Assembly: GCA_028284865.1 (NCBI GenBank)
Contig: JANQQV010000020.1
Coordinates: 248,001 to 312,000 of the forward strand
Direction: 5' to 3'
DNA length: 64,000 bases
Source of the DNA: Rhodothermales bacterium
GTDB lineage: Bacteria > Bacteroidota > Rhodothermia > Rhodothermales > UBA10348
How positions within the stretch are numbered: position 1 is the stretch's first letter; each line of letters begins with the position of its first letter. Below are positions 1 to 64,000 of the stretch, in pieces. The notes beneath the pieces are model-generated. The model was given only the letters and a program-made list of their open reading frames with translations, had not been told where the DNA came from and ran no database searches. The position numbers and the translations under genes are program-made.

Positions 1-501
1 CAGGCGGCGTGCCTGGAAGCCCTGAAGACCGATGATCGGATCCACCCACTCTTTCAGGATCAGCTCTGGTGTTTCTTCTGCAACCGTCTCGATCTCCACT
101 CCACCTTCCGTCGATGCCATGATCACCGTCTGGTTGCGACCGCGATCCAGCGTGATACCGAGGTAGAATTCCTTGGCGATATCCACGGCGTCAGCGATAA
201 GCACGGAGCGCACTTTCTGACCTTCTGGACCCGTCTGCGGAGTCTTGAGCATCATGCCCAGGATGTTGTCGGCCTTTTCGCGAACTTCGTCGACCGACTT
301 GGCAAGCTTGACACCGCCGCCTTTTCCGCGTCCACCAGCGTGGATCTGCGCTTTGACGACGAACAGGTTGCTGTCGTAGTCAGCCTGCAGTTTCTCAGCA
401 GCTGCGACGGCTTCTTCAGTCGTCGTGGCAACGATTCCTTCCTGTACGGCTACTCCGTAGGAAGCGAGGATGTCTTTGGCCTGATACTCGTGGACTTTCA
501 T
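1..501 (-). CDS. sucC: Succinyl-CoA ligase (ADP/GDP-forming) beta subunit, 3' part cut by window edge
   Basis: The first 167 codons are visible, from ATG at 501 leftwards. The protein begins [17 protein letters not shown], the usual start of the ATP-grasp subunit of succinyl-CoA synthetase (TCA cycle; substrate-level phosphorylation with the SucD partner, which is not in the window). The glycine-rich segment with the motif [18 protein letters not shown], a nucleotide-binding part of the ATP-grasp fold, lies near residues 50-67. The reading frame stays open to the window edge. It is divergent from the permease gene at 681, with 179 bases between them. The identity is secure; the C-terminal half lies outside the window. 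Confidence 0.93.
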
Positions 502-680
502 GGCTCCGGATTTGCGTAAATTGGATCCTGAAAACTACAGAGTACGACACGCTCTTTCTTCCCTCGAGGAACCACGACAGGCATATTCGCCGTTTCTTTT
601 TCAGCCGCTGGCTACACGGCCGACAACGACGTTCATTGCGCTTGCTCCGTCGATCCGACGAAACCGCCCCCATTATCTGA

Positions 681-1763
681 GTGACCTACGACGCCCACAT
701 TATTCGGAGACTTCTGACAGGCTACCTCCTGCTGATCGGCGGCCTGATCATCTTCTTTGTGGTCCTCCACTATGTCGAATACGTGGACGACTTCATGGAT
801 CGGGGCGCAACCATGCGCGACGTCTTTCTGATCTACTACCCGAACTACGTCCCGGAAATCATCAAGCTCACGTCTCCGCTGGCGCTTTTCATTTCTGCGA
901 TATTCCTGACCTCCCGATTGAGTCAGAAGCTGGAGCTCGCTTCACTGCAAACATCCGGTGTGTCGCTATATCGCCTGATAGTGCCTTTCGCGGCAACAGG
1001 CCTGGTTGTCTCCATCGGAATGTTTGCCTTCAATGGCTGGGTCGTGCCGCAGACCAACCAGGTTCGCCTGGCGTTTGAGCAGGACTACACCAAGGATGCG
1101 CCGCGACGAGCCGAGTATGCCAACATTCACCGCATCAACGCGCCCGGAAGCGTCCTATCGGTCAATTTCTACGAACGCAGATCCAAGACGGCTACCAGCG
1201 TCACGCTCCAGCAGTTTTCAGAAGAAGGACGTCTACTCGAGCGAATTGACGCCGACCGGATGGTTTGGTCGGACTCCCTGGAAACCTGGACGCTCATTTC
1301 CCCGATCATCCGCACATTCGATGAGAACGGCGAGCGCCGTAGAGTGGATATGGCTCAGCTGGATACGACCCTGGCCCTGGGTCCGAGAGACCTTGCCCGT
1401 GTTCAAGGGGATGTCGAAGCCATGACGATCACCGAGGCGAGGGACTACTTGCAAACCCTTCAGCGCACGGCGGCGAATCGGACAGGAGCGGCCCTGGTGG
1501 GCTATCACACCAAGTACTCCTACCCTTTCGCCAATTTGATTCTGGTGCTGCTAGCCGTCCCTTTGGCTAGTGTCCGGCGTCGAGGTGGTCACGCTGTTCA
1601 GCTCGGAATCGGACTGTTCGTAGCGTTCGCTTACCTGGCCATCATGAAGCTGACCGAACCTTTTGGCTATGCCGAGGCGCTCTCACCGTTGATGACCGCC
1701 TGGCTGCCTCACATGCTCTTTGCTGTGATCGCCGGTTGGTTCGTGTTCAGAGCGCGAACCTGA
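681..1763 (+). CDS. lptG: LptF/LptG-family permease (YjgP/YjgQ)
   Basis: A 360-residue integral membrane protein with a GTG start. It has three predicted membrane segments at the N-terminus (around residues 10-32, 55-75, 95-118), a soluble middle part of about 150 residues (the periplasmic jellyroll of the family), and three more segments at the C-terminus (about 275-355). This is the topology of the LptF/LptG subunits of the ABC transporter that extracts lipopolysaccharide from the inner membrane. I cannot separate LptF from LptG by reading alone; single LptG-like genes are common in Bacteroidota. The ATPase LptB is not in the window. The gene is convergent with the DUF3467 gene. No Shine-Dalgarno sequence precedes the GTG. 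Confidence 0.85.
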   Translation: MTYDAHIIRRLLTGYLLLIGGLIIFFVVLHYVEYVDDFMDRGATMRDVFLIYYPNYVPEIIKLTSPLALFISAIFLTSRLSQKLELASLQTSGVSLYRLIVPFAATGLVVSIGMFAFNGWVVPQTNQVRLAFEQDYTKDAPRRAEYANIHRINAPGSVLSVNFYERRSKTATSVTLQQFSEEGRLLERIDADRMVWSDSLETWTLISPIIRTFDENGERRRVDMAQLDTTLALGPRDLARVQGDVEAMTITEARDYLQTLQRTAANRTGAALVGYHTKYSYPFANLILVLLAVPLASVRRRGGHAVQLGIGLFVAFAYLAIMKLTEPFGYAEALSPLMTAWLPHMLFAVIAGWFVFRART

Positions 1764-1826
1764 CGCTCACAGGTCGCATCCGAGGAATTCCTGACTCGGA
1801 TGGACGAGAAAAAACCGGCGTAGACC

Positions 1827-2153
1827 TCAGGCTTCGCCCCCCGGGAGTCCAAAGTGGACGGCAGGACCCTGCTGAGGCGGATCTTCGATCTCTCCATGAG
1901 CCTGCTCAAACCGTTCGATATTGTCCGCAAGAGCGCGGAGCAGGCGTTTGGCGTGGGGTGGCGAGATGATCACACGGCTTTTTACTCGGGCCTTGGGAAC
2001 GCCGGGCATGACGCGGATGAAGTCCATGATGAACTCTTCGGCCGAGTGTGCCAGCATCACCAGATTCGAGTAGGTACCCTCGGCAATGTCTTCGCTCAAT
2101 TCAATATTCAGCTGCGGCCCCGCCGGGCGTTGTTCGTCTTTCTTTTCGCTCAT
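1827..2153 (-). CDS. DUF3467 domain protein
   Basis: A 108-residue soluble protein. The core from about residue 15 to 88 contains LNIELSEDIAEGTYSNL, then EFIMDFIRVMPGVPKA and a segment ending in PPHAKRLLRALADNI, which is the DUF3467 signature. The family is small, widespread in Bacteroidota and of unknown biochemical role. The acidic/proline tail is variable. It lies 34 bases downstream of the PLP-dependent synthase gene on the same strand and may be co-transcribed with it. It is convergent with the permease gene, with 63 bases between the stops. Confidence 0.85.
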   Translation of the reverse strand: MSEKKDEQRPAGPQLNIELSEDIAEGTYSNLVMLAHSAEEFIMDFIRVMPGVPKARVKSRVIISPPHAKRLLRALADNIERFEQAHGEIEDPPQQGPAVHFGLPGGEA

Positions 2154-2187
2154 GGATTCGAGGAAGTAAGTGTCTTTGTAAAGATGA

Positions 2188-3570
2188 TCAGGTGGCCTTC
2201 GATGCCAGCGCCTCGATGAGGTCGCTTTTGGTGATTATGCGATAGCCGTCCTGCTTGTCACCAACCAGCACGGCGCCCGGGGCTTCGCGAAGCAGAGTAC
2301 TCAGACCGCTGATCGGCACGGTTGGATCCACGACCGGAAACGGAGCACCCATGTTATCAGCCACGGCATGCTCTTTGGCGCCAGGTTCGTCGATAAGGCG
2401 ATTCAGCACCACAGACTCTGTCAGGCTCCCAACCACTTCGTCTTCGTCAATCACGGGAAGCTGGGAGACCGAATTCTGAACCATCCGATCAATCGCCATC
2501 TGAAGCGTGTCTGCAGACGAGACCGATATCACGGCTCCCTCCCTGCTGGCAGCAACATCTCCGGTCAGGATTTCGGTGTCATCCTCAAGGAAACCGTGAC
2601 TACGCATCCAGGTGTCGTTGTAGGTCTTCGACAAATAGCGGAATCCGGTGTCCGGAAGCAGGATCACCACAACATCATCCTCCTTGAGCGTGTCACGGTG
2701 GGTTTCCAACCACTTCAGGGCTCCGCTCACGGCCAGTCCACAGGATTGGCCTACAAACAGCCCTTCTTCTCGGGCCAGCCTCCGCGTCATCAACATGTTC
2801 TCCCGATCAGTCGAGCGGACGTAGTCGTCCACGATGTCGAAGTCCATGTTCTCGGCCAGAATGTCTTCGCCCGCACCCTCGGTCAGGTACGGGTAGATTT
2901 CGGATTCGTCGAATTCACGGGTGAAGAAATACTTGTGGTAAACGGACCCGAACGTATCAACGCCAATGACTTTTACGTTCGAATCCTGCTCTTTGAGGTA
3001 CTTGCCAGTCCCTGATATCGTGCCCCCAGTGCCTGCTGAGGCGATATAATGCGTGATCTTCCCTTCCGTTTGCTCCCAGAGCTCCGGGCCGGTGGATTCG
3101 TAATGCGCCTGTGCGTTGGCGGGATTGTCGTATTGGTTCAAGTACACCGCTCCCGGTGTTTCTTCAGCCAGGCGACGAGATACCGAGTAGTACGAGCGGG
3201 GATCTTCGGGAGCCACATTGGTCGGGCACACCAGGACCTTGGCACCCATTGCTCGCAGCACGTCCGCTTTTTCAGGGCTCTGCTTGTCAGTGGTCACGAA
3301 TATGCACTTATACCCCCTCTGGATCGCAGCCAGCGCGATTCCGGCACCCGTATTCCCACTGGTCCCTTCTACAATCGTCCCGCCAGGCTTCAATTCACCG
3401 GACTTTTCGGCGGCCTCAATCATGGCCAGTCCGATGCGATCCTTGACCGAGCCTCCGGGATTGAAATACTCAACCTTGGCAAGCACCGTGCAAGGCACGT
3501 TGGCCGCCACGCTGTTCAGCTTCACCAGTGGCGTGTTTCCAATAGTATCGACGATGGAGTCTACCCACAT
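2188..3570 (-). CDS. PLP-dependent cystathionine beta-synthase / cysteine synthase with C-terminal CBS pair
   Basis: A 460-residue protein. Residues 1-320 are a fold-type II PLP enzyme: GNTPLVKL near residue 11, the Schiff-base lysine in NPGGSVKDRIG (about K43), the substrate-binding loop EGTSGNTGAGIAL (68-80), and the phosphate-binding GTGGTISGTG near residue 185. Residues about 335-455 form two CBS domains (DTLQMAIDRMVQNSVSQLPV and VPISGLSTLLREA), which in this family sense adenosyl ligands. The architecture matches bacterial cystathionine beta-synthase; cysteine synthase activity is the alternative. It is divergent from the histidine kinase gene. Confidence 0.9.
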   Translation of the reverse strand: MWVDSIVDTIGNTPLVKLNSVAANVPCTVLAKVEYFNPGGSVKDRIGLAMIEAAEKSGELKPGGTIVEGTSGNTGAGIALAAIQRGYKCIFVTTDKQSPEKADVLRAMGAKVLVCPTNVAPEDPRSYYSVSRRLAEETPGAVYLNQYDNPANAQAHYESTGPELWEQTEGKITHYIASAGTGGTISGTGKYLKEQDSNVKVIGVDTFGSVYHKYFFTREFDESEIYPYLTEGAGEDILAENMDFDIVDDYVRSTDRENMLMTRRLAREEGLFVGQSCGLAVSGALKWLETHRDTLKEDDVVVILLPDTGFRYLSKTYNDTWMRSHGFLEDDTEILTGDVAASREGAVISVSSADTLQMAIDRMVQNSVSQLPVIDEDEVVGSLTESVVLNRLIDEPGAKEHAVADNMGAPFPVVDPTVPISGLSTLLREAPGAVLVGDKQDGYRIITKSDLIEALASKAT

Positions 3571-3743
3571 GACAAATCAAGAGACGTGTTGAGGACGAAA
3601 GCTCGGTTCGATTGGGCCCGCCAAGTCAAGAAGATGCGTAACCCGATCCGGGACCGCTATATTCCGGTTGACGGACCCGGGAGCGAAGAAAGTACATCAT
3701 CCCGTGTGCGTCGGCCCTGGAAAATCCGGGACCTTCAGGCATA

Positions 3744-5234
3744 TTGACAGAGAACTCGCAACGGATGGGCCGGCTCCGGCCCGATTCCTCAACCATGGAA
3801 CCCCTCTCCACATTCGAACCGGACCTGTTGGTGGCTACGGTTTCGTCCGAGGGTGACGCCTTGTCGCGCAATTCGGCCTGGGGCCAGCTATTTGGATTCG
3901 GCGATCATTTGTGGGGCGCGCTCTCGCCTGGCGATCGCGAACTGGCGACGCGCAATCTGGAAGAGGCCCTGGGCGGCTCCCTCGTCACGCATGCCTTGTT
4001 CATGGTCCCTTCCCGCCAACGGGACATTCCAACCCCGGTATTGCTGCATTTCGTGCCCGTACCGGATCCAGAGAACGGTCGCGTCCGGGCCGTTTCCATC
4101 ACGGGCGAAGTCCTGTCCGAACCCACAACCTGGACCGAAAGTCAGACCCAGCGCCATCGCATGGAAACGTTGGGACGGATGACGATGGGAATGGCACATG
4201 ACTTCAACAATCTGCTTTCCGGCATTCTTGGTCACCTGGAATTGTGGCGGCTGGAATCCCCTCCCGACGAACAGCAAGCCAGTCACCTCGACACGATCGA
4301 GTCGGCAGCAGCTTCGGGTGCCGATCTGATTGCGCGAATCCAGCGCTACATCCGGCAGGAAGCCCAGTCTGCCTTTGAGGCCATCGATCTGAATGGATTG
4401 ATCGAAGACTGTATTCAGTTCACCCGTCCATACTGGTACAATGAACCGCGCCGGCAGGGCATCGACATCGAGGCCACCTTTGTGGCTGGTGACGTACCGG
4501 ATGTGCAGGGTACGCGTAGCGAACTCCGGGATGTGTTCGTGAATCTGATCCTGAACGCTATCCATGCCCTTCCTGAAGGCGGATCCATCAACGTGCGATC
4601 CTTTACAGATGAGGAAGGAATCGGCGTCGAGGTCTCAGATACCGGCGTTGGGATGCCCGAAGACGTTGCCAAGCGGGTTTTCGAGCCACTTTTCTCAACA
4701 AAAGGCGAAGCCGGCAATGGCATGGGACTGGCCGTGGCCGCAGGCACGATGCGGGAGCACGGTGGTTCGATTTCCGTCTCCTCCACTCAAGGCGAGGGTA
4801 CAACCTTTACGCTCCGCTTCCCGATTCCCCGTGCAACGCAGCCAACAGTCGCGACGAAGATTGATGCGTCCCGATCCGATTCGGCCGTGTCTCCCAAGTC
4901 GATCCTGGTTGTTGACGATGAGGACATGGTCCGAAACGTGATCTGCCGTTTGCTGCAGCTGCGAGGCCACAATCCCGTCGCGGCGTCTTCAGCGCATGAC
5001 GCACTTGACCTGCTTCCCTCCCAGGATTGGGACGTCGTCCTCACCGATCAAGGCATGCCGGGTATGACGGGACGGGAGTTGGCGCACCAGATCCGCAAGA
5101 TCCAACCCGACCTGCCGATCATGCTTCTGACCGGAGATACGGACATCGATGTCAACCCGGCCGAGATCGATCGGGTACTGACAAAGCCGTTCAAGATTGA
5201 CGATGTCCAGGCGGTGATCGGCGAGCTGACCTGA
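3744..5234 (+). CDS. Hybrid sensor histidine kinase with C-terminal receiver domain
   Basis: A 496-residue cytoplasmic protein; no membrane segment is seen. Residues about 20-128 look like a PAS-type sensor. The dimerisation/phosphoacceptor helix contains AHDFNNLLSG, with H152 as the likely phosphorylated histidine. The ATPase domain follows, with N-box NLILNAIHA (about 267-275), G1 DTGVGMP (299-305) and G2 GNGMGLA. After a linker, a receiver domain runs from about 386 to 496 with the acid pair D391/D392, phosphoacceptor D435, T463 and K481. No DNA-binding output domain and no partner regulator lie nearby, so it is an orphan. A TTG start is used here; ATG codons at residues 8 and 18 are possible alternatives. 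Confidence 0.88.
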   Translation: MTENSQRMGRLRPDSSTMEPLSTFEPDLLVATVSSEGDALSRNSAWGQLFGFGDHLWGALSPGDRELATRNLEEALGGSLVTHALFMVPSRQRDIPTPVLLHFVPVPDPENGRVRAVSITGEVLSEPTTWTESQTQRHRMETLGRMTMGMAHDFNNLLSGILGHLELWRLESPPDEQQASHLDTIESAAASGADLIARIQRYIRQEAQSAFEAIDLNGLIEDCIQFTRPYWYNEPRRQGIDIEATFVAGDVPDVQGTRSELRDVFVNLILNAIHALPEGGSINVRSFTDEEGIGVEVSDTGVGMPEDVAKRVFEPLFSTKGEAGNGMGLAVAAGTMREHGGSISVSSTQGEGTTFTLRFPIPRATQPTVATKIDASRSDSAVSPKSILVVDDEDMVRNVICRLLQLRGHNPVAASSAHDALDLLPSQDWDVVLTDQGMPGMTGRELAHQIRKIQPDLPIMLLTGDTDIDVNPAEIDRVLTKPFKIDDVQAVIGELT

Positions 5235-5392
5235 CGGATCAGCCGGGTCCGTGCCTGCACCTCACCGAAAACCCGTCACTATGGCAGAAGACGCCCGGCT
5301 GGATACGCTCGATTGACGGATTCCCCGGTTTGGCCTGGTTTTTGGACCTCCGGCACATCAAGAGAAGAATCCAGAACCCCAGTGAGTGCTAG

Positions 5393-7888
5393 ATGCATCA
5401 AGATCTTGTTCTTTTGCTAGACGACGACCCAGAGCAGAGTATCCCGCTGCCAACGGCAGACGAGGAAAAGGAGATGAGCCGGTCCGATATCCCGGACACG
5501 CTACCCATCCTGACCTTGCGCAACACGGTGCTTTTCCCCGGTGTGGTCCTCCCAATCACCGTTGGCAGGGACACGTCCCTAAAGCTGGTCAAGGACGCTT
5601 TTGGCGACGATCGTTTGATTGGCGTCGTGGCCCAGCGCAGTGCCGAGACGGAAGATCCGACCCCGGATGACCTATACGAGTACGGTACGGTCGCCAGCAT
5701 CCTGAAGCTCATCAAGATGCCCGATGGCAGCAAGTCCATCGTGATCCAGGGTAAGCGTCGTTTCCGCGTATCCCAGTATGTGCAGACGGAGCCCTATTTC
5801 ACGGCTCGTGTGGAGCCCATTGTAGAGGAGATGGGTGATGAGGACATCGAGGTGCAGGCTCGCATCCGCTCGATCAAGGAGCTGGCCATCCAGATCGTCA
5901 ACCTCTCCCCGAACCTTCCGAGCGAGGCAGCTTACGCGATTCAGAACATCGAATCGCCGACGTTCTTGATCCACTTCATTGCCTCGAACCTGCAGATCGA
6001 GGTGGAAGACAAGCAGGAGCTGCTTGAGACGTTGCCGCTCATTGAGCGTGCTGAACTGGTCATGGAGCACTTGAATCAGGAATTGCAGGTGCTGCAGCTG
6101 TCTGAAGAGATCCGCACCCGCGTCAAAACAGACGTGGATCAGCAGCAGCGTGAATACCTGCTTCGCCAGCAGCTCAAGGCCATTCAGGATGAGCTGGGAG
6201 AATCAGAGGGCAATGCAGGTGAAGTACGCGAATTGAGGGAGAAAGCTGACAAGAAGGCACTCCCCGATCACGTTCGCGAGATCCTGGACAAGGAGTTGGA
6301 AAAACTCGCCCGGTCCAATCCTGCCTCGCCCGACTATGCGGTCACCCGCAACTATGTCGACTGGATTCTGGATATCCCTTGGCTGGATTATTCAGAAGAC
6401 ATGCTCGACATAAAGAAAGCCGGTGAAATCCTGGACGAAGACCATTACGGTCTGCAGTCCGTGAAGCAGCGCATTCTCGAGTATCTAGCTGTTTTGAAGC
6501 TCAAGGGCGATATGAAGGCCCCCATTCTGTGCTTCCATGGGCCTCCAGGGGTCGGTAAGACTAGTCTTGGCAAGAGTATCGCTCGTGCACTCGGTCGAGA
6601 ATTCGTGCGAATGTCCCTTGGTGGCGTTCGTGACGAGGCAGAGATCAGAGGTCACCGTCGTACCTACGTCGGTGCGCTCCCAGGCCGCGTGATTCAGGGA
6701 ATGAAGAAGGCGGGTACGGCCAATCCGGTGTTCATGCTGGATGAGGTTGACAAGCTGGGCTCAGATTTCCGGGGAGATCCGTCGTCGGCATTGCTCGAAG
6801 TACTCGACCCCGAGCAGAACAACGCCTTCAACGATCACTACCTGGAGGCGGACTATGACCTCTCCAAGGTGCTGTTCATCGCCACGGCGAACTACCTAGA
6901 GATGATCCCTCCTCCGCTGCGCGATCGCATGGAGATGATCGAGATCAATGGGTACACGCAGGAAGAGAAGCTGGCCATTGCTCGCCAGTATCTCGTTCCG
7001 CGCCAGATTGAGCGCAATGGACTGAAGAAGAAGCAGTTCTCGCTAACGAAGCCAGCCCTGGAGCTCATCATCGATGGCTACACACGGGAGTCTGGGGTTC
7101 GCCAGCTGGAGCGTACCATCGGGTCCGTTGCCCGCGGCGTGGCCAAGAAGGTGGCTATGGGTGAATCCGAAGGCGAAAAGGTCCAGCCAAGTGACATCGA
7201 GTCGTACCTGAAGGCTCGTCGATTCTACTCGGATGTTGCCGAGAGAACCGCCGTCCCCGGCGTTGCTACAGGATTGGCGTGGACGCCGGTTGGTGGTGAT
7301 ATCCTGTTCATCGAAGCCTCCGTGTCCAGAGGAAACGGTCGCATGATCCTGACTGGACAGCTGGGCGACGTGATGAAAGAATCAGCTCAGGCAGCGCTTT
7401 CCTATGTGAAGGCGAATGCGGAAAGCTGGCACATTCCGGCAGACGCCTTCCGCTACTGGGACCTGCACATCCACGTGCCTGCTGGAGCCGTTCCAAAGGA
7501 CGGACCATCGGCCGGAGTGGCCATGCTGAGTGCGTTGATCTCGATCTACACGCAACGCAAGGTGAAACACAACATCGCCATGACTGGCGAAATCACGTTG
7601 CGAGGTATGGTCTTGCCTGTCGGCGGCATCAAGGAGAAAGTCCTTGCCGCCAAACGGGCTGGCATCAAGCAGGTCATCCTTCCCGAGAAGAACCGCAAAG
7701 ACGTGGAAGAGATCGAGGCCGACTCGTTGAAGGGGTTGCAGATCGACTACGTCAAGCGCATGGACGATGTCGTAGAGCAGGTCCTTCTCAAGACGCAGGT
7801 CAACAATCCCGAGACCTTCTTTGTCATTCCGGATAAAGACAAGAACCCGCGCGGGTTTGGAACGGGGACGGTACAGGCCACAGCATAA
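5393..7888 (+). CDS. lon: ATP-dependent Lon protease
   Basis: An 831-residue LonA protease, the cytosolic AAA+ enzyme that degrades misfolded and regulatory proteins. In order: a substrate-recognition LAN domain (about 35-235, beginning [14 protein letters not shown]), a helical linker, an AAA+ module with Walker A GPPGVGKT at residues 383-390 and Walker [12 protein letters not shown], and the serine-lysine protease domain with catalytic S706 in DGPSAGVAM and K749 in [14 protein letters not shown]. All key residues are present. The 34-residue acidic lead before the LAN domain is slightly longer than in E. coli. It starts with ATG at 5393 and lies 158 bases after the kinase gene. A strong terminator follows at 7982-8012. 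Confidence 0.98.
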
Positions 7889-7959
7889 TGGATGATAGCC
7901 GCGTAGCAGACGGTTGCTGTGTAGCAGACGGTTGCCGCGCAGCGGATGACAGCCGTCGC
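7888..7959 (+). repeat. Degenerate 18-bp tandem repeat after lon
   Basis: Four consecutive 18-base units begin at the last base of the lon stop codon: 7888-7905, 7906-7923, 7924-7941 and 7942-7959. Units two and three share GCAGACGGTTGC exactly; units one and four are diverged. The array is non-coding and lies between the lon stop and its terminator. Confidence 0.6.
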
Positions 7960-7981
7960 TACTGTCCTATCTGAACGAAAA

Positions 7982-8012
7982 GAGCCGGTTGGTGCATTGC
8001 ACCAACCGGCTC
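7982..8012. terminator. Bidirectional intrinsic terminator between lon and small-gene pair
   Basis: A perfect inverted repeat with 15-base arms (7982-7996 and 7998-8012, arm GAGCCGGTTGGTGCA) and a very short loop. It is preceded by AAAA and followed by a T-rich stretch, so it can serve lon on the plus strand and the convergent small genes on the minus strand. Confidence 0.88.
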
Positions 8013-8042
8013 ATTCAATTTCTGACGTGCTACAAAGTCTGA

Positions 8043-8261
8043 TCAGTTGCGCTCTTCGTCGATGATCTTGGCATCTTCGACGCCATCATCCATCTCATCA
8101 AGGAAGGCGCGTTCGGCTTCAGACCAAACGGAGCCAACGGCTCCGACGGTGAAATCAACCAGGGCGCCCAGCGTCTTGAATGCCGAACCGGCGATGAAAA
8201 CCACCTTTCCGACTGGATTCAGACGATTGAACTCGACCAACCGATCGTCAGGCTCAGCCAT
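8043..8261 (-). CDS. Small hypothetical protein with hydrophobic core
   Basis: 72 residues, not recognised. The middle (about 15-45) is a hydrophobic, Gly/Ala-rich stretch that could be an amphipathic or weak membrane helix. The C-terminus is strongly acidic. It overlaps the end of the 142-residue gene upstream by 8 bases, which suggests translational coupling and a joint role. The downstream end is set by the shared terminator at 7982-8012. It is probably a real gene, because the overlapping arrangement and codon use fit its neighbours. Confidence 0.6.
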   Translation of the reverse strand: MAEPDDRLVEFNRLNPVGKVVFIAGSAFKTLGALVDFTVGAVGSVWSEAERAFLDEMDDGVEDAKIIDEERN

Positions 8262-8682
8262 CGTCTTTCTTCTTCTTTTTCTTTTTCCCCTTGTCTGAAG
8301 CTTTATCCGACTTCGTCTCGGCAGCAGGCTCTTCGGTTACTTCTTCGACTTCCACCTCGTCGTCTGCCTCGGTGTCTGAATCGTCATCGCAGGAAAACTC
8401 CTCCTTGTACTTGCGCGCCTCCTCTTCTGCCTTCTCACAGGCTTGCTTGAAGGCTTCTGATACCTGCTCGGTGACTTCTTTCAAGCCGTCCGCGACCGTG
8501 TTGATGATCGACTCTACCAGGAAGGCGGCTTTCTCCTCGGTACCCAGATCATCGAATTGTGTCCGGGCCTGCTCGTAAGCTTCAGAGCGCTGATGACCCT
8601 CGGAATGAGAGTCTGCATGCTCCTGTCCCTGCTCCTCGTGCCGATCGTCGACGTGCTCGTTCGTGTTCTCTTTATCCGACAT
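8254..8682 (-). CDS. Acidic/Lys-tailed hypothetical protein
   Basis: 142 residues, not recognised. Residues 1-35 are very polar (His/Glu/Asp rich). Residues about 45-95 form one long amphipathic helical segment (FLVESIINTVADGLKEVTEQ onward). It then has an acidic run and ends in a block of seven lysines followed by DDG. No signal peptide is seen. The charge pattern resembles a scaffold or nucleic-acid/membrane-surface protein, but no function can be assigned. It is followed by the overlapping 72-residue gene. Confidence 0.6.
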   Translation of the reverse strand: MSDKENTNEHVDDRHEEQGQEHADSHSEGHQRSEAYEQARTQFDDLGTEEKAAFLVESIINTVADGLKEVTEQVSEAFKQACEKAEEEARKYKEEFSCDDDSDTEADDEVEVEEVTEEPAAETKSDKASDKGKKKKKKKDDG

Positions 8683-8750
8683 GATGGTACCTCAATTGCG
8701 TTTCCATCGGTTAACGGATTCCAGCAGCGCAGGTTACAGCGCAGATGCAA

Positions 8751-8780
8751 ACGGGCGGGCGGCTTTCGCCGCCCGCCCGT
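8751..8780 (-). terminator. Intrinsic terminator of ppdK
   Basis: A 13-base perfect stem (8751-8763 with 8768-8780, arm ACGGGCGGGCGGC) and a four-base loop in the 207-base gap between ppdK and the small gene pair. On the minus strand it lies 110 bases downstream of the ppdK stop. A second small hairpin, GTACCG-TTAT-CGGTAC, lies at 8789-8804. Confidence 0.75.
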
Positions 8781-8889
8781 CGCAGGTCGTACCGTTATCG
8801 GTACGTATTCAATCGATCGACCGTATTGAGTCGTCTACCCGTCTTCAGTCGGCTAACGACGTCATTCGGCCAATACGCTACCAAATGCC

Positions 8890-11535
8890 TTACTCGGCTG
8901 CCAGGGATGCCTGGGCTGCTGCGAGACGAGCAATCGGTACACGGAATGGCGAACAAGACACGTAGTCCATGCCGACTTCGAAGCAGAAGTGCACCGAACG
9001 CGGATCGCCACCATGCTCACCACAGATACCGACCTTCAGACCGGTACGTGCATCGCGACCACGCTCCGTACCCATGCGGACCAGCTGGCCCACACCGGTG
9101 ACGTCCAGCGACTGGAACGGATCGTCTGGCAGGATCTTCTTGCCAACGTACTCGGGAAGGAAGACGCCCGCATCGTCGCGGCTGTAACCGAAGGTCATCT
9201 GCGTCAGGTCGTTCGTACCGAAGGAGAAGAACTCCGCTTCTACGGCAATCTGATCAGCCGTCAGAGCTGCGCGAGGAATCTCGATCATCGTACCGATCAG
9301 GAAATCGACGCGAGCGCCTTTCTCTTCAAAGACTTTCTCAGCCGTATCGGCAATGACAGCCTTCTGGTTGGCGAACTCTTCGACCGTACCGATCAGCGGC
9401 ACCATGATTTCGGGCAGCACTTCAACACCATCCTGCGACAGCTCAACAGCTGCCTCGATGATAGCACGCGTCTGCATCTCGGTGATCTCTGGATAGGTGA
9501 CACCCAGACGGCAACCGCGGTGACCCAGCATCGGGTTGAACTCGGACAGCGACTCGACCTTGGCCTTCACGACGTCAAACGAGACGCCCATCTTGTCGGC
9601 CATGTCCTTCATGTCAGCCTCACCGTGCGGCAGGAACTCATGAAGCGGTGGGTCCAGGAGGCGAACCGTGACCGGCTTGCCTGCCATCGCCTTGAAGATG
9701 CCCAGGAAGTCTTCCTTCTGGTATGGAAGGAGCTTGGCCAGAGCCGCTTTGCGAGCGTCAAGGTCGGCTGCCAGGATCATCTCCCGGACACTGTCAATGC
9801 GATCGCCTTCAAAGAACATGTGCTCCGTACGGCAAAGGCCGATACCTTCGGCGCCGAATTCGATGGCCTTCGCGGCGTCAGCCGGCGCATCTGCGTTGGT
9901 ACGGACTTTCATCGTGCGGTACTCATCGACCCAAGCCATGAACGTACCGAAGTCGCCCGTAAGCTCAGGAGCAACCAGCTTCTGAGCACCTGTGATGACT
10001 TCACCGGTCGTACCGTTGATGGAAACCCAGTCACCATCGTTGACAGTGACATTACCGGCGGTGAATTTGCCTGCTTTGTAGTCGATGACAACGTCGCCAC
10101 AACCGGCCACACACGGCTTACCCCAACCACGTGCCACAACGGCGGCGTGACTGGTCATGCCACCACGGCTGGTGAGGATACCCTCAGCGGCGTGCATGCC
10201 ACCGACGTCTTCTGGGCTGGTCTCGATGCGGACCAGAATGACTTTTTCACCAGCAGCGTGACGCTCTTCTGCCTCGTCAGCAGAGAAGACAGCTTTACCG
10301 ACGGCAGCTCCGGGCGAGGCCGGAAGGCCAACGGCGATAACGTCACTCTTGTAATCATCCGGATTTTCGAATCCGGGGTGCAGCAGCTGATCCAGGTGAC
10401 CCGGCTCAACCATGTCGCGAACCGCTTCCTTGGTGGAGATCAGTCCCTCTTCGACCATTTCGACAGCCGTACGAACGGCGGCGGCGCCGGTGCGCTTACC
10501 ATTGCGGGTCTGCAGGATGTAGAGGTTGCCCTCCTGCACCGTGAACTCGATGTCCTGCATGTTGCGGTAGTGCTTCTCGAGCTGCTGGGTGACTTCCACC
10601 AGGCGCGCATAGGCCGGAGGAAACACCGCTTCCATCTGCGAGAGGTCTTCCGGAGTACGAATACCAGCGACGACGTCCTCACCCTGCGCATTCACCAGGA
10701 ACTCGCCGTATAGCTTGTTCTCACCCGTGGAAGGGTTACGCGTAAAGAGAACGCCAGTACCGCTTCCCTCGCCCATGTTTCCGAATACCATGGCCTGCAC
10801 GTTGACCGCCGTACCAATCAGGCCGGTGATCTTGTTGATCGTGCGGTACTTGACGGCACGCTCGCTATCCCATGAGCCAAAGACGGCATTGATGGAGAGC
10901 TTGAGCTGCTCGTAGGGGTCACTCGGGAACATGGAACCCGTGTGCTGCTGGTAAATGGCCTTGTAGCGCTCAACCAGCACTTTCAGGTCGTCAGCCGTGA
11001 GATCCACGTCGTTGCTGACACCCCGCTCCTGCTTGAGACCTTCAATGGCCTCTTCGAAGTACTCGTGGTGAACACCCATGACCACGTCGCCGAACATGTC
11101 GATGAAGCGACGATAGGCATCGTAAGCGAAGCGGGGGTTGCCTGTCTTGCTTGCCAGACCTTCTACCGCCTCATCGTTCAGACCCAGGTTCAGGACCGTG
11201 TCCATCATCCCCGGCATGGAAACCGCAGCGCCGGAGCGAACCGAAACGAGCAGCGGATTTTCTGAATCGCCAAAACCTGCTCCCATCTGGGAAGCAATGT
11301 GATCGATACCGTCGCGGACCTGGTCATCCAGATTCGCTGGCCATTCGCCGCCGTGTTCGCTGTAGTATTTGCAGCTGTCGGTGTTGATCGTGAATCCTGG
11401 AGGCACAGGAAGCCCGATTGAGCTCATTTCAGAAAGGTTGGCACCTTTGCCGCCCAGGTGGGCTTTCATTGACCGGTCTCCTTCAGCGATACCATCGCCA
11501 AACTTGTAGACCAGTTTCGTCAGATTGTCTGCCAT
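8890..11535 (-). CDS. ppdK: Pyruvate, phosphate dikinase
   Basis: An 881-residue enzyme that interconverts pyruvate + ATP + Pi with PEP + AMP + PPi. The N-terminal ATP-grasp domain begins with [10 protein letters not shown] and [10 protein letters not shown]. The swivelling phosphohistidine domain has [18 protein letters not shown] with H463. The C-terminal PEP/pyruvate barrel has the catalytic cysteine C838 in [11 protein letters not shown]. The length is typical for bacterial PPDK, and all the residues needed for catalysis are present. It is monocistronic, divergent from topA, and ends at the hairpin at 8751-8780. A TATATTTG box lies about 110 bases upstream. Confidence 0.97.
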
Positions 11536-11644
11536 CGTGTAATGGTGGATCCGTGTTGAATAATTCTAGTCGACGAAATCGTCACGTCGGACTCGCCGGG
11601 CCTCGAGTGAAATCTGGCCCTTTTTCGCTATTGGCGAATTCGGT

Positions 11645-11652
11645 CAAATATA
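11645..11652 (-). promoter_or_regulatory. Candidate -7 box of ppdK promoter
   Basis: On the minus strand this reads TATATTTG, a full match to the Bacteroidota -7 consensus TAnnTTTG, 110 bases upstream of the ppdK start. No good -33 TTTG is seen at the expected distance, so this is tentative. It sits in the 333-base gap 11536-11868 between the divergent ppdK and topA genes. The rest of the gap shows only AT-rich stretches and no gene. Confidence 0.35.
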
Positions 11653-11868
11653 CGGAGCGGGTACTCCTGACAGCCTCCGTAGCGTTCTAAGAAATCATTA
11701 ATCACTGGTAGCGCTTCCGCATGCTGCCACTCCCTTCAGCGGCGACATCGGAACGCAAAACCCAGCGATGCGTGAGAGGGGTCAATTTTGATGAACCGCT
11801 CCTTGCCTCACCCTCACGGTCACAGTCATGACCCCGGATGAGAGCGACCGACCCCAAGTATTCTGCAC

Positions 11869-14451
11869 ATGAAGCGACTCGTCGTCGTCGAATCCCCGAC
11901 CAAAGCCCGCACCATTCGCAAATTCCTCCCGGACAGTTATGTCGTCGAGGCGAGCATGGGGCACGTCCGGGATCTCCCTCCGTCGGCGTCACAGATCCCG
12001 GAGAAGTTCAAAAAGCAGAAATGGTCCCGCTTGGGCGTGAATGTCGAGGAAGACTTCTCTCCCCTCTACATCGTGCCGACGGACAAGAAGAAGGTCGTCA
12101 AACAGCTGAAGACGGCTCTCAAAGAGGCCGACGAACTGTATATCGCGACGGATGAAGACCGTGAAGGTGAGTCCATCGGATGGCATTTGCTTGAGGTCCT
12201 GAATCCGAAGGTGCCTGTTCGACGCATGGTTTTCCACGAGATCACCAAACCCGCCATCCTCGAAGCGCTGGAGAACACCCGGGAGATGGACCAGCACCTC
12301 GTCGAAGCCCAGGAGACGCGTCGTGTGCTGGATCGCCTGGTCGGGTACTCCATCTCACCTCTTCTCTGGAAGAAGATTGCTCCCAAGCTTTCTGCAGGAC
12401 GTGTCCAGAGTGTGGCTGTCCGCATCCTGGTGCAGCGGGAGAAAGAACGCATTTTGTTCATCCCGGCTGAGTACTGGGACCTGAAGGCTGGTCTCGGCAC
12501 GAATGGCAGCGTATTTGACGCGGTCATGACGCATACAAATGGTCTTCGCTTGGCTACAGGCCGCGACTTTGACGACAACACCGGACGGCTGGCCGAAGGA
12601 ACGGTGGACGGCAAGGATGTCATTGTGCTCAAGGAGGATCGTGCCAAGGAGCTCGAAGGTGATCTCCCGAAAGGTCCCTGGACCGTGAATGAAGTCGAGC
12701 ATCGGATGACTACTCGTCGACCGACCGCTCCGTTCATCACCTCCACGTTGCAGCAGGAGTCCAGCCGAAAGCTGCGTCTCTCCGCCCGGGATACGATGCG
12801 AGTAGCCCAAAAGCTCTACGAGCAAGGCTTCATCACCTACATGCGAACCGACTCGACGTCTCTTTCCAAGGAGGCGATCACGGCTGCACGCAATGCCGTT
12901 TCCTCCCGTTATGGAGATGACTTCCTGAGTGATGGACCCCGGACCTTTTCCGGAAAAGTGCGCAACGCACAGGAAGCTCACGAAGCCATTCGACCGTCCG
13001 GCACCGAGATGAAAACCTCGGACGAACTCGGTCTGTCGGGACAGGAAGCAGCGCTGTATGATTTGATCTGGAAGCGCACCATGGCCTCCCAAATGGCCGA
13101 TGCCCGCATTCGGCGCACCACGGTTCGAATCGGCGCCGGTTCAGGCAACGATGAGTCCGTTTTCCGTGCAGGGGGCCAAACCATCGAATTTGCTGGTTTC
13201 ATGCGAGCGTACGTCGAAGGCTCGGATGACCCAGATGCGGCGCTGGACAACTCAGAAAATCCACTTCCGCCGCTCAATGAGGGCGATGTGGTCACCTTGA
13301 GCAATTTGGAGGCCAGTGGTCATGCCACCAAGCCTCCGGCCCGTTACACGGATGCCACCCTTATCCGCATCCTCGAAGCGGAAGGCATAGGTCGACCGAG
13401 TACCTATGCCTCGATCATCGATACCATCGTTCGTCGCGGCTATGTTCGTCGCGGTGGCAGCCAGCTGATCCCAACATTCACGGCGTTCGCCACGAACAAT
13501 CTCCTCGAGCAGCAATTCGGCAATTTGGTCGACACGGGCTTCACCGCTGGTATGGAGCAGGTTCTGGATGATATTGCAGACGGAAAGTTGGAGGCCACAC
13601 CCTATCTGAAGTCGTTTTATGATGGTGACAAGGGCCTCGCCGCCTCGATCGATTCCGGTCTTGATTCGATCGATGCCCGCGAAGTTTCTGGCATCACGTT
13701 CGAGAAATGGTCACCGTATATCGTCCGTGTGGGCAAGTATGGTCCGTATGTCGAACTCGAAGAAGGCGAAGAGCGCAAGGTAGCGTCCATCCCTCCCGAT
13801 GCGGCCCCTGGGGATATCGAGCAGGAGGACCTGGCCAGTTTCATTGCCGAGAAAGAGCGCGGAGATGATGTCCTGGGCATTCATCCCGACCATGAAATGC
13901 CGGTCTTCGTCAAGAAGGGTCCATACGGCTCGTATGTCCAGCTCGGAGATGACGAACAGGAAGGCAAGCCCAAGCGCGTCTCGGTACCGAAAAACATGGA
14001 TCCGGCCTCCGTCGATTTCGACAAGGCACTGAAACTGCTGGAACTGCCCAAAGAGCTGGGCAACCACCCGGATACGGGTACCGTCATCAAAGCGAACATT
14101 GGTCGATACGGTCCCTATGTCCAGCACGGATCTGTTTTCGCCTCGCTGACCAAGGATGACGACATCCTGGAAATCACCTACGACCGTGCCATTGAGCTCA
14201 TCGCCAAGAAGGAGGCACGCAACAAGCCGCTCCGCGTAGTTGGTGAGCACCCGGAGTCAGGCGAGATGATCGAGATCTGGGAAGGACGGTATGGCCCGTA
14301 TGTCAAGCACCAGCGCGTCAATGCCTCCCTTCCAAAGAATCGGCCTGCCGAATCCATTACCATGGACGAAGCCATCGAGCTGCTGAACGCGAAAGCGGTC
14401 AAGAAGAAATCCGGCGGACGCAAGCGCACGACGAAGAAGAAAAAGTCCTGA
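11869..14451 (+). CDS. topA: DNA topoisomerase I (type IA)
   Basis: An 860-residue enzyme that relaxes negative supercoils. The TOPRIM domain starts at once (KRLVVVESPTKARTI), with the acidic metal site in ATDEDREGE near residue 88-96. The active-site tyrosine is Y324 in FITYMRTDST. Instead of four-cysteine zinc fingers, the C-terminus (about 600-840) carries repeated GRYGPYV-type topoisomerase C-terminal repeats (KYGPYVEL, KKGPYGSYVQL, GRYGPYVQ, GRYGPYVK) and ends in a Lys-rich tail. It starts with ATG and has no Shine-Dalgarno sequence. It is convergent with rsgA, with 28 bases between the stops. Confidence 0.97.
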   Translation: MKRLVVVESPTKARTIRKFLPDSYVVEASMGHVRDLPPSASQIPEKFKKQKWSRLGVNVEEDFSPLYIVPTDKKKVVKQLKTALKEADELYIATDEDREGESIGWHLLEVLNPKVPVRRMVFHEITKPAILEALENTREMDQHLVEAQETRRVLDRLVGYSISPLLWKKIAPKLSAGRVQSVAVRILVQREKERILFIPAEYWDLKAGLGTNGSVFDAVMTHTNGLRLATGRDFDDNTGRLAEGTVDGKDVIVLKEDRAKELEGDLPKGPWTVNEVEHRMTTRRPTAPFITSTLQQESSRKLRLSARDTMRVAQKLYEQGFITYMRTDSTSLSKEAITAARNAVSSRYGDDFLSDGPRTFSGKVRNAQEAHEAIRPSGTEMKTSDELGLSGQEAALYDLIWKRTMASQMADARIRRTTVRIGAGSGNDESVFRAGGQTIEFAGFMRAYVEGSDDPDAALDNSENPLPPLNEGDVVTLSNLEASGHATKPPARYTDATLIRILEAEGIGRPSTYASIIDTIVRRGYVRRGGSQLIPTFTAFATNNLLEQQFGNLVDTGFTAGMEQVLDDIADGKLEATPYLKSFYDGDKGLAASIDSGLDSIDAREVSGITFEKWSPYIVRVGKYGPYVELEEGEERKVASIPPDAAPGDIEQEDLASFIAEKERGDDVLGIHPDHEMPVFVKKGPYGSYVQLGDDEQEGKPKRVSVPKNMDPASVDFDKALKLLELPKELGNHPDTGTVIKANIGRYGPYVQHGSVFASLTKDDDILEITYDRAIELIAKKEARNKPLRVVGEHPESGEMIEIWEGRYGPYVKHQRVNASLPKNRPAESITMDEAIELLNAKAVKKKSGGRKRTTKKKKS

Positions 14452-14479
14452 CCCGGCGGCCTCAGCGGCCTTATCGACC

Positions 14480-15424
14480 TCAGCGGCCGACGTCCTGATC
14501 GCCCAACTGTATGGAGCGCAGCATGTTGATGTAGCTCTCGTAGCGCTCGACTGGAAGTTCGTCCTCCTCAACCAACTCCTTGATCCGGCATCCGGGCTCG
14601 TGATCATGCGTGCAATTCGGGAATCGGCATTCTCCGAGATACTCCCTGAACTCCACGAAGCAATGGGACAGATCGGCCGCTTCGATTTCCACCAGTCCAA
14701 ATTCTCGCAAGCCAGGTGTGTCGCCGATGAATCCCCCCTTCTGTCTGAGTTCTCCGATGGGTAGAAGTTCGGCGTAGGTCGTGGTGTGGCGTCCCTTCTG
14801 GGTCGCTTCGCTGATGCCTCCCGTTCGGAGATCGAGTTTAGGAAGCAAGGCATTCAACAGCGAGGATTTGCCGACGCCCGAGGGCCCCACCAAGACATGG
14901 ATGCCGCTTGAAAGGGTCGTTCTCAGCTCATCCACCCCATCGCCCGTCAGGACAGAGGTGAACATCATCTCGTAACCCAGACTCGCGTACAGCTCAACGA
15001 AGAACCCAATATGCTCTTCGGCCCGTTCGTCCATCAGATCGGTCTTGTTCAGGATGATGCCCGCGTTGAGGCCGCGATACTCCGCCATCACCAGGAAGCG
15101 ATCGATGAATCCGGGGTTGATGCGAGGCTTGCGCACGCTCTGGACGACCCATGCCATGTCCAGATTGGCAATAATGACGTGCTCTTTGCCGACTTTCCGG
15201 CCCGCAGCCCTTCGGCTCAACTTTCCGTATCGCTCCTTTCGCTCGACAATCACCCCGGAGCCGTCTGGATTGACCTGAATCGATACGCGGTCGCCAATCA
15301 CGATCGGATTGGTGGCGTCTTCTTCCTGTAGACGGAATTTTCCCCGGATGGTACAGGATACGACGCCCTCGTCTGTCAACACTTCGTGTCGACTCCCCGT
15401 TGACCGTAGGACGAGTCCATTCAC
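14480..15424 (-). CDS. rsgA: Ribosome small-subunit GTPase RsgA
   Basis: A circularly permuted GTPase that checks late 30S maturation. With the preferred GTG start at 15424 it has 314 residues: an OB domain (starting VNGLVLRSTGSRHEVL), then G4 NKTDLMD, then the P-loop GPSGVGKSSLLN and G3 DTPGLREFG, then a C-terminal zinc site with the pattern C..C.H..C (CRFPNCTHDHEPGC). The frame is open upstream to an ATG at 15511, but that would overlap the preceding gene by 86 bases and add residues foreign to the family. The GTG begins one base after the upstream stop, so coupling is likely. Confidence 0.93.
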   Translation of the reverse strand: MNGLVLRSTGSRHEVLTDEGVVSCTIRGKFRLQEEDATNPIVIGDRVSIQVNPDGSGVIVERKERYGKLSRRAAGRKVGKEHVIIANLDMAWVVQSVRKPRINPGFIDRFLVMAEYRGLNAGIILNKTDLMDERAEEHIGFFVELYASLGYEMMFTSVLTGDGVDELRTTLSSGIHVLVGPSGVGKSSLLNALLPKLDLRTGGISEATQKGRHTTTYAELLPIGELRQKGGFIGDTPGLREFGLVEIEAADLSHCFVEFREYLGECRFPNCTHDHEPGCRIKELVEEDELPVERYESYINMLRSIQLGDQDVGR

Positions 15425-15425
15425 G

Positions 15426-15803
15426 TCAGGAGCGCGCCTTGGATCGTGCAGAAACGGGCTCAACATCCAGGATCTCATCCTCTTGTTCGAGGGAGATTCG
15501 CGTAGAAGCATCGTGCGCCTCGAGCTGCTTGGTGGCCGAGCCGACCTTGATCACCTCCATCTCCAGGTCCTCGATCTTCGCTGCGAGGGGCGCCGTCGCA
15601 TCTTCGACCGCACGTCGCATCATGGATTCCAGCTCGGAGGTGGTCATGCTTGACCCATCCGAGACTGATTTTTGTCCGGCATTCTGTTTGCGCTTGTGAC
15701 GCAGAATCATGGACGTCAGCGTGAGCCCGAAAAAGCTCATGACGGTCAACATGAAAAGGACAAAGACTTCTTCAGGCATGGCGAAGATCCGGTTTTGAGG
15801 CAA
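15426..15803 (-). CDS. Small membrane/coiled-coil protein (paralogue A)
   Basis: 125 residues, function not known. One N-terminal membrane helix (about 12-33, FVLFMLTVMSFFGLTLTSMI) is followed by a basic stretch RHKRKQ. A predicted coiled-coil segment (about 52-80, SELESMMRRAVEDATAPLAA, then KIEDLE) comes next, and then an acidic tail. It is clearly homologous to the next gene upstream in the segment SELE.M....V.....PL...I..LE, so the two arose by tandem duplication. An in-frame ATG at residue 9 may be the true start. It abuts rsgA. The layout resembles PspB-like membrane regulators, but sequence identity to PspB is not evident. Confidence 0.72.
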   Translation of the reverse strand: MPQNRIFAMPEEVFVLFMLTVMSFFGLTLTSMILRHKRKQNAGQKSVSDGSSMTTSELESMMRRAVEDATAPLAAKIEDLEMEVIKVGSATKQLEAHDASTRISLEQEDEILDVEPVSARSKARS

Positions 15804-15841
15804 GGCGGTTAGTGTCGGGATTCACTCGGCAACTCACGCAG

Positions 15842-16138
15842 TCAGAGAGCTTCATCGGTCGAACGAACCTCTGATGGATCCGTCTCCGGAGCTGACAACT
15901 GTCGTTTCTGCTGTCCCTCTGCCAGCTGCAGGGTCTCCAACTCGTCGATTCGTTCCTGAAGCGGCTTCACAGCCTCAGCAACCGAAAGTTGTATCATCTC
16001 TTCAAGCTCAGACATCAGCATGGTGGAGCCGGGGCCACTATCCCCTTTGGCCAACAACTTCGCTTTCTCATGGTCCAGACCCATCTTGACGACGATGAGT
16101 GCGAAACCCAGGACCATGGCAACAATGGCAGCGCCCAT
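15842..16138 (-). CDS. Small membrane/coiled-coil protein (paralogue B)
   Basis: 98 residues, function not known. The first about 20 residues are a membrane helix (MGAAIVAMVLGFALIVVKMG). Next come a charged linker (DHEKAKLLAKGDSG) and a coiled-coil stretch (SELEEMIQLSVAEAVKPLQE and RIDELETLQLAEGQ) that matches the equivalent stretch of the 15426-15803 gene. The polar tail is not conserved. It is the first gene of a leftward run with its paralogue and rsgA (38 bases, then contiguous). Confidence 0.72.
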   Translation of the reverse strand: MGAAIVAMVLGFALIVVKMGLDHEKAKLLAKGDSGPGSTMLMSELEEMIQLSVAEAVKPLQERIDELETLQLAEGQQKRQLSAPETDPSEVRSTDEAL

Positions 16139-16296
16139 TTCGATTCTGACTCAAATTGGAGGAATTCCGACGCGCAATCGTACGCCGGTGCGGGCCTGCA
16201 AGTTACGCAAACAGCAGCGGCCCTGACAGAGTGGTCTGCCCGGTCGGGACTCTCGACAAGCGTCAAAGCATTCCCTCGTAAAGCACTCCCTTTGGC

Positions 16297-17508
16297 CTAG
16301 AGGTCGTTGCCCCGCGGCGTAAAGGACTGGATCCCGGTCAGTTCGCGACCCAGAATGAGGCCGTGAATGTCATACGTGCCCTCGTAGGTGTTCACACTTT
16401 CGAGGTTCACCATGTGATGAATCACGCGATACTCACCCGTGATACCGTTGCCTCCCATCATGTCACGAGCAATGCGTGCCATCTCGAGGGCTTTGCCGCA
16501 GTTGTTGCGCTTGGCCAATGAGATCATGCTCGGGTGCACGGCGCCGGAATCTTTCAATTCACCCAATCGCCACGCAAGAAGCTGCATCTGTGTGATTTCG
16601 GTGACCATGTTGGCAAGCTTGGTCTGAACCAGCTGCATGGCTCCCAGCGGGTAGCCGAACTGCTTCCGCTCCATCACATACTGACGTGCGCGTGAATAGC
16701 AGTTTTCAGCCGCACCGAGCGCGCCCCAGACGATACCATAACGAGCATTATTGAGACACGAGAACGGTCCCTTGAGGCCCTTGACCTCAGGAAACATGTT
16801 TTCCTCTGGCACAAAGACGTTGTCCATCACGATTTCGCCCGTGTGGGAAGCCCTGAGGGACATTTTGTTGTGCGTCACCGGCGCGGACAGTCCCTCCATC
16901 CCTTTCTCCAGGACGAAGCCGCGGATGACTCCTTTGTCTCCTGGACTCTCTTTCAACTTGGCCCAAACCACGAAGACATCGGCAACCGGTGAGTTCGTGA
17001 TCCACATTTTGGCGCCATTGAGGATGAACCCGCCATCGCCGCGAACGGCTGTCGTGGTCATCCCGCCGGGATCAGAGCCGTGGTCCGGCTCGGTGAGCCC
17101 AAAGCAACCGATCCACTCTGCGGTGGCCAGCTTCGGCAGGTACTTGCGACGCATCTCCTCTGTACCGAAATCCATGATCGGGTACATGACCAGTGACGAC
17201 TGTACGGACGCAAAGGAGCGATATCCGGAATCAACACGCTCGAGTTCGCGCGCAATCAGGCCGTACGCCGTGTAGGAGGCGCCAACCCCACCGTACTCTT
17301 CGGGGATCGTCGCGCCCAACAATCCCAGTTCGCCCAGCTCTTTCGGGATTTCCTCGTGGAAGATGCCCTCTTGATTCCCCTCCATGGCACGCGGCTCAAG
17401 GTGGGTCTGGGCGTACTCCCGAGCTGACTCCATGATGAGACGCTCCTCTTCCCCGAGAAGGGATTCAAACTGATAAGCGTCGTCCGGATTGAAGAAAGGC
17501 TTCGACAT
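16297..17508 (-). CDS. gcdH: Acyl-CoA dehydrogenase, glutaryl-CoA dehydrogenase type
   Basis: A flavoenzyme of 403 residues from the preferred ATG at 17508; an ATG at 17577 would add 23 unsupported residues. The N-terminal helical domain contains [18 protein letters not shown]. The middle beta domain contains [16 protein letters not shown], the FAD/substrate loop typical of glutaryl-CoA dehydrogenases. The C-terminus has [20 protein letters not shown], with E376 as the catalytic base. The tail ..YEGT.DIH.LILGR..TG is characteristic of GcdH, which oxidatively decarboxylates glutaryl-CoA to crotonyl-CoA in lysine and tryptophan breakdown. A general acyl-CoA dehydrogenase is the alternative. Confidence 0.88.
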
Positions 17509-17789
17509 GCTGGAAAAACCGTAGAGTGTGTAAGTGACTGACGACCCGCTCGTGACCTTCGTGGAGCTGGAGGCCAAGGTTGGTCGAACTGGCCTGTTCC
17601 ATTCGATCAGGGTCGTATCTCGCCAAAGATACCGACGAGAAGTACCGGCAGGAAGCGCTTTCTGTCGCCACTGGTGGAACTTGACGTGTTCTCCATCATG
17701 ATCGCCCGTAGTTCCGGCTGGCTCGGATTCAACATGTGTCCCGGTTTCGGTAGTTTCCCGCCGCGCATCCCTCTCACCACCCTCCTGTC

Positions 17790-18881
17790 ATGACATCAAT
17801 TACCATCATCGGATGTGGCCTGATGGGTGGATCGTTGGGTCTGGCCATGAAGAATGCCCGACCTGATTTGGTCATCACAGGGTGGGATACGCCTGGCGCA
17901 CTGGAAACGGCCCAGCAGCGAGGTGCTATCGATCGGATTGCCACATCGCTCGAGGATGCCGTTTCGGAAGCAGACTTGGTGGTTCTGGCTACACCGCTTT
18001 CGGCCACCTTGTCGATGGTGAAAGCCTTGAAGGCAGCGATCTCCGAATCGACGTGGGTGCACGACATCTGTTCAGTCAAGCAGCCGTTGGCAAAGGCGTT
18101 CAGCAGCGCACCCGGCCATGAGCGTTATCTCGGCGGGCATCCCATGACGGGTTCCGAAAAATCGGGTATCCGCCACGCCGATCCGGTGTTATACGAGAAT
18201 GCGACCTACGTCCTGTGTCCGCCGGATGGCATGCCGCGCGACAGCTCCTTCGACGCAGTAGTAGCACTGCTTGAATCTACGGGGGCCCTCCTGTTGGAAA
18301 TGGACGCTACCGTTCATGACCGCATAGCCGCGCATGTCTCGCACGTCCCTCAACTGTTGTCTGTGTTGCTGGTCAACCTGGCTGATCAAGCTCGAAAGAC
18401 GGATCCAGAAGTCCTTCGCCTGGCGGCAGGTGGTTTTCGCGATATGACGCGCATTGCCGGATCGCCATTCCCCATGTGGGAGGATATTCTTGACACGAAT
18501 CGGGACGAAATCACACAGGCACTCTCCTCGTTTCGGGGGATGCTGGACGGATTGCTGTCAGATCTCGATGCGGGAGCCTACCCGTCAATCGGCGATCGAT
18601 TCCGCACGGCAGAGCAGACACGGGACTTCATTCCCACGGATGGCAAAGGATTCCTCAAGCCGCTGGCGGATGTCTTCGTGTTCACCGCCGATCGTCCTGG
18701 AGCATTGGTCGAGCTGACGGGCGCGCTCTTCAAAGCCGAACTCAGTATAAAGGATATCGAACTGCTCCGAATCCGGGAGAACCGAGGTGGCACGTTCAGA
18801 CTTGGATTCGAGACGTCTGAAGAAGCCAACGACGCTATCGCTGTGCTCACCGAAACCGGCTTCACGGCGTATCGGCTGTAA
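17790..18881 (+). CDS. tyrA: Prephenate dehydrogenase with C-terminal ACT domain
   Basis: A 363-residue enzyme of tyrosine synthesis (prephenate + NAD(P)+ to 4-hydroxyphenylpyruvate). The Rossmann motif ITIIGCGLMGGSLGLAM is at residues 4-20. The substrate region has DICSVKQPL and GGHPMTGSEKSG, and the helical dimerisation domain follows with HDRIAAHVSHVPQLLS. A C-terminal ACT domain (about 295-363, VFVFTADRPGALVELTGALF) would give feedback control by tyrosine. It is the first gene of the rightward run tyrA-gcvT-ftsK-purK-purE, although 124 bases separate it from gcvT. Confidence 0.92.
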   Translation: MTSITIIGCGLMGGSLGLAMKNARPDLVITGWDTPGALETAQQRGAIDRIATSLEDAVSEADLVVLATPLSATLSMVKALKAAISESTWVHDICSVKQPLAKAFSSAPGHERYLGGHPMTGSEKSGIRHADPVLYENATYVLCPPDGMPRDSSFDAVVALLESTGALLLEMDATVHDRIAAHVSHVPQLLSVLLVNLADQARKTDPEVLRLAAGGFRDMTRIAGSPFPMWEDILDTNRDEITQALSSFRGMLDGLLSDLDAGAYPSIGDRFRTAEQTRDFIPTDGKGFLKPLADVFVFTADRPGALVELTGALFKAELSIKDIELLRIRENRGGTFRLGFETSEEANDAIAVLTETGFTAYRL

Positions 18882-19005
18882 TAGGCCGGGACCAGTCAAG
18901 ATTCCTCCAATTGAATGCGTGGAGAGTACTGGTTCATTGTTCACACGAACGAACACGCGTATCATCCGGCATTCTGCACTCCCCACTTAATCCTGAAGTG
19001 AACCC

Positions 19006-20133
19006 GTGGCCGACCAGAACGAATTGAAAAGAACCCCGCTGTACGATCGCCATGTCGCCTTGGGCGCCAAGATGGTTCCTTTTGCCGGTTTCGATATGCC
19101 GGTTCAGTATTCGGGTATCCTGGATGAGCATCATGCCGTCCGCGAGCGTGCCGGGCTCTTCGATGTCAGCCATATGGGTGAAGTTCGGGTCACCGGTCCC
19201 AATGCCTTCGCCTTCGTGCAGAACCTGGTCTCCAACGATGTTGCCAAGTTGGTGGACGGAAAAGCTCTGTACACTGTAATGTGTCGTCCGGACGGCGGCA
19301 TTGTCGATGACCTGCTGGTCTATCGAATGGCCGAAAACGACTACATGCTGGTCATCAATGCCTCCAACATCGACGGCGATGTAGCATGGATGCGTCAAAA
19401 CAACGAAATGGGTGCGGATCTGGTGGACGTCAGCGAGCAGATTGGTCTGCTTGCCCTTCAGGGACCGGCCTCTTTTGACTTGCTGAAGGCGGCAACGGGA
19501 TACGACGCTTCAGGACTCGCCTTCTACACCTTCGCGCAGCCCGAAGATGGAAGCTTCCTCGGCCTCTCCGAAGTGATCATCTCCAGAACGGGATACACCG
19601 GTGAGGTTGGCGTTGAGATCTACGTGAACGCTGACGATGCTGGCACCGTATGGGATGCCCTGATGGCACACGCGGGGGCATTCGGAATGAAACCAACGGG
19701 TCTCGGCGCGCGCGATACGCTACGTCTGGAAAGCGGATACTGCCTCTACGGAAACGACATCACTACAGAAACCAACCCGCTGGAAGCCGGCCTCGGCTGG
19801 ATCACGAAGCTCGATGCCTCCGAATTTGTCGGAAAAGACGTACTCACAAAGATCAAAGCGGATGGTGCCGCCCGGAAACTGGTCGGTTTCGTGGTGAATG
19901 AGCGCGGGATCCCGCGCAATGGCTACGAGATCCTCAACGCGGCCGGCGAGGTCATTGGCGTGGTCACAAGTGGATCCCAGTCTCCCCTTCTTGGAAAGGG
20001 TATTGGGATGGGATACGTCGCCAATCAGCCCGAGTACACGGCCCCGGGATCCATCCTGACCGTTTCGCAGGGGCGTCGAACATTCGAGGCAACGGTTACG
20101 AAGCCTCCATTTCACAAGAACGCATCCGCCTGA
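19006..20133 (+). CDS. gcvT: Glycine cleavage system T protein (aminomethyltransferase)
   Basis: A 375-residue folate enzyme with a GTG start. Family motifs: KRTPLYDRHVALGAKMVPFA at the N-terminus, AGLFDVSHMGEVRVTG, and the folate region SRTGYTGEVGVEIY. The conserved aspartate sits in LFDVSHMG, and GLGARDTLRLESGYCLYGND matches the central loop. It transfers the methylene group from the aminomethyl-lipoyl H protein to tetrahydrofolate. The other subunits (P, H, L) are not in the window. It is 39 bases upstream of ftsK. Confidence 0.96.
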   Translation: MADQNELKRTPLYDRHVALGAKMVPFAGFDMPVQYSGILDEHHAVRERAGLFDVSHMGEVRVTGPNAFAFVQNLVSNDVAKLVDGKALYTVMCRPDGGIVDDLLVYRMAENDYMLVINASNIDGDVAWMRQNNEMGADLVDVSEQIGLLALQGPASFDLLKAATGYDASGLAFYTFAQPEDGSFLGLSEVIISRTGYTGEVGVEIYVNADDAGTVWDALMAHAGAFGMKPTGLGARDTLRLESGYCLYGNDITTETNPLEAGLGWITKLDASEFVGKDVLTKIKADGAARKLVGFVVNERGIPRNGYEILNAAGEVIGVVTSGSQSPLLGKGIGMGYVANQPEYTAPGSILTVSQGRRTFEATVTKPPFHKNASA

Positions 20134-20172
20134 ATCGTTGGCGGTTAGGAGGTTATCTGCGTAGATTCCGCC

Positions 20173-22596
20173 ATGCCGACAACCGTCCAGAAGCGAAAGC
20201 CGTCGCGCTCCAAGAAAAGCGCATCGAATTCCCTCGTGTCCGCAGAACGCAAGCGTGAAGTGCTTGGTCTGCTGACCATCGTGGTATCGCTGCTTGTCAC
20301 CCTCGCCGTGCTGACGTATCACCCGGCGGATGACATGCTGGCTCGCCGGTTTTCTCTCGATTCGCTGATCGCCCCCGGCTCGCGGAATGCAGCCAACGCA
20401 TTGGGCCTTACGGGAGCGGCTCTTGCGCGACTTCTCGTACCCGGATTCCTTGGTTACTGCGTCCTTTTCCTTCCCATCATCGGTGGGATCTGGGGCTATG
20501 GCTGGTTACGTCATCGCACGATCGAACGTCTTCCCATGGCGACGTTGCTGTCGTTTGGAGGAGCCTACCTTCTAGCCACGCTGTTTGGCTGGATTTCCAT
20601 TTCGGCAGCATCCGACCTCATCGCCTGGAGCGGAGCTGTGGGACAAGGCACTGCATTATGGATGCAGCAGATCCTTGGGGCGACGGGCTCCCTGATCATC
20701 ATCCTCACATTGCTCGTCTCGGCCGTGCTTCTATTGGTGGATCGGGATATCCAGCGCACCATGGATCGCATCGAAAACGGCTTTGCTGCCGTGCGACAAA
20801 GCTGGAGCGAGCGGGGTGAGCGTCGAAAAACGCAGAAACTGGAACAGGCAAAGGAGAAGAAGGAAGCGGCCAAGCGGAAGGAAAACGAAAAGCAGGAGGC
20901 AGCTCGGAAGCGAGAAGAAGAGCGACTGACTCGGGCCAAGGAACGTCCTGCCCCCGCTCCACCTCCAAAGCCTCAACCTCCTCCAACGGCCCGTCCTGCA
21001 CCGCCCCCTCAAGAAACTGCTTCGTCCGCATCGGCACCTGACGACGTGGAAATCGTCGTTCACGAGCAGAAACGCGAGGAGAAGGCGCGACGGCTGTCCC
21101 GCAATGAGCTGTCCGCAGCCGACTACACATTCGACCAACCCGGACTGGATGTTCTAGATGCGTCCGAAGAGACGGGTCACAGCATCGACTACGATGAGCT
21201 GGAGGAGAACAAGCAGATCCTCCTGGACAAGCTGGCCACGTACAACATCGACATCATTGGAATCGATGCTGTTGTTGGCCCCACGGTGACCCTTTACGAA
21301 TTGACGCCCGCCCCCGGGGTCAAAATCAGCCGTATAACGGCGCTGGAGAACGATCTGGCCATGGCGCTGGCCGCTCGCGGAATCCGGATGATCGCCCCCA
21401 TTCCGGGCAAATCTGCCATTGGCGTCGAGATTCCCAACCGCCACCGAGAGTTTGTCCGCATCCGGGACGTCATCGAGACGCGCAGTTTCCAGGAGACGCG
21501 CATGGAGTTGCCGCTCATCCTTGGCAAGTCGATTGAGGGCGAGACGATGCTGCAGGATCTGACGAAGATGCCGCACGTCCTGATCGCCGGGGCGACGGGG
21601 TCGGGTAAGTCGGTCGGGGTGAACACGTTCATTGCCGGCCTGCTGTATTCCGTGCCGCCTTCGCTGCTGAAGTTCGTAATGATCGATCCAAAGAAGATCG
21701 AACTGGCTGCATACGCGCGTATCGCTTCGCATTACGTTGCCATGCCCCCTGAGGCGGACGACGCCATCATCACCGATGTCTCCCAGGCCCTTGGCACGCT
21801 CAAGAGCTGTGAGAAAGAGATGGAGCTGCGCTACGACCTGCTGGCGAAAGCGCAGGTGCGTTCCATCAAGGAATACAACAAGCGATTCCGCTCTGGCGGC
21901 CTGGACCCGGAAGAGGATCATCGACTCCTTCCCTACATCGTAGTCGTGGTCGATGAGCTTGCGGACCTGATGATGACTGCTGGCAAGGACATCGAAGGCC
22001 CGATTGCCCGTTTGGCGCAGATGGCCCGGGCCGTCGGCATCCACTTGATTCTGGCTACTCAGCGTCCTTCGGTAGATGTCATCACGGGCCTCATCAAAGC
22101 CAATTTCCCTGCCCGTATCGCCTACCAGGTGGCGTCCAAGATTGACTCGCGCACCATTCTCGACCAGAACGGCGCACAAGGACTGGTTGGCAACGGAGAC
22201 ATGCTCTACATGCTGGGCTCGAAGATCGTGCGACTGCAAGGCCCGTTTGTGTCGAACGAAGAGATTGACCGGATCACCGGTTTCATTGGCGATCAGGAAG
22301 GACCCGGCCCCTACCTTCTCCCTTCGATCGAGGAAGAGTCCGGTCCATCATCCCTTGCCGGCGCTGGCGGCGGCCCCCGTGACGAACTGTTCGTCGACGC
22401 CGCTCGCATCATTGTCCGGGCGCAACAGGGCTCCGTATCGCTGCTACAGCGCAAGCTTTCAGTAGGGTATTCCCGAGCCGCCCGCATCGTGGATCAGCTC
22501 GAAGATGCCGGCATCGTCGGACCGTTTGAAGGCTCCAAAGCTCGGCAGGTCCTCGTCGAGGATGAAGTGATGCTGGACGAATTCCTTTCATCGTGA
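20173..22596 (+). CDS. ftsK: DNA translocase FtsK/SpoIIIE
   Basis: An 807-residue septal DNA pump for chromosome segregation and dimer resolution. N-terminal hydrophobic segments (about 30-55, 75-110, 120-150, 160-190) anchor it in the membrane. A Lys/Glu coiled stretch and a Pro-rich linker (about 215-285) follow. The motor has Walker A GATGSGKSVGVNTF near residue 473 and Walker B YIVVVVDELADLM. The C-terminal winged-helix gamma domain (about 735-800, RKLSVGYSRAARIVDQLEDA) reads polarity sequences on DNA. It is 22 bases upstream of purK. Confidence 0.97.
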   Translation: MPTTVQKRKPSRSKKSASNSLVSAERKREVLGLLTIVVSLLVTLAVLTYHPADDMLARRFSLDSLIAPGSRNAANALGLTGAALARLLVPGFLGYCVLFLPIIGGIWGYGWLRHRTIERLPMATLLSFGGAYLLATLFGWISISAASDLIAWSGAVGQGTALWMQQILGATGSLIIILTLLVSAVLLLVDRDIQRTMDRIENGFAAVRQSWSERGERRKTQKLEQAKEKKEAAKRKENEKQEAARKREEERLTRAKERPAPAPPPKPQPPPTARPAPPPQETASSASAPDDVEIVVHEQKREEKARRLSRNELSAADYTFDQPGLDVLDASEETGHSIDYDELEENKQILLDKLATYNIDIIGIDAVVGPTVTLYELTPAPGVKISRITALENDLAMALAARGIRMIAPIPGKSAIGVEIPNRHREFVRIRDVIETRSFQETRMELPLILGKSIEGETMLQDLTKMPHVLIAGATGSGKSVGVNTFIAGLLYSVPPSLLKFVMIDPKKIELAAYARIASHYVAMPPEADDAIITDVSQALGTLKSCEKEMELRYDLLAKAQVRSIKEYNKRFRSGGLDPEEDHRLLPYIVVVVDELADLMMTAGKDIEGPIARLAQMARAVGIHLILATQRPSVDVITGLIKANFPARIAYQVASKIDSRTILDQNGAQGLVGNGDMLYMLGSKIVRLQGPFVSNEEIDRITGFIGDQEGPGPYLLPSIEEESGPSSLAGAGGGPRDELFVDAARIIVRAQQGSVSLLQRKLSVGYSRAARIVDQLEDAGIVGPFEGSKARQVLVEDEVMLDEFLSS

Positions 22597-22618
22597 CGTG
22601 TGGGATTGAAGAACAAAC

Positions 22619-23767
22619 GTGATGCGTGATTCAGGCGGTCGATTCCCAACCATAGGCATTCTCGGTGGCGGCCAGCTCGGTCGCATGACCGCGCTGGCCG
22701 CCATTCGGATGGGTATGCACGTAAAAACACTTTCCCCATCCCCCTCCGGACCTGTCGCCTCTCTCGGTGAAGCGGTGGTCGGTGATTGGAACGATGAGGA
22801 CGTCATGCGCGACTTCATCCAGGGGTGCGACGCCGTCACCGTCGAGAGCGAGTGGGCTCCGGCTGAGGTCGCAGAGCGAGTCTCGGACGGGTCGGTAGCT
22901 GTTTGGCCATCGTCAGAGACGCTTATTACCATCCGTCATAAAGGGCGACAGAAGCAGGCCCTGAAGGATGCCGGGATACCCATTGGCGCTTACCGCGACT
23001 GCGCCAGCCTCAAAGAGGCGCAACAAGCCCTAACTGAATTCGGCGGCAAGGCAGTCGCCAAGAAGTATGAAGGGTCCTACGACGGATACGGAAATGCCAC
23101 AATCACATCACCCGATGAGATGATCCAGGCTTGGGGTGATCTGTCAGCATCGGACGGCCTCCTGGTTGAAGCATTCGTCCCTTTCGTCAGGGAGTTGGCC
23201 GTCATGGTGGCCCGAAGGCCGTCAGGACAGACCGTTGTCTATCCGGTTGTAGAGACCGAGCAGAAAGACCACCGCTGTCATGCTGTGCTGGCACCGGCCC
23301 GGATTACGCCCGAAACAGCGCAAGCCGCCAGGGACGCAGCCCTGCATGCAGCCGAGGCGGTCAACCTGGTCGGAATGCTTGGCGTGGAGTTTTTCGAACT
23401 GGAAGATGGTCGTGTCTTGCTCAACGAATTGGCCCCGCGACCACACAATACCGGTCATTACTCCATAGAAGCGTGCCATGCCTCGCAATTCGAAAATCAT
23501 GCACGCTCCATCCTGGACCTTCCGCTAGGTAGCGCCGAGATGCGGGCGCCTGCTGCCGTAATGATCAATGTCCTGGGACATCGGGCAGGATCGGTGACCA
23601 CGGATGGGTATGCCGAGGCGCTATCCAATCCCCAGGCCGGAGTACACGTGTACGGGAAGCTGGAAGCTCGTCCCAAGCGTAAAATGGGCCATGTCACCGT
23701 CACTGGGGATGATCTGGACATCCTTCGCGAAGAAGCAGAACGCGCTGCAGATGCTATCTTGCTCTAG
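22619..23767 (+). CDS. purK: N5-carboxyaminoimidazole ribonucleotide synthase
   Basis: A 382-residue ATP-grasp enzyme making N5-CAIR from AIR, bicarbonate and ATP in purine synthesis. The start region reads IGILGGGQLGRMTALAAIRM. The ATP-grasp part has AVAKKYEGSYDGYGNA and LVEAFVPFVRELAVMVAR. The metal-binding region has LGVEFFELEDGRVLLNELAP followed by RPHNTGHYSIEA, all typical of PurK. A GTG at 22619 is directly followed by an ATG at 22622; either can initiate. It is paired with purE 24 bases downstream, the classic purEK arrangement with the order reversed. Confidence 0.96.
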   Translation: MMRDSGGRFPTIGILGGGQLGRMTALAAIRMGMHVKTLSPSPSGPVASLGEAVVGDWNDEDVMRDFIQGCDAVTVESEWAPAEVAERVSDGSVAVWPSSETLITIRHKGRQKQALKDAGIPIGAYRDCASLKEAQQALTEFGGKAVAKKYEGSYDGYGNATITSPDEMIQAWGDLSASDGLLVEAFVPFVRELAVMVARRPSGQTVVYPVVETEQKDHRCHAVLAPARITPETAQAARDAALHAAEAVNLVGMLGVEFFELEDGRVLLNELAPRPHNTGHYSIEACHASQFENHARSILDLPLGSAEMRAPAAVMINVLGHRAGSVTTDGYAEALSNPQAGVHVYGKLEARPKRKMGHVTVTGDDLDILREEAERAADAILL

Positions 23768-23791
23768 CCACTTACCAACAGACCTTCAGTC

Positions 23792-24319
23792 ATGACGCCG
23801 AATACGTCCTCGTCCTCGCCCATAGTTGGAATTGCCATGGGCAGTCAATCGGATTGGCCCGTGATGGAAGCGGCTGCGGACATTCTGGCTGAGTTCAACG
23901 TGCCATTCGAAGCCCGCGTATTGAGTGCCCATCGAACGCCCGAGGCCATGACGGCCTACGCAGAGGAAGCGGTGTCACGAGGCATCAAGGTGATCATCGC
24001 TGGCGCAGGTGGTGCCGCACACCTTCCCGGAATGATTGCAGCATCCACCCCCCTCCCGGTGATTGGTGTACCGGTGCCGACCCGAAACCTGAAAGGGATG
24101 GATTCCCTGCTATCGATCGTGCAAATGCCCGGCGGCGTACCTGTTGCTACTGTAGCTGTTGGAGGCGCCAAGAATGCGGGTCTGTTGGCCGTGCAGATCC
24201 TTGGTACAGCCGATCCTGCCATGCTGGATGCCATTCAGACGTACAAGACTTCACTGAAAAGCCTGGTCCGTGACATGGACCAGGCTGTTTCAGAAATGGC
24301 ATCAAAAAAAGGCTCCTGA
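23792..24319 (+). CDS. purE: N5-CAIR mutase
   Basis: A 175-residue class I PurE that isomerises N5-CAIR to CAIR. Motifs: [20 protein letters not shown] at the nucleotide site, [11 protein letters not shown] with the catalytic histidine, and [20 protein letters not shown]. It is the last gene of the rightward run. A hairpin with terminator features lies inside the coding sequence (24260-24286), and the convergent GWxTD gene ends only 6 bases beyond the purE stop. Confidence 0.96.
24260..24286. terminator. Terminator-like hairpin inside the 3' end of purE
   Basis: A perfect 10-base stem (arm AGCCTGGTCC, 24260-24269 with 24277-24286) and a seven-base loop. It has AAA on the left and TGTTTC on the right, so it can act in both directions. 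It overlaps codons about 10-20 before the purE stop. Confidence 0.55.
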
Positions 24320-24325
24320 TCGGTT

Positions 24326-26779
24326 CTACTCGAGGAACAGATCCTTGGTCATGTCGACGTCGCGCCCGCTGACCGTATCGGAGATGGTCACTTTCAGCGT
24401 GTACAAACCGGATTCGAGATTGACCGCATCCAGGATGAGGTACTGACCGTCATCGGTAGCTTCGACGCTGATGGGTACTCCAGTCGAAACACCCTGGCCA
24501 CCACCGCCAAACATGCCACGCAGCGCTCGGCCAATACCGCTTCCGCTTTCACGAGGCGTCAGTTCGGCCTCCACTTCGTAGCGCGATACGCCTTCAGCAT
24601 CAGGCGTCAGGTTATACACCTCGAAGTAGATGTAAATCGGCTGATCCGTACCAAAAACGGTCCAGGGAGCTGGCTGGATGGAAAGGCCCTGGCGCAGGAT
24701 ATCCGAGCCACTGACCGGCATGCCATCAAAGCTCTCCTCGATTCTGTACGAAAGAAGGATGTCCGACATGGCCAGGTCACTGCCCGAGAAGTCGTGGACC
24801 GTCACTTCTCGACGCTGCACGGCTACCGTACCGCCACCCGTGGTCTCGAATTCAACCGAGACCTCGTGCTCGCCAGGAGGCGTGCTCATGTGCTCGGTGT
24901 CCACCCACAGATTCGATTCATCGAATCGCACAATCTGTGAGGTTGGCAAGCCATACACGGTCCGTCGACGCTCAACCAGAATGTCCCGGTTGTCGGCCAC
25001 CACGAACGTTCCCGCATTTGCCGTGATGTTGATGAACTCAGCACCGGGATCGTACGCATCCGTGATCGGAATGGCGTAATTGACATAGAGGTCTGTATTT
25101 CCATCCGTCCCTTTGAACGCAGCTACGGCATACGGAAGCTCGATCTGACGACCTGGAGCCTCGTATTCGTACCGCTCGGGGGTCTCGCGGATGGTCTCTT
25201 CTGCCTTGATGATGTAGTCGTTGATGTACGGGATGGCCCCTTCCGAGATATCGGAAGCCGATGGGCTGTAGAGTCGGAATTCGCCGTTGCGGAATGGATC
25301 CTCGAAAACGAACTGGAATTCTCCGTAGTCCCAGATATTGTAGGTGTTCGCTTCTTCGAACATGTCCCAACCCGAGCCAAAACGGCCCACGTTCATGGCG
25401 ACGCCTACGTCGGCGGCCGAATCGTCAATCGAGGTGCCCGTTCGTTCAGGCGTTCCCATCATGACGCCAGACTGGGAGCGCGGAATGATAATGACGTCTC
25501 CTTGCGGAATGCCGTAGCGCACCAGGATCTCTCCACGACGGGTATTCCACCCTTTCATGTCGAGCTTGGACGACCCATAGAGGAGGTCGGCGTACGTCAG
25601 ACGAGCATAATGCTCCATCTTCCGCTCATTGTAGGGCGTCAGATAGCGAGGATCCTTTGAAGTCCAGAACCGCGATGTATAGCCGGCTTCGTCCGCCCGG
25701 TACGCCTCGAGTTCGTCCTTGGGAAGGATATTCTCGATGTGGTTGTACGCATAGGCCGTCTCTGAATCCATGAATCGGAAGGACGTCTCGAATGACTTCG
25801 ACGCCGCGTCCATGTTGCCTGCATGGTAGTGAGCATACCCGAGGTACGTCCACAACTCCGGATCCTCCGGGAAGAAGACATACATCTGAGAAAGCATGTT
25901 CAGCGCCTCATCGTACTCCCCTTTCAGCGCGAAAATCTCCATGAGGTGATCGTACACCGTACGCTGTCTGGGATCAGACTCCAGAGCTGAATTCAGATGG
26001 AAAATGGCCCGGTCATACGCGACTTGTGCGCGACCCGAGAGATCAACAACGGGAATTCCCTGATCTGACAGAGCTTCCACGTCAAACTCGTCGGCCATGA
26101 AGACCTGATTCGGATTCCAGGTCGGCCCGGCCTGGGAAAAGGTCTCTGGAATCTCTGATTCGACGATGCCTCCGTTGGCCTGATCAAACAGATTGGCCTG
26201 GTCCACGAGGTACCCCGCCATCGGGTCGTACTCCATGCGCGAGCGGTACTCAGCGGTCAGGAAGTCCAATGCCGGGTACATCAGGGCATTGCGATATCTC
26301 CAGAAGTCCCGGATGTATACCTCTCCGAGTTCTTCGTGGGCGAACGAGTTGGACTCGTCAATCTTGAGAATGTCTATCGCCAGTCGGCGACGACGTGCTT
26401 CACGGGACTGATCGATGATGAACAGCTCGGAATCGGCACGCAGCTGCTGCAACAAGGCAACCATGAATTGGACATTGCCCGGCTCGATTTCGAGAGCCGA
26501 TTCCAGGTAGTTTCCTGCTTTCTTGACGTCTCGGAGATCGGTTTCCCAATACAGACGAGCCAGCAAGAAGTAGGCTTCTGCGTTTTCAGGGTTGTCCTTC
26601 AAGGCCTGCTCGAAGTGAGCAACGGCAGCGGCATGTTCACCACCACGGAAGGCCATAATCCCTTCCGTCATCGGGTCGCCATCTTGTGCCGAAACCGGCG
26701 TGGCAATCAACAATGCCGCCAGGAAAAGTCCCGACAAGCGGGCCCAACGGGATCGAGCGTCAGCTTTCATCGCTGTCAT
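24326..26779 (-). CDS. GWxTD-domain exported protein with TPR-like N-terminus (second copy)
   Basis: 817 residues from the preferred ATG at 26779; the frame is open to an ATG at 26830. A signal peptide (RLSGLFLAALLIATPVSAQ, then DGD) is followed by TPR-like helical repeats (about 35-370; AAVAHFEQALKDNPENAEAY, DPELWTYLGYAHYHAGNMDA). The GWxTD domain follows, with FWTSKDPRYLTPYNERKMEH, then GWNTRRGEILVRYGIPQG near residue 410. The C-terminal beta-rich half (about 480-817) has no assigned function. The domain is typical of Bacteroidota and its role is unknown. It closes a four-gene cluster whose first gene is a paralogue. The GW motif reads GWNTR rather than GWxTD. Confidence 0.82.
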   Translation of the reverse strand: MTAMKADARSRWARLSGLFLAALLIATPVSAQDGDPMTEGIMAFRGGEHAAAVAHFEQALKDNPENAEAYFLLARLYWETDLRDVKKAGNYLESALEIEPGNVQFMVALLQQLRADSELFIIDQSREARRRRLAIDILKIDESNSFAHEELGEVYIRDFWRYRNALMYPALDFLTAEYRSRMEYDPMAGYLVDQANLFDQANGGIVESEIPETFSQAGPTWNPNQVFMADEFDVEALSDQGIPVVDLSGRAQVAYDRAIFHLNSALESDPRQRTVYDHLMEIFALKGEYDEALNMLSQMYVFFPEDPELWTYLGYAHYHAGNMDAASKSFETSFRFMDSETAYAYNHIENILPKDELEAYRADEAGYTSRFWTSKDPRYLTPYNERKMEHYARLTYADLLYGSSKLDMKGWNTRRGEILVRYGIPQGDVIIIPRSQSGVMMGTPERTGTSIDDSAADVGVAMNVGRFGSGWDMFEEANTYNIWDYGEFQFVFEDPFRNGEFRLYSPSASDISEGAIPYINDYIIKAEETIRETPERYEYEAPGRQIELPYAVAAFKGTDGNTDLYVNYAIPITDAYDPGAEFINITANAGTFVVADNRDILVERRRTVYGLPTSQIVRFDESNLWVDTEHMSTPPGEHEVSVEFETTGGGTVAVQRREVTVHDFSGSDLAMSDILLSYRIEESFDGMPVSGSDILRQGLSIQPAPWTVFGTDQPIYIYFEVYNLTPDAEGVSRYEVEAELTPRESGSGIGRALRGMFGGGGQGVSTGVPISVEATDDGQYLILDAVNLESGLYTLKVTISDTVSGRDVDMTKDLFLE

Positions 26780-26834
26780 ACGGATTGGAATCTCAAAATC
26801 TGTTTTTAAAGGCAGACTGATAGGACGCATCCGA

Positions 26835-27743
26835 TCACTCTACCGAAAAGCCGGCGTTGCGAGTGGCCTCATCGTCCAGTTCGAACTGGAAGCGATCGAA
26901 ATATCCCCCACCAACAAAGCCAAAACCGTCAGTTACGTTCGAAAACGTCCCGGGTTGGACCAGTAATTCTGGATCGAATGATCCCACTGGACTGACCCAG
27001 TCTTCTGAGGTCACAAAGGCTCGAACTTCGATCATATCCAGAATTACCGGAAGTCGACCGGGTTCGATGTTGAGGATGGTAAAGACGTTTCCAATATCTG
27101 CCGAAGGAAGTATAGAAACGCGCCAGGTACCATCGCTGTTCTCTTCTACACGACTGCGCTTAATATCCACCCGAACGGTTGTGGTGTCACTTCGATCGGG
27201 GAACGGTACACGGACGAAATAGCTGACCTCAGCCTGAATGACGCGAGGCACGTTCGCCCAGGTCAAATCCACCTGTACCTGGCTCCTGGCAGAAAAGACG
27301 TTTGCGATGGACGCTTCACCGTCTGGAGGCGTCAGAATGTCCACCGTCGTTGTGCGCCCATCGGAGCGGGTGGCTGACAGCGTGTATGGCGTTTCGTGTT
27401 CAGCTTGGAATCGGGCGTAGTAGACATGTCCCACGCTTCGATCATCAAATGTGATTACTGAGTCGCGCCAAACCACCTCCTCTCCCGTGCGACGATTGAT
27501 CGAGCGAATTTCGGCGTCCAGTGGTTCTGCGGCGGTGTTCAGCAACAACCCATCGATCGAGTAGACACGGATAGCCTGAATGTCAGCTGAAGGATCCAAA
27601 AATCCGTACAACGAGAACGCCTCGTCGGTCTCGAGAACCGGATCGACGGCCTCTTCACAGCCGGTGCCAGTCCAAACCATGAGTAACAGACCGAGGCCCA
27701 GTACCCAGGACATCAAACGGGGGTTGAATGATCGCTTGCTCAT
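26835..27743 (-). CDS. Putative lipoprotein, DUF4249-like, partner of TonB receptor
   Basis: 302 residues. An N-terminal hydrophobic stretch ends in TGTGCEE, with C29 as the likely lipid-modified cysteine; the lipobox is imperfect (Gly at -3). The remainder is beta-rich, starting with an AFSLYGFLDPSADIQAIRVY segment like that of DUF4249 proteins, which are usually encoded beside TonB-dependent receptors. Its start overlaps the receptor stop by 4 bases (ATGA), so the two are probably made together. The assignment to DUF4249 rests on this context and overall pattern, not on a clear motif. A generic surface lipoprotein is the fallback. Confidence 0.65.
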   Translation of the reverse strand: MSKRSFNPRLMSWVLGLGLLLMVWTGTGCEEAVDPVLETDEAFSLYGFLDPSADIQAIRVYSIDGLLLNTAAEPLDAEIRSINRRTGEEVVWRDSVITFDDRSVGHVYYARFQAEHETPYTLSATRSDGRTTTVDILTPPDGEASIANVFSARSQVQVDLTWANVPRVIQAEVSYFVRVPFPDRSDTTTVRVDIKRSRVEENSDGTWRVSILPSADIGNVFTILNIEPGRLPVILDMIEVRAFVTSEDWVSPVGSFDPELLVQPGTFSNVTDGFGFVGGGYFDRFQFELDDEATRNAGFSVE

Positions 27744-30058
27744 TGATCCATCTCCAGTTTGAGTCCAATCGTCGGAATGAACGGCAGCTGATCTACCCGA
27801 CGCAAAGTGAATACGTCCAGATAGAACAGATTCTGGCGATCATACATGTTGATCACGCCTGCGAGGGCTGTCAGGCGTGAATTGCCCGGCAGCACCATTT
27901 CGCGCTGGAAGGTGATGTCCAATCGGTGGTAAGTCGGAAGAATACCGTTGTACGGCTCCTCGTAAATCACGCGACGATTGCCTGGGTCGTCAAACACGTC
28001 CAGATCGCCATCAACCACCATGAACCCGTCAAATCCGAGCGCGCGACTGTAGGGCAAGCCTGAGCCGAACTGCCAGCGCACGTCAATATCGAATGGCTTC
28101 AGGTCCAATGACGCCACGGCATTGATTTGATGTCGTCGGTCATGCGCCGGGCGAAAATCGAGTTCGTCGCTGCCGTACCAGAGGGCGATGGCCTCTTGCT
28201 TGGCAGTATACCGGACATTCGATAGGCCATAGGTGATGAATCCGTTGAACCGCTTCCGGTTGTATTGCACCCGGAAATCGGCTCCAAAAACTCTTCCTTC
28301 TGCTGGCTGGATGCGGGTGGTGAAGCGCGGATAGGCCGTCCATTCAGGGATGAACAAGTTGTTGAGCTTCTTGGCCCAGCCCTCCACGCTGACCTCCAGT
28401 CTCTGATTCACTGCCCGTCTGTACCCGGCGATGGCATGAATCGCTTCCGGTACACCCTGATCAAACGTGCTTGTCGTCCACGCTGTAAAGACACCGGCTG
28501 CATCACGTCGGTCGGTGAGCCCAACAATTTCCTGATGGAACATGCCGGCTGCGAGGGTGAATTCATCCCGATCACGGACTTTCACGGCACGGAATCGAGG
28601 TTCAAGGAATCCAGTGTCCTGACTCGGGAATGAGTGGATCCTGAATCCGGCGCGAACTTGCCAACCCCAGGGCAACATGAACTCGGGCTCGAGATAGGCG
28701 CCCACTTCAGTAGCGTATTCCTTGCGGAAGAAGAAGCCCTGATACAAACCGTCCAGACTGCTTTGCAGCTCAAGCGTCCTGGCGAACAACCCCCAACGCA
28801 CTTCCGAATTGCGATGGAAGTGGGTCACATTTACCGTCGTGTTTGCACTGGAAAGCTTCGAGAATCGGACTTCCTCGGTGATCCCTGACTGGGACGACTT
28901 CAGCCGCGAACCCGAAAGAATGAATTCGGCCATGATGGGAAACGCGCGCGGGAAGACCAGGTAGCGCGCTGAAACGGCCCGGTTTTCCCACTCCACGAAT
29001 TCCGGGTCCTCGAGGTCATTGCCTTCGAATACCGAGCCCCTGTCGTTGGTGCGAAGAAGCGAAAGGGACAGCTGCGTGTTCGCATTCACGTATGCGTGCG
29101 TCTTCGCAAACAGGTCGTCGAATTCGAACGGCAGGTCGTCATCAACCAGTCTGGCAGCCCCCTGCTCGATCACACTCTGGCGATAGGACACGAGGAACGA
29201 GACGTAATCATCCGCAATCGGACCTTCCAGGGTGAATCCTGACACGAAAGGAGCTGCCGAAAGCGATCCCGCATACCCTTTCTTGTCCCCATTGCGACTC
29301 TTGATATCGATGACAGAGGAAATGCGCCCGCCATACTGACTGGTGAATCCACCTGCATAGATGTCCACTTGCTGGAGGATGTCTGTCGGGAACGCGGAAA
29401 AGAATCCGAGGATGTGGAAGGGCTGATAGATCCACATGCCGTCGAGCAGGACCAGGTTCTGCCAGGGTTCGCCACCGCGGATGAACAGCTGTCCTCCTCG
29501 ATCTCCGATGGATACGATGCCGGGAACGGTTGTCAGATAATTGACCAGATCGCCAGAGACATCGGGAGAAGGAATACGCTCGACGTCTGCCGGACGCAAT
29601 GTGGTTTGTCCTGCCAGCACGCGCGCCATTCCTGCATCAGAGTCGCCTTCGACCACTACTTCGTCCAGCTCCGTCTCCCCTGCAGCCAGTACAATATTGA
29701 TGATGCGGCGGTCGGCAGCACCCATGTCCAGTTCCTGCTCCCACGTTTCGAAACCGATGAACGTGGCCCGCATCGTGTAGACGCCAGGAGAAATATCAGC
29801 GATGGCATAAATCCCGTCAGTACCTGATGCCGTGCCCGTGATGAGTTGGTCACCCTGGAAAAGAGTCACGTTCACGCCCTGAAGCGGTTCTCCGTCATCC
29901 TCTGCGACGACCGTTCCTCGAACAATCGACTGCTGGGCAACGGATGGCAGTGCCAGAAAAACAGCCAACAGAAAACACGTCACGCCGTGAATCAACACGG
30001 AATGCCGTCTTTTCGGGAAGGACTGGTCTCTCAGCATGTTCTGGGGGGTCTGTGCCAT
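27740..30058 (-). CDS. TonB-dependent outer-membrane receptor with carboxypeptidase-regulatory-like domain
   Basis: 772 residues from the preferred ATG at 30058, which lies 10 bases after the upstream stop; a longer frame to 30175 would overlap that gene. A signal peptide (about 20-41, ending ALPSVAQQ) is followed by a carboxypeptidase-D-regulatory-like fold (about 43-120; VRGTVVAEDDGEPLQGVNVT). The plug domain has DLVNYLTTVPGIVSIGDRGG and LFIRGGEPWQNLVLLDG, and a long beta-barrel ends in LEMDQ. It imports an unknown substrate across the outer membrane using TonB energy. The substrate cannot be read from the sequence. It is flanked by GWxTD genes and coupled to the lipoprotein gene. Confidence 0.88.
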   Translation of the reverse strand: MAQTPQNMLRDQSFPKRRHSVLIHGVTCFLLAVFLALPSVAQQSIVRGTVVAEDDGEPLQGVNVTLFQGDQLITGTASGTDGIYAIADISPGVYTMRATFIGFETWEQELDMGAADRRIINIVLAAGETELDEVVVEGDSDAGMARVLAGQTTLRPADVERIPSPDVSGDLVNYLTTVPGIVSIGDRGGQLFIRGGEPWQNLVLLDGMWIYQPFHILGFFSAFPTDILQQVDIYAGGFTSQYGGRISSVIDIKSRNGDKKGYAGSLSAAPFVSGFTLEGPIADDYVSFLVSYRQSVIEQGAARLVDDDLPFEFDDLFAKTHAYVNANTQLSLSLLRTNDRGSVFEGNDLEDPEFVEWENRAVSARYLVFPRAFPIMAEFILSGSRLKSSQSGITEEVRFSKLSSANTTVNVTHFHRNSEVRWGLFARTLELQSSLDGLYQGFFFRKEYATEVGAYLEPEFMLPWGWQVRAGFRIHSFPSQDTGFLEPRFRAVKVRDRDEFTLAAGMFHQEIVGLTDRRDAAGVFTAWTTSTFDQGVPEAIHAIAGYRRAVNQRLEVSVEGWAKKLNNLFIPEWTAYPRFTTRIQPAEGRVFGADFRVQYNRKRFNGFITYGLSNVRYTAKQEAIALWYGSDELDFRPAHDRRHQINAVASLDLKPFDIDVRWQFGSGLPYSRALGFDGFMVVDGDLDVFDDPGNRRVIYEEPYNGILPTYHRLDITFQREMVLPGNSRLTALAGVINMYDRQNLFYLDVFTLRRVDQLPFIPTIGLKLEMDQ

Positions 30059-30068
30059 GTGGTTTTCG

Positions 30069-32294
30069 TCAATCGATTCTGATTTCTCTTCTGGCAACAA
30101 TCTGTCGGCCGGAGGCCCTCTCAGTAAACCGGATGGCGATCGTGTACAAACCCGGCTCGAGGTCCTCCGTTTCAAGAATCAGCGGTCGTCCATGCGAATT
30201 CGAGTGGATCTCATCGACGAATGCCACCGATACCGCAGCATCGTCGCGGCTTCGAAACAGGCGGCCCAGGAAGGATGATCCAACGGATGCGGATCCGCCC
30301 TCGGCCAAGATCGCTTCGATAGCCAGCTCACCACCTTCTCGATGATCGAGCCCGTACACTTCGGCGTACAGGTTGATGGCCATTCCCCGATTTGTGCGAG
30401 GCTCTGCTACGGGGCGAATCAGCAGGTCGTTGCGGACCAGCATGCCCTCGGGTATCGGTTCGGTAGCATCATGCTCTACAATCAGATCGGCGAACAGGAT
30501 GTCAGAAGCCCGCATGGATCGGGCGTCTTGTTCTGCTTCCGCGATGTCGAAACGGCCGACGCTCCAGAAATCACCGTCGCGGATCTCCAGGGAGAATTGC
30601 CGGGCGCGCCCGTCCGTATTCATGACAGCCAACGCAGAAGGACAACCACTCGCGTTCAGAATCGGCGATGTGCCCGAGGCCGGAGGGACGGGCGCGCCAA
30701 CCAAGCGGTCAAAGGTTTGCAAGGAGTCTCCTCTGCTGAATGCGGCACCCTTGATGCAAATTGGAGCGATCACCGTGCGACCCTCCTCATCCTCAAAGAC
30801 CGAGGGAAGGACTTCCAAGGTCAGCTTGCCCAGGGTTTCGAGATCCGATTCAAGCGGGTTGTCCCGGAATTGCTCTTTGGCCTGTAGTGCCCAGTCAGAC
30901 GCCACAATGGCTCGACCACCTTGGTAATGGTCGGCTGGCGGAGAATAGAAAATCGGTTTCCCGGCCTTCGCAAGGTCCTGAAAGATCCAGTATCGGTTAC
31001 CGTAGTGCAGAATGTGGAATCGGTCTCCTCCCTGCTGATTGATTTCTGACCCGGTCTGGAATTGCAGCCTGGCCTCGGGAAAACCGTATCGAATCAACAC
31101 TTGGCCAGGCTCCGTCTCCCAGCCCCGCATATCCAACTCCGGCCGGCCCCAAATCACATCCGCATAGGCCATGCGACCCATGTGCTCAGTGCGTCGCTCG
31201 TTTCCAGGACGTGACCATTCCCGATCTTGTCGAATCCAAAAGTCGTTCATCTCGGCATCCGTCACTTCGCGATACCCGGACGCGACTTCGGTGCTGACAA
31301 CTGATTGAGGATTCAACCATGGATGCCGGTCTTCCTCATCCATCAGATTGAGTGCCTGCTCGAACGCTTCCTCAGCCTGCTGGTCATTTATCAGCATGTA
31401 GTTGAGCAAGCCCAGCAACAAGTGACCCCTTGATGACTCGGGGTACATCGATACGTATTCCTTCAAGAGGAACTCCCCGTCCCGGACACGCCCTCCGCGG
31501 ATAGTCGCCTCCGTCATGTAGCGCACTGCGACCGATCGCAACGGGCCCCTTGCAGACGCACGAATCAAAGCCCGAATGGCGTTTTCCGACACCTCGTGCA
31601 TCGGATCGTCATTGCGCAAGACCATGATGTCGTCTGCACCACGATCACTTCTGAATGCTATCTGACCGGTGGATCGATCGAGCACCGCGGTTGCCTCGTA
31701 GAACAGCATCTCGGAAATGTCTCCCATGCCGACCCCGAGCGTGAGGCGGACGGCGTTATCCAGGGCACGTTGATCTTCGAGACGAAGCATGCCGACAACC
31801 AGATTGGCAATCGGATCACTCGGATCTGCTTCCAATAGCTCTTTGGCGCGCCCCAACTGGAGTCGCTCGCGGACAGTGGGCATGAAGCTGGATCCGTACC
31901 GATAGTCCTTCCACAGATCCAAAGCTTCCACATCGGCATCCTTTCGCCGATCTCGGGGCAATTTGCGTAGAAGGCGTCCTGCTTCAGCGGCATCAACACT
32001 CGGCCCGAACAAGAGGGCGGCTGCCTTCAGAATCAGGGCGTTCTCGTCCCGAGGCCATCGCTCCAGCAACTCGTTGGCCTGCTCAATAACGGTGGCGTAG
32101 TCCCCCTCGGCCAGTGCGGCCTGGGCAGCTTGAGTTCTGGCTTCGCGCGTCATCACATCCGGATTGGACGTTTGACCTTGAACCAACCTCACGTCACCCA
32201 GCGCCAGAAAAATGACGAACAGCATCGACCACAGTACCATCTGGGATCGCCGCTCGTAGCCTTTTCTGGGAGTTTCGCTCGTCACTTGGTTCAA
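30069..32294 (-). CDS. GWxTD-domain exported protein with TPR-like N-terminus (first copy)
   Basis: 741 residues. The N-terminal hydrophobic segment (about 19-41, MVLWSMLFVIFLALGDVRLV) is a signal peptide or anchor. TPR-like repeats follow (about 50-330; AALAEGDYATVIEQANELLE). The GWxTD domain has FWIRQDREWSRPGNERRTEH and GWETEPGQVLIRYGFPEA near residue 390. The beta-rich C-terminus resembles that of the gene at 24326-26779 (both end with a ..GLYT(I/L).. then ..SGR..... pattern), so the two are paralogues. It is the first gene of the leftward cluster. The function of the GWxTD family is not established. Confidence 0.82.
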   Translation of the reverse strand: MNQVTSETPRKGYERRSQMVLWSMLFVIFLALGDVRLVQGQTSNPDVMTREARTQAAQAALAEGDYATVIEQANELLERWPRDENALILKAAALLFGPSVDAAEAGRLLRKLPRDRRKDADVEALDLWKDYRYGSSFMPTVRERLQLGRAKELLEADPSDPIANLVVGMLRLEDQRALDNAVRLTLGVGMGDISEMLFYEATAVLDRSTGQIAFRSDRGADDIMVLRNDDPMHEVSENAIRALIRASARGPLRSVAVRYMTEATIRGGRVRDGEFLLKEYVSMYPESSRGHLLLGLLNYMLINDQQAEEAFEQALNLMDEEDRHPWLNPQSVVSTEVASGYREVTDAEMNDFWIRQDREWSRPGNERRTEHMGRMAYADVIWGRPELDMRGWETEPGQVLIRYGFPEARLQFQTGSEINQQGGDRFHILHYGNRYWIFQDLAKAGKPIFYSPPADHYQGGRAIVASDWALQAKEQFRDNPLESDLETLGKLTLEVLPSVFEDEEGRTVIAPICIKGAAFSRGDSLQTFDRLVGAPVPPASGTSPILNASGCPSALAVMNTDGRARQFSLEIRDGDFWSVGRFDIAEAEQDARSMRASDILFADLIVEHDATEPIPEGMLVRNDLLIRPVAEPRTNRGMAINLYAEVYGLDHREGGELAIEAILAEGGSASVGSSFLGRLFRSRDDAAVSVAFVDEIHSNSHGRPLILETEDLEPGLYTIAIRFTERASGRQIVARREIRID

Positions 32295-32482
32295 GTCCGG
32301 GTGATGGCTCCGTGCAATTCTGAACCTGCGTTCCTGAAGTCCGATTCAGGGAGTAAAGACACGCTCAGAACACCGGGGTTGCCAATAGCGCATCATACCG
32401 CGAAACGGAGTGAACTGTCGCAAGCCTCCCTGCGAATCGACATTCAATGGGGGTGAATGGATTCGAATGATGGACGGAGGGA

Positions 32483-32950
32483 TCAGTCCTCCCGCAGTCG
32501 CTGAACGTCGGCGCGGCTCAGCTTTCGCTTGATGTCCTTCTCGGCAATGTCAGCCCGCTTGTCGTACAGCTTCTTACCCTTGCCGAGTCCGATCTCGATC
32601 TTGGCTCGGCCACGCTTGAAGTAGATCTTCAGCGGAACGAGGGTATAGCCTTTCTGCGCAGCGGCTTTTTCCAGGCGAACGATCTCGCGGCGATGAAGGA
32701 GCAGTTTTCTGGGCCTGACCGGATCGTGATTGGCCCGATTGCCATGGGAATACGGCGCAATGTGGCACTGCAGGAGCCACATTTCGCCCTTGTCCACGCT
32801 GCAGTACGCTTCCTGCAGATTCACTTTCCCATCCCGGATCGACTTCACTTCGGTACCCTGCAGCACGATTCCGGCCTCAACGCGGTCATCGACGTGGTAC
32901 TCGTGCGTTGCCTTTCGATTGAACGTGACGATATGGACAGCGTCGGACAT
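32483..32950 (-). CDS. smpB: SsrA-binding protein SmpB
   Basis: 155 residues. It binds tmRNA and carries it to stalled ribosomes in trans-translation. Conserved segments: NRKATHEYHVDDRVEAGIVL, GTEVKSIRDGKVNLQEAYC, and PYSHGNRANHDPVRPRKLLL followed by HRREI. The basic C-terminal tail (DKRADIAEKDIKRKLSRADV) enters the decoding site. The start codon directly follows the stop of the MqnA-like gene, indicating coupling. The tmRNA gene is not in the window. Confidence 0.97.
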   Translation of the reverse strand: MSDAVHIVTFNRKATHEYHVDDRVEAGIVLQGTEVKSIRDGKVNLQEAYCSVDKGEMWLLQCHIAPYSHGNRANHDPVRPRKLLLHRREIVRLEKAAAQKGYTLVPLKIYFKRGRAKIEIGLGKGKKLYDKRADIAEKDIKRKLSRADVQRLRED

Positions 32951-33799
32951 CTACTCGCTCTCGTAGCCCATTCCTGTCAAATCAGGGCCGTCCGTCTCTT
33001 CGCTTGCCGGTAAAGACGCAAACTGGACCGGAAGTACTTCATCGGTGATTCCGTAGAAAAACAGATGATCACATAGCTGGGTGAGACTGGCGATGGCCAA
33101 GTCATCCAGAGCGACTCGAAGGTGATTCAGGAAGAAATCCGAACTCACCTCGTCCATTTCCCAGGCGCGCTCTCTTTCCACTCGCTCCTGGTCCAGGCGT
33201 TTGATGACGTCCCGGATCAAACGGATGGAATGGGCATGGTCCTCATCCTTCCGCCCCACAAAAAGAGACCACACGAATGGATATCCTGCCATCTCTGACC
33301 ACTCCTGACCCAGATCAAGCGCAACACCCTCTGTGGCATCTTCCGCAGGCAGCACGGCCGCGCCACTCTCACTTTCAGTGCTTTCCAGAGGCACCGTGAC
33401 CAGCGCATGATCCGCAAGTCCTTCCGGAAGAGTCGGTTGCTCGTGAAGCGCCACGACTGTGTTGTAGTGCTCTTTGAGGACCAAACCGGCCAGCAATGCC
33501 GATGAGCGCCCTTCCGGCGCGTGCATAATGCCCATCGTTGCCGCTCCAAGCTGGTCACCGACAACGAGCGTCGTCCATGGATTGGTCCACGACGAAACGC
33601 TGACGGCAGGCAGCATATCCACATCATCCTGACTGGATAGCGCCTGATCACTGGGCACGAGTGCAACATCCGCTCGTCCGTCCAGCACGTGCTGCAAGAC
33701 ATCTACGAGCGAACAGCGTTCAACGGTACCGGAGAAGGCCTCCTCCAGTGCTCGGATCAGCGGTTCATTCACAGGATTGTCCCAGGCTGCAATACGCAT
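32951..33799 (-). CDS. MqnA/MqnD-like menaquinone-pathway family protein
   Basis: 282 residues of the periplasmic-binding-like fold used by chorismate dehydratase MqnA and by MqnD of the futalosine pathway. Supporting features are the N-terminal ADVALVPSDQAL segment, the loop WTTLVVGD, and DLGQEWSEMAGYPFVWSLFV, which mirrors the ..EW..LTG.PFV.A.W pattern of MqnA. There is no signal peptide, as expected for this family. The N-terminus departs from standard MqnA, and an insert rich in Glu/Ser (about 135-155) is unusual, so this may be a divergent or non-catalytic member. No other menaquinone gene is nearby. It is followed immediately by smpB. Confidence 0.6.
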   Translation of the reverse strand: MRIAAWDNPVNEPLIRALEEAFSGTVERCSLVDVLQHVLDGRADVALVPSDQALSSQDDVDMLPAVSVSSWTNPWTTLVVGDQLGAATMGIMHAPEGRSSALLAGLVLKEHYNTVVALHEQPTLPEGLADHALVTVPLESTESESGAAVLPAEDATEGVALDLGQEWSEMAGYPFVWSLFVGRKDEDHAHSIRLIRDVIKRLDQERVERERAWEMDEVSSDFFLNHLRVALDDLAIASLTQLCDHLFFYGITDEVLPVQFASLPASEETDGPDLTGMGYESE

Positions 33800-33855
33800 C
33801 GGACTTCGAAGAGGAGATTGAGAGGGATGAATCGGTGACGGATGACAACAAACGC

Positions 33856-33883
33856 GGGCCGCCGGCGCATGCGCCGGCGGCCC
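33856..33883 (-). terminator. Terminator of the ffh-rplS operon
   Basis: A perfect 13-base stem (33856-33868 with 33871-33883, arm GGGCCGCCGGCGC) whose minus-strand 3' side continues CGCGTTTGTTGT. It lies about 95 bases after the rplS stop and upstream of the MqnA-like gene. Confidence 0.85.
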
Positions 33884-33978
33884 GAGATCAATCAGTCAGC
33901 TTGTGGATCCTCATGGCTTCAGGCCAGGTGATCCATCAGATGGCAATAGTCGGGGACGGCGCGAGGCCTGCCCGTTGC

Positions 33979-34329
33979 CTAGAAACGGCGCTCTTTGATA
34001 CGAGCTGCTTTACCGACGCGTTCGCGCAGGTAGTAGAGCTTCGCACGACGCACGCTGCCTCGGCGGACAACCTCGATCTTGGCCAGCTTGGGCGAGTTGA
34101 TCGGGAAAACGCGCTCGACACCAACACCGTTGGATACTTTGCGCACCATGAATGTGCGACGCGCGCCGCTTCCGCGGAATGCGATGACGACACCCTGGTA
34201 CTGCTGGATGCGCTCTTTTTCGCCTTCCACAACGCGAACGTGTACGTTTACCGTATCCCCTGCTTCAAATTCGGGCAGGTCGTCGCGCTTCTGGGAAGCT
34301 TCGATCAGGTTCATCAAATCGGTAGCCAT
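33979..34329 (-). CDS. rplS: 50S ribosomal protein L19
   Basis: 116 residues, normal length. Features: [60 protein letters not shown] and the C-terminal [21 protein letters not shown]19 sits at the subunit interface near the 30S contact. It is the last gene of the ffh-rpsP-rimM-trmD-rplS operon, 44 bases after trmD, and is followed by a strong terminator hairpin. Confidence 0.98.
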
Positions 34330-34373
34330 GGCGTACCTCTATGGGACAATAAGTGGGTTGAAAATAGCTATTG

Positions 34374-35072
34374 TCAGTCAGCCGATGGGTCGCGCTTCTC
34401 AAGCAGATCAGGACGACGGGCTTTCGTTTTCTGCAGCCTTTGCTCATCTCTCCAGGCATCGATCCGCTTGTGATCACCTGAAGTCAGCACCTCGGGTACG
34501 GCGTCTCCCCTGAATTCAGCGGGTCGCGTGTACGCAGGTGCGTCGAGCAGTCCGTCCTGAAAGGAATCGGTCAACGCCGACGAAGCGTCTCCCAATACAC
34601 CAGGCAGCAAACGGGCAACCGCGTCAACAAGGACCATTGCGGCTAGTTCCCCCCCGCTCAGCACGTAGTCTCCGATGGAAATCTCACGTGTGACGAGGTG
34701 ATCGCGTACCCGTTGGTCTACACCTTTATAGTGACCAGCGATCATCACAAGACGCTTGTTCAGCGACAGGCCGTTGGCCATCGGTTGATCAAGTACCTCG
34801 CCATCAGGAGTCATGAAAATGACTTCATCGATCGGGTCACCCTGCTCAGCGATCGCTTCCAGGCAGCGGAAAATGGGTTCTGGTTTGAGAACCATTCCCG
34901 CTCCCCCGCCGAACGGATAATCATCGACCTGTCGATGCTTGCCCTCTGCGTATTCGCGCAGGTCGTGGATATGTATCTCCAACAAACCCTTGCGACGCGC
35001 CCTGGCAGGAATACTCTCGTCGAGCGGTCCTTTCAGGATATCGGGCAGACATGTAATGATGTCGACGCGCAC
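34374..35072 (-). CDS. trmD: tRNA (guanine-N1)-methyltransferase
   Basis: 232 residues. The SPOUT-class enzyme methylates G37 of tRNAs from S-adenosylmethionine. Motifs: [13 protein letters not shown] at the start, the substrate loop [19 protein letters not shown], the cofactor knot [10 protein letters not shown]..., and [20 protein letters not shown]. The C-terminal domain holds [20 protein letters not shown]. It is 36 bases downstream of rimM in the translation operon. Confidence 0.98.
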
Positions 35073-35108
35073 GGCGGAATCAAGATGGCTGGGACGTGGG
35101 TGCAGACG

Positions 35109-35660
35109 CTAAAGCAGCCCGTCTGGTGGGTTTACACGGAGAACTCCTTCGTCGAGGTCGATCTCAGGTACGATTTCGTCTACCAACGGTACCATCGAGG
35201 TACCGCCATGCTCACGACGTATCACGAGCAGGTCCTGTCCAGGACCTTCAAAGATGTCTGAAATCGTTCCCAAAGGATCGCCCTCCATGGACTCGACGGA
35301 CAAGCCGATCAAATCACTGAGGTAGAACTCCCCTTCCTCAAGCGGCGGAAGATCATCCTCTGAAGCAAAGACGCGCTGTTTCCCCAGCGCCTCAGCTGCT
35401 TCGCGAGTCGAAACCCCCTCCAGCTTGAGTAGAACTGTAATCCCATAACGGGACGACTGCAGTCTGACTGACACAATGTCAAAGGACGATGTCGAGTCCT
35501 CATCGGGCCCGACATGGATCGTTTCCAACGCGTGGAATCGATCCGGATCATCGGTCTCCGGTGCCACTTTCAGCTCGCCCATCACACCGTGAGGTTTCAC
35601 GATGCGACCCATTTCACGGAAGGACATGCCTTCTTTGGAAGGGGTCTGGCCGGCTGACAT
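35109..35660 (-). CDS. rimM: 16S rRNA processing protein RimM
   Basis: 183 residues. The N-terminal RimM barrel begins EMGRIVKPHGVMGELKVAPE. The C-terminal PRC-barrel has FYLSDLIGLSVESMEGDPLG and QDLLVIRREHGGTSMVPLVD, and ends LRVNPPDGLL. It helps mature the 30S head and binds S19. The start is 20 bases after the rpsP stop; in-frame ATGs at residues 12 and 17 are alternatives. Confidence 0.95.
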   Translation of the reverse strand: MSAGQTPSKEGMSFREMGRIVKPHGVMGELKVAPETDDPDRFHALETIHVGPDEDSTSSFDIVSVRLQSSRYGITVLLKLEGVSTREAAEALGKQRVFASEDDLPPLEEGEFYLSDLIGLSVESMEGDPLGTISDIFEGPGQDLLVIRREHGGTSMVPLVDEIVPEIDLDEGVLRVNPPDGLL

Positions 35661-35680
35661 GGAACCCGGGGACCGGTGAA

Positions 35681-36541
35681 TCAGGAATCTTTCTTTTCGT
35701 CGCCGTCTTCGGCAGCCTCTTCAGCAGCAGCTTCTTCAGCCGGTGCTTCTTCAGCGGCAGCTTCTTCAGCAGCAGGCTCTTCAGCCGGTGCTTCTTCGGC
35801 GGCAGCTTCTTCGGCAGCAGGCTCTTCAGCCGGTGCTTCTTCAGCGGCAGCTTCTTCGGCAGCAGGCTCTTCAGCGGGTGCTTCTTCAGCGGCAGCTTCT
35901 TCAGCAGCAGGCTCTTCAGCCGGTGCTTCTTCAGCGGCAGCCTCTTCAGCTGGAGCTTCTTCGGCGGCAGGGGTAGCATCGGCTGCTTCCTGCTCGGCGT
36001 TTGCTTCAGCCTGTTCGGCCTGCGCTTCAGCTGCGGCTGCTTCGCGCTCGGCTTCGGCTGCGGCCAGAGCGGCTTCAGCTTCTTCCTTGGCTTTCGCAGC
36101 AGCTTCTGCCTGCTGTTTGGCGATTTCTGCGGCGCGCTCTGAGGCGGCTTTCTCTTCCGCTGCCAATGTTGCTGCACGGCGCTCTTCCGCCGTCGGCTTG
36201 CGGGTATTGGCGGCCTTTTCTGCGCGCTGGGTCTTGTGCGCCTCGACGGCTGCATTGACCTCTTCTTCCGAGGCTCCCTTGCGGCGCATGTGGAGCGCCA
36301 GCATGACCCCTTCACGGCTCAGCAATGAGCGAACCGTGTCGCTCGGCTGCGCGCCGGTCTCGAGCCAGTACAGGCATCGATCGCTGTTGAGGGTAAGAGT
36401 TGCCGGCTCATCCAAAGGGTTGTACCGACCGAGATCCTCGATGTACCGTCCGTCACGCGGCGAACGTGCGTCTGCCGCTACAATTGCGTATACGGGGCGC
36501 TTCTTGCGTCCCATTCGTCTCAAACGAAGCTTAACTGCCAC
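35681..36541 (-). CDS. rpsP: 30S ribosomal protein S16 with long Ala/Glu/Pro C-terminal extension
   Basis: 286 residues from GTG at 36541; the frame is open to an ATG at 36595, but that would add residues absent from S16. Residues 1-85 are standard S16 ([34 protein letters not shown]). Then come about 30 conserved-looking residues, a Lys/Glu/Ala coiled-coil-like stretch (about 105-190), and an almost pure Ala/Glu/Pro tail (about 190-275) made of a 15-residue unit. It ends EDGDEKKDS. Bacteroidota S16 proteins commonly have a shorter extension; this one is far longer than the usual 80-90 residue protein. It lies between ffh and rimM. Confidence 0.93.
35741..35965 (-). repeat. Five 45-bp tandem repeats within rpsP
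   Basis: The plus-strand landmark CGGTGCTTCTTC (one copy reads GGGTG) recurs at 35741, 35786, 35831, 35876 and 35921, exactly 45 bases apart. The units are nearly identical and encode the 15-residue unit [15 protein letters not shown]. Partial units flank the array. Confidence 0.9.
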
Positions 36542-36584
36542 TTTTCTTGACTGCTGTTGATCTATTGAAATGGTTGGGGATGAA

Positions 36585-37937
36585 TCACTGACCACCCATC
36601 AGGGAGCCGAGGTCGAGGGATCGTCCCTTGCCCATCAGCTTGGTCATGGTCTTCATCATTTTCCGCATCTCCCGGAATTGCTTGAGAAGCTGGTTGACCT
36701 CCCTCACCTCGACACCCGCTCCACGCGCAATGCGACGTCGGCGGCTGCCGTTGATGATCTGAGGTTCACGACGCTCCTCCGGTGTCATCGAGTAGATGAT
36801 GGCTTCGATGTACTTGAAGGCATCGTCTTCGATGTCCAGGTCCTTGACCTGGCGACCCACTCCTGGAATCATGCCGACGAGATCCTTCATGGATCCCATC
36901 TTCTTCAGCCGATTCAGCTGATCCAGAAAATCCTCGAGATCAAAACTCTCTGATCGGATCTTCTTTTGAAGCTTCTCGGCCTGTTTCTCATCAAACTGTT
37001 CCTGTGCTTTCTCTACCAGGGAAACAACGTCTCCCATCCCGAGAATCCGCTGCGCCATTCGTTCCGGATAGAACGGAGTGAGCGCATCCATCTTCTCGCC
37101 GGTAGAGGCGAACTTGATCGGCTTCTCTACAACCTTCCGGATGGAAAGCGCGGCGCCACCGCGCGTATCCCCGTCCAGCTTCGTGAGAACGACTCCATCA
37201 AAATTCAGTCGCTGATTGAACTCAACGGCAGTATTGACGGCATCCTGACCGGTCATGGCGTCCACGACAAACAGGATTTCGTCCGGGTCCACTGCCGACT
37301 TGATGTCGGAGACCTCGGTCATCATCCGTTCGTCCACGTGCAGTCGACCGGCCGTATCGATGATCAGGACATCCCGAGCTTCTTTGCGAGCGACCTGAAT
37401 GGCCTCCTTCGCAATTCGGACAGGATCCTGCACGATGCTGCCATCGGTTTCCCGCAGCGCGTAGACAGGCACTCCAACGGACTCGGCCACCATTTCCAAC
37501 TGATCGACTGCCGCCGGACGGTATACGTCGGCTGCCGCCAGCATGGGTGAGCGACCTTTTCCTTTGAAGTAGTTGGCAAGTTTGCCAGAGAACGTGGTTT
37601 TACCGGACCCTTGCAGTCCTGCAATCAGAATGACCGTTGGAGGCTGAGCCGAGAAGGAAATCTCCTCGTGGGTTTCGCCCAGGAAATAGACCAGCTCGTC
37701 GTAGACGATCTTGACCATCTGCTGACCGGGCGATACGGACGAGAGGACGTCCTGGCCCAGCGCTTTTTCCTTGATGCGCTCCGTGAAATCGCGCGCCACC
37801 TGATAGTTGACGTCAGCGTCCAACAAGGCACGCCGAATCTCGCGCATACTCTCGGCGATATTCAGCTCGGTGATCCGTCCCTGACCGCTCAGGGATCGTA
37901 AGGCACCTTCAAGTTTGTCGGATAGACTGTCAAACAT
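36585..37937 (-). CDS. ffh: Signal recognition particle protein Ffh
   Basis: 450 residues from ATG at 37937 ([16 protein letters not shown]); a longer frame to 38003 is unlikely. The NG GTPase has the P-loop [30 protein letters not shown], and [16 protein letters not shown]. The C-terminal M domain (about 300-450) binds 4.5S RNA and signal peptides. It ends in a short glycine-rich tail (SLMGGQ). It delivers nascent membrane proteins to FtsY. It is the first gene of the operon with rpsP, rimM, trmD and rplS. The 4.5S RNA gene is not seen here. Confidence 0.97.
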
Positions 37938-38119
37938 GGTTGACGGCGATTGGCTGTTCTGATTCAGGTCTGCGCAGTCCCGAAAAAACCGGGTCCTGCA
38001 CAATTATGTACAGACTGGATAAAATACCGCGAATCGACAGCAGGAGCAATGGGCGCAGCCCCTCCGTGTCGTCAGCCAGACCGCCCAATCGGGCTAGAAT
38101 GGGCAAATCCTCGGTATCT

Positions 38120-38488
38120 TCACCCTCCCTGCTCTTCCCGGACCAAATCCAGGGTCTCTATTCCGTGTCTCAAGTGCGGAATCACGATGGAGCCGCCAAC
38201 AACGAGGGCGACGTTCAAGGCATCCTCGATCTCGGCATCGCTGTACCCAGCTTCCACCGACCTGATGATGTGATAGTCGATGCAGTCGTTGCACCGGAGC
38301 ACCATGGAAGCAACCAAACCCAACAGCTCCTTGGTCTTCGAGTCCAAAGCTCCATCGCGGTATGCACCGCTGTCCAGGTTGAAGAATCGTTTGATCCCCA
38401 GATGACCGCCATCACTTAGTATGCGATCATTCATCCGATCGCGGTATGCGCGGAATTCTTCCAGTCGATTGGTATTCTTGCCGTCCAT
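38120..38488 (-). CDS. Carboxymuconolactone decarboxylase / AhpD-like family protein
   Basis: 122 residues, all helical. The core has ALDSKTKELLGLVASMVLRC followed by NDCIDYHI, giving the CxxC...H motif (RCNDCIDYH) that in AhpD forms the peroxidatic thiol pair. A conserved segment GYSDAEIEDALNVALVVGG follows. A thiol-dependent reductase role is the best guess; true decarboxylases of the family lack the CxxC. It is a single gene, divergent from the 5-formyl-THF cyclo-ligase gene with 77 bases between. Confidence 0.85.
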   Translation of the reverse strand: MDGKNTNRLEEFRAYRDRMNDRILSDGGHLGIKRFFNLDSGAYRDGALDSKTKELLGLVASMVLRCNDCIDYHIIRSVEAGYSDAEIEDALNVALVVGGSIVIPHLRHGIETLDLVREEQGG

Positions 38489-38565
38489 CAGGAATGAGTG
38501 GTTTTCCGGTGCTGAAGAATGGTGAGTGAGCTGAAATCGTCGGTCGACAACATGCGTGCTCTGAC

Positions 38566-39168
38566 ATGAACGCGGATGCTTCCAAAGAAGCTCTCAGGGT
38601 GGCCATGCGTTCAAAGCGCTTTCAGACGTCCGTGCCTCAACGGGCGGATTGGTCTGAGCAGATCGTATTGCACCTTCAGGCATCGAAAGTGTTCAGGGAC
38701 GCACGGACTATTCACGTCTTCTGGCCCATGGTTGAGCGCGGCGAAGTTGACGTCAAACCACTGATCGAATCGGCCTATTGTGGTGATAAGGTTGTGCTAC
38801 TTCCGGTTGTGAAGGGAAGTAGCCTAGAACATGCGCCGTTCAACCCCGACGATCCCATGATCCAAGGTGCTTTTGGTCAGTGGGAGCCCACTACTCCTAC
38901 CGTACAACGGCCATTGAATGTGGATCTGGTCCTCCTACCCGGTCTTGCTGTTGATCGCCACGGAAATCGTCTGGGATACGGTGGCGGCTATTACGATCGC
39001 TTTCTTCAAGACTTGCACCAGGCAGGCTCAGAGCCGGTGTTGATGATGACAGGTTTTGGTTTCCAGATGATCGAGCAGGTTCCTACTTCTCCAAAAGACG
39101 TCGCAGTACATGCATTCGCGACAGAAACCGGAATCCAGTGGCTATCTGAACCATCTCAGTCGCTGTAA
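38566..39168 (+). CDS. 5-formyltetrahydrofolate cyclo-ligase family protein
   Basis: 200 residues. It would convert 5-formyl-THF to 5,10-methenyl-THF with ATP. N-terminal SKEALRVAMRSKRFQ is the usual basic helix. The signature PGLAVDRHGNRLGYGGGYYD followed by RFL holds the nucleotide-binding loop. Length is normal. It is followed 59 bases later by the first PspC gene, with a possible TATCTTTC -7 box at 39174-39181 between them. Confidence 0.92.
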   Translation: MNADASKEALRVAMRSKRFQTSVPQRADWSEQIVLHLQASKVFRDARTIHVFWPMVERGEVDVKPLIESAYCGDKVVLLPVVKGSSLEHAPFNPDDPMIQGAFGQWEPTTPTVQRPLNVDLVLLPGLAVDRHGNRLGYGGGYYDRFLQDLHQAGSEPVLMMTGFGFQMIEQVPTSPKDVAVHAFATETGIQWLSEPSQSL

Positions 39169-39227
39169 CCTCGTATCTTTCCCACCGTATCACCCTGCCA
39201 TCGGGCGACGCAACGCACCAGATCATC

Positions 39228-39893
39228 ATGGCCACGAAAACCAGAACATCATCCTCCACCCGGGAAGCTGACTTCCTCTACGAAGACGAGACGCTCGACC
39301 TCGATACGCTCTCGGACGACGAGTTGGAAGCTCTCCTGTTCGAAGAGGAGTCAGAAAAACCCAAGGGAGCATTCAACCTCCCGACACTTGCTGGGCTTTC
39401 GCTCATTCTGGTCGGAATTGCCTATATCTTTCAGCAGATGGGGCTTTGGAGCGCAGGCATCGACCTGACTGTTCTCGCCCAGATGCTGCCATGGTTGGCT
39501 GGCATCTTGATCATCTTGCTGGGCTTCGGTGTCCTTTCCTGGCGTCCCGGAAAAAACCGCAAACGCCAGAAGGCCGAGAAGAAGCTTGCCAAATCGCAGC
39601 TCAAAGCTGAGAAAGCGCGTGCATCGGGCCGATCGGCCGGTGGGCGCAAAGAAGGCAGAAAGCTGCGTAAATCAGAAGACAAGAAACTTGCCGGCGTTGC
39701 TTCCGGGCTGGCCGACTATTTCGGCATAGACCCAACGCTGGTTCGCATCGGATTCGTAATCGGAACGATTGCATCGGGAGGAGGCCCTTTCCTGCTCGCC
39801 TATATCATCCTGGCATTCGTCATGCCATCGCAGGACAAAAAGTCACTCAAACCGAGTGCCTCCGAACGTATCACCATTATCAGAGACAGCTAA
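39228..39893 (+). CDS. PspC-domain membrane protein with N-terminal membrane pair
   Basis: 221 residues. An acidic N-terminus (about 15-45) is followed by two membrane helices (about 50-72 and 82-105). A Lys/Arg-rich linker (about 108-145) comes next. A C-terminal PspC domain (about 148-205) has KKLAGVASGLADYFGIDPTL and a final membrane helix, FLLAYIILAFVMPSQ. PspC proteins take part in envelope-stress signalling; partners PspA/PspB are absent here. It is 12 bases upstream of a second, stand-alone PspC gene. Confidence 0.88.
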   Translation: MATKTRTSSSTREADFLYEDETLDLDTLSDDELEALLFEEESEKPKGAFNLPTLAGLSLILVGIAYIFQQMGLWSAGIDLTVLAQMLPWLAGILIILLGFGVLSWRPGKNRKRQKAEKKLAKSQLKAEKARASGRSAGGRKEGRKLRKSEDKKLAGVASGLADYFGIDPTLVRIGFVIGTIASGGGPFLLAYIILAFVMPSQDKKSLKPSASERITIIRDS

Positions 39894-39905
39894 ACACCTC
39901 GACCG

Positions 39906-40097
39906 ATGAGCACACGTAAACTCAAAAAGACTCCGCACGACAAAATGGTGGCAGGCGTATGTGGGGGCATTGCCGAGTACTTCGGTATAGATGCCACCCT
40001 TGTACGCGTCGGCTACGTTGTCCTAAGCGTACTCTCCACAGGCTTCCCGGGACTCCTCGTCTACATCATCCTGGCGTTTGTGATGCCGGACAACTAG
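39906..40097 (+). CDS. Minimal PspC-domain protein
   Basis: 63 residues and only a PspC domain: MVAGVCGGIAEYFGIDATLV followed by a single membrane helix ending LAFVMPDN. It is clearly homologous to the C-terminus of the preceding gene (AEYFGID.TLVR.G, YIILAFVMP). The start lies 12 bases after the neighbour's stop, so the two are co-transcribed. It is convergent with the M16 homologue. Confidence 0.88.
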   Translation: MSTRKLKKTPHDKMVAGVCGGIAEYFGIDATLVRVGYVVLSVLSTGFPGLLVYIILAFVMPDN

Positions 40098-40136
40098 ACC
40101 GCTCCTGACGCATCCTGAAGAGGTCCCGGAGAACGC

Positions 40137-41402
40137 TCAGGCACCTGTGCCTGCAGTGATCACGCTCAGCGAAGATGCATCCAGATACGTGCTGATCGCG
40201 CGATTCACTTCATCGGTCTGAATCGCGCGCACGATGTCGGGATGCGAATCAATCCGCTCCGGAGCCCATCCTCTGTGCATGTGAAGCAACATGCGGGACG
40301 CTACCCCCGCTGTGGTGGCAAGGTCCACCTGATAGGAACCGGTCATGGTCTCTTTCCGCTCGTCCAACTCGGCGGAGGTGATTCCGCCATCCGCAAAAGC
40401 GGCCAAGACTTCTTGGGTGGAGGAAATCCCCTTTTCCAGCATGTCTGTGCTGAGTGTAACCGCAGTCATCCAACCGCCTGGCCGATTCGATGACATCCCA
40501 CTCAGATACGAACGAATCCCGTATGTGAGGCCCTGTTCATCGCGGATTTGTGTCATGAGTCGGGATGAGAAGTTTCCCCCCAGGATGAACACCCCAGTCC
40601 ACAACGGCAGATAGTATTCGGACGTGGTCTCGATGTCAACAGGATGTGCCATCAACACGTTCAGGTTCGGACGATCCGCGATTTCGAGGTGATGACGTCC
40701 TGGCGCTGGAGCTGGTGCATCGATCTTTCCGGTATCGTTCCAATGGTCCTGAGCAAACTCCGCTTCTCCCATCAACAGCGCCGCCACCCGCGAAGCCTCC
40801 CACTCTCCGACGTCACCAACGACGGTGGCTCGAAGCCCTCCCAGGAATGCCTCTCTACCGTGCATGGCGTGAAGCTCGTCTGACGTACAGGACTCGACGG
40901 ATGCCAACAATTCGTCAATAGGCAATTCGCGCGATGGATGACTCTCGGAATACAGGATGCGCGACAGCCGATTCCGACCCATCACGGCCGGATCGCTTTT
41001 CTGCCTGGCCAGGTGCGCGCGTGTTCGTCCCTTGACCAGCTCAAGCTCGCGTTCGTCAAAAGCTGGCTCATCCATGTGCTCCCGGACCAACTCCAGCACC
41101 ATCTCCATATCTCTCGCCAGGCAGCGCGCTCGAACGTCTACGCGGTCGCCATTGGAGGAAAACGAGATCGATGCGCCCACCCGCTCCAACTTGTCAGCAA
41201 TGTCTGCTTTCGTCTGCTTGAGCGTGCCCTTGTCCAACATGGCAGCAAGAACGTCCAACGTCAAGCCTTCACCATTCTGGAGCGAGACCGTGGCCGGGTA
41301 TGACAGGTGGATCGAGACGACCTGGTCAATGCGCCAGGGCATCACCTGAACATCCACTCCGGTTCGGGTGAATCTGCGAATATGATGTGCGAGGTGATTC
41401 AC
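40137..41402 (-). CDS. M16-family peptidase homologue lacking the zinc site (regulatory-subunit type)
   Basis: 421 residues with two M16 half-domains. The place of the zinc motif HxxEH reads LDVLAAMLDKGT, so the metal ligands are missing. The C-terminal half keeps the R/Y motif (RDEQGLTYGIRSYL) that binds substrate backbone in M16B enzymes. Such proteins work as the inactive subunit beside a catalytic one, which is not in the window. No signal peptide is seen. It is 36 bases downstream of adk on the same strand. Confidence 0.85.
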   Translation of the reverse strand: MNHLAHHIRRFTRTGVDVQVMPWRIDQVVSIHLSYPATVSLQNGEGLTLDVLAAMLDKGTLKQTKADIADKLERVGASISFSSNGDRVDVRARCLARDMEMVLELVREHMDEPAFDERELELVKGRTRAHLARQKSDPAVMGRNRLSRILYSESHPSRELPIDELLASVESCTSDELHAMHGREAFLGGLRATVVGDVGEWEASRVAALLMGEAEFAQDHWNDTGKIDAPAPAPGRHHLEIADRPNLNVLMAHPVDIETTSEYYLPLWTGVFILGGNFSSRLMTQIRDEQGLTYGIRSYLSGMSSNRPGGWMTAVTLSTDMLEKGISSTQEVLAAFADGGITSAELDERKETMTGSYQVDLATTAGVASRMLLHMHRGWAPERIDSHPDIVRAIQTDEVNRAISTYLDASSLSVITAGTGA

Positions 41403-41438
41403 CGGTGTTCAGCAGGTGCCGGGTAAGGAATCTTGGCG

Positions 41439-42089
41439 TCAGGCCAGCTCTAGTTCACTGAAGCGCTCGACGCTACCGAGAACACGCGAGAAGATGTCCT
41501 GGACGCTGCCTTCGCCGTTTATTGGAGAAAGGAGGCCAACCTGCTGGAAGAACATCTCCACAGGATGCGTCTCGCGCCGATAGGTCTCGAGTCGGGCCTT
41601 GACAGACTCCGGTGCGTCGTCTTTCCGCTGAACGATGAGCGATGGATCGACGTCTGCCGGAGGAGGATGGTACGTCAGATGATAACTTTCGCCCGTCTCC
41701 CGGTTGATGCGCCGATTGGAAAGACGATCAACAATCACATCGTCGGAGACCTGCAAACTGATGACGGCTTCCAGAGGCGATTTGTAGGCATCCAGGAACT
41801 CCATCAGCCAGACTGCCTGACGCGTCGTGCGTGGGTATCCATCGAGAATGAAGCGGTCAAACTTGTGCTGCGCCATCGCTTCATTGGCCAGATCCCGCAC
41901 CAAATCATCAGGTACCAGTTGCCCGGCATGCACGTGCTCTTCCACCTTCTTTCCCAGGGTTGAGCCTTCATTGATGGCAGCTCTGATGAGATTCCCGGTA
42001 GAAATCACATCAAGACCGAATCGCTCCTTGAGAAGAAGGGACTGTGTACCTTTTCCGGCACCAGGGGGGCCAAACAGCACCAATCGCAT
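41439..42089 (-). CDS. adk: Adenylate kinase
   Basis: 216 residues, long form with a LID domain. P-loop GPPGAGKGTQSLLLKERF, AMP-binding region ISTGNLIRAAINEGS, DGYPRTTRQAVWL, and the LID segment beginning NRRINRETGESYHLTYHPPP; the four-cysteine zinc site is absent. It catalyses 2 ADP = ATP + AMP. Divergent from the XRE regulator; the shared 197-base gap has palindromes and promoter-like boxes. It is followed by the M16 homologue. Confidence 0.97.
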   Translation of the reverse strand: MRLVLFGPPGAGKGTQSLLLKERFGLDVISTGNLIRAAINEGSTLGKKVEEHVHAGQLVPDDLVRDLANEAMAQHKFDRFILDGYPRTTRQAVWLMEFLDAYKSPLEAVISLQVSDDVIVDRLSNRRINRETGESYHLTYHPPPADVDPSLIVQRKDDAPESVKARLETYRRETHPVEMFFQQVGLLSPINGEGSVQDIFSRVLGSVERFSELELA

Positions 42090-42134
42090 GTCAGATTCCG
42101 GGTTGGATCAAATCGGGGGATCAGCTTGGTCTTG

Positions 42135-42165
42135 TAAAGCTATTGTTACCTCGTGCTGTCGACAA
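42135..42165 (-). promoter_or_regulatory. Candidate adk promoter (-33 TTG / -7 TAGCTTTA)
   Basis: On the minus strand a CTTG sits at 42163-42166 and TAGCTTTA at 42142-42135, with a spacing of 20 bases from TTG to TAGC. It matches seven of eight positions of TAnnTTTG. The predicted start is about 40 bases from the adk ATG. It overlaps the first palindrome (42165-42178) by one base. Confidence 0.4.
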
Positions 42166-42178
42166 GCGAAATTTCGCT
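42165..42178. promoter_or_regulatory. Operator-like palindrome 1 (AGCGAAATTTCGCT)
   Basis: A perfect 14-base palindrome in the adk/XRE gap, abutting the -33 element of the candidate adk promoter. Confidence 0.6.
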
Positions 42179-42197
42179 CGTTTATCCACTATTCCCC

Positions 42198-42229
42198 TTG
42201 ATCCCGGCAAATTTTCCGCTATACCTTTC
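42198..42229 (+). promoter_or_regulatory. Candidate promoter of the XRE regulator
   Basis: CTTG at 42197-42200 as a -33 box and TACCTTTC at 42222-42229 as a -7 box (consensus TAnnTTTG, seven of eight), spaced by 21 bases. The imperfect palindrome 2 (42205-42218) lies between the boxes. Confidence 0.4.
42205..42218. promoter_or_regulatory. Operator-like palindrome 2 (imperfect)
   Basis: CGGCAAATTTTCCG, an inverted repeat with one mismatched pair sharing the AAATTT centre with palindrome 1. Its centre is 40 bases from that of palindrome 1. Confidence 0.45.
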
Positions 42230-42233
42230 GCCT

Positions 42234-42251
42234 CCAGCGAAATTACGCTGG
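42234..42251. promoter_or_regulatory. Operator-like palindrome 3 (CCAGCGAAATTACGCTGG)
   Basis: Six-base perfect arms around AAATTA. It contains AGCGAAATTACGCT, differing from palindrome 1 at one base. Its centre is 31 bases from palindrome 2, near the predicted transcription start of the regulator. Confidence 0.6.
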
Positions 42252-42286
42252 CTCAAGGTTGATGCGACGCCGCATTCAACCATGTT

Positions 42287-43837
42287 GTGATTCCCGACGT
42301 CAACATTATCCCTTCCATGTCGGTCAACGAGGAAAAGCTGCGATTCATTCTGGGCTTCAAGCTCAAGAACCTGAGAGCCGCCCAGGGAATGTCCCTGAAA
42401 GAGGCTGCCTCCCGGGCAGGGATCAGCATTTCCTACCTCTCCGAGATCGAGAAAGGAAAGAAGTACCCGAAAACCGAGAAGCTGCTCGCGTTGGCCGAGT
42501 GCTATGGCACATCATTCGATGATCTGGTCATGGCAGGAACGGCCGATACGGACGTCTCCCTCGAGGCCTCCCTCGAGTCAGGCTTCTTTCGCGAATTTCC
42601 ATTCGAATTGTTCGGACTCGAAGCCGGCGATCTATTCAGCCTGTTGACATCCTCCCCCGATCGCGCCGGTGCGCTCATGCGCACGTTCCTGGAAGTCGGC
42701 GAGATGTACGATATCGGTGTGGAGCAATTTCTGTTTGCCGCTTTACGGGCCTATCAGAAGCTGCACAACAACTACTTCCCTGAGATCGAGTCAGCTGCTA
42801 CCGCATTTCTTGCTGACGCACCTCGGCTGGAGCGTCTTCTGAGCGATGTCTCGCTTCGCCGCTTCCTCGAAGTCGAATGGAATTACCGGATCGATGATGA
42901 GCGGCTCGGACAGGATCCCGAATTGAGTGGATTCCGATCCATCGCGATACCGGGGAAACGGATGCGCCTGTTTGTCAATCCTCGGCTTTTGCCCGAACAA
43001 CGAGCGTTCATCTACGCCAAGGAGATCGGTAAACGGGTTCTTGATCTCCCTGGACGGGTCATGACTTCCTCCTGGATCAAAGTGGAGTCGTTCGAGCAGG
43101 TCTTGAACAACTATCGCACATCCTACTTCGCTGGCGCTCTACTCCTCGACCGGGAGCGGACCGCGCAAGGTCTGCGCAGCTTCTTTGCCGCCGAGCGATT
43201 CGATCCGCTGGCGATGATTGCGCTCATGAACCGACTGCAGGCCACCCCTGAGATGTTCTTCTATCGCGTGGGGCAATTGGCTTACGCCGAGTTCGGATTG
43301 AAGAACCACTACTTCATGCGCCTGACCAGCAAGGAAGGACTCAGTACGTTCGACGTGACGAAGCTGCTCAACCTATCCGGACTCTCCCTCCCACGCGGAT
43401 TGTCCTCCAATGAGCATTATTGCCGCAAGTGGGCAGGTATGCGATTGCTGAAGGAACGGATGCGCCAACGCGACATCGCCGCTCCGGATCTTCCTGCCCG
43501 AACCCACCCTACCGTGGCTGCGCAGCGTGCAAGAATCGTCCCAGGCGGCGAAGAGGCGTTCATTTTCGCGATGTCACGTTCGAAGCGACTTCAGACCGAA
43601 GAAGACTCCTGCGTCATCATGGGCTTTGAACTGGATGATGCCTTCCGCGACGCCGTCCGATTCTGGGACGCGCCAGGTATTCTGGTTGAGGATGTGGGAA
43701 TCACCTGTGAACGATGCCCGCTGGCTTCCGATGAGTGCTCGGAACGAATCGTCCCGGCAACCATCCGTGATGAAAATCAGCGTATCGACGACATGGAGCG
43801 AGCTGTTGGGAAGCTGGCCGCACTCTTCGATGACTGA
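42287..43837 (+). CDS. XRE-family transcriptional regulator with ImmA/IrrE-like and DUF2083-type C-terminus
   Basis: 516 residues. The helix-turn-helix (about 22-82) contains LKNLRAAQGMSLKEAASRAG and SISYLSEIEKGKKYPKTEKL. A large middle part has an ImmA/IrrE-like segment (about 235-340). The C-terminal domain has cysteines in GITCERCPLASDECSE, as in the short-chain fatty-acid regulator family (ScfR/RamB/PrpR-like). That family often controls propionate, glyoxylate or central carbon genes by binding AT-rich palindromes with an acyl-CoA ligand; this is family knowledge, not shown here. A GTG start at 42287 is used; ATG at residue 11 is an alternative. Three palindromes upstream suggest autoregulation. 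Confidence 0.85.
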   Translation: MIPDVNIIPSMSVNEEKLRFILGFKLKNLRAAQGMSLKEAASRAGISISYLSEIEKGKKYPKTEKLLALAECYGTSFDDLVMAGTADTDVSLEASLESGFFREFPFELFGLEAGDLFSLLTSSPDRAGALMRTFLEVGEMYDIGVEQFLFAALRAYQKLHNNYFPEIESAATAFLADAPRLERLLSDVSLRRFLEVEWNYRIDDERLGQDPELSGFRSIAIPGKRMRLFVNPRLLPEQRAFIYAKEIGKRVLDLPGRVMTSSWIKVESFEQVLNNYRTSYFAGALLLDRERTAQGLRSFFAAERFDPLAMIALMNRLQATPEMFFYRVGQLAYAEFGLKNHYFMRLTSKEGLSTFDVTKLLNLSGLSLPRGLSSNEHYCRKWAGMRLLKERMRQRDIAAPDLPARTHPTVAAQRARIVPGGEEAFIFAMSRSKRLQTEEDSCVIMGFELDDAFRDAVRFWDAPGILVEDVGITCERCPLASDECSERIVPATIRDENQRIDDMERAVGKLAALFDD

Positions 43838-43900
43838 CTGAGCGACTGGCGCACGATTTCAACCGGCGAAAGGTCGCGACGCCAGTGTGATGAACGCATG

Positions 43901-45181
43901 TCAGCCCCTCTCCAGACCGCGGTGACCGATATCCCGTCGCCAGGTAGCCCCTTCGAATGAGATGTCGGAGACACCGGCGTATGCCCGGTCGAGGGTTTCT
44001 TTCAGATCGCGCCCGCGGGCACTGACTGCCAGGACTCGCCCTCCTGATGTATCCCACCCGGAGTCTGTACGACGCGTGCCTGCATGAAATACCTCTACTT
44101 GATCGCGTGCGCTGGCATCGTCAAGGCCTTCGATCTGCTTTCCCTTTTCGTAGGAGCCTGGATACCCCTCCGAGGCCATTACGACGCATGCGGAGGCGCC
44201 CTCGTGCATCGAGACGTCTACATCTCCCAGCGATCCTGTCGCCAGGGCATGAAAAAGCTGGACGACGTCACAGGACAGCATGGGTAAGACAACCTGCGTT
44301 TCCGGATCACCCAGGCGGCAATTGTACTCCACCACTTTGGGCCCCTCATCGGTGATCATCAAGCCGACGTAGAGAATCCCCTGATACGGATGGCCCTCGT
44401 CGGCCATACCTCGCAACGTCGGCTCGACCACGCGATCAACGGCCAACTGGATCTGATGCTCAGTCATCACCGGGGCCGGAGCGTAAGCGCCCATTCCGCC
44501 TGTGTTCGGACCGGTATCCCCCTCCCCGATCCGCTTGTGATCCTGGGCTGTTGGTAACAACACGTATTCACTTCCGTCGGTCAGCACGAACAGGCTGGCC
44601 TCTTCGCCTTCCATGAAGGACTCAATTACAACCGTGGACGCCGCATCACCCAGTTTCCCGTCTCCCAGTAGATCCTGAACAGCTTGCTCAGCGTCAGGCA
44701 GCGTTTCGCAAACAATCGCTCCTTTGCCAGCAGCCAGACCACTGGCCTTCACAACGATGGGCGCTCCTTCCGACCGAACGAACGCCAGGGCATCTTCCAA
44801 CTCCCCCCGTTCGAAGGACCGGAATGCAGCAGTCGGAATGCCGTGACGCTCCATGAACGCCTTAGAGAACGCTTTGCTACCCTCCAGCTGAGCTGCAGCC
44901 GCGGAAGGGCCTACGACCGGCGTGTCTCGGTCTCTGAGTGCATCCGCGAGGCCATCCACCAAAGGTTGCTCTGGGCCAATCACGACCAGATCCACGTCGT
45001 TTTCGCTGACAAAACGGTTCACCGCATCGTGGTCAGAAGCCTCGAGGCTGACGTTCTTCCCGATCGCATCCGTTCCCCCATTCCCCGGGGCGATGAAAAG
45101 CTCTGTCGGTGTCGCGCTGTGATGGAAGGCCCAAGCGATGGCATGCTCTCGGCCACCGCTTCCAATGATCAGGATGCGCAT
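43901..45181 (-). CDS. purD: Phosphoribosylamine-glycine ligase
   Basis: 426 residues, normal length. An ATP-grasp enzyme making GAR in purine synthesis. The N-terminus is MRILIIGSGGREHAIAWAFH; the centre has GAPIVVKASGLAAGKGAIVC and RIGEGDTGPNTGGMGAYAPA; metal ligands lie in VVEYNCRLGDPETQ. Third gene of a leftward run after mutS and the gamma-carbonic anhydrase; only 3 bases separate it from the latter. Convergent with the XRE gene. Confidence 0.97.
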   Translation of the reverse strand: MRILIIGSGGREHAIAWAFHHSATPTELFIAPGNGGTDAIGKNVSLEASDHDAVNRFVSENDVDLVVIGPEQPLVDGLADALRDRDTPVVGPSAAAAQLEGSKAFSKAFMERHGIPTAAFRSFERGELEDALAFVRSEGAPIVVKASGLAAGKGAIVCETLPDAEQAVQDLLGDGKLGDAASTVVIESFMEGEEASLFVLTDGSEYVLLPTAQDHKRIGEGDTGPNTGGMGAYAPAPVMTEHQIQLAVDRVVEPTLRGMADEGHPYQGILYVGLMITDEGPKVVEYNCRLGDPETQVVLPMLSCDVVQLFHALATGSLGDVDVSMHEGASACVVMASEGYPGSYEKGKQIEGLDDASARDQVEVFHAGTRRTDSGWDTSGGRVLAVSARGRDLKETLDRAYAGVSDISFEGATWRRDIGHRGLERG

Positions 45182-45184
45182 GTA

Positions 45185-45724
45185 TCAGGTATAGAAAGGA
45201 TTGGTGTCCGGCTTATCGACGCCCAAATAAACGTTTTTGTATCGGACGTAGTTGTTGGCATAGTTCATAATGGTCGCCACTTCCTCATCAGTCAACTCAC
45301 GAACCACCCGCGCTGGTGAACCTATGACCATGGACCGTGGAGGTATTTCCTTCCCTCCTGTCACGAGAGCCCCGGCTCCGATGATTGAGTCCGATCCGAT
45401 GTTCGCATGGTCCAGAATGATCGCGCCCATTCCAACCAGTACCCGGTCCTGAATCGTACATCCGTGAACAACAGCCGAGTGACCCACCGTGACGTTGTCT
45501 CCGATGGTCGTTGGTGACGTGTGGTGGGTCACGTGGACGACCGCGTTGTCCTGGATGTTGGATCGATTACCGATTCGAATACGATGAACATCACCCCGAA
45601 CGGTCGCAGAAAACCAAACGGAAGCGTCACGCCCCAGATGGACATCGCCAATCACGGCCGCATTTTCCGCAATGAAATTGGAAGCGTCGATCTTCGGCGA
45701 GCGATGAATGAAGGACTGGATCAT
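45185..45724 (-). CDS. Gamma-carbonic-anhydrase-like hexapeptide protein
   Basis: 179 residues of left-handed beta-helix repeats (IGDVHLGRDASVWFSATVRG, IGNRSNIQDNAVVHVTHHTS, IGDNVTVGHSAVVHGCTI). The histidines in VVHVTHH and GHSAVVHGC match the zinc-ligand positions of gamma-carbonic anhydrases (YrdA/PaaY/CamH type). Whether it hydrates CO2 is uncertain, because many such proteins are inactive. The start overlaps the mutS stop by 4 bases. Confidence 0.88.
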   Translation of the reverse strand: MIQSFIHRSPKIDASNFIAENAAVIGDVHLGRDASVWFSATVRGDVHRIRIGNRSNIQDNAVVHVTHHTSPTTIGDNVTVGHSAVVHGCTIQDRVLVGMGAIILDHANIGSDSIIGAGALVTGGKEIPPRSMVIGSPARVVRELTDEEVATIMNYANNYVRYKNVYLGVDKPDTNPFYT

Positions 45725-48393
45725 GCGTCACCTGCTTTCTGGTGCAATCTAGACAGGAGGAGCAAGGCGTCCAGAGGCGTCATGTCATCCGGGTTCACTG
45801 AACGGATGGCATCCCAGACCTCCTGCATGGCCGGGTCAGGCTCTGCAACGAACAGGGACATTTGCGGGCCATCTTCAATGGAAGGCGCTCGCGGCGGAAC
45901 GGTTCGACCGCCCTCGTTCCGGATCTCGAGCTCCTGCTGCTCGAGCTGAGTCAGGATCTCGCGGGACCGATCGAGCACATCGGCGGGCAATCCGGCCATC
46001 CGCGCCACCTCGATGCCATAGGAATGATCAGCGCCACCGCGGACCAACTTCCTCAAGAAAATGACCTTGCCATTGTGCTCTTGAACCTGGATTCGATAGT
46101 TGCGAATCCGCTCCAATCGCTCCTCCAATTCATTGAGCTCGTGATAGTGCGTAGCAAAAAGTGTTCGTGCAGCTACGTCTTCATTTTGGTGCAGATACTC
46201 TACAAGCGCCCAGGCTATTGACAACCCATCGAACGTGCTGGTCCCGCGGCCGACCTCATCCAACAAAATCAGCGATCGTTCGCTGGCATTGTTGAGGATA
46301 TTTGCGGTCTCATTCATTTCGACCAGAAACGTCGACTCACCCGCAGCGAGATTGTCGCTGGCTCCCACGCGCGTGAATATGCGATCCGTCAACCCGATCC
46401 GAGCTCTTTTCGCCGGGACATAGGCCCCGATCTGGGCAAGCAATACGATCAGTCCAACCTGCCGGAGCACAACCGATTTACCGGCCATGTTCGGTCCGGT
46501 GATGATGAGGATCTGTTCTGCATCTGTTGAAAGTCGCACCGAGTTCGGAACGAAAGGCTCGCCAGGCGGCAAGTGGTGCTCGACGACGGGATGTCTGCCC
46601 TCTTCGATCTCGAGATCGAGCCCTTCATGCAAGAGCGGACGCGCGTAACGGTTCGTGTGCGCGGTCTCAGCAAAGGTGGAAAGCACGTCGATCGAAGCCA
46701 GAATACGCGCGTTGACCTGAATCCTGTCCACTTCTCGGGCGAGGCCTTCACGCAACGTTCCAAACAAGTCTGCCTCGAGTACGACCAGGCGCTCCTCCGC
46801 ACCCAGAATCTTCTCTTCGTAGGCCTTCAGCTCCTCGGTGATATACCGTTCGGCATTGACAAGCGTTTGCTTTCGGATCCATGCCTCCGGCACTTTGTCC
46901 TTGTGAGCATTGGTGACCTCGAGATAGTATCCGAAGACCTTGTTGAAGCCGATTTTCAGTGAGGAGATGCCCGTGCGCTCAGATTCCGTCCGCTGCAGGT
47001 CGGCCAGCCATTGCTTCCCGCCTTTGGCCAGGCCTCGCAGTTCATCCAGCTCGTTAGAGACCCCAGTTTTGATCACTCCACCTTCTTTCAACTGGGCCGG
47101 AGGATCTTCGACGAGCATGGCCTCAATCTGGTCAACCAGGTCTTCGCACGAGACGAAATGCTCAAGCAGGTCATCCATGGCCTCGGCATGCGCGCCTTTC
47201 AACAGGTCGAACAGCTCTGGAAGAGACCGCAAGGCATCCCTCAACCCGGAGATGTCACGTGGTGTAGCTCGCCCCGTGGCAATACGAACGGCAACGCGCT
47301 CGAGGTCGCCCATTTCACGCATCATCTCCCGAACGGACGTGCGCAGCGTTCGGGACGCGTGAAAAACGTCCACTACGCGTTGGCGACGAAGGATGGGCTC
47401 GAGTGACCGGAGCGGTCGCACCAGCCAGCTTCGCAGTAACCGGGCCCCCATCGGGGAACCGGTCGCATCAAGAATCTCCACCAGCGAGCCTTCCTTTGCA
47501 CCCGTCGAAGCACTGGAAACCAGTTCGAGATTGCGCAAGGTTTGGACATCAAGGGGCATGGTTTCCCGATCATCCAACCACTCGAGGCGCCTGATCTGAA
47601 CCAGATTTCCTTTTTGGGTGTCCTGGACATAGTGAAGCAGTGCTCCTGCCGCGACTACACCCGCTCCGCTGTGCTCAATCCCGAAACCCTTCAGCGAATG
47701 GATTTCAAAGTGTTCCTTCAGCGTGCTTTCGGCGTACTCCTCAGCAAAAACCCAATCCTCAAGGATGGTTATCGAGCCACGGTCGATGCCCATTCCCTCC
47801 AACGTGTCACGCATTTCCCGAACGCACAGCACTTCGGACGCATTCAGTCCGACCAGGTGATCTGGCAGGCTATCCGGCTGGATATGAGTGGTTTTGAATT
47901 CACCCGTTGACACGTCGGCGTGAGCCACACCGCAGACAAGACGCTTGGCATTCCCTCTGCCCTCCTCCTGCAGCCAAACCGCGGCGAGGTATGTCGAACG
48001 CGTGGGCTCAAGCAGGTTGCTGCGCATCGATACGCCAGGAGTGACGACCTCGACGACGTCTCGTTTGACGATCTTTTTTCCCTTGCCCGGCTCCTCCAGC
48101 TGCTCGCAGATGGCAACCCGGAAGCCAGCACGCACCAACTTCGGCAGATATGTGTCGAGCGCATGATGCGGAAAACCAGCCAAAGCCACATCCGAGGCTG
48201 ATCCGTTGGATCGCTTGGTCAGCGTGATGCCCAGGACATCGTGGACTTTCTTGGCGTCCACATCGAATGTCTCATAGAAATCTCCCATCCTGAACAGCAG
48301 AATGGTCCCAGGATGCCGCTCCTTGATGGCGTAGTATTGACGCATCAAAGGAGTCTGACCTTTTGAACCTGCTGTGGTGGCGGACTTCGGCAT
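45721..48393 (-). CDS. mutS: DNA mismatch repair protein MutS
   Basis: 890 residues. The mismatch-binding domain has LFRMGDFYETFDVDAKKVHD, containing the Phe-x-Glu reader (FYE). The lever/clamp domains follow, and the ATPase has Walker A GPNMAGKSVVLRQ near residue 630 with Walker B in LILLDEVGRGTSTFDG. A helix-turn-helix and dimer tail end in LLLLSRLHQKAGDA. It is first in the mutS / gamma-carbonic anhydrase / purD run. MutL is not in the window. Confidence 0.97.
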   Translation of the reverse strand: MPKSATTAGSKGQTPLMRQYYAIKERHPGTILLFRMGDFYETFDVDAKKVHDVLGITLTKRSNGSASDVALAGFPHHALDTYLPKLVRAGFRVAICEQLEEPGKGKKIVKRDVVEVVTPGVSMRSNLLEPTRSTYLAAVWLQEEGRGNAKRLVCGVAHADVSTGEFKTTHIQPDSLPDHLVGLNASEVLCVREMRDTLEGMGIDRGSITILEDWVFAEEYAESTLKEHFEIHSLKGFGIEHSGAGVVAAGALLHYVQDTQKGNLVQIRRLEWLDDRETMPLDVQTLRNLELVSSASTGAKEGSLVEILDATGSPMGARLLRSWLVRPLRSLEPILRRQRVVDVFHASRTLRTSVREMMREMGDLERVAVRIATGRATPRDISGLRDALRSLPELFDLLKGAHAEAMDDLLEHFVSCEDLVDQIEAMLVEDPPAQLKEGGVIKTGVSNELDELRGLAKGGKQWLADLQRTESERTGISSLKIGFNKVFGYYLEVTNAHKDKVPEAWIRKQTLVNAERYITEELKAYEEKILGAEERLVVLEADLFGTLREGLAREVDRIQVNARILASIDVLSTFAETAHTNRYARPLLHEGLDLEIEEGRHPVVEHHLPPGEPFVPNSVRLSTDAEQILIITGPNMAGKSVVLRQVGLIVLLAQIGAYVPAKRARIGLTDRIFTRVGASDNLAAGESTFLVEMNETANILNNASERSLILLDEVGRGTSTFDGLSIAWALVEYLHQNEDVAARTLFATHYHELNELEERLERIRNYRIQVQEHNGKVIFLRKLVRGGADHSYGIEVARMAGLPADVLDRSREILTQLEQQELEIRNEGGRTVPPRAPSIEDGPQMSLFVAEPDPAMQEVWDAIRSVNPDDMTPLDALLLLSRLHQKAGDA

Positions 48394-48458
48394 GGAGCGA
48401 GTGGTGTGAAGACGTTCGCGCGAGTCGATTCCGCGCTTCGATTCAGGGGAAGGAAACT

Positions 48459-48557
48459 ACGGGGGGTAGCCCCCAATCAAAAGGAACTGTGGATAACCGA
48501 ACCCGGGTTCATCGGGTGCGTCCAACGATTTCATGTCGCCTCTATTCAGTAGGCGAC
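48459..48557 (+). other. Structured leader upstream of the sulfurtransferase
   Basis: Three stems can form. GGGGG/CCCCC lies around 48462-48474, competing with CTAC/GTAG (48457-48460 with 48466-48469). ACCCG/CGGGT lies around 48501-48517. A perfect seven-base stem GTCGCCT/AGGCGAC with a nine-base loop lies at 48535-48557. The last stem ends 42 bases before the ATG. Purpose unknown. Confidence 0.35.
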
Positions 48558-48599
48558 TGAGATGCCCAACACGCCCAACTGACTCATTCCACTTCCCGA

Positions 48600-49442
48600 A
48601 TGTCCTCTCCCATTTCTCCGCTGATTTCCGCAGACCACCTGAAGGAAATTGTTGATGACGACGGCATTGGAATCGTGGATTGTCGATTCAGTCTTGACGA
48701 TACGGACCGTGGTCGGCAGGATTGGGAATCCGGAAGGATTCCCGGAGCACGATATGCGCATCTGGACGACGACTTGTCAGCACCCCTTGGCGATGGAGCG
48801 GCAGGTCGTCATCCTATGCCGGAGCCCGCGGCGATTGCATCACTGCGGCATCGGTGGGGATTCGACGAGGAAACGTTGATCGTTTGCTACGATGATGCGG
48901 GGGGTGCCTTTGCTGCCCGTCTGTGGTGGATGCTGCGTTGGATCGGGCACGAAGCCGTCGTTGTGCTAGACGGCGGATGGCCGGCTTGGAAGGCGGCGAA
49001 AGGGCCAAACGATCAAGCAGCTCCCGAGGCGCTGCCTCTGTCCCGATCTCCCTCTTCTGCGACTTGGACAGAGCAGGCGGGTTGGGTCGCGAAGGCGGAA
49101 GACATGGAGCGAACCGACCGCCAACCTGTAGATGCCAGGGCACGAGAGCGCTTTCGAGGCGAAGAAGAACCTATCGACCCGGTTGCTGGACACATCCCGG
49201 GCGCGGTAAACATGCCATGGAAGGACAACCTGGACGAAGAGGGATTCTTACTGAGTCCAGATGTCCTGAGAGCTCGATGGGACGCAGCCGGAGGTACTGA
49301 ACAAGCCGTGAGCTACTGCGGCTCGGGAGTCACTGCGTGCCACAACGTATTGGCAGCAGCCGTGGCAGGCCTTCCCATCCCTCGCCTATTCCCACCGTCA
49401 TGGAGCGGCTGGATTGCGGACCCATCGAGACCCATCGAATAA
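48600..49442 (+). CDS. Sulfurtransferase with two rhodanese domains
   Basis: 280 residues. The N-terminal inactive rhodanese domain (about 1-130) has IVDCRFSLDDTDRGRQDWES and GARYAHLDDDLS. The C-terminal catalytic domain (about 155-280) has DARARERFRGEEEPIDPVAG, HIPGAVNMPW, and the active-site loop with C240 in SYCGSGVTACHN. The CGSGVTA loop is typical of mercaptopyruvate/thiosulfate sulfurtransferases. It ends in WSGWIADPSRPIE. It is divergent from mutS. Confidence 0.93.
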   Translation: MSSPISPLISADHLKEIVDDDGIGIVDCRFSLDDTDRGRQDWESGRIPGARYAHLDDDLSAPLGDGAAGRHPMPEPAAIASLRHRWGFDEETLIVCYDDAGGAFAARLWWMLRWIGHEAVVVLDGGWPAWKAAKGPNDQAAPEALPLSRSPSSATWTEQAGWVAKAEDMERTDRQPVDARARERFRGEEEPIDPVAGHIPGAVNMPWKDNLDEEGFLLSPDVLRARWDAAGGTEQAVSYCGSGVTACHNVLAAAVAGLPIPRLFPPSWSGWIADPSRPIE

Positions 49443-49517
49443 TCCAACGCTGCCGAATCAGAGGTCGCACGATCAAAAGCCGCACAGATGGTTGCCGTAC
49501 GATCAGAAGCCCAAGGA

Positions 49518-51932
49518 TCAAAAAATGCGCGCCGTTGAGATGCCCGCTCGGAAACCTGGTGCGTCGAGCCTCCAGGCTGCATCAATTCTGAACATGGTGA
49601 ATACGCCGGAAAGCGATATGCCGGCCTCGTGATGCCAGCTGCCGTTCAATCCTGCGTACCCGACTGGCAGAATTCGTTCGCGATCCGTCCACGCGTGAGC
49701 GCCATGAAGCAGAACATTCCAGTGCCGCTCTACCGCCCAACGCCAGTTCAACCATTCAAAGGGCACCGTCCGGAATGAGTGCTCCCAAGCGAGCAAACCC
49801 CACTCTTCTCCAACGTAGGGCGGAGCATCAGCCGTTTTGACGGCCCCGAATGTGGTCAGCGTGGAGCTTCCGTCCACAATTCCAAGTCGCTGAACAGGAG
49901 CAGTCCCGCGCACAACTCCTGCGTTCAGACGCAGGTCGAGCGTATTGGGAATGAGCCGCCGCTGAAAGAACGTGTTCGCACGCGCAAACACATCGATCTC
50001 GGCTCGCCAATAGTCCCCCTCTCCAGCCACCGTACCATCCAGACCCTTCTCAAGTCTGACCGTCCACTTTTGCTGAGGGCCCAGTGGCAAGGGAATGAAA
50101 TCGCCTGTTCTGGAGACGGATAGAGAAACCCGCTCCAGTTCACCCTCATCGATTCTGGGATTGAAGCTGTCTGGCAAATCGAATCCCAACCATGACCGGG
50201 ATAACTGCTGATTCAGCGACGCATAGTCTTCCTTGCTCCACTGCACAGATACGTCCAGATCTGCTTTCGTGAACCCGGTCAGCTCAGCTCCAGCCTCTAT
50301 GCCGCTTATCCTTAGGTAGTCGAAATAATCATGTCTCCCTATGGTGACATCCGCAGAATTGAAGAATCGACCTCGTACGGCGGATTCGAATACTACGTCG
50401 GTTTCATCTCGATAGCGGATGAAGACGCTGATTCGGTTTCGTACCGCTACGCCATAGGCCGTCGACCACGCTTTGCGCCCCGATTCCCACCCGAACATCC
50501 CGGTCGCCCTCAGAGGCCCAACAAGTCCCACCGAGCCTCCCAATCCCATCCGGAAACCCTCAATTCGGTTGTACCACAGGTCCGGTCTCACTTGGAGATC
50601 AATCCTGTCTCCACCCGTGAATACCCGGCCGACTGCGCTGGAGGTGTCTGATGAGACGCGCGCCTCAGCACGCGCCATGCGAGCAAGGACCCCCGACGGC
50701 TCGTAGACCTTGTCAATGGTCATTGTCGAATCTATCTGTGCGTAGGCCGCAGCTTCTTCCTCCGTCAGAGGAACAGCAACCAGGTCAGCTGGTCGCGCCG
50801 TTGGACGGGCCATCGTCGAGTCAACACTCACGATATCATCAGACTCATACAAAGAATCAGGCAGTGCGACATTCACTTCGAAGTCCGAGAGCCTGGACAT
50901 TTGCCTGATCTTGAAGGGAGGAAAGCTCAGGAGTCGATCTACGCCGACCTTGATTTCCATCTGGGTCTGTAAATCAATGGGCAGCCAGACACCTTCCCCG
51001 AAACGGGCAAACTGTTGCCGATAGGCCGCTTCTACGTACTGGATGGGCGGCGGAAAGACGAAGCCCCCTCCAGGCTGCAATTCGACTGACAACATGGCGT
51101 ACGTGACATCCTCGACGCGGATTGAACCATGAAATCCGCTGAATGTGGTCTGCCTTGGCTCGACAGAAATGACGTACACATCAGGCTGATCGGGCACGCT
51201 CTCAGTGGATTCCAGCCTGAATCGATACCTGGACAGCGCATCGGGATGGGTTACGCCCATCAAATTGTGCCCTGCGATGTTCAGGTTGTCATCATAAAGG
51301 TTCGCAACAAGAAGTGCGGCGGGCATGAAGGCATCGGTCTCGACATTGTCCGTTTGTTCTTGCCAAAGCGACACTTCTCTCATGCCACGATCCTTGTCCC
51401 AGAACGCCCTCGTCCCGCTTTCCCAAATGGACACGATTCCCGTGTCGTTTTCCATGCGGAATCGGTTGTAGGCGTCCACTGCCCAGGTTCTGAGTCCGGC
51501 TCGCCACGCTTGTTTTTCCTCGATTACCCGTCTCATGATGCGGACGGCCGGATCTTCCCCGGTGATGGTAATCTCCTGCAGCGTGATTGAAGAAGGCTCC
51601 AGCTCAATCTGCAATCGATCTGAATCTCCAGATTCTACCGACACACGATGAGTTGCGTACCCGATGAACCGGACAATCAACACGACGTCGTCATCCAGGG
51701 CTTGAAGCGTAAAAGCCCCTTCCGCATTGGTAATGGTGCCGGAATAGGAGCCATCAATCTGTATGGAAGCGCCTTGTAGCGGCTCACCCGTCTGAGCATC
51801 CAGAACGGTGCCCTGGATCCGATGCTGTGCATTGACGGGCGTAACGATTGAGGCGACCAAGCAGATCGCTACGAGGAAGGCTGCAAGCACAGGTCGTATG
51901 GCCAGCATTCGTTCCAGAGTTGAGTTCATCAT
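49518..51932 (-). CDS. DUF5686/carboxypeptidase-regulatory-like outer-membrane protein
   Basis: 804 residues. A signal peptide (about 10-36, AAFLVAICLVASIVTPVNAQ) precedes a carboxypeptidase-D-regulatory-like domain (about 38-115; QGTVLDAQTGEPLQGASIQI). Then comes a family region DPAVRIMRRVIEEKQAWR..., the hallmark of DUF5686 proteins, and a long beta-rich barrel-like part ending RAGISTARIF with a C-terminal aromatic. It is probably surface-associated; the function is unknown. The start directly abuts the PAP2 gene stop. Confidence 0.8.
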   Translation of the reverse strand: MMNSTLERMLAIRPVLAAFLVAICLVASIVTPVNAQHRIQGTVLDAQTGEPLQGASIQIDGSYSGTITNAEGAFTLQALDDDVVLIVRFIGYATHRVSVESGDSDRLQIELEPSSITLQEITITGEDPAVRIMRRVIEEKQAWRAGLRTWAVDAYNRFRMENDTGIVSIWESGTRAFWDKDRGMREVSLWQEQTDNVETDAFMPAALLVANLYDDNLNIAGHNLMGVTHPDALSRYRFRLESTESVPDQPDVYVISVEPRQTTFSGFHGSIRVEDVTYAMLSVELQPGGGFVFPPPIQYVEAAYRQQFARFGEGVWLPIDLQTQMEIKVGVDRLLSFPPFKIRQMSRLSDFEVNVALPDSLYESDDIVSVDSTMARPTARPADLVAVPLTEEEAAAYAQIDSTMTIDKVYEPSGVLARMARAEARVSSDTSSAVGRVFTGGDRIDLQVRPDLWYNRIEGFRMGLGGSVGLVGPLRATGMFGWESGRKAWSTAYGVAVRNRISVFIRYRDETDVVFESAVRGRFFNSADVTIGRHDYFDYLRISGIEAGAELTGFTKADLDVSVQWSKEDYASLNQQLSRSWLGFDLPDSFNPRIDEGELERVSLSVSRTGDFIPLPLGPQQKWTVRLEKGLDGTVAGEGDYWRAEIDVFARANTFFQRRLIPNTLDLRLNAGVVRGTAPVQRLGIVDGSSTLTTFGAVKTADAPPYVGEEWGLLAWEHSFRTVPFEWLNWRWAVERHWNVLLHGAHAWTDRERILPVGYAGLNGSWHHEAGISLSGVFTMFRIDAAWRLDAPGFRAGISTARIF

Positions 51933-52595
51933 CTAATAAAACTGGCGAGCCAGTACAGCAAATCCACCTCCCAGAACGGCACCTGCAACTACATCAGATG
52001 GGAAATGAACACCGTTCCAGACTCGTGACAGCGCAACAGAGGAGGCCCATAAGCCACTTGCGACCCGAATTGGGACTGAAGTCGTTTCCATGATGAGGTA
52101 GGTAGCCGAAAACACGGACATCGATGTGTGCCCAGATGGCATGGAAGACTGATCTCCAAGTTTTGCCAGTTCTGAAGGCGAGTACCGAATAATGAGGTCC
52201 GAATGATTCACATACGGCCTGTCCCGTTTGATGATGCGTTTCAACACGATTGTACTTGCAGCCGTCCCTGCCCAGCCAACGGAATAGGCCAATGCATTCT
52301 GGTATTCAACGTCATCACCAAGTGCAGCAACACCCCAGAACATCGGCACGGACCCAAAGGTAGCCGGATAGAAGGACGCATCGGCCACTTCCATCCACCC
52401 AGTAAATAGCGGTGTTTCGCGAGCATTCACCCAGCGAAGCAGCGACTGATCAGGCGTACCAGCGACCGGCTGAGCGTGGCAATCTGTGGAGCACCACTCT
52501 ACTCCATGATAGGCTACCGAAGACCTCTCCTGGGCATCCGCATGGTCAGAGACCAGAAACGCACCAAGCCATAAAACAATCAGGAATGCGTACAA
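51933..52595 (-). CDS. PAP2-family phosphatase, exported
   Basis: 220 residues with the proposed TTG start at 52595, which gives a tidy signal peptide (LYAFLIVLWLGAFLVSDHAD, then AQE). The acid phosphatase motifs are present in order: KRIIKRDRP, SMPSGHTSMSVFSA and SRVWNGVHFPSD. It is likely a lipid or polyprenyl pyrophosphate phosphatase of the periplasm. An in-frame ATG at 52661 lies 3 bases after the recA stop, but its extra 22 residues span the recA terminator hairpin (52600-52629), so that start is less likely. It is followed immediately by the DUF5686 gene. Confidence 0.82.
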   Translation of the reverse strand: MYAFLIVLWLGAFLVSDHADAQERSSVAYHGVEWCSTDCHAQPVAGTPDQSLLRWVNARETPLFTGWMEVADASFYPATFGSVPMFWGVAALGDDVEYQNALAYSVGWAGTAASTIVLKRIIKRDRPYVNHSDLIIRYSPSELAKLGDQSSMPSGHTSMSVFSATYLIMETTSVPIRVASGLWASSVALSRVWNGVHFPSDVVAGAVLGGGFAVLARQFY

Positions 52596-52599
52596 ACAG

Positions 52600-52629
52600 G
52601 CAGCGCGGGGCCGAACGGCCCCGCGCTGC
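52600..52629 (-). terminator. recA terminator
   Basis: A perfect 13-base stem (52600-52612 with 52617-52629, arm GCAGCGCGGGGCC) and a four-base loop, followed on the minus strand by CTGTTTGT. It lies 36 bases after the recA stop and just before the proposed PAP2 start. Confidence 0.8.
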
Positions 52630-52664
52630 AAATAACTCGGGTATTGAGTACCGGTACGCATGAA

Positions 52665-53708
52665 TCAGACCTCAGCGTGCTCTGCTTCAGCAACTCCATT
52701 GGATGGTGCTGGCAGAAGGCCCAGGATTTCCTTCACTTGGTCGGTGATCTCCTCCCGAAGCGAATCGTTTTCTCTGAGCCAGGACTTGGCAGCATCACGG
52801 CCCTGTCCAATCTTGATATCCCCGTAAGAGAACCACGACCCGGACTTGGTAATGACATCGTGTTCAACGCCAACATCGATGAGCTCACCCAGCGAAGAGA
52901 TGCCCTCTCCGTAGATGATGTCGAACTCCGACTGACGAAACGGAGGTGCGACCTTGTTCTTGACAATTTTCACCCGGGTGCGATTACCCACTACTTCCGT
53001 TCCATCCTTGATGGCACCAATGCGGCGAATGTCCATCCGGACTGATGAGTAGAATTTGAGCGCGCGGCCACCCGTGGTCGTTTCCGGACTTCCAAACATC
53101 ACACCGATCTTCATGCGGATCTGGTTGATGAAGATGAGAACGGTCTTCGTACGATTGATTGTACCCGTCAACTTTCGGAGAGCCTGGCTCATCAACCGGG
53201 CCTGCAATCCGACATGGCTGTCTCCCATGTCCCCTTCGATTTCCGCTCGTGGAACCAACGCAGCGACCGAGTCGATCACAATCACATCCAACGCTCCGCT
53301 TCGAACCAGCGTGTCACAGATATTCAGCGCATCCTCTCCAGTGTCCGGCTGGGAAACGAGCAAATCATCCGTATTCACTCCCAACTTCTGCGCGTAGCTG
53401 GCATCGAATGCGTGCTCGGCATCGATGAACGCACAGGCACCGCCGGTTTTCTGAGCTTCCGCAATAATGTGCGTGGCCAGCGTCGTTTTCCCGGAGGATT
53501 CAGGGCCATAGATCTCGACGATTCTCCCTCTTGGAACGCCTCCGATACCCAGGGCGGAATCCAGTAACAATGAGCCTGTCGAAATCGAGGCCATTTTGAC
53601 CTCGGGTTCATCTCCCAAGCGCATGATGGCGCCTTTTCCGAAGGACTTCTCGATCTGTTTCAGAGCCAGGTCAAGGGCTCGTTGCTTGGCAGCATCCTGC
53701 GTGCTCAT
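52665..53708 (-). CDS. recA: Recombinase RecA
   Basis: 347 residues, normal length. Walker A GPESSGKT at residues 68-75, Walker [11 protein letters not shown], the L1/L2 DNA-binding loops ([20 protein letters not shown] and [20 protein letters not shown]), and a C-terminal acidic tail (EAEHAEV). It catalyses strand exchange and activates LexA self-cleavage. No intein is present. It lies 418 bases downstream of cinA, with its own possible promoter and operator at 53852-53889. Confidence 0.99.
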
Positions 53709-53851
53709 GAAATTCTGGTTTTGTGGCTCAGATCATTACTGAATCGGCGGAGAGCGACAGCTTCCCCCACCCACCGGTGACAATCAAGCCATGTTGAAAA
53801 GTGACGGTTTGTATGCGCGATACAGCACCATCCTCAGCAATACTGTGTAAT

Positions 53852-53889
53852 ATATGTGACACACTACACATATGCACCACATATTCAAA
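53852..53889 (-). promoter_or_regulatory. Candidate recA promoter and operator
   Basis: On the minus strand TTTG (53889-53886) is followed after 19 bases by TAGTGTGT (53866-53859), a weak match to a -33/-7 pair. The -7 octamer is flanked by a perfect seven-base inverted repeat, ATATGTG/CACATAT (53852-53858 with 53867-53873). A third copy of CACATAT lies at 53878-53884, 11 bases from the second. It lies about 145 bases before the recA start and could be an SOS or other damage operator. The rest of the 418-base gap 53709-54126 shows only short hairpins, including GCCCA/TGGGC at 54097-54109. Confidence 0.4.
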
Positions 53890-54126
53890 CTTTATCGTGG
53901 CCCCTGTATTGAGCTACCCCCGAGGGGTTCGGCTCGCCAGAAGGCTCGAGGCAAGCGACTCAACTAAGCTACGATCGAAGGGGTGTCAAGGATATGTCAC
54001 ATGTCTTCGCTCCTTCCCAAAGATGTTTCTCTGAGGTCGCCGTTCACACGTTTGACCCGACCCGGTCATCCCTATAACCCGACGTCTCTCCTTTCAGCCC
54101 ACGTTGGGCACTTCTCCTTCATCACA

Positions 54127-55383
54127 TCAATCATCCAGACGAAGCAGCTCCCGCCTCAACAAATCCAGCACCGCCGTTGAGCCCCGTTCCTTGTTTCGAA
54201 GGCGATCATTTCCAAGACGCAGTCTCAACGCTCGCGTACCTGATTCGCTTGAAACTCCCATCCAGAAGGTCCCCACGGGTTTCTCTTCTGACCCACCCCC
54301 GGGGCCCAGAATACCTGTGGTGCTCAACCCGATGGACGCCCCGAGCCTGAGACGGACACCTTCGGCCATTTCGCACGCGGTCTCCCTACTGACAGCCCCA
54401 AAGTTCCGGAGCGTATCGGCGCGAACACCGAGCTGTTCCTCCTTGACGCTATTGGCGTAGCTGACGATGCCTCCCACCACCCAGGCCGACGACCCGGCGA
54501 TGTTGGTCAACCGGTGAGCGACATATCCTCCCGTGCAGCTTTCCGCTGTTGCCACCGTCAGGCCACGTTCTTCGAGCATCCGCCCGATTGCTGCCTCCAG
54601 GGTATCATCGCCCTCGCCGTAGATCCACTTCCCTGCCCGCTCACGGATGAATGCCTCCAGGCGATCCATGCTTTGGTGGTCGGCATCTCCCGAACGGGTG
54701 CTGGTCATTCGAAGCCGCAGCGTCCGCAAATTGGGCAAGAATGCCAATTCTAGGCCCTCGCTGAGCAGCTCGGTTACCCCTTCGAGCTGATCCGTCAGAT
54801 GGGATTCTCCGATCCCGACCGTCAGCAGCGTTTTCTGCAGGATATCCGGGGCCCCTTCCATCTCCCTTACCCGCGGCATTACCTCAGCATCCATGAAATG
54901 CTGCATCTCGTAAGGCACCCCAGGCATACACGCGATCAGCCCTGCACCATCAGAGTGGTCATAAGACCCCAACAGCAGCGGCGCCGTACCTGCCGGGTTG
55001 GGTATGGCCTCGAATCCTTCGGGCACCATTGCCTGCGAATGATTTGACGCCGGCATTTCCCATCCTCTGCGCTCGAATCGCTGGCGGACGATATCCAGGA
55101 TGGAAGGATCTGAGCGCAGCGGTGCGTCGAACACCTTGGCCACGACTTCTCTGGTGATATCATCATGCGTGGGCCCCAGACCGCCGGTTACAAGCAGCAA
55201 TCGGGTATCTCGCATCCCGGCCCTCAACGCCTCGGCAATGGCGTATTCCTCGTCGGGGACGACAACCATGCGTGCCGGACGCACCCCTTCTTCAGTCAAC
55301 CGCTCTCCCATCCAGGCCGCGTTCGTATTCACGATCTGCCCGATCAGGATCTCGTCGCCAATGGTGAGGATGGTTGCCTTCAT
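54127..55383 (-). CDS. cinA: CinA: competence/damage-inducible protein with NMN amidase-type domain
   Basis: 418 residues. The N-terminal molybdopterin-binding-like domain (about 1-170) starts MKATILTIGDEILIGQIVNT and has VTGGLGPTHDDITREVVAKV. The C-terminal PncC/CinA domain (about 255-415) has TVATAESCTGGYVAHRLTNI and STTGILGPGGGSEEKPVGT. It recycles NMN/ADP-ribose metabolites. It is in a leftward run after pgsA and pyrE and before recA; cinA-recA proximity is also common in Firmicutes. Confidence 0.96.
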   Translation of the reverse strand: MKATILTIGDEILIGQIVNTNAAWMGERLTEEGVRPARMVVVPDEEYAIAEALRAGMRDTRLLLVTGGLGPTHDDITREVVAKVFDAPLRSDPSILDIVRQRFERRGWEMPASNHSQAMVPEGFEAIPNPAGTAPLLLGSYDHSDGAGLIACMPGVPYEMQHFMDAEVMPRVREMEGAPDILQKTLLTVGIGESHLTDQLEGVTELLSEGLELAFLPNLRTLRLRMTSTRSGDADHQSMDRLEAFIRERAGKWIYGEGDDTLEAAIGRMLEERGLTVATAESCTGGYVAHRLTNIAGSSAWVVGGIVSYANSVKEEQLGVRADTLRNFGAVSRETACEMAEGVRLRLGASIGLSTTGILGPGGGSEEKPVGTFWMGVSSESGTRALRLRLGNDRLRNKERGSTAVLDLLRRELLRLDD

Positions 55384-55407
55384 TTAGGTGTCGATCCGGC
55401 CCTTCTT

Positions 55408-56076
55408 CTAGCGCCCACCGCGATCTGCTGACCAGCGCGCAGGGTTTCGGTACCAGGCTTGCATGGAGGCCAGGTCTTCCTGGGTAAATGACCCTGATTC
55501 AGCAGCTACTTCGATCAACGAAGAGAAGTTGGAAAGGGTATGCAGGGGGACGCCGGCCATGCGGAATGCTTCGTCTGCGGCCGGAAGTCCATATGTGAAA
55601 ATGGCCAGGACCGCTTCGACTCTCAGACCCGCATTGTCGAGGGGCTCGAGAACCGCGGTCGACGACATCCCGGTGGAGACCAGGTCCTCAATCACCACAG
55701 CGTGCGCGCCCTCCGGGGCCAATCCTTCAATCTGGTTTCCCCTTCCATGCTCCTTGGCTTTGCCGCGAACGTAGGCCATCGGCAGTCCTGTTCGGTCAGC
55801 CAGCCATGCGGCGTGCGGGATTCCGGCCGTTGCGGTACCCACCACGACATCGCATGAAATCCGATGCTCTTTCAACAAGGAAGCAAACCCTTCGGCTATG
55901 TCTGCGCGAACGTCCGGATATCCCAGCGTGAGGCGGTTGTCGCAGTAGACCGGTGACAGGCGGCCGGATGCCCACGTGTAGGGCTTTGATGGGGACAGAC
56001 TGACGGCACCGATGCGAAGAAGATGGCGGGCAATGCGATGGGCCCGCTCTTGAGGATCCATGGTCTCAGGTTGCAT
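55408..56076 (-). CDS. pyrE: Orotate phosphoribosyltransferase
   Basis: 222 residues. Features: the N-terminal AVSLSPSKPYTWASGRLSPV with YCD, the phosphoribosyl site TATAGIPHAAWLADRTGLPM, AYVRGKAKEHGRGNQIEG, and the PRPP motif AVVIEDLVSTGMSS. It forms OMP from orotate and PRPP. It overlaps the pgsA end by 11 bases; an in-frame ATG at residue 6 (56061) would remove the overlap. It is 24 bases upstream of cinA. Confidence 0.96.
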   Translation of the reverse strand: MQPETMDPQERAHRIARHLLRIGAVSLSPSKPYTWASGRLSPVYCDNRLTLGYPDVRADIAEGFASLLKEHRISCDVVVGTATAGIPHAAWLADRTGLPMAYVRGKAKEHGRGNQIEGLAPEGAHAVVIEDLVSTGMSSTAVLEPLDNAGLRVEAVLAIFTYGLPAADEAFRMAGVPLHTLSNFSSLIEVAAESGSFTQEDLASMQAWYRNPARWSADRGGR

Positions 56077-56659
56077 GCAGTTCTGCGTCGTCGTTGATGT
56101 CGGGTGAAATGAAATACTCGATTCCTGTCCATACGGTGATCATCGCGACGACGACCAGGGCCCAGAACAAGGCTCCGGATGCAAACAACGCATCCATCCA
56201 ACCGACTACAGGTTCAACCGTGCGCTGGGCGGTCAGGAATACGAGAACGGATATCAAAAAGGTGAGCTGGGCAGCCGTCTTCCATTTTGCGTTGCGGCTT
56301 GTGGTCAGTACGCGGCCAGAGCGCTTCAGCACAACGCGATACACGGTGACGGCCAGATCCCTGAATGCGATGATGGCCACCAGCCACCAGGAGACATCGT
56401 CAGGAAGAATGAAGATGAGTGCGGCAAATGTCCCCAGGACCAGCACCTTGTCGGCGATCGGGTCCAGGAATTGACCCAGGCGCGAGCCGACTCCGAATCG
56501 TCGGGCCAGGGTGCCGTCAGCCCAGTCGGAAATCGAAGCAAAAACAAACAGCCCCAGCGCCCATGCCTGGGCCGCCAGGGAGTCAGCGAAGAGCAATACC
56601 AGAAGTATGGGCGTGACCACCATGCGTGTGATGGTCAGGGCGTTGGGTACGTGCTTCAT
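56066..56659 (-). CDS. pgsA: CDP-diacylglycerol-glycerol-3-phosphate 3-phosphatidyltransferase
   Basis: 197 residues from ATG at 56659 (MKHVPNALTITRMVVTPILL); the open frame to 56830 adds 57 residues not expected in the family. The CDP-alcohol phosphotransferase motif is complete: DWADGTLARRFGVGSRLGQF then LDPIADK, giving D-G-x2-A-R-x8-G-x3-D-x3-D. About five membrane helices. It makes phosphatidylglycerol phosphate. The soluble C-terminal end is short. It is divergent from dnaK. Confidence 0.95.
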   Translation of the reverse strand: MKHVPNALTITRMVVTPILLVLLFADSLAAQAWALGLFVFASISDWADGTLARRFGVGSRLGQFLDPIADKVLVLGTFAALIFILPDDVSWWLVAIIAFRDLAVTVYRVVLKRSGRVLTTSRNAKWKTAAQLTFLISVLVFLTAQRTVEPVVGWMDALFASGALFWALVVVAMITVWTGIEYFISPDINDDAELHAT

Positions 56660-56855
56660 GTCGTCGGTGGACTGAGCGACAATATAGGCACGAGGGTTCG
56701 CTCCTTGAAGACGGGCAAAGCTCCATTTGCTGACAATTTGTCCGGATTCAGGAAACGGCACGGTGCTTGTTTCCAAAGAGATCCGGACACCGAGTGGTGT
56801 CTGCCTGACAGAATTGACAGTTTCGCACACTTCTCAGACCAACAGTATTGTCCCG

Positions 56856-58769
56856 ATGGGAAAGATCATAGGCATTGACCTTGGTACCACGAACTCGGTA
56901 GTCGCCGTCATGGAAGGCGGTGAGCCGACTGTGATCACGAACGCCGAGGGAGCACGCACCACACCATCCATCATCGCCTTCAAGAAAGACGGCGAACGAC
57001 TGGTGGGTGCACCGGCCAAACGCCAGGCCATCACCAATCCACACCACACGATCTTCTCGATCAAGCGCTTCATGGGACGCAAGTTCGGTGAAGTGGGATC
57101 GGAGCTGAAGACGGTACCGTACGAAGTCGTCAAAGGCGACAATGACACCGCTCGTGTGCAGATTGACGATCGGGTCTACACGCCGCAGGAAATCTCGGCG
57201 ATGGTATTGGGCAAGCTGAAGCAGACAGCTGAAGATTACCTGGGCGAGAAAGTGACCGAGGCGGTGATTACCGTTCCGGCCTATTTCAACGATGCCCAGC
57301 GAACGGCCACAAAGGAAGCTGGTGAAATTGCCGGCCTGAAAGTGCGCCGCATCATCAACGAGCCGACCGCAGCAGCGCTCGCTTACGGTCTGGATAACAA
57401 GGACCAGGAAGAGATCGTTGCCGTATTCGACCTCGGTGGCGGTACCTATGATATCTCCATCCTTGAGCTCGGCGATGGCGTCTTCGAAGTGAAGTCGACC
57501 AACGGTGACTCCCACCTCGGTGGTGATGACTTTGACCAGAAGCTGATCGACTGGATCGCAGACGAATTCAACAAGGACGAAGGCATCGACCTGCGCAAGG
57601 ATGCGATGGCCCTGCAGCGTCTGAAGGAAGCTGCCGAAAAAGCCAAGGTGGAGCTCTCCTCCTCTTCGCAGACGACCATCAACCTGCCGTTCATCACGGC
57701 AACGCAGGATGGTCCAAAGCACCTCACGCTCGACCTGAGCCGCTCAAAATTCGAGCAGTTGGTCGACGACCTGGTGCAGCGTACGATTGCACCGATGGAG
57801 AAAGCCCTGAAGGATGCCGGTCTGTCGAAAAGCCAGGTCGACGAGGTCATCCTCGTCGGTGGTTCTTCGCGCATCCCGAAAATCCAGGAAGTCGTCGAAG
57901 AGTTCTTTGGCAAGAAGCCCAACCGTTCGGTAAACCCGGATGAAGTGGTTGCCGTCGGTGCCGCCATCCAGGGTGGCGTCCTCTCGGGCGATGTCTCCGA
58001 CGTGCTCCTCCTCGATGTCACGCCGCTGAACCTCGGTATTGAGACGCTTGGTGGTGTAGCGACTTCGCTGATCACGGCCAACACGACCATTCCGACCAAG
58101 AAGAGCGAAACGTTCTCGACCGCCGCTGACAACCAGCCGAGCGTGGAAATCCACGTGCTTCAGGGTGATCGATCGATGGCCTCGGACAACCGCACCATCG
58201 GACGCTTCCACCTCGATGGTATTCCGCCAGCTCCGCGGGGAGTTCCTCAGGTCGAAGTCACATTCGACATCGATGCAAACGGCATCCTGAGCGTTTCGGC
58301 CAAGGACAAGGCGACGGGCAAAGAGCAGTCCATCCGCATCGAAGCCTCCTCGGGACTCACCGAGCAGGAGATCGAACAAATGCGCACCGACGCCAAAAGC
58401 CACGCTGACGAAGACAAGAAGCGTCGCGAAGAAGTGGACAAGGTCAACACGGCTGATGCCCTGATCTTCTCGACGGAAAAGAACCTGTCCGAGTATGGCG
58501 ACAAGCTGCCCGAAGAGAAGAAAGCGAAGATCGAGTCTGCCCTCGAGCGCCTGAAAGAGGTGCACAAGGAGCGCAACCTCGATGAGCTGGAATCTGCAAT
58601 GGAGCAGCTAAACGCAGCGTGGAGCGAAGCCAGTCAGGATCTCTATCAGGCACAGCAGGATGCTGCAGCCGCCGGCGAAGAAGCCGGTGACGCCGCTGCT
58701 TCCGAAGATGATGCTGAAGAGGTCAAGGATGTGGACTACGAAGTCGTCGAGGAAGACGACGAGAAGTAG
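56856..58769 (+). CDS. dnaK: Chaperone DnaK (Hsp70)
   Basis: 637 residues from ATG at 56856 ([20 protein letters not shown]); the frame is open from 56727, but upstream residues do not fit. The nucleotide-binding domain has [20 protein letters not shown] and [18 protein letters not shown]. The substrate-binding domain has [20 protein letters not shown], and the C-terminal lid ends in an acidic [17 protein letters not shown] tail. GrpE and DnaJ are not adjacent. No CIRCE element is seen in the 196-base divergent gap. A strong terminator follows. Confidence 0.99.
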
Positions 58770-58806
58770 GCCCGATCAGAAGGCTTACACCAGCTCTGAA
58801 CGCATT

Positions 58807-58840
58807 GCGGGCGGGCGGATCGAATGATCCGCCCGCCCGC
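58807..58840. terminator. dnaK terminator
   Basis: A 15-base perfect stem (58807-58821 with 58826-58840, arm GCGGGCGGGCGGATC), loop GAAT, followed by a short T run (GTCGTTTC). It lies 38 bases after the dnaK stop and 45 bases from the convergent FG-GAP gene, so it may serve both. Confidence 0.85.
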
Positions 58841-58885
58841 AGTCGTTTCATCCACGGGTGCAAACCCCAATTCGGCGAAAGCAGC

Positions 58886-60658
58886 CTACTCGCGAATGTT
58901 TATTGTTCGCCAGACGCGACGGCCATCTGAGACGATGACGGCATATACGCCCGCTTGAAGGTTGCTCAGGTCCAGATCAATTTGATCCCCCGAGTCCACA
59001 GAAGCGCTCGGGTTATGAAGGACCACGCGACCCAGCATGTCGAATACCTGAACCGTCAATGATTTGCCTCCCCATCCATCCGACGACAATCGCACGGAGC
59101 CTTGAGTAGGATTGGGCCAGACGGTGATCGAAGCGTCTAATGGCTGATCCACATCTCTGAACGACTCCACATAGGTGACCACTTGACCATTCAGGATCTG
59201 ATATCGAGCGCCGGCTTCCAGAGGGCCAAACGTCTCCCATCTCCCATCTGGCCAACGGACCCGCAATTCGTCAGCCTGCGTGGCATCGCCCAGGCCGAAA
59301 TGCACGCGGTAGGTGTTCTGCCCGTTGTAGCCGTCGCCGGCATGTAGCACCCGGACGAGGGTGTCATCGCCGACATCAAGCTCGAGACGCGCGCCGATCG
59401 CCCCCGGATTCGAATTCTCTTCCAGCAGGCGAACAGAGAGCCAGTTGCCCGTATCCGGCGTCGTGTTGAGCATCAGACGGTGATCACCTCGCGTGTTGAC
59501 GACGATCAGATCCTGGCGGCCATCGTTGTTGAAGTCGCCTGTCGCCAACCCCATGTCGCTCCGCTCCTGCGTGAAGTCGCCAGCGGTATACACGGGATCG
59601 AACCAGGTGCGCTGATTCTCGAATAACGTGGGAGGATCGAATCCCGAACGGGATGAATGGACCAGCGCCAAGTCCTCATCACCATCATTATCGAGGTCGG
59701 CGAAGTATGTCCCCCATCCCACCCCGTTCAGGGTCACTCGCCACTGGGTCGCCTGATCCACATACCGGTTGATCCGCTGGTCATAGACGTACAATCCGGC
59801 AATCCCGATGCGCGTCACGTACGCATCCATATCGCCGTCCATATCCGGGTCACCCCAGGTAACACCCATTGAGTTGCCCGCCCCGACTTCGCGGATGCCC
59901 CAACCGGCCGCACTTTCCACGAATGACGTTCCTTCCTGATTCAGATACAGGAAATTGGGCTCGTCTTCGTCGTGCGTGACAAACAGGTCCCGGTCGCCAT
60001 CCTCATCGATATCGATCCAGGTAGGCTGCATCGGAATGGAAAACGGAATTCCAGCAACACCAAACGCGTCGGTCACGTCCTCGAATCCCGTCCCATCCGT
60101 GTTGCGATAAAGCAGATCAAACCCGTTCTCCACGCCCATGAAGAGATCGGGGTACCCATCGCCCGAAAAATCACCGAACGACACGGCACCGACACGCGCA
60201 CGGGTATTGAGTCCCCAATCCGCTGCGACGTCCACGAAGGTGCCATCGCCCTGGTTCAGCCAAAGTGCATTGGCTCCCATGGCTGCATGACCCATGTATA
60301 GATCTGGAGCACCGTCCCGATTCACATCGACCCAGATCGGAGCAATCATGATTCCCGTGGACGTGATCCCCATTTGGGCCGTGACGTCCGTGAATGTGGC
60401 GTCTCCGTTGTTTTGGAGCAGTGCCGGAGGCGCGTCCCGCAATGCGAGAGTCAGGTCATCGTAGCCGTCACTATTGAAGTCGAAGGTGGATACACCAATC
60501 CCTCCGATTGATGTATCAATCCCTGATCCCTCAGTCGCGTTGACGAACGTGATGGAAGACTGCGCTGCAGCGGTGTCCAATCCGACGAACAGGAGCACCA
60601 GACCTGCTGCCAGATGCGTCATCATGCGGAACGCTCCACTATGACGCTTATCGGTCAT
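58886..60658 (-). CDS. Secreted FG-GAP/VCBS-repeat protein with ASPIC/UnbV domain and T9SS C-terminal signal
   Basis: 590 residues. A signal peptide (about 11-33, MMTHLAAGLVLLFVGLDTAA then AAQ) is followed by seven calcium-binding DxxxDG-type repeats (DFNSDGYDDL, DVNRDGAPDL, DFSGDGYPDL, DIDEDGDRDL, DPDMDGDMDA, DLDNDGDEDL, DFNNDGRQDL). Next is an ASPIC/UnbV domain (about 405-465; NPGAIGARLEL, VHFGLGDATQADELRVRWPD) and a T9SS type A sorting domain from about 505 (VWPNPTQGSVRLSS to the Arg-Glu end). It is probably surface-anchored or released; the function is unknown. The start overlaps the peroxiredoxin stop by one base (TGATG). Confidence 0.85.
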   Translation of the reverse strand: MTDKRHSGAFRMMTHLAAGLVLLFVGLDTAAAQSSITFVNATEGSGIDTSIGGIGVSTFDFNSDGYDDLTLALRDAPPALLQNNGDATFTDVTAQMGITSTGIMIAPIWVDVNRDGAPDLYMGHAAMGANALWLNQGDGTFVDVAADWGLNTRARVGAVSFGDFSGDGYPDLFMGVENGFDLLYRNTDGTGFEDVTDAFGVAGIPFSIPMQPTWIDIDEDGDRDLFVTHDEDEPNFLYLNQEGTSFVESAAGWGIREVGAGNSMGVTWGDPDMDGDMDAYVTRIGIAGLYVYDQRINRYVDQATQWRVTLNGVGWGTYFADLDNDGDEDLALVHSSRSGFDPPTLFENQRTWFDPVYTAGDFTQERSDMGLATGDFNNDGRQDLIVVNTRGDHRLMLNTTPDTGNWLSVRLLEENSNPGAIGARLELDVGDDTLVRVLHAGDGYNGQNTYRVHFGLGDATQADELRVRWPDGRWETFGPLEAGARYQILNGQVVTYVESFRDVDQPLDASITVWPNPTQGSVRLSSDGWGGKSLTVQVFDMLGRVVLHNPSASVDSGDQIDLDLSNLQAGVYAVIVSDGRRVWRTINIRE

Positions 60659-61335
60659 CAGACACTTTCATCAGCGTAGGCCCGGGCCGCTTCAAGTACG
60701 ACGGAGCCTGGCACACGCACACGATAGTCCGGATTCGTGTACTGGAACTTGATGATTCCGTCGCTGCCAACGATGAAAACACTTGGTGCTGGCAGTAGGC
60801 GATGATCGGATCCAGAACGCTCGGCGAGATCCAAATCCCGACTGCGATACCGTTCGACCGTGGCATCTTCCATGCGGAACGCGATTCCAAATGCCTTCGA
60901 AACTGAAAGCGTGCTATCCGAAAGCAATCGATAAGAGGCTTCCGTGTCCAGTTCACCTTCGGAGAGGTGAGCTGGGCGGTCGGCGCTCAAAAAGAGCAAT
61001 TCATAACCGAGCTCATTGAAGGTGGTATCCAGCTCGCGCAGTTCGGAAAGCTGCCGACTACAGTAGGGGCACCATCCACCGCGGTAAAAAGTCAGAATCG
61101 CTGGCCGATCCCTTTCTGCGCCGGTAAAGGAGAAGTCGACGTTATCTGCGTCTTTGACTGTGAACGCAGGTGCTTCCATGCCCGGAAGCAGCGGCCTGAC
61201 ATCCCAAGCCGTTGGAGCCACGCCGTTCAGGTTTTCAGACGACGTTGGATCCGCCGTTTCCGTCGTTTCGATGTTGCTGGAGCAGCCAGCGATGAGCAGC
61301 AGGGCTACCCATCCGATTCGCAATCTTCTTCGCAT
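60658..61335 (-). CDS. Peroxiredoxin-like (AhpC/TSA) lipoprotein
   Basis: 225 residues. The lipoprotein signal ends LLLIAGC with C18 as the lipidated residue. A thioredoxin-fold AhpC/TSA domain starts near residue 50 (LLPGMEAPAFTVKDADNVDF). The catalytic region is YRGGWCPYCSRQLSELREL, whose CPYC motif is like that of thiol-disulfide peroxiredoxins of the PRX-like-2 type. It probably reduces peroxides or disulfides at the periplasmic face. It overlaps the YceI gene by 31 bases and the FG-GAP gene by one base, so the three are coupled. Confidence 0.87.
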   Translation of the reverse strand: MRRRLRIGWVALLLIAGCSSNIETTETADPTSSENLNGVAPTAWDVRPLLPGMEAPAFTVKDADNVDFSFTGAERDRPAILTFYRGGWCPYCSRQLSELRELDTTFNELGYELLFLSADRPAHLSEGELDTEASYRLLSDSTLSVSKAFGIAFRMEDATVERYRSRDLDLAERSGSDHRLLPAPSVFIVGSDGIIKFQYTNPDYRVRVPGSVVLEAARAYADESV

Positions 61336-61895
61336 GTGGAGGCCAAAAGGAGGTCAAAATGAATGGTGACTTCATCGCGCGTGTGCAATGAACCGAACAT
61401 AGCCGTAGGAGGCTTCATGCCGAAATCGGTCATCTTCAATTCGTGAGACCCCACATATCTTACAGTGCGCCCTACATCGCCTTGCTGTTCCATGAGGACG
61501 GACACCGGATTCGACGCTCCTGCCATCTCGAGCTGCCCGGTCATGTTCCACCATCCTTCCGCTTCGGTAGGTGTGGCGGAATCGAATACGAAGGTGATAT
61601 CCGGGTTGGTATCAGACTCGAACGCGCCGTGCATCAGGCGATCCATGATCAAACTGCGTCCGCTCTTCATGTCCGCGACGGGGACGGAAAACCCTCCCTC
61701 ACCTGGCATGCCTTCCGTGAAGACGAATGAACCCGTGAATGACGTGGCCTCAACGCTCCAGTCGGAGCGATTGGACGCACCATCAATTTTGATAGTCGAG
61801 CCATCAGCGAGGACGTACGTTTCCTGAGCAGAAACAGGGGCGATGGCAACGATGGCTGCCAACAGGAGAGCAAAAAGTGCGTTGGTCTTCCGCAT
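61305..61895 (-). CDS. YceI-family exported protein
   Basis: 196 residues. A signal peptide (about 5-23, NALFALLLAAIVAIAPVSAQ) precedes a YceI-type lipocalin-like barrel: TIKIDGASNRSDWSVEATSF, PVADMKSGRSLIMDRLMHGA, FESDTNPDITFVFDSATP, KMTDFGMKPPTAMFGSLHTR. YceI proteins bind polyisoprenoids in the periplasm. The C-terminal CEEDCESDG tail has two cysteines, unusual for the family. First gene of the three-gene leftward cluster. Confidence 0.9.
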   Translation of the reverse strand: MRKTNALFALLLAAIVAIAPVSAQETYVLADGSTIKIDGASNRSDWSVEATSFTGSFVFTEGMPGEGGFSVPVADMKSGRSLIMDRLMHGAFESDTNPDITFVFDSATPTEAEGWWNMTGQLEMAGASNPVSVLMEQQGDVGRTVRYVGSHELKMTDFGMKPPTAMFGSLHTRDEVTIHFDLLLASTCEEDCESDG

Positions 61896-62088
61896 GAGAA
61901 TCAGGAACTCTTCCGGTTATTGAGAAATCAACATTTCGTGGCCTGTGACCCTGGATACGGCTGGCCATTTCGTGTCGGTCTGAACCAACGGCATCCGTTC
62001 GAATCGGATCCCCTCGAGTGATTCGACACCGAATTTCCCCGGCGCCCCGAGGTCGTTTTCCCCCGCTCATCGCAATCCGTCAACGGCA

Positions 62089-62119
62089 GTTGACCGCAAG
62101 CGGTGACAATGTATCTTTG
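62089..62119 (+). promoter_or_regulatory. Bacteroidota-type promoter of the Gfo/Idh/MocA gene
   Basis: TTG at 62090-62092 (context GTTG) and TATCTTTG at 62112-62119, spaced by 19 bases, an exact match to the -7 consensus TAnnTTTG. It predicts a leader of about 75 bases to the ATG at 62200. It lies in the 304-base gap 61896-62199 between the divergent YceI and Gfo/Idh genes; the rest shows no gene or clear motif. Confidence 0.6.
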
Positions 62120-62199
62120 GGGGTTGTCCGTTTAACGATGCCACCGGTGGCAGGCAAGGCACCTGACACTCTCCTGCATCCCCTACCAGACTCTCTGAT

Positions 62200-63630
62200 A
62201 TGAAAAAACAGTCCGATAGCCAGAATGCGGCCCCGGATTCACGTCGCAGCTTCTTGAAGAAAGGTGCACTTGCCGCTGGTGCGATCGTAACGGGCGTCTC
62301 CGGCGCAGAAGCCGCTCCAAAGGTTCGCCGTTACTCTGGAGCGCCTGCCAAGGGCAGTGTCCTGGGAGCTAACGACCGTCTGGTAGTGGGCCACGTCGGT
62401 GTGGGTGGACAGGGATATACGCATGTGCGTGCGGTGACCAACCTGAACATGGACGGCTCCAGCTGGCACAACTACGAATACAACACGCAGGTCGTAGCAG
62501 GTTGTGACCTGTTCTCGGGACGTCGTGATCGCGTAAAGAGCCATCTTGAAATGGTTCGCGACGCCAAGAACCAGGACTTCCAGGTGGAGGTGTACGAGGA
62601 CCACCGCAAAATGATGGAGAATGACGACATCGACGTCATCTTTATCGGTACAGTGGACCACTGGCATGCACAGATTGCGATCGATGCCCTCGAATCGGGC
62701 AAGCACGTGTATTGCGAAAAGCCAATGACGCGCTACCTGCCGGAAGCGTTCGACGTGTATGATGCGGTCAAGCGAACGGGCAACAAGTTTCAGATCGGCT
62801 CCCAGTACACCTCAGAAGCCAAATGGCACAAGGCCGCTGAGCTGGTCAAGGCCGGCAAGATTGGTCCTGCCACGTTTGCGCAGAACTCGTACATGCGCAA
62901 CAACCCCAATGGCGAGTGGAATTATTACCGTCTCGAAGAGGAAGTGACTCCTGAGACGATGAATTGGGATCACTGGCTGGGTCAGGTCGCCAATCGTCCG
63001 GACTTCAATCGCGAACACTACCACCGCTGGCGCAAGTACTATCGCTACTGTGCAGGAATCATGGGCGACCTTCTTGCCCACATGATCCACCCGCTCATCA
63101 TTGCCGCCAACGTCACCGAGCTGCCCAAGCGCGTTGTGGCCATCGGCAACAAGGCGGTGACCGACATGTACCTCGGCCCCGATGACCGATCGGTTGACGA
63201 CAACACGCAGCTACTGGTCGAATTCCCGTCCGGGCTCTGCATGATGATCGCGGGCTCGACAGTCAATGAGCAGGGTGTTCAGCAGGTAATCCGCGGCCAC
63301 GAAGCCACCCTCTATTTCGGTGGTGGATCGGTTGAACTGCGTCCCGAACGTCCGTTTGCTGACCTGGTCGATGCCGAGATCTACGAGAACCTGACGCCAG
63401 GGCCGGAAATTCCTGCCCATGTGGATGATCTCTTCTCTGCCATCCGCAACGACCATGACACAAATGGTAACATCGACGTCGCCATCATTGCCCAGGCTAT
63501 CATCTCGATGGCCGAAGCGTCAAACCGGTATGGGGAAGCCATCTTCCTGAATCCGGAGACGCGCGAATTCCACACGGGTGGCGGCACGAAGCTCGTTGTA
63601 CCGACCTACGGGACATTCGACCTGTCCTGA
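62200..63630 (+). CDS. Tat-exported Gfo/Idh/MocA-family oxidoreductase
   Basis: 476 residues. The N-terminus carries a twin-arginine signal (SRRSFLKKGALAAGAIVTGV), so it is exported folded, consistent with a bound NAD(P) cofactor. The Rossmann domain begins LVVGHVGVGGQGYTHVRAV. The catalytic EKP motif is in HVYCEKPMTRYLPEAF, and the C-terminal domain has YYRYCAGIMGDLLAHMIHP. Close relatives in Bacteroidota and Planctomycetota act on sugars; the substrate here is unknown. It has its own promoter and terminator. Confidence 0.9.
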   Translation: MKKQSDSQNAAPDSRRSFLKKGALAAGAIVTGVSGAEAAPKVRRYSGAPAKGSVLGANDRLVVGHVGVGGQGYTHVRAVTNLNMDGSSWHNYEYNTQVVAGCDLFSGRRDRVKSHLEMVRDAKNQDFQVEVYEDHRKMMENDDIDVIFIGTVDHWHAQIAIDALESGKHVYCEKPMTRYLPEAFDVYDAVKRTGNKFQIGSQYTSEAKWHKAAELVKAGKIGPATFAQNSYMRNNPNGEWNYYRLEEEVTPETMNWDHWLGQVANRPDFNREHYHRWRKYYRYCAGIMGDLLAHMIHPLIIAANVTELPKRVVAIGNKAVTDMYLGPDDRSVDDNTQLLVEFPSGLCMMIAGSTVNEQGVQQVIRGHEATLYFGGGSVELRPERPFADLVDAEIYENLTPGPEIPAHVDDLFSAIRNDHDTNGNIDVAIIAQAIISMAEASNRYGEAIFLNPETREFHTGGGTKLVVPTYGTFDLS

Positions 63631-63679
63631 CCCGAACGTGAGCTGATTGAATACGCTTCGGTCTGCTGCTTTGACGTCC

Positions 63680-63709
63680 AAGGGGCGGTTGGCTCGCCAA
63701 TCGCCCCTT
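63680..63709 (+). terminator. Terminator after the Gfo/Idh/MocA gene
   Basis: A 14-base stem with one G-U pair (63680-63693 with 63696-63709, arm AAGGGGCGGTTGGC), followed by CTCGT. It lies 49 bases after the stop and 82 bases before the apbE start. Confidence 0.75.
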
Positions 63710-63791
63710 CTCGTATCCGGGCCTTCGGTCACATCATTGGCTGGCACCCTCCTTCCTGCTCCCCACCCTCAGTCACATCTTGTCTTGATTC

Positions 63792-64000
63792 ATGGAGACT
63801 GTCCGTCTGGCATTCAAGGCGATGGCAACTCGGTTCGAGTTCATGTTGCTCGGAGACGACCCGGTGCATCTTCGCGCAGCCGCGGAAGAGGCCATGCGCG
63901 AGGTTCAGCGTGTGGAGCGCAATTGCAATTTCTACGCGAAGTCCAGCGAGCTGAGCAGAATCAATCGGGAAGCGGCCCAGTCACCGGTCCGACTGAGCGG
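63792..64000 (+). CDS. apbE: FAD:protein FMN transferase (ApbE family), cut by window end
   Basis: The first 69 codons are visible, from ATG at 63792 (METVRLAFKAMATRFEFMLL). The segment EEAMREVQRVERNCNFYAKS, then SELSRINREA, matches the N-terminus of ApbE, including the SEL.RIN motif. ApbE attaches FMN covalently to flavoproteins such as NqrB/C and RnfG. No signal peptide is visible, so this may be a cytosolic form. The remainder lies beyond the window. Confidence 0.88.
   Translation, partial: METVRLAFKAMATRFEFMLLGDDPVHLRAAAEEAMREVQRVERNCNFYAKSSELSRINREAAQSPVRLS

Follow-up and report, generated by a model that had tools for sequence, protein, structure and literature searches.

Four genes were arranged on the minus strand between positions 24326 and 32294 of the window, the whole 64,000-nucleotide stretch of DNA from an uncultured Rhodothermales bacterium that was analysed, in the order GWxTD protein B, TonB-dependent receptor T, DUF4249-like predicted lipoprotein D, and GWxTD protein A (Table 1). 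All four frames were present on this strand with the order, coordinates, and tight spacing given in the preliminary description of the sequence. The cluster was flanked upstream by smpB and downstream by purE in convergent orientation. Because A, B, T, and D were conserved across genera, they were regarded as real genes. Public loci that encode close homologues carried the labels Rhodothermales, Rhodothermia, or Bacteroidota MAG. Elsewhere in the window, a ribosomal protein S16-like gene (35681-36595, minus strand), located between rimM-like and ffh-like genes, encoded a protein whose C-terminus runs out into a long stretch of Ala/Glu/Pro repeats.

Table 1. Genes and coding features of the GWxTD/TonB receptor cluster, in window coordinates.
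Feature	Position	Strand	Description
GWxTD-B	30069..32294	-	741 aa; start TTG 32294 or ATG 32240; TIGR04514 36.1 bits; signal peptide, TPR-like N-terminus, GWxTD domain, beta-rich C-terminus
GWxTD domain of B	31062..31268	-	motif GWETEPG (translation)
TonB-dependent receptor T	27740..30058	-	772 aa from ATG 30058; CarboxypepD_reg and Plug (Pfam); in the clade of locus receptors
D, DUF4249-like predicted lipoprotein	26835..27743	-	302 aa; two Ig/Fn3-like domains; invariant Cys29; weak DUF4249 match
Putative lipidation cysteine codon of D (Cys29)	27657..27659	-	invariant in 23 aligned relatives
GWxTD-A	24326..26830	-	834 aa; signal peptide, TPR superhelix, GWxTD domain, two C-terminal beta-sandwiches; TIGR04514 49.6 bits
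GWxTD domain of A	25502..25735	-	motif GWNTRRG; invariant columns in the alignment

The intergenic distances were +10 bases between B and T, -4 bases between T and D, and +4 bases between D and the first ATG of A, or +64 bases when A was read from ATG 26770. A longer form of T starting at TTG 30175 overlapped B. The T-D distance of -4 was shared by nearly all relatives, B and T lay within ~10 bases of each other where the start was clear, and the D-A distance ranged from 6 to 139; larger apparent B-T overlaps in relatives were a product of uncertain start codons. The overlapping or near-overlapping spacing was kept in six genera. Since the genes were equally close here and in relatives, the four are very likely co-transcribed as one operon, in agreement with the single transcript proposed earlier. 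A scan of the locus for promoters and terminators gave nothing above chance level.

Both GWxTD proteins exceeded the curated TIGR04514 cut-off of 28 bits. The TPR-like N-termini and beta-rich C-termini attributed to them were also borne out by TPR repeats N-terminal to the GWxTD domain, by a beta-rich C-terminus, and by a structural model of A. Neither protein matched PF20094 up to E 0.1, and the two classical GWxTD members of the same genome matched it at 47-50 bits. Judged by sequence, A and B form a divergent branch of the GWxTD family. They shared with classical members the core FW..DP...NER..E...R...GWxT..G...YG.P, whereas the classical proteins are mostly 430-550 aa in length with the domain near the C-terminus, and A and B are 741-834 aa in length with TPR N-termini and C-terminal beta-sandwiches. 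The last residue of the motif also differed, being Arg in A and Glu in B of the window instead of Asp.

In an alignment of 53 proteins, the invariant residues of A were concentrated in the GWxTD domain (Trp369, Pro374, Asn381, Glu382, Arg383, His387, Arg390, Gly407, Trp408, Gly413, Arg418, Tyr419, Gly420, and Pro422). B was less conserved than A. The model of A (53 sequences, pLDDT 82.4) was composed of an N-terminal TPR superhelix, a largely helical GWxTD region, and the two C-terminal beta-sandwiches. When this model was used as the query in Foldseek and VIA, only TPR proteins and common beta-sandwich proteins were retrieved, and the relatives of A with solved structures that were found by sequence were TPR chains only. 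The signal peptide of A was followed by a conserved Ala-Gln pair with no lipobox, which suggests a soluble periplasmic protein; A and B are both predicted to be exported to the periplasm in soluble form.

Of the 296 genomes sampled from the phylum, 175 contained GWxTD genes and about 40% lacked them. No described GWxTD function was found, and the literature searched contained no paper naming the family. Parts of these proteins also occurred by themselves: four tandem genes of ~420-480 aa (contig G050:C126, 3091-8758) resembled GWxTD-A in its C-terminal beta region alone (residues ~540-834), and similar stand-alone copies were present in other genomes of the same family (f15). In the vicinity of one classical GWxTD gene of the genome studied here (locus L206, 327-8011, plus strand), two secreted proteins were encoded that carry CHRD, cohesin, and cadherin-like domains as well as type IX sorting tails.

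The DUF4249 score of D was weak (17.9 bits, with a Pfam cut-off of 28.5), and a relative reached by the D profile at another locus, L332, scored 27.2 bits. Cys29 of D was followed by acidic residues, which is consistent with a lipoprotein. Lipoprotein export signals of Bacteroidota are known, and the putative surface location of D is based on them. The AlphaFold2 model of D (pLDDT 85.5) was almost entirely beta and contained two tandem Ig/Fn3-like domains; structure searches returned only generic Ig/Fn3 folds with Z below 8, and no convincing relative of solved structure was found by sequence.

The preliminary description had likened T and D to a SusCD-type uptake machine. The likeness to an uptake machine was retained, in that an outer-membrane TonB-linked channel is paired with a lipoprotein, whereas descent from SusCD was rejected. 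T scored 49.9 bits against the SusC/RagA model TIGR04056 (cut-off 368.25 bits), in its N-terminal part only. The SusD fold is helical, whereas the tandem Ig-like domains modelled for D are beta, and SusD was not among the Pfam matches of D up to E 0.1. By sequence and gene order, the pair instead probably corresponds to a known type of TonB receptor/DUF4249 pair, exemplified by BT2172-BT2173 of Bacteroides thetaiotaomicron, an operon conserved across dozens of genera in which disruption of either gene has similar consequences (PMC11003636). In both systems the direct neighbour of the receptor is a gene at least resembling DUF4249; they differ in that the pair described here was flanked by GWxTD genes and D fell below the Pfam cut-off. 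The DUF4249-like gene was located directly downstream of the subfamily receptor, with the 4-base overlap in the cluster and in the same order in at least three further T-D pairs of the same genome. The cluster, earlier put forward as a candidate for an undescribed envelope system, is not wholly undescribed; in it, a known kind of receptor pair is joined to an unstudied protein family.

Of 114 genomes of the order, 75 contained A. Where its surroundings were examined, A mostly adjoined smpB, sometimes with a tyrS gene, called from sequence, in between, and often purE. GWxTD-A therefore anchors the locus between smpB and purE, usually without a receptor. Most relatives had a B orthologue, situated between smpB and T. 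Within the family of the studied genome, most genera had the order B-T-D-A, three genomes (G001, G005, and G014) had T-D-A without B, and three genera forming one clade (g2, g7, and g8) had A alone, without B or T-D. Outside the family, B-A or A alone was usual, and one genome of family f11 (G047) contained pieces consistent with B-T-D-A on two contigs.

On the tree of A, the presence of T-D required three changes, such as a single gain plus two losses. The locus receptors grouped in a single clade of 20 rows (support 100/99), which was embedded among T-D pairs located elsewhere; the G047 receptor, available as two short pieces only, was too fragmentary to be placed. T-D probably entered the locus once in the family and was kept by six genera and missing from three. 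The nesting of the locus receptors, together with the additional pairs in the same genome, indicates that the GWxTD locus is the older part, into which T-D came as a module. A fixed four-gene system was thus not supported, since B was missing in some close relatives, three genera of the family lacked T-D, and GWxTD genes mostly stood without a receptor of this kind beside them. Receptor-free GWxTD genes in close relatives had been named beforehand as evidence against a tie to the receptor, and they occurred in part of the family, namely as A without T-D in g2, g7, and g8.

The preliminary description had also asked how often GWxTD genes and TonB receptors occur together. Apart from the A/B locus, 82 GWxTD loci were compared, 80 of them drawn from the order and phylum and two from the genome studied here. 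T and D were directly beside the GWxTD gene on the same strand in only three, and a further three had a receptor-like frame at greater distance. A general GWxTD-receptor association was rejected on this count. In family f3, seven genomes had no match to T or D, and the five of these that were scanned contained 4 to 6 GWxTD genes each; GWxTD proteins are thus not dependent on receptors of this type. Conversely, T-D pairs elsewhere in the sample had no GWxTD gene within about 1.5 kb.

The three positive loci nevertheless revealed two independent operons. In a genome of family f12 (G056; L332, 4790-13134, plus strand), the order was ftsY-GWxTD-T-D-D-D-fmt. GWxTD and T, and likewise T and D, overlapped there by 4 bases, three tandem DUF4249-like genes followed one receptor, and ftsY and fmt were named from their translations. 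The corresponding place in the genome studied here had ftsY-GWxTD-fmt with no T-D, indicating that T-D at L332 was a separate insertion. The GWxTD-T adjacency recurred in G084 and G085; it was present in three of three g32 genomes having the L332-type receptor. The other operon, in a genome of family f6 (G031; L323, 6895-13289, minus strand), had the order FecR-T-DUF4249-GWxTD with overlaps, and its DUF4249 protein scored 48.6 bits, above the Pfam cut-off. A second genus (G044, L377) had T-D-GWxTD in the same order as at L323, near pdxA. GWxTD genes have therefore joined T-D pairs separately at least three times in the order; in two of the three operons, the GWxTD paralogue and the receptor subfamily differed from those of the A/B locus, and each was conserved within its clade. 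With ~5 T-D pairs per ~3,500 genes, the probability of a same-strand neighbour was near 0.0015 per GWxTD gene, and chance alone would give about 0.1 to 0.15 such loci in a set of 82 (a rough calculation by hand). Two independent origins among the 82 loci, in addition to one at the A/B locus, exceeded this expectation, with the count made after the pattern had been seen.

The reading that we favour, at a probability of roughly 0.45, is functional coupling, in which one operon unites the T-D uptake pair with periplasmic GWxTD proteins that have been recruited repeatedly as accessory parts. The separate formation of such clusters suggests that GWxTD proteins may be helper parts of uptake systems. 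The earlier proposal that GWxTD proteins are tied to the receptor is thus kept as a plausible functional link, favoured by the repeated joining, from which physical cooperation would follow only by inference. The main rival, which follows closely in likelihood, is that only a promoter is shared: A, and B where present, would be housekeeping periplasmic proteins of the smpB-purE locus whose work has nothing to do with uptake, and a T-D module, having been duplicated, would have landed between them and used their transcript. The constant place of A between smpB and purE regardless of T-D agrees with this, as do the clade that retains A with neither B nor T-D and the wide occurrence of GWxTD genes in the phylum, T-D-free genomes included. 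Promoter sharing accounts less well for three independent operons, two of them clade-conserved and built from another paralogue and receptor subfamily, where only about 0.15 such loci among 82 were roughly expected.

It is unlikely, though it would suit the soluble TPR architecture with a signal peptide, that GWxTD proteins are general biogenesis factors for outer-membrane proteins or lipoproteins, acting as periplasmic chaperones with the receptor merely one client encoded alongside. The broad presence of the family in the phylum, the strong conservation of A across the order, and neighbours such as ftsY and smpB would fit such a role, whereas the annotated loci had no recognisable bam, lol, or skp-type gene as a neighbour, and the family was missing from about 40% of the genomes sampled in the phylum.

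If functional coupling holds, T would act as a gated channel in the outer membrane with D as a lipoprotein on its outer face, and the two would import a ligand together, by homology with BT2172-BT2173. A and B would most likely work as scaffolds where the outer membrane faces the periplasm, either assembling or steadying the receptor or receiving its cargo. The TPR superhelix could bind one partner while the two beta-sandwiches held a second.

The repeated, independent joining of GWxTD genes to a single class of TonB receptor in operons provides a concrete and testable lead on the GWxTD family, and suggests that the little-studied DUF4249-type receptors can have periplasmic partners. More tentatively than either coupling as such or promoter sharing, it may be that some of the DUF4249-type TonB uptake systems have a third, periplasmic component that has so far gone unnoticed, namely GWxTD proteins, recruited on three or more separate occasions. 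If so, this protein family, which occurs in more than half of the genomes sampled in its phylum, would gain its first testable role.
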